Shown one piece after another: positions 1 to 35,622 of a stretch of DNA of 35,622 bases; position 1 is the first letter of the stretch, and each line of letters begins with the position of its first letter. The stretch is from a bacterium (lineage in GTDB: Bacteria > Latescibacterota > Latescibacteria > Latescibacterales > Latescibacteraceae). The position numbers were made by a program, and so were the translations under genes. A model generated the notes under the pieces. That model did no database searches. It saw only the letters and a list, made by a program, of their open reading frames with translations, and had not been told where the DNA came from. The stretch lies in assembly GCA_021372535.1 (NCBI GenBank), contig JAJFUH010000070.1:1-35622 (forward strand), written 5' to 3'.

Positions 1-549
1 ACTTCCATGGGAATACCTTTTCTTAATGAACGTGACACGATTAATATCCTCGACCCTGCCGAAACAGCGCGGAAAGAGATCGCAAAGCTCAAGAGCGAAG
101 GCGCAGAGCTTGTTATTGCACTGGTATATATGGATAAAGAAAACGTGGAAAAACTCGTTCAACAAGTTCCCGGAATAAATCTTCTGATCTACGGTCATAC
201 CCGTGAACATAATCCGAGCTCCGACCATATACATTTTCTGCCGTATAAGGTGAATGAAACAATCATCGCACGGTGTCCGGACGGGGGAAGGGTAATCGGA
301 GTGATGAAGCTCGATATCTGGAACGGATCGCTCACTTTTCTCAATGGAGTTGAAAACGTCGACCTGAGACCTGAAGCGGTTAAAGAGAAAGAGAATCCGA
401 AAGACAGGCAATCCGTTTTCACCAACGAATTTGTCGATCTCGGCCCCACCATTCAGCGCGACAAAGCGATTCAGGATCAGCTCGATGCTGTCGGCGGTAA
501 GATCGAAGAACTCCGCGTGCAATTGAAAAAAGAATCGGAGCGCAAATGA
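1..549 (+). CDS. Metallophosphatase / 5'-nucleotidase-like protein, C-terminal part (5' truncated by window edge)
   Basis: The reading frame is open from the first base, so only the C-terminal ~183 residues are present. The segment runs from an 'LVIALVYMD' strand to 'INLLIYGHTREH'. This matches the end of a calcineurin-like phosphoesterase domain, where UshA/5'-nucleotidase proteins carry a metal-binding GH(S/T)xxH motif. After it comes a short beta-rich stretch and a charged C-terminal helix (about residues 150-183, probably coiled coil) ending in 'KKESERK'. The separate C-terminal substrate-binding domain of UshA is absent, so this is a phosphoesterase-only protein. The hydrolysed substrate (nucleotide, UDP-sugar or other phosphoester) cannot be judged from this fragment. 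Any signal peptide would lie outside the window. A strong terminator follows 70 nt downstream. Confidence 0.7.
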   Translation, partial: TSMGIPFLNERDTINILDPAETARKEIAKLKSEGAELVIALVYMDKENVEKLVQQVPGINLLIYGHTREHNPSSDHIHFLPYKVNETIIARCPDGGRVIGVMKLDIWNGSLTFLNGVENVDLRPEAVKEKENPKDRQSVFTNEFVDLGPTIQRDKAIQDQLDAVGGKIEELRVQLKKESERK

Positions 550-621
550 GGAGATTCGATTGATGTTTTCGATGATCCAGTGAGGTTTATAGTAAACAGG
601 AACATATGATGGACATGACAG

Positions 622-651
622 AAAGCCGGCGCGGTTGCGCCGGCTTTTTTT
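622..651 (+). terminator. Rho-independent terminator after the metallophosphatase gene
   Basis: A perfect 11-bp stem (622-632 with 637-647) has a GGTT loop and its T-run extends to 651, which is a classic intrinsic terminator on the plus strand. On the minus strand the hairpin is followed by only three Ts, so it would act weakly at most for the minus-strand gene that ends at 675. Confidence 0.9.
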
Positions 652-674
652 GATCCGGGTTTGTTAAGATATTT

Positions 675-1640
675 TTACGGAAGCTTTATTCCGACAGTGA
701 CTTTGTGGATGTCTTCGAGCGCATCATCGGGGAGATAGGCATAATTGAAACGATACCGGTTGAGCGCTATTCCGAATCCGAATGTCGTTATCCCCGAAAA
801 ATCCGTTTCGGATTTGAACGTATTCAGGTCCGCCACACTCCTGCTTTTCGTTCCCGCATAAAGGAACATGATATCGCGGATCGACATCTCGATGCCGAAT
901 GCATACACCATGTCGTTGTCCCGCGGGAAGGTGACATCGGAATAAAGGGTAAACGGCGCATGAGAGAGTTTTTTACGGGCGCCTACGGTGAGGAGTACGG
1001 GCAGACGGTCTTTATATGCGGTCGAGTAACTCTTGGTGACAGTCCCCAGATTCATGAGCACCGCGCCGACCGAGAGGCCCTCGAACGGCGTATCATAGAG
1101 CATTCCGAGGTCCAGCGAGACGGCCTGGGCGGAAAAATCGTCGATCTTCGATGTCATGAAGGAAGCCATGGCGCCGACCTTGAGGTCTTCTCTCAGCCGT
1201 TGACCGAGATTCACGGTAAAACCCATATCACCCGCATCGAATGAGCCCGTCTTTTCTCCCGCCTTGTTCGTCCGGACAAATTCGCCGTAGTTGACATAGT
1301 TCATTCTGAATCCCCAGTAGCGGCCTCGCAGTTTCCGGGCATAACCGATCGAGCCGTACTGTGTATCGACATAATGGGAGATATAGCTCATCTTGAATGT
1401 CCCGTCATCCGATCCTGCCACAGCGGCGGGATGAACGAAAAGTCCTGCGCGCGTGTCACGGGCTGCGAGGCATTCACCGGCAGCGGATATCTCGGCATCG
1501 GAAATCGATTTGAGCCAGGAAAAACCCGATGTGCCGAGACTGTCGTTAATACTCCGGGCATTGACACCGCCGGTATATAAAAAGACGCCCAGAAGCACCG
1601 GAACAGTTATCCGCGCAAAAGTCCGAATATGTCGCTTCAT
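675..1640 (-). CDS. PorV/PorQ-family outer-membrane protein
   Basis: This 321-residue protein starts with a signal peptide (basic MKRHIR, hydrophobic core to about residue 24, likely cleavage after VNA at 26-28). The rest alternates short polar and hydrophobic strands typical of a beta-barrel and ends 'HKVTVGIKLP'. An early 'ARDTRAGLFVHPAAVAG' segment and a 'YGSIGYARKLRGRYWGF' strand fit the PorV/PorQ (UPF0164) family. Some members of that family work in type IX secretion; many are unassigned outer-membrane proteins. The start codon overlaps the gatB stop (ATGA), so translation is probably coupled to gatB. No other type IX secretion gene is visible here, so a role in that system is not supported. 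The family assignment is good and the function is unknown. Confidence 0.75.
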   Translation of the reverse strand: MKRHIRTFARITVPVLLGVFLYTGGVNARSINDSLGTSGFSWLKSISDAEISAAGECLAARDTRAGLFVHPAAVAGSDDGTFKMSYISHYVDTQYGSIGYARKLRGRYWGFRMNYVNYGEFVRTNKAGEKTGSFDAGDMGFTVNLGQRLREDLKVGAMASFMTSKIDDFSAQAVSLDLGMLYDTPFEGLSVGAVLMNLGTVTKSYSTAYKDRLPVLLTVGARKKLSHAPFTLYSDVTFPRDNDMVYAFGIEMSIRDIMFLYAGTKSRSVADLNTFKSETDFSGITTFGFGIALNRYRFNYAYLPDDALEDIHKVTVGIKLP

Positions 1641-3064
1641 GAAAGTATCTCCCGTATGATTGCATTCACTTCTCCGGGATTTGCCTTGCCCCCGGTAGCC
1701 TTCATGACCTGACCGACAAAAAATCCGAGTACCTGTGTTTTCCCGGCCTTATATTTCGCAACTTCATCCGGGCTGGAGGATATAACTTCCCGGGCTATTT
1801 TTTCAAGCGCATCCTTGTCGGAAATCTGGGTGAGTCCCTGTTCCCCGACGATTGCTTTCGGGTCCTTCCCGGTTGCCCTCATCTCATCGAATACCGTTTT
1901 AGCCATCGATCCGGAGATCGTGCCCTTTTCAACCATTGAAAGCAATCCGGCGAGCATGGGGGGCTTTATCTTAAACTCGCCGAGGGGGAGCTGGGTTTCA
2001 TTCAAAACCCGGAGGACTTCGCCCATGATCCAGTTTGATGCTTTTTTGGGATCGGCTCCCGCTTTAATGGTTTCTTCATAGTAACAGGCGATCTCAGGAG
2101 ATGTCGTAAGAATTTCCGCGTCATAGGCAGGTATCTGGTATACCGTCTCGAACCGCCGCCGCATCTGGTCACGCATTTCCGGCAGCTCGCTTCTGACCCG
2201 CCCGATCCATTCGTCATCGACAAAAACCGGAACGAGGTCGGGCTCCGGGAAATACCGGTAATCGTGAGCCTCTTCCTTTGACCGCATGGCCGCGAGCGTT
2301 TTATGCGCCGCATCGAACAGGAGGGTTTCCTGGACGATCGATCCGCCCTGTTCAACAATATCGGTCTGACGCTCGATTTCAGCGTTGATCGCGATAGCAG
2401 CGTTGACAAAGGAATTCATGTTCTTGATTTCGGTTCTGGTGCCGAGTTTTTTCTGGCCTACAGGCCTGATCGAGATATTTGCATCGACCCTGATGTTCCC
2501 CTGTTCCATGTTTCCCAGCGAAACACCGGAGAATATAAGCATTTCCTTGAGGGTATTCAGAAAGAGCGTTATTTCCTCGGTGGTCTCGAAATCAGGTTCG
2601 GTAACGATTTCGATAAGCGGTACGCCACACCGGTTGACATCGAAATAGGATTTGGTGTCTCCCTCGATGTGAATGAGTTTCCCGGCGTCCTCCTCGAGAT
2701 GAATACGGTTGAAACGTATGGTCTTTTCCCCGGTCGATGTTCGGAGGTCCAGATGCCCGCCCCTGATGAGCGGTAATTCGAACATGCTTATCTGATACCC
2801 TTTGGGAAGGTCGGGGTAGAAGTAGTTTTTACGGGCGAAATAACTCATACGCTGGATGTTCCCGCCTGTCAGGAGTCCCATGCGCATCGCCAGCTCAATC
2901 GCCTGCCTGTTGAGTACGGGCAGTACACCGGGCATGCCGAGGCATACGGGGCAGCTGTGGGTATTGGGTTCACTGCCGAATTCGGTGGAACATCCGCAGA
3001 ATATCTTGGTCTTCGTGGCAAGCTGGGAATGAATTTCAAGTCCGATTGTCGGAACGTACCTCAT
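1637..3064 (-). CDS. gatB: Asp-tRNA(Asn)/Glu-tRNA(Gln) amidotransferase subunit B
   Basis: GatB is the tRNA-binding and kinase subunit of the GatCAB amidotransferase, which turns misacylated Glu-tRNA(Gln) or Asp-tRNA(Asn) into the amide form. The 475-residue length is normal. The N-terminus 'PTIGLEIHSQLATKTKIFCG' is the family signature, followed by the CGCS and CPVCLGMPG cysteine region (zinc-site type). 'HLEEDAGKLIH' and 'RCGVPLIEIVTEPD' are conserved core segments. The C-terminal ~150 residues form the helical GatB/YqeY domain that contacts tRNA. The start codon overlaps the gatA stop by one base (TGATG), so GatA and GatB are translationally coupled. This implies the organism lacks GlnRS, AsnRS or both, which the window cannot confirm. 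Confidence 0.97.
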   Translation of the reverse strand: MRYVPTIGLEIHSQLATKTKIFCGCSTEFGSEPNTHSCPVCLGMPGVLPVLNRQAIELAMRMGLLTGGNIQRMSYFARKNYFYPDLPKGYQISMFELPLIRGGHLDLRTSTGEKTIRFNRIHLEEDAGKLIHIEGDTKSYFDVNRCGVPLIEIVTEPDFETTEEITLFLNTLKEMLIFSGVSLGNMEQGNIRVDANISIRPVGQKKLGTRTEIKNMNSFVNAAIAINAEIERQTDIVEQGGSIVQETLLFDAAHKTLAAMRSKEEAHDYRYFPEPDLVPVFVDDEWIGRVRSELPEMRDQMRRRFETVYQIPAYDAEILTTSPEIACYYEETIKAGADPKKASNWIMGEVLRVLNETQLPLGEFKIKPPMLAGLLSMVEKGTISGSMAKTVFDEMRATGKDPKAIVGEQGLTQISDKDALEKIAREVISSSPDEVAKYKAGKTQVLGFFVGQVMKATGGKANPGEVNAIIREILS

Positions 3065-4527
3065 CAGACCGCCCCCTTTTCCACATTCAGGTATCCCACA
3101 TTCCGTTCGAGAACCCGGGCAATCCTGAACAGGGTGCTCTCATCGAGAATCCTTCCCATGAACTGGACGCCGACGGGCAGACCGTCACGAGCTTTCCCCG
3201 CCGGAACAGTGATTCCGGGCAGTCCGGCAAGATTGAGCGATATGGTATAGATGTCCGCAAGGTACATCTGGAGGGGATCGTTGATCTTGGAGCCGACAGG
3301 GAACGCGGTTGTAGGGCAGACCGGAGCAAGGATGGCATCGACTGTCCCGAATGCGTGGTCGAAATCCTCCTTGATGAGCCGTCTGACTTTCTGCGCCTTA
3401 CGGTAATATGCATCGTAATAGCCCGCGGAGAGGCAGTACGTGCCGAGCATGATACGGCGTTTCACCTCGATGCCGAATCCCTCGGAGCGTGATTTGCTGT
3501 ACATTTCATACAGGTTCTCGGCGTCCCCGGAACGGTGACCGTACCGCACGCCGTCGTACCGCTCCAGATTCGCGGATGCCTCCGCTGTGGCCAGAAGATA
3601 ATAGGTCGGTACCGCGTATTCGGTGTGGGGGAGCGAAATATCGACGATTTCTATCCCCTCCGATTTCAGAATATCCACCGCTTCGAGGGTAACTTTCAGA
3701 ACTTCGGGATCGAGCCCTTCACCGAAATATTCGCGTGGGAGACCGACCCTGAGCCCTTTCACTCCCGCGTCTGTTTCGGCGATATAATCGGGAACGGGCT
3801 CGTCGAGGCTGGTCGAATCACGTCTGTCGTGACCGGCGATGACCGAGAGAACAAGCGCGGAATCCTCGACAGATTTTGTCATGGGCCCTATCTGGTCGAG
3901 CGAGGATGCATAAGCGATCAGGCCGAACCGTGAAACACGGCCGTAGGTAGGCTTGATGCCGACAACTCCGCAGAAGGAAGCCGGCTGCCTGATGGAACCG
4001 CCGGTATCCGAGCCGAGAGCTGCGATACACTCATGAGCGGCGAGCGCTGCTGCCGAGCCTCCCGAGGAACCTCCGGTTACCCTGTCGATGTTGTGCGGGT
4101 TTCGCGCTGTACCGAAATAGGATGTCTCGCAGGTGGAACCCATGGTGAATTCGTCGGTATTGGATTTTCCGACAAACACCGCTCCTGCATCGAGCAGCTT
4201 ATCGATAACATGGGCATTATAGGGTGGAATATAGTTTTCAAGAATGTGAGATCCGGCGGTAGTTCGTGTTCCGGCGACTATGATCGAATCCTTGATGGCC
4301 ATGGGAACACCGCCGAGCGGACCTGTGTCTTCACCCCGGGCGCGTTTATCGTCAAGAGACCGTGCGCGATCGAGGGCTTTATCGGCTATAACGGTAATGT
4401 AAGCGTTGATAATGGGTTCGAGTTGTTCGATTCTGCGGAGTACAGCTTCTGTAGCTTCGACCGATGAAACTTCTCCCGTTCTGATTTTCTTTGCGAGTTC
4501 ACGAGCTCTCAACTCGAATAATTCCAA
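3064..4527 (-). CDS. gatA: Asp-tRNA(Asn)/Glu-tRNA(Gln) amidotransferase subunit A
   Basis: GatA is the amidase-signature subunit that releases ammonia from glutamine for the GatB reaction. The 487-residue protein has the full Lys-cisSer-Ser triad: K79 in 'MAIKDS', S154 in 'TGGSSGGS' and S178 in 'SDTGGSIRQP'. The start codon is TTG at 4527. It is supported by an AGGAGGT ribosome-binding site about 7 nt upstream and by the usual distance to K79. gatB follows with a one-base overlap. gatC, often next to gatA, is absent: the upstream gene is tatA, with an intrinsic terminator between them. gatA may therefore have its own promoter in the 4528-4680 interval. Confidence 0.97.
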   Translation of the reverse strand: MELFELRARELAKKIRTGEVSSVEATEAVLRRIEQLEPIINAYITVIADKALDRARSLDDKRARGEDTGPLGGVPMAIKDSIIVAGTRTTAGSHILENYIPPYNAHVIDKLLDAGAVFVGKSNTDEFTMGSTCETSYFGTARNPHNIDRVTGGSSGGSAAALAAHECIAALGSDTGGSIRQPASFCGVVGIKPTYGRVSRFGLIAYASSLDQIGPMTKSVEDSALVLSVIAGHDRRDSTSLDEPVPDYIAETDAGVKGLRVGLPREYFGEGLDPEVLKVTLEAVDILKSEGIEIVDISLPHTEYAVPTYYLLATAEASANLERYDGVRYGHRSGDAENLYEMYSKSRSEGFGIEVKRRIMLGTYCLSAGYYDAYYRKAQKVRRLIKEDFDHAFGTVDAILAPVCPTTAFPVGSKINDPLQMYLADIYTISLNLAGLPGITVPAGKARDGLPVGVQFMGRILDESTLFRIARVLERNVGYLNVEKGAV

Positions 4528-4592
4528 ACTAATACCTCCTGCAGTCCGGTATCCTTGGGCAGCGACGACAGTGATCCGGTTTAACGGTATTG

Positions 4593-4618
4593 AAAAAAAA
4601 CATCCCTCCTGTGGATGT
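4593..4618 (-). terminator. Intrinsic terminator between tatA and gatA
   Basis: On the minus strand a 6-bp stem (4613-4618 with 4600-4605) with a 7-nt loop is followed by a run of eight Us (4593-4600). It sits below the tatA stop and about 65 nt above the gatA start. A second copy of the upstream arm lies at 4663-4671 and could pair with the same downstream arm (see findings). Confidence 0.7.
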
Positions 4619-4679
4619 CAATAGAGCTTCCCATGTATCACGGTGTACATCATAAGGTAAAAGAGGGATGTGTTATGAT

Positions 4680-4931
4680 TCAACCTTCACGTGTTTCTTT
4701 TTTTTCAACAGGCGGTTGCACAGGCTGGCCTTTTAACTCATTTCTGACATGAGTGGTCGGAGTTGAAGTTTTATCAACATCAAGCTCGCTGGTGACTTCT
4801 CTGGCAGCCTTTTTAAATTCGTTGATTCCTTTCCCGAGACCCTGGGCGATTTCCGGAATTCTTTTGGCGCCGAACACAAGAAGGATTATAAGAAAGATTA
4901 TGACAAGTTCCATTGGGCCAAGTCCAAACAT
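4680..4931 (-). CDS. tatA: Sec-independent translocase subunit TatA
   Basis: TatA multimers form the membrane-remodelling part of the Tat pathway that exports folded proteins. The 83-residue protein has the standard plan: a very short N-terminus 'MFGLGPMELVII', one membrane helix to about residue 21, the 'FGAKRIPEIAQGLGKGINEF' hinge and amphipathic helix, then a polar charged tail. I place the start at the ATG at 4931. GGAGGTGA lies just upstream at good spacing, and an in-frame ATG five codons earlier overlaps this ribosome-binding site. TatA versus TatB cannot be fully separated by eye, but the FG-loop and short length favour TatA/E. No tatC is present in the window. Confidence 0.9.
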   Translation of the reverse strand: MFGLGPMELVIIFLIILLVFGAKRIPEIAQGLGKGINEFKKAAREVTSELDVDKTSTPTTHVRNELKGQPVQPPVEKKETREG

Positions 4932-4976
4932 AATACTCACCTCCATGTAATGAATCCTGACAGGCAGGAATTGATA

Positions 4977-5246
4977 TCAGTAAGAATACTTATAATAATA
5001 CCAGGCACCGACAATGCCCAATATGCTGAAAAAATTGATATGCATCTGAAAACCTAAAGTTATAACGATGATGATAAGATTCAAATCCCACGGGCCGGCA
5101 ACATAGGTTAAAAGGGGATCAACGAGCGCTTTTGCAACGATATGATCGCCGGGAAGAAAAAGTCCGAGAAGCTGTCCGAGCGCACCTCCGATCAGAACTC
5201 CGACAAAAAGCGTAACGATCAACGTACCGATATTTTTACCTCTCAT
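4977..5246 (-). CDS. Small membrane protein, DUF4321 family
   Basis: This protein of about 89 residues has two hydrophobic segments (about residues 8-30 and 55-80) around a loop containing 'LGLFLPGDHI' and 'PLLTYVAGPWDLNLIIIVITLGFQ'. That glycine-rich first helix and the 'xDLNLxxxxxTLGFxxxxN' second part fit DUF4321, a family of unknown function. The ATG at 5246 is preferred over the GTG one codon upstream because GGAG lies 5 nt before it. It sits between pssA (24 nt) and tatA (45 nt) on the same strand, so it is probably cotranscribed with membrane-biogenesis genes. The biochemical role is unknown. Confidence 0.75.
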   Translation of the reverse strand: MRGKNIGTLIVTLFVGVLIGGALGQLLGLFLPGDHIVAKALVDPLLTYVAGPWDLNLIIIVITLGFQMHINFFSILGIVGAWYYYKYSY

Positions 5247-5270
5247 CACATCTCCGCACAGGTATGAATA

Positions 5271-6008
5271 TCACCTGCTGTCGACTTTATTAAAAACATG
5301 GTTGACTGCCGGTGCAGTCAGATCTCTTACGGGACCCGAAAAAAGATAAAGGATACCGGTCGGGAAAAATACTTCATCGGGGAACCGGGCAATTATGGCT
5401 ATGTATACAAGAAAGGAGATACTTTTAATAAAATCTTTTCGATTTCCAAATCCGATTTTCGGGAGGACATTGTATTTGAAATGACTCACCATTGCAATCG
5501 AAGATAGAATAGTAATGGCTATTGCTATATCTATCTGACCGATTCCGCCCCAAACATTCTCGGTAAACAAGACATATGCGGCTACTATACCCGCCCCGGC
5601 AGGGATGGGCATACCGGTAAAAAACTTCTTTTTTCCGGTGTTTGCGCTCAGGTTGAATCGTGCCAGACGGAGAGCGCCGGCAGCGAGAAAACAGAATGCG
5701 AAGAAATAACCGATTCTTCCGAATTCACGAAGCGAGTAATTATATATGAGAACAGCCGGGGCGACACCAAAGGAAATAACATCGGCAATCGAGTCGAATT
5801 CAATGCCGAACTCCGATGATGTCCCGGTGAGACGGGCTATTTTACCATCGAGCGCATCGAAAATACCGGCAATGATAATCCACCATGCCGCCGAAACCAT
5901 TGAAGCCTGTGAGCCTTCAACCACATTGTTGATGGCAAGAAAACCACAGAACACATTACCCAGAGTGAATATTGTGGGCAGAACCACTTTTGTTTTATGG
6001 AGCTTCAT
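5271..6008 (-). CDS. pssA: CDP-diacylglycerol-serine O-phosphatidyltransferase
   Basis: PssA makes phosphatidylserine from CDP-diacylglycerol and L-serine, the first committed step to phosphatidylethanolamine. The 245-residue multi-pass membrane protein carries the complete CDP-alcohol phosphotransferase motif DGxxAR-x8-G-x3-D-x3-D at about residues 54-76 (D54, G55, A58, R59, G68, D72, D76). An N-terminal 'LPTIFTLGNVFCGFLAI' is the usual start of the type II (Bacillus-like) enzyme, and the remainder is a series of membrane helices. It lies 36 nt downstream of psd, so the two consecutive pathway enzymes form an operon. Confidence 0.95.
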   Translation of the reverse strand: MKLHKTKVVLPTIFTLGNVFCGFLAINNVVEGSQASMVSAAWWIIIAGIFDALDGKIARLTGTSSEFGIEFDSIADVISFGVAPAVLIYNYSLREFGRIGYFFAFCFLAAGALRLARFNLSANTGKKKFFTGMPIPAGAGIVAAYVLFTENVWGGIGQIDIAIAITILSSIAMVSHFKYNVLPKIGFGNRKDFIKSISFLVYIAIIARFPDEVFFPTGILYLFSGPVRDLTAPAVNHVFNKVDSR

Positions 6009-6044
6009 GAAATTGTCTCCTTTTCCTTATATACCGTCCGGAAT

Positions 6045-6710
6045 TTACTTCCGGGTATCGCCGGCCGGGATACGGGCAATTACCGTTTCGCCCGCCCGGA
6101 CATGATCGCCCTTTGAAACAGCGGGTATATAATTAATCGGGAAAAAAACGTCAACTCTTGAGCCAAACCGTATTAAACCGATTCTATCCCCTTTTTTGAG
6201 CTCATCACCATCCTTTACCCGTGTAACTACTCTCCGAGCAATAAGACCCGCAATCTGACGAATCCTCACCTGACCCGATAATGTCGCAAAATCAGTATCG
6301 GCATGTTCGTTTTCGTATTCGGCCCTCTTGTTAAACGCGGAAAGCTTCTTTCCGTTCCTGTGTATAGTCCGTATTACCCTGCCGTCAACAGGGGTCCGGT
6401 TCACATGAACATTAAAAACATTCATGAACACTGCGATTCGTAATGCCTTTCCCCCTTCGAATCCGTCCGCTTCGACTGTCGACACATCAACGACCACACC
6501 ATCGGCCGCCGAAACCGCCGAATGTGCGTCGGGCGGTATGATCCTCCGGGGATCGCGGAAAAAAAACAGGGAAAAAACGGTTATTATCAAAAAAAACCAT
6601 ACCAGCCATAAAAACACAGGCCACTGTAATTTATAGTAGCCTCCAAATCCCAGTACGGCACCCGAAAGAAAAATCACACATAATTTATAGCCATCGGGAT
6701 CAATCTTCAT
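6045..6710 (-). CDS. psd: Phosphatidylserine decarboxylase (short form)
   Basis: Psd decarboxylates phosphatidylserine to phosphatidylethanolamine and uses a pyruvoyl group made by self-cleavage. From the ATG at 6710 the protein has about 221 residues, the length of the short Psd class. Two membrane-helix stretches lie in residues ~8-50, then 'FFRDPRR', 'AADG' (D70), 'NVFNVHVNRTP' (H102) and the cleavage motif 'RFGSRVD' with S184 as the pyruvoyl precursor. This gives the self-cleaving Asp/His/Ser triad. The frame is open 27 codons further upstream, but the 'MKIDPDGY' start is the family's usual N-terminus and has a purine-rich site (AGGCGG) before it; the ATG one codon earlier is also possible. 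pssA follows. Confidence 0.92.
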   Translation of the reverse strand: MKIDPDGYKLCVIFLSGAVLGFGGYYKLQWPVFLWLVWFFLIITVFSLFFFRDPRRIIPPDAHSAVSAADGVVVDVSTVEADGFEGGKALRIAVFMNVFNVHVNRTPVDGRVIRTIHRNGKKLSAFNKRAEYENEHADTDFATLSGQVRIRQIAGLIARRVVTRVKDGDELKKGDRIGLIRFGSRVDVFFPINYIPAVSKGDHVRAGETVIARIPAGDTRK

Positions 6711-6857
6711 CATAAACCGCCTAATACTCCAATATACTTTATACGGTGTTTTTTGACAAATTATATTTTGTGAATTTGTGTATCTTTCCACAATAAGAAC
6801 ATTGTATTAGTTTCATTTCGGTCAGAAGTTGTTAAAACAGGATTAAATAATTCCCGT

Positions 6858-8093
6858 TTATTTACTTATCCCGAGCTTGAGGTTCAGTTCCATGAAAGAG
6901 CCGTCACGGTATACCGTGAGGGTATAGACCTCACCCGGAACAGCGCCCAGAAACATGTTCTGTACTTCCTCGATCGTGGTAACATTCAGCCCGTTGACGC
7001 CGACGATCACATCATCCGGTTTGAATCCGGCTCTATCACCGGGACTTCCCGAATCGACATGTTTAATCATTACTTCGCTGTCCGACTGGAGATTTATTCT
7101 CCTCCGCGTGTTTTGTGTAAGCTGCTGAACCGTGATACCGGTAAACGCATCCGGAATGTCGCCGTAATTCCGGACATTATCCAGAATGAGTTTCACACGG
7201 TCGACAGGGATAGCAAATCCGATACCGATCGAACCGGGGCCGCCCGCGGTGTAAATAGCGGTATTGATTCCGATAAGCCTGCCGTTGAGGTCGATGAGCG
7301 CGCCGCCGGAATTGCCCTCGTTGATGGAAGCGTCTGTCTGGAGCATATTTCGATAGTATCGCGGAGTGCCCTCGGTGTCTTCCATGGTCAGGCTTCGTTT
7401 CAGGGCCGAAATGACACCGCGTGTTACTGTCGGCTCACCGCCCGAAAGGCCCAGAGTCAGGCTCGGCCCGAATGGATTCCCGATGGCGATAGCAGTCTGC
7501 CCCTGCACGAGATCACCCGAGGATCCCAGGTCGAGGTACGGGATGTTTTTCGCTTTGATCGACAGGATGGCGATATCCTGGCGGGGAAACGACTTGAGAA
7601 GCTTAGCCTCGAATGTCCTTCCGTCGGTAAGGGAGACCTGAATTCTCATCCGGGGATTATCCTGGGCAAGATTGATGACATGATCATTTGATATGATGGT
7701 TCCATCTCTATCGATGATAACACCCGAACCGAGAGAAGAAACGTTCTGCTCTCCGATACGGCCGCCGTAAAGCATGTTGAGCAGGGGATCGCGGAACGTA
7801 TAGAGAACATTCCGTGTCCCGTATGTGTGGATGCTGACAACAGCAGGGAGGGCTTTGTGTGTCGCTTCGATGACAGCCCGCTCGTACTCGGGAATATCAC
7901 GGGGAATTGCCGGTGAACCCGTCTGTGCCACAGCGACGATTCCGTTATCGAGGTTCCGGTCGCTGCCTGTAAAAAATCCCTGTTTCACCGTGAACACCGA
8001 TCCGATCAGAATTCCAATAAACACCAGGGCGGTGTATTTCAGCCGGTTTGTCCGGCCTGTCGTCTGATGGGAATTATTTTTTGAGACATACAT
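6858..8093 (-). CDS. Membrane-anchored HtrA/DegS-like serine protease with one PDZ domain
   Basis: This is a periplasmic quality-control or stress-signalling protease of the S1C family, 411 residues long. An N-terminal membrane anchor lies at about residues 20-38, with no clear cleavage site. The trypsin-like domain has the intact triad H138 ('SNDHVI'), D173 ('RQDIAIL') and S262 ('GNSGGAL'). A single PDZ domain covers about residues 315-408 and includes 'VDSGSPGDRAGFKPDDVIVG'. One PDZ plus an anchor is the DegS/HhoB-like plan rather than the two-PDZ DegP plan. An insert between D173 and the serine ('GLSGGEPTVTRG') is slightly longer than usual. It starts 5 nt after the truA stop, so it is probably cotranscribed with truA. 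The exact subfamily and its target are not decided. Confidence 0.92.
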   Translation of the reverse strand: MYVSKNNSHQTTGRTNRLKYTALVFIGILIGSVFTVKQGFFTGSDRNLDNGIVAVAQTGSPAIPRDIPEYERAVIEATHKALPAVVSIHTYGTRNVLYTFRDPLLNMLYGGRIGEQNVSSLGSGVIIDRDGTIISNDHVINLAQDNPRMRIQVSLTDGRTFEAKLLKSFPRQDIAILSIKAKNIPYLDLGSSGDLVQGQTAIAIGNPFGPSLTLGLSGGEPTVTRGVISALKRSLTMEDTEGTPRYYRNMLQTDASINEGNSGGALIDLNGRLIGINTAIYTAGGPGSIGIGFAIPVDRVKLILDNVRNYGDIPDAFTGITVQQLTQNTRRRINLQSDSEVMIKHVDSGSPGDRAGFKPDDVIVGVNGLNVTTIEEVQNMFLGAVPGEVYTLTVYRDGSFMELNLKLGISK

Positions 8094-8098
8094 TTTTC

Positions 8099-8836
8099 TT
8101 ATTCTCCATAATCAACGCTGACCAGGCAAAGACCGGTCGGTGGAGCGGTTGTCCCTGCAAGGCGTCTGTCGCGTGTTTCCAGAATCCGGCGCAGCAGATC
8201 GGCAGGTGCTTTTCTGCGGGCCACATCAACGGCACTTCCCACGATGCTTCGCACGGAGTGGTGGAAGAACCTGACCGCCGTGATTTCAAATATCATCAAA
8301 TTATCGTCAAACTTCCACTGGTTTTTCAGGATAACAGTCGAAAAATCATCGTTTTCCTGTCCTTTTGAAAATCCCCGGAGATTACAGGCGCCATCGAGAC
8401 ACTGTGTAGATGCCATGAGGAGTTCCCTGTCCAGTCTGTAAGGCACATGCCATGCGTAGGAGCGGCCTATGGACAGGCGACGGGTGGATAACATATACCG
8501 GTAGCTCCGCGACACTGCACTGAAACGCGCGTTGAAACCATCAGGTGCCTGAGAGAGCTCCAGCACGGTCACATCGCGCGGGCACAACGCATTGAGCGCT
8601 CGTTTCAGGCGGGCTGTGTCAATATCTGATGTAGTCCTGAACGATGCCACCTGACCGGCGGCATGGACACCCGCATCGGTCCGTCCCGCCGCGACAAGCC
8701 GTACAGGATTATGGAGAACCTTACCGAGAGCTTCTTCGATAACGCTCTGCACCGTCCTCGCTTCCGGCTGTACCTGCCAGCCCGCGAATCGTGTGCCATC
8801 ATATTCGATGACAAGTTTAATCGTACGTGTATTCAT
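8099..8836 (-). CDS. truA: tRNA pseudouridine(38-40) synthase
   Basis: TruA isomerises uridines 38-40 in the anticodon arm of many tRNAs. The 245-residue protein starts 'MNTRTIKLVIEYDGTRFAGWQ', the family start, and has the catalytic aspartate D54 in 'AAGRTDAGVHAAGQVASF'. The later 'RSYRYMLSTR' and 'FFHHSVRSIVGSAVDVARRK' segments are also typical. It is followed at once by htrA. Upstream, separated by a repeat-bearing gap, is ecfT, the gene that precedes truA in the well-known Firmicutes order. Confidence 0.96.
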   Translation of the reverse strand: MNTRTIKLVIEYDGTRFAGWQVQPEARTVQSVIEEALGKVLHNPVRLVAAGRTDAGVHAAGQVASFRTTSDIDTARLKRALNALCPRDVTVLELSQAPDGFNARFSAVSRSYRYMLSTRRLSIGRSYAWHVPYRLDRELLMASTQCLDGACNLRGFSKGQENDDFSTVILKNQWKFDDNLMIFEITAVRFFHHSVRSIVGSAVDVARRKAPADLLRRILETRDRRLAGTTAPPTGLCLVSVDYGE

Positions 8837-8905
8837 TCGATTCCGTGATTGATATTTCGCATCCGGTTTGTTTATAAAACTTTTACGATACTTAGGAAAT
8901 GCAGA

Positions 8906-8961
8906 CCCTGAAAAAGTTCAGGGTGACATGATTCACGGTCATGCTGAACTCGTTTCAGCAT
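8906..8961. repeat. Paired REP-like palindromes between truA and ecfT
   Basis: Two short perfect hairpins stand side by side. The first has a 7-bp stem (8906-8912 with 8917-8923). The second has an 8-bp stem (8941-8948 with 8954-8961). Their arms are related in sequence (CCTGAA versus GCTGAA) and they stand in a head-to-tail pair, the usual layout of REP/BIME dispersed repeats. From memory, similar 'TGCTGAA...TTCAGCA' elements are scattered through many uncultured bacterial genomes. No transposase is present here. Confidence 0.65.
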
Positions 8962-9043
8962 CCAAAGCACATACTTTTACCATTGAGAAATATTTGGGTT
9001 AAAAACTGCGCTTTTCCCTGTTATAAACGATACAAACTCGAAA

Positions 9044-9838
9044 CTACACTATCGTCATACCGAGAACAAAAACAGCCGTCACGGACAAAACCGCCCAGTC
9101 GCGAAACGACATATGAATTTCCCTGTAACGGGTTCGCTGCACTTCACTCCGGTAGAGGCGGCAGTCCATGGCAACCGCGAGGTGTTCGGCTCTCCTGATG
9201 GACGATGTCAGGAGGGGCACCATGAGCATGGACACCGATTTCAGGCGTGCCTTCAGCCCCCTGTTCGGGTTAAAACCCCGCGCCGCATGGGATTTGCTGA
9301 TTTTCACCGCCTCATCGAGAAGAACGGGAATGAAACGAATGGTTATTACCATCGCAATTGCCAGCTCCTGGGGTTTCATACCAATTTTCGACAGGGGATA
9401 CAGCATTTTTTCAACACCGGTCACGAGCACTATCGGTTCGGTCGTCAATGTCAGAAGGGAAGCCGCGAGCACGAGCAGTGCGATACGTGACCCGTACAGG
9501 GTTCCCAGCATAAGCCCTTCTTTTGTTATACCGCCATAGGGGAGAGGGGCCTCAACAAGAATGTGGCCACCCACGAACAGCACATTGAGGAGGACGGTGA
9601 CAAGGATGAGCCATTTAAACGGCATAATGCTCCGAGCCAGATAGAACGGTGTCAGGCCGGACATCGCGCATGCAAGCGCTGTATAAAGCCCTGTAAAAAG
9701 AAGCGGGCGCCACCCGCTCATACCGAACAGACCGCACATGATAATGAGAAGACACACAAGCTTCGCGCGGGGATCGAGACGGTGGAGAAACGATGTGCCG
9801 TAGACAAAACGGCCCAGTGTAATATCTCGCAGGCTCAT
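9044..9838 (-). CDS. ecfT: ECF-type transporter transmembrane component (EcfT/CbiQ family)
   Basis: EcfT couples the two EcfA ATPases to a substrate-binding S component in vitamin or metal uptake. The 264-residue protein has the family layout: 'SFLHRLDPRAKL' near the start, about five hydrophobic segments, then cytoplasmic coupling helices with two Ala-Arg motifs ('SHAARGFNPNRG' at about 183-194 and 'RRAEHLAVAMDCRLY' at about 216-230). The second motif is degenerate compared with the usual ARG. A final hydrophobic segment closes the protein. No EcfA or S-component gene is in the window, so the partners must lie elsewhere. Gaps of 207 and 263 nt on either side contain repeats. Confidence 0.85.
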   Translation of the reverse strand: MSLRDITLGRFVYGTSFLHRLDPRAKLVCLLIIMCGLFGMSGWRPLLFTGLYTALACAMSGLTPFYLARSIMPFKWLILVTVLLNVLFVGGHILVEAPLPYGGITKEGLMLGTLYGSRIALLVLAASLLTLTTEPIVLVTGVEKMLYPLSKIGMKPQELAIAMVITIRFIPVLLDEAVKISKSHAARGFNPNRGLKARLKSVSMLMVPLLTSSIRRAEHLAVAMDCRLYRSEVQRTRYREIHMSFRDWAVLSVTAVFVLGMTIV

Positions 9839-9878
9839 ACTACCTAACCCGTGTTTATCTGAAAGTGTTTAAAATATT

Positions 9879-9970
9879 TCACCACGGAGACACGGAGGAA
9901 ACGGAGAAAGAAAATTCATGTAATGACATGTTTCATCACCACCGGGACACAAAGGCACAAAGAGACACAA
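9879..9970. repeat. Degenerate 'CACGGAGACACGGAG'-type dispersed repeat
   Basis: Two A/G/C-rich tracts, 9879-9911 and 9938-9970, share the motif ACCACCGGG/ACCACGGAGACAC followed by purine-rich GGAG or AAAGGCACAAAG repeats. From memory, near-identical strings are scattered intergenically in many environmental bacterial genomes and cause spurious short ORFs. A 67-codon frame on the minus strand here (ending 'PCLRGEIF') is such an artefact. The rest of the 9839-10101 gap shows nothing I can call. Confidence 0.5.
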
Positions 9971-10101
9971 TATATTATTAATACTATCTTTGCGTACAAT
10001 TAAAATCGACATTATTACAATGATATATAAAAAACAAATTCGTGAAAATCCGCCCGATTTGAGTAAATCCACGTTCCATTATAATTTATGCACAGATGGA
10101 G

Positions 10102-10650
10102 TTAAACGCTCTCGAGCCTCAACAGCATTTTTTTCATATCGAGGCCGCCGCCGAAACCCCCGAGACCGCTGGTGGCGACCACACGGTGACAGGGTACAAC
10201 AAGCATGACAGGATTTCTCCCGCACGCATTTCCGACGGCACGGGCTGCTCCGGGTTTTCCCATAAGCTCCGCAATTTCACCATACTGAAGCGTTTTCCCG
10301 AAGGGTATCCGTGCAAGCAGGCGATGAACTTCCAGTGTGAACGGTGTTGTCCTTACCGGCTGCACGATACCGCGGATTGGCCCGGGAACTCCAGAAAAAT
10401 AAGCCCGCAGGTCTTCGGAAACAATTTCGAATGGCGCGCTGTCTTCGACCACTTCGGCATTCCATTCCATCCGGATTTTCTTTTCCAGCGACCGGAGAGT
10501 TCCCTCCATCGACACATGCACGAGTCCCCGTGAAGTTCCCGCAAGATAAACCCGGAATCGGCCGCAATCGACTCCGGTCACATACACCTTTTCAGGTGGC
10601 TTCGATAAAGGCTCTAAAAACTCTACTGGTGATTCCCGTAACAATTTCAT
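10102..10650 (-). CDS. ogt: Methylated-DNA-[protein]-cysteine S-methyltransferase
   Basis: This suicide repair protein moves alkyl groups from O6-alkylguanine to its own cysteine. The helix-turn-helix part 'YGEIAELMGKPGAARAVGNAC' leads to the active-site motif 'VVPCHRVVATSG' with acceptor C154, then 'GGFGGGLDMKK'. The first ~90 residues form the family's short N-terminal domain. The frame given begins at an ATG 59 nt inside alr and has no clear ribosome-binding site. A GTG at 10581 (about 159 residues), weakly preceded by AAAGG and lying just beyond the alr stop, may be the true start because recognisable domain sequence begins there. It is cotranscribed with alr. Confidence 0.9.
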   Translation of the reverse strand: MKLLRESPVEFLEPLSKPPEKVYVTGVDCGRFRVYLAGTSRGLVHVSMEGTLRSLEKKIRMEWNAEVVEDSAPFEIVSEDLRAYFSGVPGPIRGIVQPVRTTPFTLEVHRLLARIPFGKTLQYGEIAELMGKPGAARAVGNACGRNPVMLVVPCHRVVATSGLGGFGGGLDMKKMLLRLESV

Positions 10651-11725
10651 GGCTGATTGTCCCCACTAGTGAAGCGTGTTCTTCGACCGTAATTCGTTCA
10701 TCGCCGTCCCTTCCGATAAGCGTAATGGTGTCACCAACACGGACATCGCCTGCATCGGTTATGTCGAACACCGTCTGATCCATACAGATTCGACCGGCAA
10801 CGGGTACCGGTATTCCGTTGACAAGTGCGCGCCCCCTGTTCGAGAGGTGACGGCGATACCCGTCGGCGTATCCGACCGGTACGGTGGCGAGCCGTGAGGG
10901 ACGGCCGGTGACGAATGTCCCACCGTACGAGACCGGCGTTTGCAATGGCACTTCCTTGATAAAGCCTATTCTGCTGTAGAATGACAAGACCGGTTCAAGC
11001 TCCAGTTTTTCCTTGCTTCCCGGGTATGGCAGAAGACCGTATGTCATGATTCCGGGCCGTACGAGATCGAAATGAGCTTCGGGGAATTTCAGCGTTCCCG
11101 CGGAATTGCACATGTGAGCCAGAGGCGGCCGGATTCCCCTTTGTGAAAGCCGGTCGAGCAGGTTTTCAAAACAATCGATCTGACGGCGTGTATAGTCGTC
11201 ACGGTCTTCGTCGGCGGAGGGGAAATGGCTGAATATTCCTTCGACTGCAATGCCGGGAGTATCATATGCACGCTCGGCAAGTTCGAGAGCTTTTTCCGGA
11301 GCGACTCCGACTCGACCCATACCGGTGTCGACCTTGATGTGAACGGCCAGCGATGTTTCTTCTCCAGCGAGCAGAGTCCGTATCTCCTCAAGCATTTCAA
11401 AGGAAGTAAGGGCCATGGTTAAATCGTTGTCGAGGAATGTCTTCCAGTGATCCCGCGATTCGGGGGCCATGACGAGAACCGGCCCGGTCAGACCTGCTTT
11501 ACGGAGGATTTCCCCCTCTGCGGCGAGGGCGACACCGAACATGGAAGCCCCTGCCGCATGAGCGGTTCGGGCGCATTCGACCATGCCATGTCCGTAAGCA
11601 TTCGCCTTGACAACTGCCATGAGACGAACTTCGGGACCGGTGAAGTTCCGGATCTTTTCTAGATTCCGCTTATAGGCGCCGAGGTCTGTAATCGCTATCG
11701 TATCACGGTCAGGAGCTGATTTCAT
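10592..11725 (-). CDS. alr: Alanine racemase
   Basis: Alr interconverts L- and D-alanine with PLP and supplies D-Ala for peptidoglycan. From the ATG at 11725 it has 377 residues. The PLP lysine is K40 in 'VVKANAYGHG' and the opposite catalytic base is Y267 in 'VSYGGTF', near the start of the C-terminal beta domain. 'KVDTGMGRVG', 'HMCNSAGT' and 'GRICMDQ' are conserved segments. A TTG two codons earlier overlaps the corA stop and is an alternative start. The gene follows corA by 2 nt, so it probably relies on translational coupling, since no good ribosome-binding site is seen. Confidence 0.96.
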   Translation of the reverse strand: MKSAPDRDTIAITDLGAYKRNLEKIRNFTGPEVRLMAVVKANAYGHGMVECARTAHAAGASMFGVALAAEGEILRKAGLTGPVLVMAPESRDHWKTFLDNDLTMALTSFEMLEEIRTLLAGEETSLAVHIKVDTGMGRVGVAPEKALELAERAYDTPGIAVEGIFSHFPSADEDRDDYTRRQIDCFENLLDRLSQRGIRPPLAHMCNSAGTLKFPEAHFDLVRPGIMTYGLLPYPGSKEKLELEPVLSFYSRIGFIKEVPLQTPVSYGGTFVTGRPSRLATVPVGYADGYRRHLSNRGRALVNGIPVPVAGRICMDQTVFDITDAGDVRVGDTITLIGRDGDERITVEEHASLVGTISHEIVTGITSRVFRAFIEAT

Positions 11726-11727
11726 GA

Positions 11728-12696
11728 TCAAAACCAGTCATTTTTCTTGAAGTACAACAGCATGAAACCGACAAACGCCATGCTTATAATGGAGATGATC
11801 AGGAAAATGTGCGGACTGTCGGAAAAAGGTAAATTTACATTCATGCCGTAAATACTTGCGATAAGCGTCGGAGGGAGCATAATGGTGGAAATTATGGTGA
11901 GCATGATCATCACGTCGGTCATACGGTGATTTGAAATGCTGACATAGGTGTCCATCGTGCCCGTAACCATTTCCATATAGGAGTCAAGGAGACCCTGAAT
12001 AGCTGAAATATGGTCGTGAACATCCTGGAAATAGAATTTGTTTTCTTCCTGAATCAGCTCGTGTTCCGAATTGGCCAGGATTTCAAGAACCTCTTCTTCT
12101 GGCGCGATGATACGGCGGAGGTTGATGAGGCCGCGCTTGAGTCTGAAAATATTGTTAAAAGTCTTTTTGGTCGGTTCGGAGAGGATTTCTCCCTCGATGG
12201 CGTAGATGCTCCGTTCGAGCTTCTTGAACGTCAGCGTGTAGTTATCGACGAGGGAGTCGACAATTGCATGGAGAATTTCGTCGGTTCCCTGAGCCATGAA
12301 GTCTATTCCTTTTTCAAGACGGTGCTTGAGCTGGTTTATTCCGACCGTGGGTTTCTTGTGATGTGTTACCACATAGTTTTCCCCGAAAAAGAGATCGAGT
12401 TCGGTGATGTCGAACGATAAGCGCTCGTTGTTATAAAAAACGGCCTGAAAGACTAGGAACAGATAGCTTTCATAGTCATCGAGTTTCGCCTCTTCGATAT
12501 CGGTCGCTATACAGTCTTCGATTGCGAGTTCGTGGAAGTTGAATACCGTACGCAGAATCGCGGCTTCTTCAGCTGTCGGCGCTTCCAGATCGACCCATAA
12601 ATCGACATTTTCAGACTCAAAAACAACCGGAAGCTCTTTTATTGTCGGTTTCGACAGCGTTCCTTCCGCTATGTTGTAACTGTATACGGTAATCAT
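11728..12696 (-). CDS. corA: CorA-family magnesium/cobalt transporter
   Basis: CorA is a pentameric divalent-cation channel of the inner membrane. The 322-residue protein has a long acidic N-terminal cytoplasmic domain (about 1-255), the stalk helix, and two C-terminal membrane helices. The signature 'YGMN' follows the first helix ('IASIYGMNVNLPF', about residues 281-293). The second helix ends in 'LLYFKKNDWF', a typical positively charged CorA tail. A 6-bp hairpin lies in the leader just before the start codon. alr and ogt follow in the same direction. Confidence 0.95.
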   Translation of the reverse strand: MITVYSYNIAEGTLSKPTIKELPVVFESENVDLWVDLEAPTAEEAAILRTVFNFHELAIEDCIATDIEEAKLDDYESYLFLVFQAVFYNNERLSFDITELDLFFGENYVVTHHKKPTVGINQLKHRLEKGIDFMAQGTDEILHAIVDSLVDNYTLTFKKLERSIYAIEGEILSEPTKKTFNNIFRLKRGLINLRRIIAPEEEVLEILANSEHELIQEENKFYFQDVHDHISAIQGLLDSYMEMVTGTMDTYVSISNHRMTDVMIMLTIISTIMLPPTLIASIYGMNVNLPFSDSPHIFLIISIISMAFVGFMLLYFKKNDWF

Positions 12697-12704
12697 GGCG
12701 GCAC

Positions 12705-12719
12705 CCCTTTTATAAAGGG
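12705..12719 (-). promoter_or_regulatory. Small hairpin overlapping the corA ribosome-binding region
   Basis: A perfect 6-bp stem (12705-12710 with 12714-12719) with a 3-nt loop places the AAAGGG purine tract, the only Shine-Dalgarno-like sequence before the corA ATG at 12696, in a helix. It could dampen translation initiation, but it is short and A/U-rich, so a chance palindrome is possible. Confidence 0.3.
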
Positions 12720-12805
12720 ATTATCATCTGTGAAACATAACGGTCAGTGTTTGATCTCCGTATCGTGAAAAAAACCGGGAGCGCACTGAAAAATGGCTAA
12801 TCTTA

Positions 12806-15376
12806 CTAAAAAACGATCTTTCCATTGTCAAAGTCAACAGTAACCTTTTCGGGAAGGTTTCTGGTCAGCATCTCCGATGCAAGCCCGTTTTCGATTTCGC
12901 GCTGAATAAGCCGTTTTATGGGCCGGGCGCCGTATGTGGGATCGAAACCCGCATCCGCAATGTGATTGATCAGCTTGCCGGAGAATTCGAGCTCGATATC
13001 CATGTTGTTTTTCACACGGCCGGCAAGGCGGTCAAGCTGGAGCTTCACGATGGTTCTGATATTGTCGTGTGAAAGCGCATGGAACATGATGATCTCATCG
13101 AGTCGGTTCAGGTATTCCGGCCTGAAACTGCGGCGGACAAGCTCCATGACCTTTCCCGTGACCGCGCCGCCAGCCCCGGGTTCCTGTGAGTACTCGCCGA
13201 TTATATCAGAGCCGATGTTCGATGTCTGAATGATGATCGTATTGCGGAAATCCACCGTGCGACCCTGTCCATCGGTAAGCCTGCCGTCATCGAGAACCTG
13301 GAGAAGGACATTGAAAACATCCGGATGCGCCTTTTCGATCTCGTCGAACAGCACTACCTGGTAGGGACGTCTCCTGACAGCCTCGGTGAGCTGTCCGCCC
13401 TGCTCATAACCGACATATCCCGGAGGGGCGCCGATCAGCCTCGATACGGTGTGTTTCTCCATGTACTCGCTCATGTCGATACGGATCATGGCGTTCTCGT
13501 CATCGAAGAGGAATTCCGCGAGCGCCCGCGCAAGCTCGGTTTTACCGACACCGGTCGGGCCGAGGAACATGAACGATCCGATGGGCCTGTTCGCATCGCC
13601 GAGCCCCGCCCGTGAGCGTCTCACCGCATTCGAGACCGCCCTGACAGCCTCTTCCTGGCCGACGACCCTGTCGTGGATACGCTCTTCCATGTGGACGAGT
13701 TTGTCGCGTTCGCTTTCGAGAAGCCGCGATACCGGTATCCCGGTCCATTTAGCGACGACTTCCGCAATGTCTTCCTCTGAAACCTCCTCGCGCACCATCC
13801 GCTGATTCTGCTGTGTCTGCGCAAGACGGTTTTCGGCTTCTTTCAGTTTATTTTCAACCGCGACAAGCTCACCATACCGTATGGTTGCGGCACGTTCGAG
13901 GTTGCCTTCACGTTCGGCATGGGCTTCTTCGGTCTTGAGCTGTTCGGTTTTTTCCTTGAGCGACCGTATATCCGTGACCACCGATTTTTCCGCCTGCCAT
14001 TGAGCCTTGAGGATCGAGAATTCCTCGTTGAGCTGCGCGAGCTCCTCGTCGATTGGTTTGAGCCGGTCGCGGGCGTCCTTTTCCTTCCTGATGCCCGCTT
14101 TTTCAATTTCGAGCTGCATGATACGCTTCTGGATGGCATCCATCTCGGAGGGCATCGAATCGATTTCTATCCGCAGCTCCGCCGCGGCTTCATCGATGAG
14201 ATCGATGGCCTTATCGGGAAGAAAACGGTCGTTGATGTAACGGTCGGACAGCTTCGCCGCGGCGATAATGGCGGAATCCTGTATCCGTACGCCGTGGTGC
14301 ACATCGTACTTTTCCTTGAGACCGCGGAGAATCGAAATCGTTTCCTCCACCGTCGGCTCCTTGACCAGGATCGGCTGGAAACGGCGTTCGAGTGCGGCAT
14401 CCTTTTCGATGTTCTGACGATATTCGGTGATAGTAGTGGCGCCGATGGTGCGGAGTTTGCCACGGGCAAGCGCGGGTTTGAGCATGTTCGACGCGTCCAT
14501 GGCGCCCCCGACAGCGCCCGCTCCGACAAGGGTGTGGAGCTCGTCAATGAACAGGATAACCGAGCCGGCAGCCTCCTCGACCTCGTTGATGACTGCTTTC
14601 ATGCGCTCCTCGAATTCACCGCGGAACTTGCTCCCGGCAATCATGCCCGCAAGGTCGAGCAGAAGGACGCGGCGGTTTTTGAGCGATTCCGGGACATCGC
14701 CCTGTATGATTTTCTGGGCGAGACCCTCGACCACCGCTGTTTTGCCGACACCCGGCTCACCAATAAGCACCGGATTGTTTTTGGTTCTCCGGCTCAGGAC
14801 TTTCATGACGCGCCTGATTTCATCGTTACGGCCGATGACGGGGTCGAGTTCACCATCCCGGGCGAGCTTGGTGAGATCGCGGGTATACCGTTCGAGCGCC
14901 TGGTACTTCGATTCCTGGTCCTGGTCGGTGACGGTCCGTTTTCCCCGGAGTTCCACCATGGTTTTGTAAATAGCGTCCCTGGACACCCCGAACGAATTCA
15001 GAATATCGGCGGCGCGGGACGATTTTTCGGCGCTGATTGCAATGAGGAGGTGCTCGACGGTTACGTATTCGTCCTTGAGCCTGTCCGCTTCCTTCTGTGC
15101 GCCGTTGAGAATCGATGTGACCGACTGGGAAAGATATACCTGAGCCTGACCGTGCACCCTGGGCATGGCGCCGAGTACTTCGCGGACACGGGATTCGACG
15201 GCATCGGGATTTGCTTCCAGTTTTGAGAGTATATTTCGGGCAAGGCCGTCCTCCTGGGTAATAAGCGAGAGGAGGAGGTGTTCCGGTTCTATCTGGGAAT
15301 GACTGTATTCCGCTGCGAGATTCTGAGCCCGTTCGAGAGCTTCCTGGCTTTTCAAGGTAAACTTGTTCAGATTCAT
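12806..15376 (-). CDS. clpB: ATP-dependent disaggregase ClpB (Hsp100)
   Basis: ClpB pulls polypeptides out of aggregates together with DnaK. The 856-residue length and layout are standard. The N-terminal Clp repeat domain covers residues 1-145. AAA+ domain 1 has Walker A 'GEPGVGKTA' (206-214) and Walker B '[10 protein letters not shown]'. The long coiled-coil middle domain covers about 405-530, which distinguishes ClpB from ClpA/ClpC. AAA+ domain 2 has Walker A 'GPTGVGKTE' near residue 610 and '[12 protein letters not shown]', and the C-terminus includes '[18 protein letters not shown]'. There is no IGF loop for ClpP binding. The start has GGAGGT 8 nt upstream. I see no CIRCE element in the leader, and a sigma32-type promoter is not obvious. 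Confidence 0.98.
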
Positions 15377-15871
15377 GCGAGCCTACCTCCATGGACAAAT
15401 CGTTTTTTGCTGTCGATTTATTCAGGATACGTTTATCCATGATCCTGTCATGAACTATGAAATATAATCAAAATCTCCCATGATTTCCAGCAATTTTAAG
15501 CCGGTTTGAAACTGAAAACGGCAAGAAATTCAGGTCATGACGTTCAGTATGGTACTATGCCGATTTATGCTGGTGACCCCCTAAAATCCACGATGAATTG
15601 TATTGTAATACATTGATTATAAATAGAATATAGACCGTTAAAGCCTGTGAATTTATAAACCCGTTGAAAAGCCTTTTCACGGGGTGCCCTTTCCTTGGTT
15701 ACTTCCTTTGGGCACGCAAAGGAAGTAACATCTAAAAAAAATGTTCTTAAAAAATGGGGGGTTGCCAGTGTTGTTATTTCTTTATTTCCATTGCAATATT
15801 ATTCCATTTTGATTATATTATCAAGCTGTCTCTGTCTGTTTTGCTATTAATCCTTTGTATGAAATGATCAT
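15377..15871. other. 495-nt divergent gene-free interval between clpB and typA
   Basis: This holds the leaders of two divergent genes. On the clpB side there is the GGAGGT ribosome-binding site and an imperfect GCCGGTTT/AAACGGC hairpin near 15500-15522. A weak plus-strand promoter candidate for typA is TTGTAA (15603-15608), 17 nt, GAATAT (15626-15631). The dispersed hairpin repeat at 15698-15729 follows. No coding frame longer than a few dozen codons with a plausible start is convincing. Confidence 0.5.
15698..15729. repeat. Perfect 13-bp inverted repeat upstream of typA
   Basis: Arms 15698-15710 and 15717-15729 are exact reverse complements around a 6-nt GGCACG loop. There is no T-run, so it is not a terminator. 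The flanks (CCCTTTCCTTG before it, CATCTAAAAAAAATG after) resemble a dispersed 'GTTACTTCCTTTGG' element that I recall from many environmental genomes. It probably marks an insertion or repeat hot spot. Confidence 0.55.
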
Positions 15872-17749
15872 ATGATAACAGATACCATATGTCCTGTTTC
15901 CACCATAAGAAATGTTGCCATTATTGCCCATGTCGACCATGGCAAGACCACACTGGTTGACCAGCTCCTCTATCAGTCCGGCATGTTCCGAAGCGAAGAT
16001 CTGGATAAACTCGCCGGAGGTCAGCATGGACTCGTTATGGATTCAAATCCCATTGAGCGCGAGCGTGGCATTACCATTTTGAGCAAGAATTGCTCACTTC
16101 GTTATACCGGTCTCGATGGGATTTCATATAAGATCAACATCATCGACACTCCCGGTCATGCCGATTTCGGCGGCGAGGTGGAACGTGTTCTGAAAATGGC
16201 GGACGGTGTTCTGCTTCTTGTCGATGCTTTCGACGGCCCCATGTCGCAAACGCGGTTTGTTTTGTCCAAGGCGCTTGAACATGGCCTTAAACCGATAGTG
16301 GTAGTCAACAAGGTGGATCGTCTCAATGCACGTCCCGATACAGTAGTGAATGATGTGTTTGACCTGCTGGTACAACTCAACGCAAATGATAATGCCCTTG
16401 ATTTTCCGGTTGTATATGCGTCGGCTAAACAGGGCTGGGCAACAACCGATCTTGCCGCCCCTGCCAGTGACATGCGTTCGGTTTTAGAAGCGATAATTAA
16501 CCACATTCCGGCTCCGGCAAATGACCCGTCGAAGCCCTTCCAGATGCTGGTCAATACTCTTGATCATTCCGAGTATGTCGGCAGAATTGCTATTGGGCGA
16601 ATTTATGCCGGAGAAGTTTCCACAGGCGGAATGGTGACCGTTATCAGCAGGTCGGGTTCGATTACCCGTCAGAAGGTTGTGCAACTCTTTCGCTTTGAAG
16701 GCCTGACAAAAATTCCTGTGGATATCGCCAGCGCCGGAGACATATGTGCGGTTTCAGGGCTCGATCCGGTGGACATAGGCGATACCGTAGCGTGCCCCGT
16801 CTCTCCCGCCGCACTGCCGACTATTAAAGTTGATGAGCCTACTATGCACACAACGTTCAGGATTAACGATGGCCCTTTCTCCGGGCAGGATGGCAAATTA
16901 GTGACCAGCACTAAAATCAAGGAGCGTCTTGAACGGGAACTGCAGCAGAATGTGGCGCTCAGGGTTGATTCCGGACCAACCGCCCATGAGTTTTTAGTTT
17001 CGGGGCGGGGACTTTTACACATCGGGATTCTCATAGAGAATATGCGGCGAGAGGGTTTTGAATTCTGCGTGGGTAAACCGGAAGTGATCATTCGCGAGAT
17101 TGATGGTAAGCTCCATGAGCCGATTGAACGGCTTGTCGTTGACTGTCCCTCCGATTGCCAGAGTTCAGTCATGAATATTGTCGGCGAACGCCGTACCGAG
17201 TTGCTCACCATGGCGGTGGGTACTGGTGACAGCGATAATGTCCATATGGAGTTTCTGATTCCCTCACGGGGGCTTTTCGGTCTTCATACCCGTATGATGA
17301 ACGCAACAAAAGGCCGGGCGGTCATGCACCATCTCTTTGAGCACTACGGTATTCTGCGGGGAGATATCCCGCAGCGACAGGCAGGTGTTATAATTGCCAG
17401 TGAGACCGGCCAGTCAACCGCTTATGCTCTCGATTCTCTTTACGACCGCGGTTTCTTTTTCGTAAATCCCGGTGTACCGATCTATGAGGGACAGGTCGTG
17501 GGAGAACACTGCAAGGAAAACGACATCACCGTTAACCTGACCAAGCAAAAACAACTTGTTAATTTCCGGGCAGTGGGTAAGGATGATTCGGCAAGAACCA
17601 GGCCGCCGCGTGAAATGAGCCTCGAGATCGCACTCGAATACATTCAGGACGATGAGCTTGTTGAGGTGACTCCGAAGTGGATCAGGCTCCGAAAACGGTT
17701 GCTTGTCGAGAGCGATAGAAAAAGAGCAGCCCGTCAAAAGAATAAGTGA
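15872..17749 (+). CDS. typA: Translational GTPase TypA/BipA
   Basis: TypA is a ribosome-binding GTPase used in stress and low-temperature growth and in late 50S assembly. The 625-residue protein has G1 'AHVDHGKTT' (19-27), G2 in 'RERGITIL', G3 'DTPGHADFGGE', G4 'NKVD' and the TypA-specific C-terminal region ending 'ALEYIQDDELVEVTPKWIRLRKR'. It is a few residues longer than usual. Its switch I region reads 'EDLDKLAGGQHGLVMDSN', with extra residues where Escherichia coli BipA has a shorter stretch. The start has no clear ribosome-binding site, but the next conserved residues begin only 10 codons later. It is the only gene on this strand between 15.4 and 19.2 kb and has repeats upstream. Confidence 0.95.
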   Translation: MITDTICPVSTIRNVAIIAHVDHGKTTLVDQLLYQSGMFRSEDLDKLAGGQHGLVMDSNPIERERGITILSKNCSLRYTGLDGISYKINIIDTPGHADFGGEVERVLKMADGVLLLVDAFDGPMSQTRFVLSKALEHGLKPIVVVNKVDRLNARPDTVVNDVFDLLVQLNANDNALDFPVVYASAKQGWATTDLAAPASDMRSVLEAIINHIPAPANDPSKPFQMLVNTLDHSEYVGRIAIGRIYAGEVSTGGMVTVISRSGSITRQKVVQLFRFEGLTKIPVDIASAGDICAVSGLDPVDIGDTVACPVSPAALPTIKVDEPTMHTTFRINDGPFSGQDGKLVTSTKIKERLERELQQNVALRVDSGPTAHEFLVSGRGLLHIGILIENMRREGFEFCVGKPEVIIREIDGKLHEPIERLVVDCPSDCQSSVMNIVGERRTELLTMAVGTGDSDNVHMEFLIPSRGLFGLHTRMMNATKGRAVMHHLFEHYGILRGDIPQRQAGVIIASETGQSTAYALDSLYDRGFFFVNPGVPIYEGQVVGEHCKENDITVNLTKQKQLVNFRAVGKDDSARTRPPREMSLEIALEYIQDDELVEVTPKWIRLRKRLLVESDRKRAARQKNK

Positions 17750-17919
17750 CATGCTCCCTGTGATGCTCTTCGTCACCCGTGCCGACACTGGATTGTCCAC
17801 ATGTACTCATGTCCCTGACTATAGAGTAAGAACCTCGGCTTACCTGATGACAATCAACCGCTGACAATCCCATCATTCCCTGAATATGAAAAACCGTGCA
17901 CACCGAACGTGTACACGAC

Positions 17920-17946
17920 AAAAAAATAGGCGCCTTGTAAGCGCCT
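17920..17946 (-). terminator. Terminator of the tRNA-Thr gene (possibly bidirectional)
   Basis: On the minus strand a 6-bp GC-rich stem (17941-17946 with 17928-17933) and a 7-nt loop are followed by seven Us (17920-17926), starting 9 nt after the tRNA 3' end. On the plus strand the same stem is followed by five Ts after one G, so it may also stop typA transcripts. Confidence 0.8.
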
Positions 17947-17954
17947 GTTTTTAT

Positions 17955-18030
17955 TGGAGCCAACGGCTGGAATCGAACCAGTGACCTGCTCATTACGAGT
18001 GAGCTGCTCTACCGACTGAGCTACGTTGGC
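17955..18030 (-). tRNA. tRNA-Thr(CGU)
   Basis: A 76-nt cloverleaf is readable on the minus strand. The acceptor stem GCCAACG pairs fully with CGTTGGC, the D stem is GCTC/GAGC, and the anticodon stem GCTCA/TGAGC encloses the loop CTCGTAA with anticodon CGT, which reads ACG (Thr). The variable region is AGGTC and the T loop is TTCGATT. The discriminator is U and the CCA end is encoded. The T stem ACTGG/CCAGC has an A-C mismatch at its first pair (49-65). A promoter and a terminator flank it closely, so it is an independent transcription unit. Confidence 0.95.
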
Positions 18031-18044
18031 TCCGAATTTTCAAA

Positions 18045-18071
18045 AATATAAAATTTGCACTGTAAAGTCAA
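18045..18071 (-). promoter_or_regulatory. Sigma70-type promoter for tRNA-Thr
   Basis: On the minus strand TTGACT (18066-18071) and TATATT (18045-18050) are 15 nt apart; a shifted -10, TATTTT, would give 17. The -10 box is 14 nt before the mature tRNA 5' end, so a short leader is expected. Confidence 0.5.
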
Positions 18072-18149
18072 TGCAAATCACATGGTTTTCACGGCATCTC
18101 CGGTTGAATGTTATTTCCTGCATTGTTCGTTCTGCGGATGATATCACTC

Positions 18150-19016
18150 TCAGAACAGAACACGTGCGAGGAGCTCACGGTATTTCGAGGTGACAGGATT
18201 GCCGTGACCGAGGATCGAGAAGATCGTGATCATGGCCAAACGCGCTTTCCCGTTCCCGAATGTGGCGTTGCGTTTGACTATTCCGAGAAACGTTTCGAGT
18301 GCTTCTTCGAATCTGGCCTCCGCCGCAAAGCAATTTCCCATGGTGTAAAGCGCATCAAGATCGTCCGGATTCTGCTGCAGTTTCGACCGGCATGAATCGA
18401 ATCCCCCCGAATCATTGCAGACTTTGATAAAATCGAGAATACCGAGAAGCGATGCGGCTTCTTCGTGACGGTTGTCAAATTGATCCACTTTTGAAAGAAG
18501 CTCCTGAGCCTGAACCGTATCGTCATTCATGAGTGCGATACGGGCAAGGCCGATAAGCGCTCCCGAATGATCGGGAATCTCCTGTAATATCTTCTTGTAA
18601 AGAGCTTCGGCTTCAGGGAGATGTTCCTGTTGCAACAAAGCATCGGCATGGTGAATCATCTCGTCCTTCTCATCGCCGGCTGCGGAGGTTAATCGGGCAA
18701 GAATCTCGGATTCGGAAATTACCCCGATAAATTCATCGACTACATCCCCCCGTGAAAAGATCTTCACCGATGGGATACTCTGAATACGGAATCGCATAGC
18801 CAGCTCACGGTTATTGTCGACATTCACTTTCGCCAGCACTACCCGGCCATTGAACGATGCGACAGTCTTTTCGAGAACGGGCCCGAGCATTTTACATGGA
18901 CTGCACCATTCTGCCCAGAAATCGACCAGAACAACCTTTTCATGGGAAGCGGCGATAACTTTTTGTTCAAAATCATCGATGCTTACCTCGAATACATATT
19001 CACTTCTTTCTGTCAT
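18150..19016 (-). CDS. cnoX: Thioredoxin-TPR protein, CnoX (YbbN) chaperedoxin family
   Basis: CnoX-type proteins combine a thioredoxin fold with TPR helices and protect clients from irreversible oxidation, handing them to GroEL or DnaK. From the ATG at 19016 the protein has 288 residues, close to E. coli CnoX. The thioredoxin domain (about 8-110) has 'VDFWAEWCSPCKMLGP' with C38 and C41 and the cis-proline in 'QSIPSVKIF'. Residues ~115-288 are helical TPR-like repeats, for example 'ADALLQQEHLPEAEALYKKIL'. The start is backed by GGAG 5 nt upstream; an in-frame ATG six codons earlier overlaps that site. Unlike E. coli CnoX, which has lost one active-site cysteine, both cysteines are present, so thiol-disulfide activity is plausible. 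Confidence 0.88.
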   Translation of the reverse strand: MTERSEYVFEVSIDDFEQKVIAASHEKVVLVDFWAEWCSPCKMLGPVLEKTVASFNGRVVLAKVNVDNNRELAMRFRIQSIPSVKIFSRGDVVDEFIGVISESEILARLTSAAGDEKDEMIHHADALLQQEHLPEAEALYKKILQEIPDHSGALIGLARIALMNDDTVQAQELLSKVDQFDNRHEEAASLLGILDFIKVCNDSGGFDSCRSKLQQNPDDLDALYTMGNCFAAEARFEEALETFLGIVKRNATFGNGKARLAMITIFSILGHGNPVTSKYRELLARVLF

Positions 19017-19140
19017 GATATCTCCACGGAACAATATTTATCGAAAACACTCACCGTAGTTCGGCGAAGCAGGTAAGCAGGGATTAAACCCGTAATACAT
19101 GGAAAAGTTCCATTGAGCCTGGCATGGGTATCGGAATACA

Positions 19141-19169
19141 TTGACTCATATAATTATTGAAGCTATATT
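19141..19169 (+). promoter_or_regulatory. Sigma70-type promoter for the ABC-F gene
   Basis: TTGACT (19141-19146), an exact 17-nt spacer and TATATT (19164-19169) form the best promoter match I saw in the window. The leader to the start codon at 19280 would be about 100 nt. Confidence 0.6.
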
Positions 19170-19279
19170 ATACGTTCGATATATTTTATCAATTACATGA
19201 GGTTAAAGCCTGCATTATCTTCAGGTTATACCGGATCGACCTTTTATTGTCAATGCAATGATGAGATAATATAACCAAT

Positions 19280-21250
19280 ATGCTGACCGTTTCAAATATA
19301 TCAAAGTCATTCGGAACCAGAATTCTTTTTTCCGGGTTGTCTTTTACTCTCTATGCCGGTGACCGGTATGGTGTTATCGGGCCGAACGGGTCGGGTAAAA
19401 CAACTCTGCTCGATATGATATCCGGTAATGCGGAATATGATACCGGCTCGATACATCTTCAAAAAGGTGCGACAATCGGCTATCTGGAGCAGAACGTTTC
19501 CTTTGATTCCGGTCACGGGCTGCTCGGCGAGGTCATGAGCGCCCGGACCAGCGCCCAGAAACTCGAGCACAAGCGAAAACTGATCCTTGACGAACTCGCT
19601 GAAACAACCGACCGTGAAGATCAGGCGCACCTTATGCGGGAGCTTGGTGAAATTGAGGCTCATTATGAGCATTCCGGGGGATATACCCTCGAATACGAAG
19701 CCAAGATTATCCTCGCCGGCCTCGGATTCAAGGATGTCGATTTCTCTCGCACCATGTCGGAATTCAGCGGCGGATGGCGCATGCGCACGGGTCTTGCAAA
19801 GCTTCTTCTCAGCGAGCCTGACATTCTGCTCCTCGATGAGCCGACAAACCATCTCGACCTCGATGCTGTCATATGGCTCGAAAATTATCTCAGGGACTAT
19901 GCCGGCGCAGTTCTTATCATCAGCCACGATCGACGGTTTCTCAACCGTACGGTTACAAAGATAATCGCCATGGAACCCGGTTCCGCCCGGCTTTATCAGG
20001 GCGATTATGATGCATACCGGCAGATGAGGGACAAGGAGATGGAAATTATCGAGGCCACCATTAAAAACCAGGAACGTTTTATCGAAAGCGAGCAGCGCTT
20101 CATCGATCGTTTCCGGGCAAAAAATACCAAGTCCACGCAGGTTCAGAGCAGAATCAAACGTCTTGAAAAAATGGAACGCATATCCGCTCCACGGACCGAA
20201 CGAACTGTCCGGTTGTTTATCCCGCCGTCCCCGCGAAGCGGAAAAGCGGTGCTCAGTCTTGCCGGGCTTTCGTTCGGGTATGATGATACGAAACAGGTTT
20301 ACCGGAACCTCGATCTTACCTTTGTCCGCGGAGACAAGGTTGCGCTTGTCGGACCGAACGGCGCCGGGAAAACAACACTCCTCAAGCTGCTTGCGGGAAC
20401 CTTGAAGCAAAACGAAGGAACACGTACACTCGGTCACAATGTCCAGGTGGTCTACTATGCCCAGTATCAGACCGAGCAGCTTATGCAGGATAATACTGTT
20501 CTTGCGGAAATGAGACGGGCATCAGTCGATGAGAATGATGAGCGTCTCCGTACCATGCTCGGCTCGTTTCTGTTCAGAGGCGACGATGTGGCGAAAAAGG
20601 TTTCGGTTCTCTCTGGAGGCGAAAAGGCACGGCTGGCGCTGGCCAAACTGTTTCTCAGGCCAGCGAATCTCATCCTCATGGATGAACCCACGAACCACCT
20701 CGACATACCTTCACGCGATGTACTCGTGGATGCTCTCCAGTCGTATGACGGCACTCTCTGTTTTGTTACCCACGATCGCGATCTCATCGATAGAACCGCA
20801 AATAAAATCGTTGAGATTGTAGATGGCACAGTGACCGTCTATCTCGGGAACTACAATGAGTACTGTTATAAAAAAGAGCAGGAAACCGGCCGTGATGCAG
20901 AAATTTCTCCCGTTTCGGATACTCCTTCCCGGCCGACTGAAAAAATACTTGAAAAAGACCGTAAACGCCGCGAGGGAGAGCTCCGCAACGAGCTGCACCG
21001 TAAAACGAAGCATCTCAAACAGCGAATAGGGGAAATCGAAAAGGAAATTCGCTCAATTGAAAACCGTATCAGGCAAATTGAGTCGGTGCTTGCCGACCCG
21101 CTACAGTGTAATGACCGCGTGAAATTCAACGAAACGCTCAACGAGTATGAAGTCCTGAAAAACCGGAAAGGATCGCTCGATGACGAGTGGCTCGATCTGT
21201 CGATGAAGATCGATGCAATAAAAGACGAAATGCTCGGAGAGACAACCTGA
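19280..21250 (+). CDS. ABC-F family ATPase (Uup/YheS/EttA class, ribosome-associated)
   Basis: ABC-F proteins have two ABC cassettes on one chain, no membrane domain, and act on the ribosome as translation factors or antibiotic-protection factors. The 656-residue protein has Walker A 'GPNGSGKTT' (34-42), signature 'EFSGGWRMR' and Walker B 'ILLLDEPTNHLDL' in cassette 1. A charged interdomain linker follows (about 240-310, 'ERFIESEQRFIDRFRAKNTK'). Cassette 2 has 'GPNGAGKTT', 'VLSGGEKARL' and 'LILMDEPTNHLDI'. A basic coiled-coil tail (about 555-650) resembles the Uup/YheS C-terminal domain. It lacks a good Shine-Dalgarno sequence but has a convincing promoter. The linker is of ordinary length, so resistance function is not evident. 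Confidence 0.93.
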   Translation: MLTVSNISKSFGTRILFSGLSFTLYAGDRYGVIGPNGSGKTTLLDMISGNAEYDTGSIHLQKGATIGYLEQNVSFDSGHGLLGEVMSARTSAQKLEHKRKLILDELAETTDREDQAHLMRELGEIEAHYEHSGGYTLEYEAKIILAGLGFKDVDFSRTMSEFSGGWRMRTGLAKLLLSEPDILLLDEPTNHLDLDAVIWLENYLRDYAGAVLIISHDRRFLNRTVTKIIAMEPGSARLYQGDYDAYRQMRDKEMEIIEATIKNQERFIESEQRFIDRFRAKNTKSTQVQSRIKRLEKMERISAPRTERTVRLFIPPSPRSGKAVLSLAGLSFGYDDTKQVYRNLDLTFVRGDKVALVGPNGAGKTTLLKLLAGTLKQNEGTRTLGHNVQVVYYAQYQTEQLMQDNTVLAEMRRASVDENDERLRTMLGSFLFRGDDVAKKVSVLSGGEKARLALAKLFLRPANLILMDEPTNHLDIPSRDVLVDALQSYDGTLCFVTHDRDLIDRTANKIVEIVDGTVTVYLGNYNEYCYKKEQETGRDAEISPVSDTPSRPTEKILEKDRKRREGELRNELHRKTKHLKQRIGEIEKEIRSIENRIRQIESVLADPLQCNDRVKFNETLNEYEVLKNRKGSLDDEWLDLSMKIDAIKDEMLGETT

Positions 21251-21332
21251 ACGATTGTTTTAAACCAACGCACAACAGTATCCTGATTGCACCCCACTTA
21301 ATGACTTCGCCGTTTTGATCGATAGAATTCCT

Positions 21333-21451
21333 CGACGCTTACGTCGTGGTAAAAAGCCACCTTCCGTCACTTTGTGACACCTTTCCCCGTATCGGGGGCA
21401 GGTAACTACCGGCGTCGCGGTGACTTCCTTTGCCCCCTTTAGGGGGAAAGG
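21333..21451. repeat. Cluster of four hairpins downstream of the ABC-F gene
   Basis: Four separate inverted repeats stand in a row: 21333-21346 (5-bp stem), 21366-21378 (GTCAC/GTGAC), 21385-21397 (CCCCG/CGGGG) and 21427-21451 (CCTTT plus CCCCC against GGGGG plus AAAGG with one bulged G). A G-rich AGGGTTAGGGGG tract follows. Together they look like one dispersed, structured repeat of about 150 nt rather than terminators, since T-runs are lacking. No coding sequence is evident in 21251-21517. Confidence 0.55.
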
Positions 21452-21517
21452 GATTGAGGGTTAGGGGGCCTTATCAGATAACTCGCAACTATCTACGGGT
21501 AGTTCATTCGGCCTTTA

Positions 21518-21961
21518 TTATTTCTCCTTCAGCGTTTTTTTCATGAAATAGCGCTTGTGTCCATTCGGATAATCCTCGAGCATTCCGAATACTTCGTATC
21601 CGAGGCGCTCGTAAAAGGGCCGGGCCTGGAAACTGAATGTATCGAGATACGCATACTCACAGCCCTTTTTCCGGGCTTCCTCTTCAGCCCTGCGCATGAG
21701 CCGTGAACCGATACCCTGGTGACGGAGAGAGTCGTGTACCCATAATAAGTCGATAAACATCCAGTTCCACGCAATATCGGCTATGAGAGCGGCGTTGATG
21801 CCGCCATTATTATCACGGTTGAAGACACCGAGTTTAGTAAAATTTCTCGGGCCGGCCTGAGCATCCGTGGAAGTTCTGAGCGCCTGGGAAACCAATGCGA
21901 TGTCTCCCGGGTCCGGGTTGAATTCACATGAAATTTTCAAATCCTCTGGTGTATTTGACAT
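21518..21961 (-). CDS. GNAT-family N-acetyltransferase
   Basis: This 147-residue protein moves an acetyl group from acetyl-CoA to an unknown amine. The acetyl-CoA pyrophosphate-binding motif is 'LRHQGIGSRLM' (79-89), preceded by the beta4 strand 'MFIDLLWVHDS' and followed by 'CEYAYLDTFSFQARPFYERLGY', the usual motif A/B layout. This sub-type ('DTFSFQAxPFYxxxGYxVFG') is common and unassigned. AAAGG lies 7 nt before the start. It is 204 nt from the CcdA-like gene and is not obviously in an operon. Confidence 0.9.
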   Translation of the reverse strand: MSNTPEDLKISCEFNPDPGDIALVSQALRTSTDAQAGPRNFTKLGVFNRDNNGGINAALIADIAWNWMFIDLLWVHDSLRHQGIGSRLMRRAEEEARKKGCEYAYLDTFSFQARPFYERLGYEVFGMLEDYPNGHKRYFMKKTLKEK

Positions 21962-22165
21962 TCATTTACCTTTAAATAATATGATATGTGTGATCGTTTC
22001 ACTCGTTGATAATAAGATAATGATACCGAATCATATTAAAAATTAAAAATGTACGGTAATTAAAAAGATATTCCACGAATTCAGGGTAAAGCCCCCCCCA
22101 AAATACAGCCGGAAGATATATCATTTATGGAAAAAAGGTTGATGTTGTTTTTCATCGTCTGTCGT

Positions 22166-22876
22166 CTAATGTAACCACACTCTGCCGGCCTGAATAAGGA
22201 AGTATTCCCCGGCAGCGATCAGTAAGAATCCCATGATCTTCCTGACCCTGACCATCCATATCCCCGACTTTGGAAGTGCGGTGACGAGTCCTGCGAACGT
22301 GCCTACAAGGAGAAGGAGCACATTCATACCCATGGCAAATGTAAAGAGGAGGGTCGCGCCGAACAGGACATTCTGCTTCGTTGCCACATATGTCATGAGT
22401 ACACCGAGCATCGGCGTCGTGCAGGGAGCCATGATAAGACCTGTCGCCATTCCCATCATAAATGCTCCCGGGATGCCGCGCTTGTTCGTACCTACCTGAC
22501 TCTGTGAAAAAAACCGGGGCAGAGGCAGCGTGAAAACATCGAGCATCGACAACCCGAACAACAGGATGATATTCGCCACAACAAGCAATGTAACGGGGTG
22601 AGTGCTGACTTTTCCGAAAAAACTTCCGGTAAGCGAAGCGACGATTCCCAGCCCTGCATACGTCAGGGCGAGGCCGAGAACATATGCTGACGAGATGATA
22701 AATGCATGGAGCCGCCCGTTCTTTTCCTGCCCGCCGACAACCCCGATTGTAATCGGAATCATGGGATAAACACACGGGGTAAAGCTTGTGAGAACACCGG
22801 CGGAAAATACGGTAACATAGGATAAGAACCACGAACCATCGAGAAAACTCCGGGCGTTCTCAAACATTCCGTTCAT
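22166..22876 (-). CDS. CcdA/DsbD-type membrane electron carrier
   Basis: Proteins of this family carry reducing power across the inner membrane to periplasmic thioredoxin-like partners, for example for cytochrome c maturation or disulfide isomerisation. The 236-residue protein has six or more hydrophobic segments and the two conserved cysteine-proline sites: C35 in 'SFTPCVYPMIPI' and C152 in 'IMAPCTTPMLG'. The 'PCVYPMIPI' form is closer to the DsbD central domain than to CcdA. The periplasmic and thioredoxin domains of DsbD are absent. The start is the ATG at 22876 with GGAG 6 nt upstream; a TTG four codons earlier overlaps that site. It lies 60 nt after the ATP-grasp gene on the same strand, so cotranscription is possible. 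Confidence 0.88.
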   Translation of the reverse strand: MNGMFENARSFLDGSWFLSYVTVFSAGVLTSFTPCVYPMIPITIGVVGGQEKNGRLHAFIISSAYVLGLALTYAGLGIVASLTGSFFGKVSTHPVTLLVVANIILLFGLSMLDVFTLPLPRFFSQSQVGTNKRGIPGAFMMGMATGLIMAPCTTPMLGVLMTYVATKQNVLFGATLLFTFAMGMNVLLLLVGTFAGLVTALPKSGIWMVRVRKIMGFLLIAAGEYFLIQAGRVWLH

Positions 22877-22936
22877 GGTGTACTCCAATGTAATATCCCG
22901 TTAAAAGAATCACATATATCTGTGTAATTTTTAATG

Positions 22937-23893
22937 TCACCAGCTCCGGATCCGTTCCATGATTTTTTCAATGAGAGCTTTAAAAGATATGCTGGTTTCG
23001 GCAGCCTGTCTGACAAAAATCCCCGATACGGGCGACAAACCGGGCAGAGCGTTGACTTCCAGAAGGTACGGTTTCCCATCCGGGCAGGTTCTGAAGTCCA
23101 TCCGCGCATAGTCACGGCATCCGAGGATATCCCATATGGTACGCGCCATGATTTCCATTTCATGGAGCATGCTTCCGGGTGTCTGAGGCGTGAAATCGAG
23201 GCGGTCGGTATCGCGGCGTTTGTATTCGAAGCTGAAAAAGGGTATGCTATCCTCATGTCCGAGGAGAACTTCGCATATGGGTAAAATCTCAGGTGGATTA
23301 TTCCCCAGTAGTCCCACGCAGTAATCCCGTCCGTCGAGATACGGCTCCACAAGCGCCGGTTGGCCGTATTCTGTGTTGATTACCCCGACCCTCAGAACAA
23401 GCGACTCCATGTCTATGACGAGCGATTCACGTGAAATCCCACGGCTCGAACCATCCATGAGCGGCTTGACAAAGACGGGGAATCCGAACGGCGGCGGTTC
23501 GACAGGAGGATCGTTATAAACGATAAAGTCTGTTGTCCGAATTCCTGCGTCACGGGCAAGGCGTTTGGTCAATGCCTTGTCCATCGTAAGACCGAGCGTT
23601 GTTCCGTCCGAACCGGTGTACGGTATTCCGAGCATCTCGCACATGACCGGGACATACGATTCACGGTCGCGTCCACCATATCCTTCCGCTATATTGAACA
23701 CGATATCTGGAGTTTCCGCGAGAATCCGCGCGGGGAAATGCCTGTCGCAGGGCAGGAGAACAACATCTCCCGACCGTCTGAGGACTTCACGGATGGCCTC
23801 GATGGTCTCGGGTGTCTCGTACTCGGCATGGGCATCCGTGCCTTTTGTCGAGGAGTCCTTGATATTGTATGAAAATCCGATTTTCATCATCAT
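22937..23893 (-). CDS. D-Ala-D-Ala-ligase-like ATP-grasp ligase (third gene of the radical SAM cassette)
   Basis: ATP-grasp enzymes join a carboxylate to an amine or similar nucleophile through an acyl-phosphate. The 318-residue protein shows the Ddl-type fold: 'GIPYTGSD' (89-96), 'TMDKALTKRLA' with K106, 'FPVFVKP' with K143, 'LVEPYLDGRDYCVG' with E183, 'YARMDF' with D266 and 'LLEVNALPGLSP' with E279 and N281. These are the ATP- and metal-binding residues. It lacks the Ddl 'HGxxGEDG' loop and instead has 'FNIAEGYGGRDRESYVP', the mark of a large, uncharacterised sister family often labelled Ddl. A true cell-wall Ddl role is therefore doubtful. Its start overlaps the aminotransferase stop by 4 nt, with three ATG codons in a row and AGGA just before. 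Confidence 0.9.
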   Translation of the reverse strand: MMMKIGFSYNIKDSSTKGTDAHAEYETPETIEAIREVLRRSGDVVLLPCDRHFPARILAETPDIVFNIAEGYGGRDRESYVPVMCEMLGIPYTGSDGTTLGLTMDKALTKRLARDAGIRTTDFIVYNDPPVEPPPFGFPVFVKPLMDGSSRGISRESLVIDMESLVLRVGVINTEYGQPALVEPYLDGRDYCVGLLGNNPPEILPICEVLLGHEDSIPFFSFEYKRRDTDRLDFTPQTPGSMLHEMEIMARTIWDILGCRDYARMDFRTCPDGKPYLLEVNALPGLSPVSGIFVRQAAETSISFKALIEKIMERIRSW

Positions 23894-25014
23894 GATTCCT
23901 GACCGATACAGAAATCGTGGATACGGCTGAGCGCTTCACGGAACAGGGCAGGGTCCTGCCCGAGATTGATCCGCACATGGTTCTCAGCCTCGAAAGAACT
24001 TCCCGGGAGCACAAAAACGCCATATCGCCCTATAAGCCGTTGAACAAAATCATCGCTTGAAACAGGGTATTCAAACCGCGGAAACGCAACGATCCCCCCT
24101 TCCGGCATCACGAGCGAAAGACCGGGTGTCCGCATAGTCATATTGCTCAACAGGGATGCATTTTCCCGAAGCACATGAAGCGCCGGATTAATGAATGCAC
24201 TTGCATGCTCGAGCGCGAGAGCCGCACAGTAATCGCTCAGCGGTGAAAGGGTATGAGTGAGGTAGTCACGGAAATCACGAATCCTGCCGATAAGCGATTC
24301 AGGGGCGATGATCCAGCCAATTCTGAGGCCGTTCACCCCGAAACACTTGGTGATCGAGCCTGTCGCCACCACGTTTTCTTCGGGGCGCGCAAGCGTTCTC
24401 AACGGCCATCCGCCCTCGAAGGGCAGGAAGCGGTAGTGTTCATCGGAAAGGACTGTGGCGCCGTGGATTGCCGCTTTCCTGATGATGGATTCCGCTGTGT
24501 CGCAGGGAATGATGACACCCGATGGATTGTGAGGACTGTTGATGACCACTACACCGGTTGTATCGTCGATAAGGCCGCACACCTCATCGGGATCGGGCCG
24601 GAAGCCGTTTTCGTCGTCGAGGCGATAGAACCGTACATCGGCGCCAAGCGCGCGGGGGACGTCATAGAGCGCCTGAAACGAAGGCCGCGGCGCCACGACC
24701 GATGAACGGCCGTCCATGAGAAGGTTGAAGAGGATAAACAGCGCCTCGCTCGTTCCCGTCGTAGCCGTGATGTTCCCGAATTCGACATCGTCATCATTCA
24801 CGCAGGTGGAGAGTATCGCGTGACGGAGGCGTTCGGTCCCGCGTGTATCATGATCCTTGAGGATAAGGGAAGCGAGCGAATCCGGGGACTCTCCGCACCG
24901 TTCGAGCAGTTCACCCACCCGTATGTCGGGCATTCCGCTCTCGCCGAGGTTATAGGGGCATGAATCCTTGTTGGAGGCGAGCCAGTCCTCCATGAAGTAT
25001 CGCCTGATGTTCAT
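23890..25014 (-). CDS. Fold-type I PLP enzyme, aminotransferase class I/II, capreomycidine-synthase-like N-terminus
   Basis: The 374-residue protein has the fold-type I core: 'TGTSEAL' (86-92), 'NSPHNPSG' with N163, 'SDEHYRF' with D191 and Y194, the PLP lysine K223 in 'TGSITKCFGVNGLRIGW', and a C-terminal 'HVRINLG' arginine for the substrate carboxylate. The N-terminal 'FMEDWLASNK...YNLGESG' recalls capreomycidine synthase (VioD), a PLP enzyme that cyclises hydroxyarginine rather than transaminating. That likeness is from memory and only suggestive. It overlaps its neighbours by 4 nt on both sides (ATGA), so radical SAM, PLP and ATP-grasp enzymes are made together. The substrate is unknown, and it may be an ordinary amino-acid aminotransferase. 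Confidence 0.88.
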   Translation of the reverse strand: MNIRRYFMEDWLASNKDSCPYNLGESGMPDIRVGELLERCGESPDSLASLILKDHDTRGTERLRHAILSTCVNDDDVEFGNITATTGTSEALFILFNLLMDGRSSVVAPRPSFQALYDVPRALGADVRFYRLDDENGFRPDPDEVCGLIDDTTGVVVINSPHNPSGVIIPCDTAESIIRKAAIHGATVLSDEHYRFLPFEGGWPLRTLARPEENVVATGSITKCFGVNGLRIGWIIAPESLIGRIRDFRDYLTHTLSPLSDYCAALALEHASAFINPALHVLRENASLLSNMTMRTPGLSLVMPEGGIVAFPRFEYPVSSDDFVQRLIGRYGVFVLPGSSFEAENHVRINLGQDPALFREALSRIHDFCIGQES

Positions 25015-26123
25015 GGAGCCACTCTGTCGGCAAGTATATCCAGTGTCTCCATAACGCGGGATGCAAGCGGGCGTTCGTCCGTTTCATCGAGACGTTCTCT
25101 CCATGCCGGGATACACGTACACCAGTCATATTCCAGCGATTGTCTGTCCCTGAAGATATTATACCTGTTCAGCAGACCATCCAGAAGACTGTTCGTGCAT
25201 GAGGGGCATCCTTCCGGAATCATGGCGGGCCGGGGCATATGGAGGAACGGACTCACATAGGGCCTGATTTCAGGAACCACCGCCCGTAAAACCTCATAGA
25301 GCGTATAGAGCGAAGGAAGCCTGAACAGTCCCTCCCGGCAGAGCAGTTCTACAAGGGTATACCGCTGGAGCGTTACCGGCTCGATATGGATTTCATCGGC
25401 TCCCATCTCGTGAGCGAACCGCAGCGATTGAATGGTATCGTCGAGCGCTTCACGTTCGGTGAGAAAAGGGAGTCCCGAGAGAACATAAAGCTGGACTCCC
25501 GCGAGTCCTTTCACCATGCGGACTGCAACCCTGATTTCCTCCGCAGTACACCCCTTGTTGACACAGAGCTCCCGTTTCAGGTCATCGGCAGTCTCAAGCC
25601 CCATCGCTATGAAGAGTCTACGGTCCGGCCCGAGTATATCGAGCAGTTCACCGATGACCGCACGGTCGGCATAACAGGCTCTTGTTTCGAGCACGACTTT
25701 TTTTATGGCCGGAAGTCTTCGGATATCCATGAATATGCGTTTGAGCGCATCGAATCCGATTTCATCGGGATTGAGCATCGAACCCGAGTTGTAAATTGAA
25801 AGAACGGAAATGTCACCGGGATCATACCGGGATATCTCTGTACGGAATTGCGAGACGAATTCGTCTGCGGACGGCAGCGCTCCGCGTGTCGTTCCGGCAT
25901 AATGACCGCACATGGTACATCCGCCGCCGGCTTTCACCCAGGAACATCCGGGGGCGCGCAGTGTTATGACGAGACGGCGGACCGGGAGGCCGTCTATGTA
26001 CCCGGTTCTGATATCGGATGATGCGGCGACGTCCCGCGGGAAAACCATGCCCGGTGTGGACGACCGGATCGATCGAAGTATACCGCGAAGCGCTTCAAGA
26101 GATTCATGTACAGAATTATTCAT
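25011..26123 (-). CDS. Radical SAM enzyme with CX8CX2C cluster motif (RaSEA/TIGR01210-like)
   Basis: The 370-residue protein has an unusual cluster motif, C60-x8-C69-x2-C72 in 'APGCSWVKAGGGCTMCGHY', instead of the common CX3CX2C. That spacing and the 'GCSW...GGCTMCG' context resemble RaSEA, the archaeal radical SAM enzyme that cuts a lysine adduct on tRNA to make archaeosine. A TIM-barrel core follows ('LSIYNSGSMLNPDEI', 'VVLETRA', 'MGLETADD', 'YVLSGLPF', 'EIHIEPVTLQ'). The C-terminus has four cysteines (C306, C309, C335, C337) that could bind zinc or a second Fe-S cluster. It is the first gene of the three-gene overlap. The substrate is unknown; a tRNA role is possible but not shown. The GGAG site is rather far (12 nt) from the ATG. 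Confidence 0.88.
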   Translation of the reverse strand: MNNSVHESLEALRGILRSIRSSTPGMVFPRDVAASSDIRTGYIDGLPVRRLVITLRAPGCSWVKAGGGCTMCGHYAGTTRGALPSADEFVSQFRTEISRYDPGDISVLSIYNSGSMLNPDEIGFDALKRIFMDIRRLPAIKKVVLETRACYADRAVIGELLDILGPDRRLFIAMGLETADDLKRELCVNKGCTAEEIRVAVRMVKGLAGVQLYVLSGLPFLTEREALDDTIQSLRFAHEMGADEIHIEPVTLQRYTLVELLCREGLFRLPSLYTLYEVLRAVVPEIRPYVSPFLHMPRPAMIPEGCPSCTNSLLDGLLNRYNIFRDRQSLEYDWCTCIPAWRERLDETDERPLASRVMETLDILADRVAP

Positions 26124-26207
26124 ATGATCGGAATACTCCAGACAGGAGTGCGAGCCTGAACCGGGAATACATAGTCAGGGGAATTGCACGAGCAGTGAGC
26201 ATCTCAG

Positions 26208-26720
26208 TCAGTAGGTAACCAGGGATATGACATCGTAACCCGCCAGCTTGTCCCTGCCGTTCAGAAAGGTGAGCTCAACGACAAAAGCGATTTTTACAAC
26301 CTCGGCTCCGACCTTTTCAATAAGACTCGCGGCGGCTTTCATGGTTCCGCCCGTTGCAAGAAGATCATCGAGCAGGAGGACACGATCCCCTTTGGCAAGG
26401 GCGTCGGCGTGCATTTCAATGGAGTCGGTTCCATATTCAAGTTCGTAACTTTCATGTATTGTTGCGGCAGGCAGTTTACCGGGCTTCCTGATGGGAATAA
26501 ATCCCACACCGAGTTCTTTCGCCACTGCTCCGCCAAAAATAAATCCCCGCGCTTCGATTCCAACCACTGCGTTGATATCTGAACCGTGAACCGACCGGAC
26601 CAGAAGCTTTACTGTTTCGGCAAAGGCCTGTGGATTTTTGAGAAGTGTGGTTATATCGATGAAATTGATTCCGGGTTTCGGGAAATCTGGAACTTCACGG
26701 AGACTGCTTTTCAGATTCAT
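26208..26720 (-). CDS. apt: Adenine phosphoribosyltransferase
   Basis: Apt salvages adenine to AMP with PRPP. From the ATG at 26720 the protein has 170 residues, the usual size. It begins 'LKSSLREVPDFPKPGINFID' and has the PRPP-binding loop 'LLLDDLLATGGTM' (about 116-128) and 'GIEARGFIFGGAVA', all standard for Apt. GGAG lies 5 nt before the ATG; a GTG two codons earlier overlaps that site. acyP is 12 nt upstream. The radical SAM cassette begins 84 nt downstream on the same strand. Radical SAM enzymes release 5'-deoxyadenosine whose adenine Apt could recycle, but that link is speculation. Confidence 0.96.
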   Translation of the reverse strand: MNLKSSLREVPDFPKPGINFIDITTLLKNPQAFAETVKLLVRSVHGSDINAVVGIEARGFIFGGAVAKELGVGFIPIRKPGKLPAATIHESYELEYGTDSIEMHADALAKGDRVLLLDDLLATGGTMKAAASLIEKVGAEVVKIAFVVELTFLNGRDKLAGYDVISLVTY

Positions 26721-26732
26721 TATCACTCCATT

Positions 26733-27011
26733 TCAGAATACGATGCTGAAATTATTGTATGTATATTTGGGTTCCACCCATTCCGAGTCAATTTCTGAAA
26801 CACGGCCGAATGTAGGGCCATCTTCCACTTCCGTGATAAACACCTGCAGTTGCTCTTCCTCGCCTTCGGCATGGATTTCGACTGTGCCGTCCGGAAGGTT
26901 TTTTACCCATCCCTTTACACCATAAGGAACAGCACGTTCCCTTACGAAAAATCTGAATCCAACTCCCTGAACTCTTCCGTGGGCTATCATTCGTATAGCT
27001 TTAAACGTCAT
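26733..27011 (-). CDS. acyP: Acylphosphatase
   Basis: This small enzyme hydrolyses acyl-phosphates. The 92-residue protein has the two active residues of the family: R20 in 'GRVQGVGFRFF' and N38 in 'GWVKNLPDGTVEI'. GAGG lies 7 nt upstream of the start. It is followed 12 nt later by apt, so the two form an operon. Its physiological substrate is unknown; the ATP-grasp enzyme further downstream also passes through an acyl-phosphate, but no functional link is shown. Confidence 0.94.
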   Translation of the reverse strand: MTFKAIRMIAHGRVQGVGFRFFVRERAVPYGVKGWVKNLPDGTVEIHAEGEEEQLQVFITEVEDGPTFGRVSEIDSEWVEPKYTYNNFSIVF

Positions 27012-27414
27012 ACCAATACCTCATCTATGTCAAAGGATTTGATAAATGTGGTTTCTTCCCGGTTTTGACATCGGTAGCGGCTATAATGGAATCCGTATTG
27101 ATAATCGATGATACATTTCCATTCCGTATATTCATTTCACTATAGCCGTCAATTTCCGAGCACACAATTCATACTAAAAACATCTCCAAGAGGCAAGATA
27201 TTTTTATTGATATTTTTTGGATATGTCCCCTTCGATACAGATAAACTCAGACAGCATATGGAAGTTCGATAACATAAAAAACACTTCGTCGTGTAAGCGT
27301 CGTTGTATTACTCCTTTTATGATGAATAATTACGTATTATATTATCGAACATTGATCTTATCGGAACCATTGTATACTGCGGACGTTAAAATTTATTGAA
27401 AGGCCTGACCTGAT
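27012..27414. other. 403-nt divergent gene-free interval between acyP and the TPR gene
   Basis: This A/T-rich stretch contains the acyP ribosome-binding site at its left end and a plus-strand promoter candidate near the right end. A 60-codon open frame at 27217-27399 has no ribosome-binding site and looks random. I see no tRNA, riboswitch or repeat. Confidence 0.5.
27352..27378 (+). promoter_or_regulatory. Candidate sigma70-type promoter for the TPR gene
   Basis: TTGATC (27352-27357) and TATACT (27373-27378) are separated by 15 nt, with a start codon 37 nt downstream. The -10 box is good but the spacer is short, so this is only a candidate. Confidence 0.35.
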
Positions 27415-28548
27415 ATGAAGAAAAGCATGAACATATATGTTGTGGCGTGCAGTATGGCTTACATTATTTGTATGTCATCATGGGTTCATGCAGCCGAAAC
27501 AAGCAGAGCCGATTCCCTTGAAAAGGCAAAAAAGCATTTCAGTTTCGCTGTTCAATACAAGAACAACGGCGATAATGAGGAAGCTTTAAAAAATTACGAG
27601 TTATCAATCGCTTATAATGACACGGTATTCCAGGTTCATTATTCGTTCGCCGATCTTCTCATGAAAATGGACAAACCCGATTATGCTAAACGGGAATTTC
27701 TCAATTCATTGAAACTCAATCCCGAACACTTCAATTCTGCCGCAATGCTCTCAAGAATCTATTATGAGGCCGCTGTTTACGATTCGGCGCTCATAATGTA
27801 CGAAACCATGTATCGTCTGAAACCTGATGATCGTTCGATTCTTTCAAGTATAGCAAGCATCAGATATTATCTGGGGGAGAAAAAGGATGCTCTGGACGCA
27901 TATATGATGCTCATTGAAAAGGGCGATGATTCATACGACACATTGATGCGGGCATCCGCGATTGCGGCCTCGCTCGAAGATATCAAGCTTGCACGGGACC
28001 TCGCCGCCCGTGCGGCGGAAAAACGTCCCGGAGATATCAGCGCCCTGAAAGCAGCGTCTCAGGCAAGCCTGCAGCTCGATGACAAACAATCGGCCGAAGT
28101 CTATCTCCGTCAGCTTGCTCTATCCGATTCCACCGATATGCAAGCCCTTACTCAGCTTCAGGAGCTATACCGGGCAAGCGGCAACACCGGACAACTCGTG
28201 TGGGTTCTTACGGAACAGCACCGACGGTCTCCCAAGGATGTCGACCTCATCGGGAAACTTGCCGAGCTTCTCATGCGGGAAGGGAAGACAGACGAAAGCC
28301 TTGCCCTGATCCGGGATGGTATCAGGATGGCGCCCTCGGACGGGAAACTTCGCATTCTTTTAGGCGACTATTACCAGAAACAGGGTGAAAAGGAAAAAGC
28401 CCTCGATGAATTCAGGATAGCGTTAAAGGATGAAACATGGCATTCGAGCGCCCAGCAGTTCATTTGGCATCTTGAAAAGCCGGAGACAGAGGATGAAAAA
28501 GCAGAACGGGAATTTTTCAACCGGGGCGCTTCTGAAAAATCACCGTAA
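27415..28548 (+). CDS. Secreted tetratricopeptide-repeat protein
   Basis: The 377-residue protein has a signal peptide (MKKSMNIY..., hydrophobic core to about residue 21, likely cleavage after 'WVHA' near residue 27). The rest is a run of about nine TPR-like helix pairs such as 'AVQYKNNGDNEEALKNYELS', 'AKREFLNSLKLNPEHF' and 'YYQKQGEKEKALDEFRIALK'. TPRs are protein-binding scaffolds, so it probably assembles a complex in the periplasm or on the outer membrane. The partner is unknown. The next gene on the strand, 122 nt away, is a TonB-family protein, so the two may act together in envelope transport. Confidence 0.85.
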   Translation: MKKSMNIYVVACSMAYIICMSSWVHAAETSRADSLEKAKKHFSFAVQYKNNGDNEEALKNYELSIAYNDTVFQVHYSFADLLMKMDKPDYAKREFLNSLKLNPEHFNSAAMLSRIYYEAAVYDSALIMYETMYRLKPDDRSILSSIASIRYYLGEKKDALDAYMMLIEKGDDSYDTLMRASAIAASLEDIKLARDLAARAAEKRPGDISALKAASQASLQLDDKQSAEVYLRQLALSDSTDMQALTQLQELYRASGNTGQLVWVLTEQHRRSPKDVDLIGKLAELLMREGKTDESLALIRDGIRMAPSDGKLRILLGDYYQKQGEKEKALDEFRIALKDETWHSSAQQFIWHLEKPETEDEKAEREFFNRGASEKSP

Positions 28549-28670
28549 TGAGTTTTTTTAAAACAGTACATTCGGGGAATATAATAATTACATAAAAATG
28601 AGCGAATTGTGCGGGCATTGAACAGCTTGCCTTAATTCAATCTGTGCTTTTCCTGAAGCCTTTACATGAC

Positions 28671-29351
28671 ATGAATACATCGACAGTCGGTTTTAAAGTA
28701 CCATATGCGGATTTACACAAGAAATCCCCTCGAATTTATTTTCTGAGCCTTGCGGTATCTTGTATCGTCACGTTTGTTCTTCTTACAGTGCCGTTTCCGG
28801 AACATAAGGTCTCGGAGGAGAGAATCGATACACCCCCTGTGATCGTTCTCATCAAGGACATACCTAAAACCCGCCATACCGTGAGCAGCCCTGCGCCGTC
28901 CAAACCGTTCGTTACTTCGGGTATGCCGATGGAAGCGGATGAAATACTGCCTGACAACGTCACCATAGAGGATACGAAACTCAATCTGGATTCCTATCCC
29001 GATGGTCCTCCGGTCAAATTCGTTCCTATTTCAGGAGCGGATGAAGAAGAAAAAAATGTGAAACACTTTCCTGTTCTGGAGTTACCGGTAAGAATCGCGG
29101 ATGTCAAGCCTGAGTACCCGATCGATCCGTTCACCGGTCAGCCTGTCAGGGAGGAGGGCTCGGTTCTTGTAGAAGTGCTTGTAACAAAGGAAGGAATTGT
29201 TGATTCGGTCAAAGTGATAAGCGGTCCCGGTATTTTTCACAAATCCGCCATCGAAGCCGCAAAAGCGACAAAATTCATTCCCGCAAAAAAAGACGACAAA
29301 CCAATGGAATACTGGGTGATAATACCCTATCGTTTTAAGATCGAAGAATGA
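28671..29351 (+). CDS. TonB-family energy-transducer protein
   Basis: TonB links the inner-membrane proton motor to outer-membrane receptors. From the ATG at 28671 it has 226 residues: a short cytoplasmic start, a membrane helix at about residues 21-42 ('IYFLSLAVSCIVTFVLLTV'), a proline-rich periplasmic stretch with 'SSPAPSKPF', and a C-terminal TonB domain ('GSVLVEVLVTKEGIVDSVKV' then 'AIEAAKATKFIPAKKD' and 'YWVIIPYRFKI'). The frame is open 9 codons further to a GTG; neither start has a strong ribosome-binding site. No exbB/exbD is in the window. Proteins of this kind can also serve as stand-alone TonB-like adaptors, so an exact role is not claimed. Confidence 0.85.
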   Translation: MNTSTVGFKVPYADLHKKSPRIYFLSLAVSCIVTFVLLTVPFPEHKVSEERIDTPPVIVLIKDIPKTRHTVSSPAPSKPFVTSGMPMEADEILPDNVTIEDTKLNLDSYPDGPPVKFVPISGADEEEKNVKHFPVLELPVRIADVKPEYPIDPFTGQPVREEGSVLVEVLVTKEGIVDSVKVISGPGIFHKSAIEAAKATKFIPAKKDDKPMEYWVIIPYRFKIEE

Positions 29352-29390
29352 GAATTTATCAGCGGATTTACATGATCACTGCATATGGAA

Positions 29391-29415
29391 ACGGTTCACC
29401 TGAAAAGTGAACCGT
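29391..29415. terminator. Stem-loop between convergent TonB-family and ABC-ATPase genes
   Basis: A perfect 9-bp stem (29391-29399 with 29407-29415) with a 7-nt loop sits 39 nt past the TonB-family stop and 62 nt past the convergent ATPase stop. Both sides have only short T-runs, so it is a weak intrinsic terminator or a transcript-end stabiliser. Confidence 0.5.
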
Positions 29416-29477
29416 CCTTTCAAAAGAATATCTCCGTCGTATATCGTAATACCTTCGATCCCGATGCCAAACAGACC

Positions 29478-30194
29478 TTATTTTCGCCCGTTACCGTTGG
29501 CCCGTCTTACCGCGTTTTCGGTCATTTTATCGGAATTGACATTACCGTCAAGAATATGCACGATACGGTTGGCGTGTTCGGCGATATACTGCTCGTGTGT
29601 GACGAGAATGATGGTATTACCTTTCTCATGGAGTTTTTCGAATATTTCCATGATTTCCTCGCCTGTCTTCGAATCCAGATTCCCTGTGGGTTCATCGGCA
29701 AGGATGATGGAAGGATTATTTACGAGCGCCCGCGCAATAGCTACACGCTGACGCTGACCTCCCGAAAGCTCGTTTGGTTTGTGGTGCATACGTTCGCCTA
29801 GGCCGACAGCTCCCATGGCCGCAATCGCCATGTCGCGGCGTTGTTTTCTCGATACACCCGAATAGATAAGGGGGAGCTCGGTATTGTGAAGAGAGTCCGA
29901 ACGGGAGAGTAAATTGAAGTTCTGGAATACAAAGCCTATCTCCCTGTTTCTGACCTCGGCAAGCTCGTCATCGGTCATTTCCGATACCGCTTTGCCATTA
30001 AGGATGTATGAACCCTCGGAAGGAGTATCGAGACAGCCGAGTATATTCATGAGCGTTGATTTACCTGAGCCGGACGGGCCCATTATTGCAACATATTCAT
30101 TTTTTTCAATCGTCATACTCACACCCCTGAGGGCATGTACTGTCTCTTCGCCGATTTCATATTTTTTGGTGATGTTCTGCATTTCAATAAGCAT
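29478..30194 (-). CDS. MacB/LolD-type ABC transporter ATPase
   Basis: This ATPase drives a MacB-type mechanotransmission exporter. The 238-residue protein has Walker A 'GPSGSGKST' (39-47), Q-loop Q91 ('FVFQNFNLL'), signature '[10 protein letters not shown]' (143-152), Walker B '[12 protein letters not shown]' with E168 and switch H200 ('LVTHEQ'). The MacB/LolD/FtsE pattern '[12 protein letters not shown]' and '[14 protein letters not shown]' fits. It is the last gene of the export locus, 200 nt after the permease. Its start has GAGGAA just upstream, so it may be translated independently of the permeases. Confidence 0.93.
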
Positions 30195-30394
30195 TAGTTC
30201 CTCTTTGGTTTATTTATTCCAGGCTGCGTTAAAAGTACAGTCGCCTGTACAATGTATATTTTTGATTTCCGTATGAGACTCATTCATCCCAATAAATCGT
30301 CAAACACTTCCATGATAAAAGCTGATCTGTGAATTCTACTGGCAGTAACGTGAATCCTTAATATAATACAATTTTAAGGTCATAAGGTGACATT

Positions 30395-31645
30395 TCATTC
30401 ATACCGCAGTGCTTCCACCGGATCGAGCCGTGATGCTCTCCATGCCGGGTAAACCCCGAACGTAAGACCGACAAACAGTGAAAATCCAACGGCAATCATC
30501 ATTAGTTTCGGTGAAATGACACTGAGAAATGTCATGTGGGTGATGCTTGAAATATAGAGTGAGATCACCTTTCCGAAAAGCAGGCCAAGACCGATTCCCA
30601 GCATTCCGCCGAAAAGACAGAGCACCACCGCTTCAACGATAAACTGGTGAAGAATATTCGACCGTGTCGCTCCGAGAGCCTTTCTGATGCCGATTTCACG
30701 GGTTCTTTCGGTTACCGAGACAAGCATGATATTCATGATACCGATACCGCCTACCAGCAGGGAAATCCCCGCGATTCCTCCAGCCACCGCTTTCATGATC
30801 ATAAGAACCCTGTTTATCTCCTCCATGGCGGCATCTCCGGTCCTGATATTGAATTCATCGCCGTGCTCATGAATTCTTTTATATACCCGTCTCATGGTAT
30901 CGGCAATTTCAGAAACATCCTCGGGCCGCTTGACCTTCACGGTAATAAAATCGATGTGGTCATCACCGAATATCCTGCGCTGAGCGGTTGTCATGGGGAT
31001 CATAACCCGGTTGTCGTAATCGTTATCGAAAAATTCCTTTTTTTCCATCACTCCGACAACGGTATAGCGTGCATTTCCAATTGCGACCTCTTTTTCGACA
31101 GGGTCAACATAATCACCAAAGAGATCCTTGACAATCTGATCCCCGAGCACACAGACCTTGGTGCTGTTTATCATATCGACCGTGTTGAGAAATCTGCCCG
31201 ATGCAATCTTCCAGTTTTCGGATTTCGGAAAGTCGATTGACGTGGCGATAATAGTGCCGAATGTGGATGCAGCGCGATAGTTCATATTCGATTCCGAGCC
31301 ACCCACATTAATACCCCATCTGGTAGGAATAATATATTCGATCTTGTCGGTTTCTGCCTGTATCGCTTTAACATCCTGATTAGTCATGAATTCTTCCCAG
31401 TTACGACGGACCCAAACACCGCTTGCATTCCTGTACCATCTGTCCGGCGCCCATGACCATATCATGCTGTAACCACCCATCTGGCTGAATTCACCGGTAA
31501 TGGCGTACTGGAGACCCTCGCCAATGGATACGATACCGGTTACCGAGCCGACAGCGATGAGTATGCCGAGGAGGCTGAGGATACTCCGCAGCTTGTTTGA
31601 TCTGAGTTGTGAAAAACCGACCACAATTGGTTCGAAAATTGTCAT
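30395..31645 (-). CDS. MacB-type ABC transporter permease (first paralog)
   Basis: The 416-residue protein has the MacB/FtsX plan: a membrane helix near the N-terminus (about 18-42, 'LSLLGILIAVGSVTGIVSIG'), a large periplasmic domain (about 50-285), then three helices at about 290-310, 340-360 and 380-405. The conserved 'SVTERTREIGIRKALGATRS' cytoplasmic coupling loop and a C-terminal 'VYPAWRASRLDPVEALRYE' follow. The periplasmic domain starts with 'WYRNASGVWVRRNWEE' (70-85), which is shared with the second permease at 31946. It has AGGA 7 nt before the start and lies between 200- and 300-nt gaps, a loose arrangement for one complex. Confidence 0.92.
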   Translation of the reverse strand: MTIFEPIVVGFSQLRSNKLRSILSLLGILIAVGSVTGIVSIGEGLQYAITGEFSQMGGYSMIWSWAPDRWYRNASGVWVRRNWEEFMTNQDVKAIQAETDKIEYIIPTRWGINVGGSESNMNYRAASTFGTIIATSIDFPKSENWKIASGRFLNTVDMINSTKVCVLGDQIVKDLFGDYVDPVEKEVAIGNARYTVVGVMEKKEFFDNDYDNRVMIPMTTAQRRIFGDDHIDFITVKVKRPEDVSEIADTMRRVYKRIHEHGDEFNIRTGDAAMEEINRVLMIMKAVAGGIAGISLLVGGIGIMNIMLVSVTERTREIGIRKALGATRSNILHQFIVEAVVLCLFGGMLGIGLGLLFGKVISLYISSITHMTFLSVISPKLMMIAVGFSLFVGLTFGVYPAWRASRLDPVEALRYE

Positions 31646-31945
31646 TGATAGTCCTGTCTGCTGATTATGGTTTTACACTTATGAATTCCATTTTAGTTGC
31701 ACCCGATATGCAAAACACTTTCTTTAAAAGTTTTGTGATAATGTCGGTAAGTGTGGATATAAGCTGTCAAGGGTCGGCACGAAGTGCCGATTTACATGCA
31801 CTTGACAGAACCGAAACAATACATTTCACTATCGGGCTCGTGAAAAATATACTTTTTCACAGCCCTCTTCAGGTACCTTGCAGATGGAGTATTCAGCATC
31901 CTATTCAATAAAACCCAATGTCCCCGATTTCTCCGGTTCCGTCGT
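31646..31945. other. 300-nt gap between the two permease genes with two palindromes
   Basis: Two structured elements are readable. A nested hairpin at 31764-31808 has an outer 8-bp stem (CTGTCAAG/CTTGACAG) around an inner 7-bp stem TCGGCAC/GTGCCGA (31774-31780 with 31784-31790, GAA loop). A second 8-bp stem at 31840-31847 and 31853-31860 (GTGAAAAA/TTTTTCAC) follows. Neither has a clear T-run. I see no gene here. Confidence 0.5.
31764..31808. repeat. Nested palindrome in the permease intergenic gap
   Basis: An 8-bp outer stem (31764-31771 with 31801-31808) encloses a perfect 7-bp inner hairpin with a GAA loop. Such two-level symmetry is typical of mobile or REP-like elements, but no second copy was seen in the window. 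Confidence 0.45.

Positions 31946-35622: not shown

Follow-up and report, generated by a model that had tools for sequence, protein, structure and literature searches.

The enzyme RaSEA is known from archaea, where it acts on tRNA, and a radical SAM protein related to it is the subject of this study. Several antibiotics have cyclic arginines among their building blocks, and the genes adjoining this protein invite comparison with these. In the biosynthesis of capreomycidine and guanitoxin, a hydroxylase step precedes VioD or GntC (for guanitoxin, PMC10367076), and the active-site residues of GntC include E9, S25, N52, T84, F108, K219, H250, and R346 (PMC10367076). Here, we examined a stretch of 35,622 nucleotides (the window, in what follows, is this whole stretch) from a Latescibacterota draft genome, G000, in which an earlier note had drawn attention to a radical SAM gene. 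The features of interest are:

25011..26123, reverse strand: RaSEA-like (TIGR01210-related) radical SAM gene; 370 aa, ATG start; first gene of the operon
25908..25946, reverse strand: codons of the radical SAM cluster motif C60-x8-C69-x2-C72, seen in the sequence and invariant in the family alignment
25113..25208, reverse strand: codons of C306/C309/C335/C337, a possible second metal site; kept in nearly all family members, including the archaeal protein L019
23890..25014, reverse strand: GntC/VioD-like PLP-dependent enzyme (fold type I), 374 aa; GntC model 295.6 bits, 8fft E 2.5e-78
22937..23893, reverse strand: D-Ala-D-Ala-ligase-like ATP-grasp enzyme, 318 aa; PF07478 E 2.7e-27

The radical SAM protein and its family

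The open reading frame at 25011-26123 was found as the earlier note had described it, encoding 370 aa on the reverse strand with C60-x8-C69-x2-C72 and C306/C309/C335/C337. TIGR01210 (RaSEA), the pattern to which the motif had been referred, is the sole NCBIfam match of the protein (E 3.2e-48), which upholds the assignment to the family, but the score of 164.6 bits lies below the curated cut-off of 212.15 bits; a Pfam scan gave no family at E<=0.001. The AlphaFold model (mean pLDDT 90.8, pTM 0.91) has a radical-SAM-like fold, and its top structural match is the queuine lyase 6p78 (Z 16.8, 222 residues, 3.4 A), with Elp3 and biotin synthase within 1 Z unit of it in the same structure comparison. 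By sequence profile, 6p78 is also the closest solved relative (E 5e-13), the match covering family-profile positions 55-208 only. As to Elp3 and MiaB, the NCBIfam scan lists only TIGR01210, and the structural match to Elp3 ranks like those to other radical SAM enzymes.

All seven cysteines are invariant in three Latescibacterota orthologues as well as in 13 family members drawn from several phyla, so the combined pattern of C60/C69/C72 and C306/C309/C335/C337 is not due to chance; orthologues in two relatives, which keep all seven, are 62% identical to the window protein. The x8 spacing varies within the family, reaching x9 or more in some members of the 13-member alignment. The earlier note had taken the C-terminal cysteines to suggest a further metal site. 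They may indeed bind metal, but because nearly every family member has them, an archaeal protein above the RaSEA cut-off among these, they are no hallmark of a site peculiar to bacteria, and we rejected them as a special feature in favor of a family-wide trait.

Judged from its sequence, the window protein is a genuine bacterial relative of RaSEA. It has C60, C69, C72, and 34 other invariant columns in common with archaeal L019, which scores above the RaSEA cut-off, carries the four C-terminal cysteines, and groups with the window protein. In the tree, the operon-encoded radical SAM proteins and a Myxococcales protein, L018, make up clade I (support 99/98). TIGR01210 scores among homologues include 196 bits for the orthologue L001 and 225.9 bits, above the cut-off, for L017. 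Because five bacterial members (L017, L020, L023, L026, and L060) pass the cut-off, three of them in NRPS clusters, the name “archaeosine biosynthesis radical SAM protein RaSEA” is, as we read these scores, over-propagated to bacterial proteins. This serves as a warning: by cut-off, the automatic name fits bacterial proteins that sit in natural-product clusters.

The family is rare, with few matches, many of them weak, in a scan of ~1,280 genomes and public collections, and the literature searched assigned no function to its bacterial members, in agreement with the earlier note. Clostridia operons group clade II members with a methyltransferase, a B12 radical SAM enzyme, and a B3/4 tRNA-editing domain; in Alkaliphilus, a member fused to an aminotransferase domain belongs to an NRPS/PKS cluster; and Aminicenantes has one inside an NRPS cluster. 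Two Streptomyces plasmids, pFRL5 and pFRL3, carry more distant members together with genes for a P450, SHMT, a glycosyltransferase, and a carbamoyltransferase.

Several loci merit description in their own right. On the two Streptomyces plasmids (L033/L034, 17836-28980), the RaSEA-like gene comes first in a shared cluster of P450, SHMT, GT9, carbamoyltransferase, and RfaE2-type genes, likely an uncharacterised natural-product cluster. A carbamoyltransferase gene, as in the Streptomyces cluster, also directly precedes a distant RaSEA-like gene in genome G595 (L058:450-2789). At L025:4217-7340, L027:7935-11169, and L032:5827-8673, in Solidesulfovibrio and a viral contig, the RaSEA-like gene is accompanied by a LysR regulator and a short transporter-like (small-molecule) gene. 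One of these copies (L032) lies in the contig classed as viral; a search of phage records gave no relative of archaeal L019. A free-standing B3/4 tRNA-editing gene adjoins RaSEA-like genes of the other clade at L020:6325-10559, L023:6417-9751, L026:7875-9829, and L059:7588-9585, beside B12/radical SAM or NRPS genes at three of the four loci, and this domain might provide self-protection against a mischarged amino-acid analogue. It was ruled out as a part of the window's system, as the only copy in the window's group is in a PheT-sized protein.

The three-gene operon and its partner enzymes

The best clue to the function of the radical SAM enzyme is a three-gene operon, which the earlier note missed in its view of the context. 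The radical SAM gene (25011-26123) is followed by the genes for the PLP enzyme (23890-25014) and the ATP-grasp enzyme (22937-23893), with a 4-base overlap at both junctions. The same three genes, in the same order, are found in two other Latescibacterota genomes (G001, of the same genus as G000, and G003, at 62-68% identity) as well as in two from a different lineage (G060 and G077; 40-46%), and across both lineages they stay together, overlapping or abutting. Upstream of the operon lie APRT and acylphosphatase genes, which we read as housekeeping genes. A GNAT gene (21518-21961) and a DsbD-like gene (22166-22888) were rejected as operon members, each being absent from some relatives; the latter, which follows the operon and also occurs in L016, encodes the DsbD transmembrane domain without its usual N- and C-terminal domains. 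Among the genes conserved with the cassette, none for export or self-protection was seen.

The link between the radical SAM protein and the PLP enzyme extends beyond the operon. All six clade I genomes encode both the radical SAM protein and a close GntC-like enzyme, although in the Myxococcales genome G061 the latter (43% identical) is on another contig, unlinked to the radical SAM gene. Clade II genomes have no close GntC-like enzyme, or only weaker, aminotransferase-grade matches near 247 bits, a level also seen for an aminotransferase group that is 27-32% identical. The exception is Aminicenantes G068, whose close GntC-like copy belongs to the pair at L060: there, the genes for a radical SAM relative and for a PLP enzyme (38% identical) share 4 bases, and the pair is flanked by two NRPS genes, one of which has radical SAM and B12 domains. 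As the L060 radical SAM protein falls in a distant subclade of the tree, having lost several residues that close members keep invariant, its association with a GntC-like enzyme is either ancient or of two separate origins. For peptide-bond formation, the partner is an NRPS at L060 and an ATP-grasp enzyme in the window. The A-domain immediately after the L060 pair, when read against a reference sequence, has the code DGQDLLAVEK; its acidic residues fit a polar or basic substrate, the code not being diagnostic.

Among solved structures, GntC (8fft, E 2.5e-78) is the first match of the PLP enzyme, ahead of 3op7, an uncharacterised aminotransferase, and 4m2j, the streptolidine-pathway cyclase OrfR. 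In an alignment read by hand, the residues at the GntC sites are E9, S26, D54, S89, F113, K223, H254, and R348: GntC E9, S25, F108, K219, H250, and R346 have identical counterparts, and N52->D, T84->S, and S26->G are changed. The active-site pattern of the window enzyme is invariant in six homologues. The enzyme scores below the NCBIfam cut-offs for GntC (295.6 of 415 bits) and VioD (234.5 of 390.9), and because of this and the three changed positions it could be an ordinary aminotransferase. In genome G1030, the gene for a 41% identical PLP enzyme is divergent from a weak Cupin_8-like gene (match below the Pfam cut-off), which is suggestive of a hydroxylase partner.

The third gene probably encodes an amide ligase. 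Its product keeps the ATP/Mg-site residues, and the active-site tyrosine of Ddl, which we take to be Y216 of E. coli DdlB, is replaced by Arg in all three Latescibacterota proteins; a separate, stronger housekeeping-type Ddl elsewhere in the window genome retains the tyrosine. In G060, gene 3 forms a fusion with a KamA-like aminomutase domain, the position of a contig break in G077 is consistent with the same arrangement, and the window genome has an unlinked, stand-alone KamA-like gene that is 51% identical to the fused domain. A Thioflavicoccus plasmid with a ligase relative carries diaminopropionate and diaminobutyrate synthesis genes. The fusion or adjacency of ligase relatives to KamA-type aminomutases suggests that the substrates are basic or diamino acids; no KamA gene was found near the ligase homologues on rhizobial plasmids. 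Two of these neighborhoods are gene sets in themselves. Contig C68 of G060 (L127:4342-8451) has a series of overlapping or abutting genes, namely KamA, two D-Ala-D-Ala-ligase-like ATP-grasp genes in tandem, and a GNAT-like gene, possibly a beta-lysine peptide cassette. On the Thioflavicoccus mobilis plasmid (L107:2536-8017), diaminobutyrate transaminase, SbnA, ornithine-cyclodeaminase-type, and ATP-grasp genes stand in a row with KamA beside them, possibly as a diamino-acid peptide operon.

Proposed function of the cassette

One explanation of the locus is that the radical SAM protein acts as a RaSEA in bacteria, or as a closely similar tRNA/7-deazaguanine enzyme with a lysine adduct or queuosine as its substrate, and that the downstream genes are incidental. 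The sole NCBIfam match to TIGR01210, the grouping with an archaeal protein above the RaSEA cut-off, and the position of queuine lyase as best sequence and structure match among solved proteins all point this way. We nevertheless consider it quite unlikely, given the unmet TIGR01210 cut-off, the conserved operon with amino-acid enzymes, the homologues in NRPS and other biosynthetic contexts, and the content of the genome. The earlier note was correct that no archaeosine, queuosine, ArcS, or TGT gene adjoins the radical SAM gene in the window, and the genome-wide check that it proposed gave one PF01702 (TGT-type) match each in G000, G001, and G003 (drafts, 91-97% complete), that of the window genome lying on contig C234 and not on the operon contig. 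As ArcS is a TGT relative (PMC11298593), a second PF01702 match would be expected were ArcS present, and the PF01702 search gave no sign of an ArcS-type paralogue in the window's genome, although in a draft this falls short of proving absence. A TGT was likewise not seen in the archaeal genome G062 (0.7 Mb, may be incomplete), whose own protein is above the RaSEA cut-off. Taken with the missed cut-off and the operon context, the single TGT without an ArcS-type paralogue led us to reject true RaSEA function as the main reading. As the earlier note expected, a substrate other than tRNA-bound preQ0-lysine is likely.

We consider it probable instead that the three enzymes produce a non-proteinogenic, probably arginine- or lysine-derived amino acid and join it to another amino acid, and do not modify tRNA. 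This interpretation draws on the three-gene order with 4-base overlaps, kept in G001, G003, G060, and G077; on the GntC-like enzyme in six of six clade I genomes and the radical SAM-PLP pair amid NRPS genes at L060; on GntC as top solved match of a PLP enzyme with preserved active-site residues; on an ATP-grasp enzyme that has lost the Ddl tyrosine yet kept its ATP/Mg site, next to a separate housekeeping Ddl; on three ties of the ligase family to KamA (the G060/G077 fusion, G060 C68, and the Thioflavicoccus plasmid); and on other radical SAM homologues in NRPS/PKS or Streptomyces biosynthetic clusters. Against it, we count the distance of the L060 radical SAM protein, the PLP enzyme's scores below cut-offs, the unlinked genes of G061, the lack of KamA near rhizobial ligase homologues, and the lack of a conserved exporter or self-protection gene.

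From gene content, order, conservation, and preserved catalytic residues, we infer a substrate, a product, and a series of chemical steps. The radical SAM enzyme would abstract a side-chain hydrogen from a basic amino acid, be it arginine, lysine, or a derivative, leaving the side chain oxidised or a C-N bond broken, comparable to the action of RaSEA next to an amidine nitrogen. The PLP enzyme would then complete an elimination, cyclisation, or transamination, and the ATP-grasp enzyme would activate a carboxylate and couple the new amino acid to another, taking the place of the Aminicenantes NRPS.

The product could also serve for protection, for instance as a solute of the beta-amino-acid type or as a stress peptide, and not as an antimetabolite, with a plain aminotransferase as the PLP enzyme and a radical SAM enzyme of aminomutase or lyase type. 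Beta-lysine derivatives are known solutes, the ligase family is tied to KamA-type aminomutases, and the genes conserved with the cassette include none that is toxin-like or for resistance; however, the PLP enzyme is similar to the GntC and OrfR cyclases, with equivalents of E9, S25, and H250 kept, and the NRPS cluster at L060 contains a pair of this kind, so we regard this as unlikely. That the radical SAM enzyme acts on a carrier- or peptide-bound substrate (NRPS or ribosomal peptide), as the several relatives in NRPS clusters might suggest, seems very improbable indeed for an operon in which no carrier-protein or precursor-peptide gene was seen and whose partner enzymes resemble those of free amino acids.

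Within the preferred interpretation of a free basic amino acid that is modified and then coupled, a more specific idea can be put forward tentatively, as possible though doubtful. By analogy with capreomycidine and guanitoxin biosynthesis, the cassette might be an O2-independent route to a cyclic arginine-type amino acid, in which the radical SAM enzyme would carry out the side-chain C-H oxidation in place of the hydroxylase, with the PLP enzyme then closing the ring and the ATP-grasp enzyme attaching the product to another amino acid. The idea stems from the known step order in those pathways and from the weak hydroxylase-like neighbor of the G1030 PLP gene. If a radical SAM enzyme does replace an O2-dependent hydroxylase, this would be new chemistry for cyclic arginines, and the compact three-gene cassette is directly expressible and testable. 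What makes the locus interesting is its operon, together with the extension of the RaSEA family beyond tRNA, rather than the cysteine motif. The evidence points to a wider family with a bacterial use in amino-acid and peptide biosynthesis.

Comparison with known systems

The window protein is like RaSEA in sequence family, CX8CX2C motif, core residues, and the four C-terminal cysteines seen in archaeal L019, but it is bacterial, falls below the family cut-off, has no ArcS-type partner, and is encoded in an operon with PLP and ATP-grasp enzymes. QueL (6p78), a radical SAM lyase and the best combined sequence-profile and structure match, is a chain of 251 residues, compared with 370 aa in the window, and leaves the C-terminal cysteine part unmatched. 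GntC, OrfR, and VioD are among the best matches of the PLP enzyme, which keeps the equivalents of the catalytic Lys, Glu9, Ser25, and His250; the known cyclases follow a hydroxylase, whereas the window enzyme is paired with a radical SAM enzyme. With D-alanine--D-alanine ligase, the third protein has in common the ATP-grasp family and the ATP/Mg-site residues, but it has Arg for Tyr, and its relatives are fused to or adjoin KamA. Bacilysin-type dipeptide pathways contain, to our knowledge, no radical SAM enzyme. We take them to be the functional analogue of the cassette, an analogy of function only and not a sequence comparison, in that an ATP-grasp ligase couples an amino acid that has first been produced in modified form.
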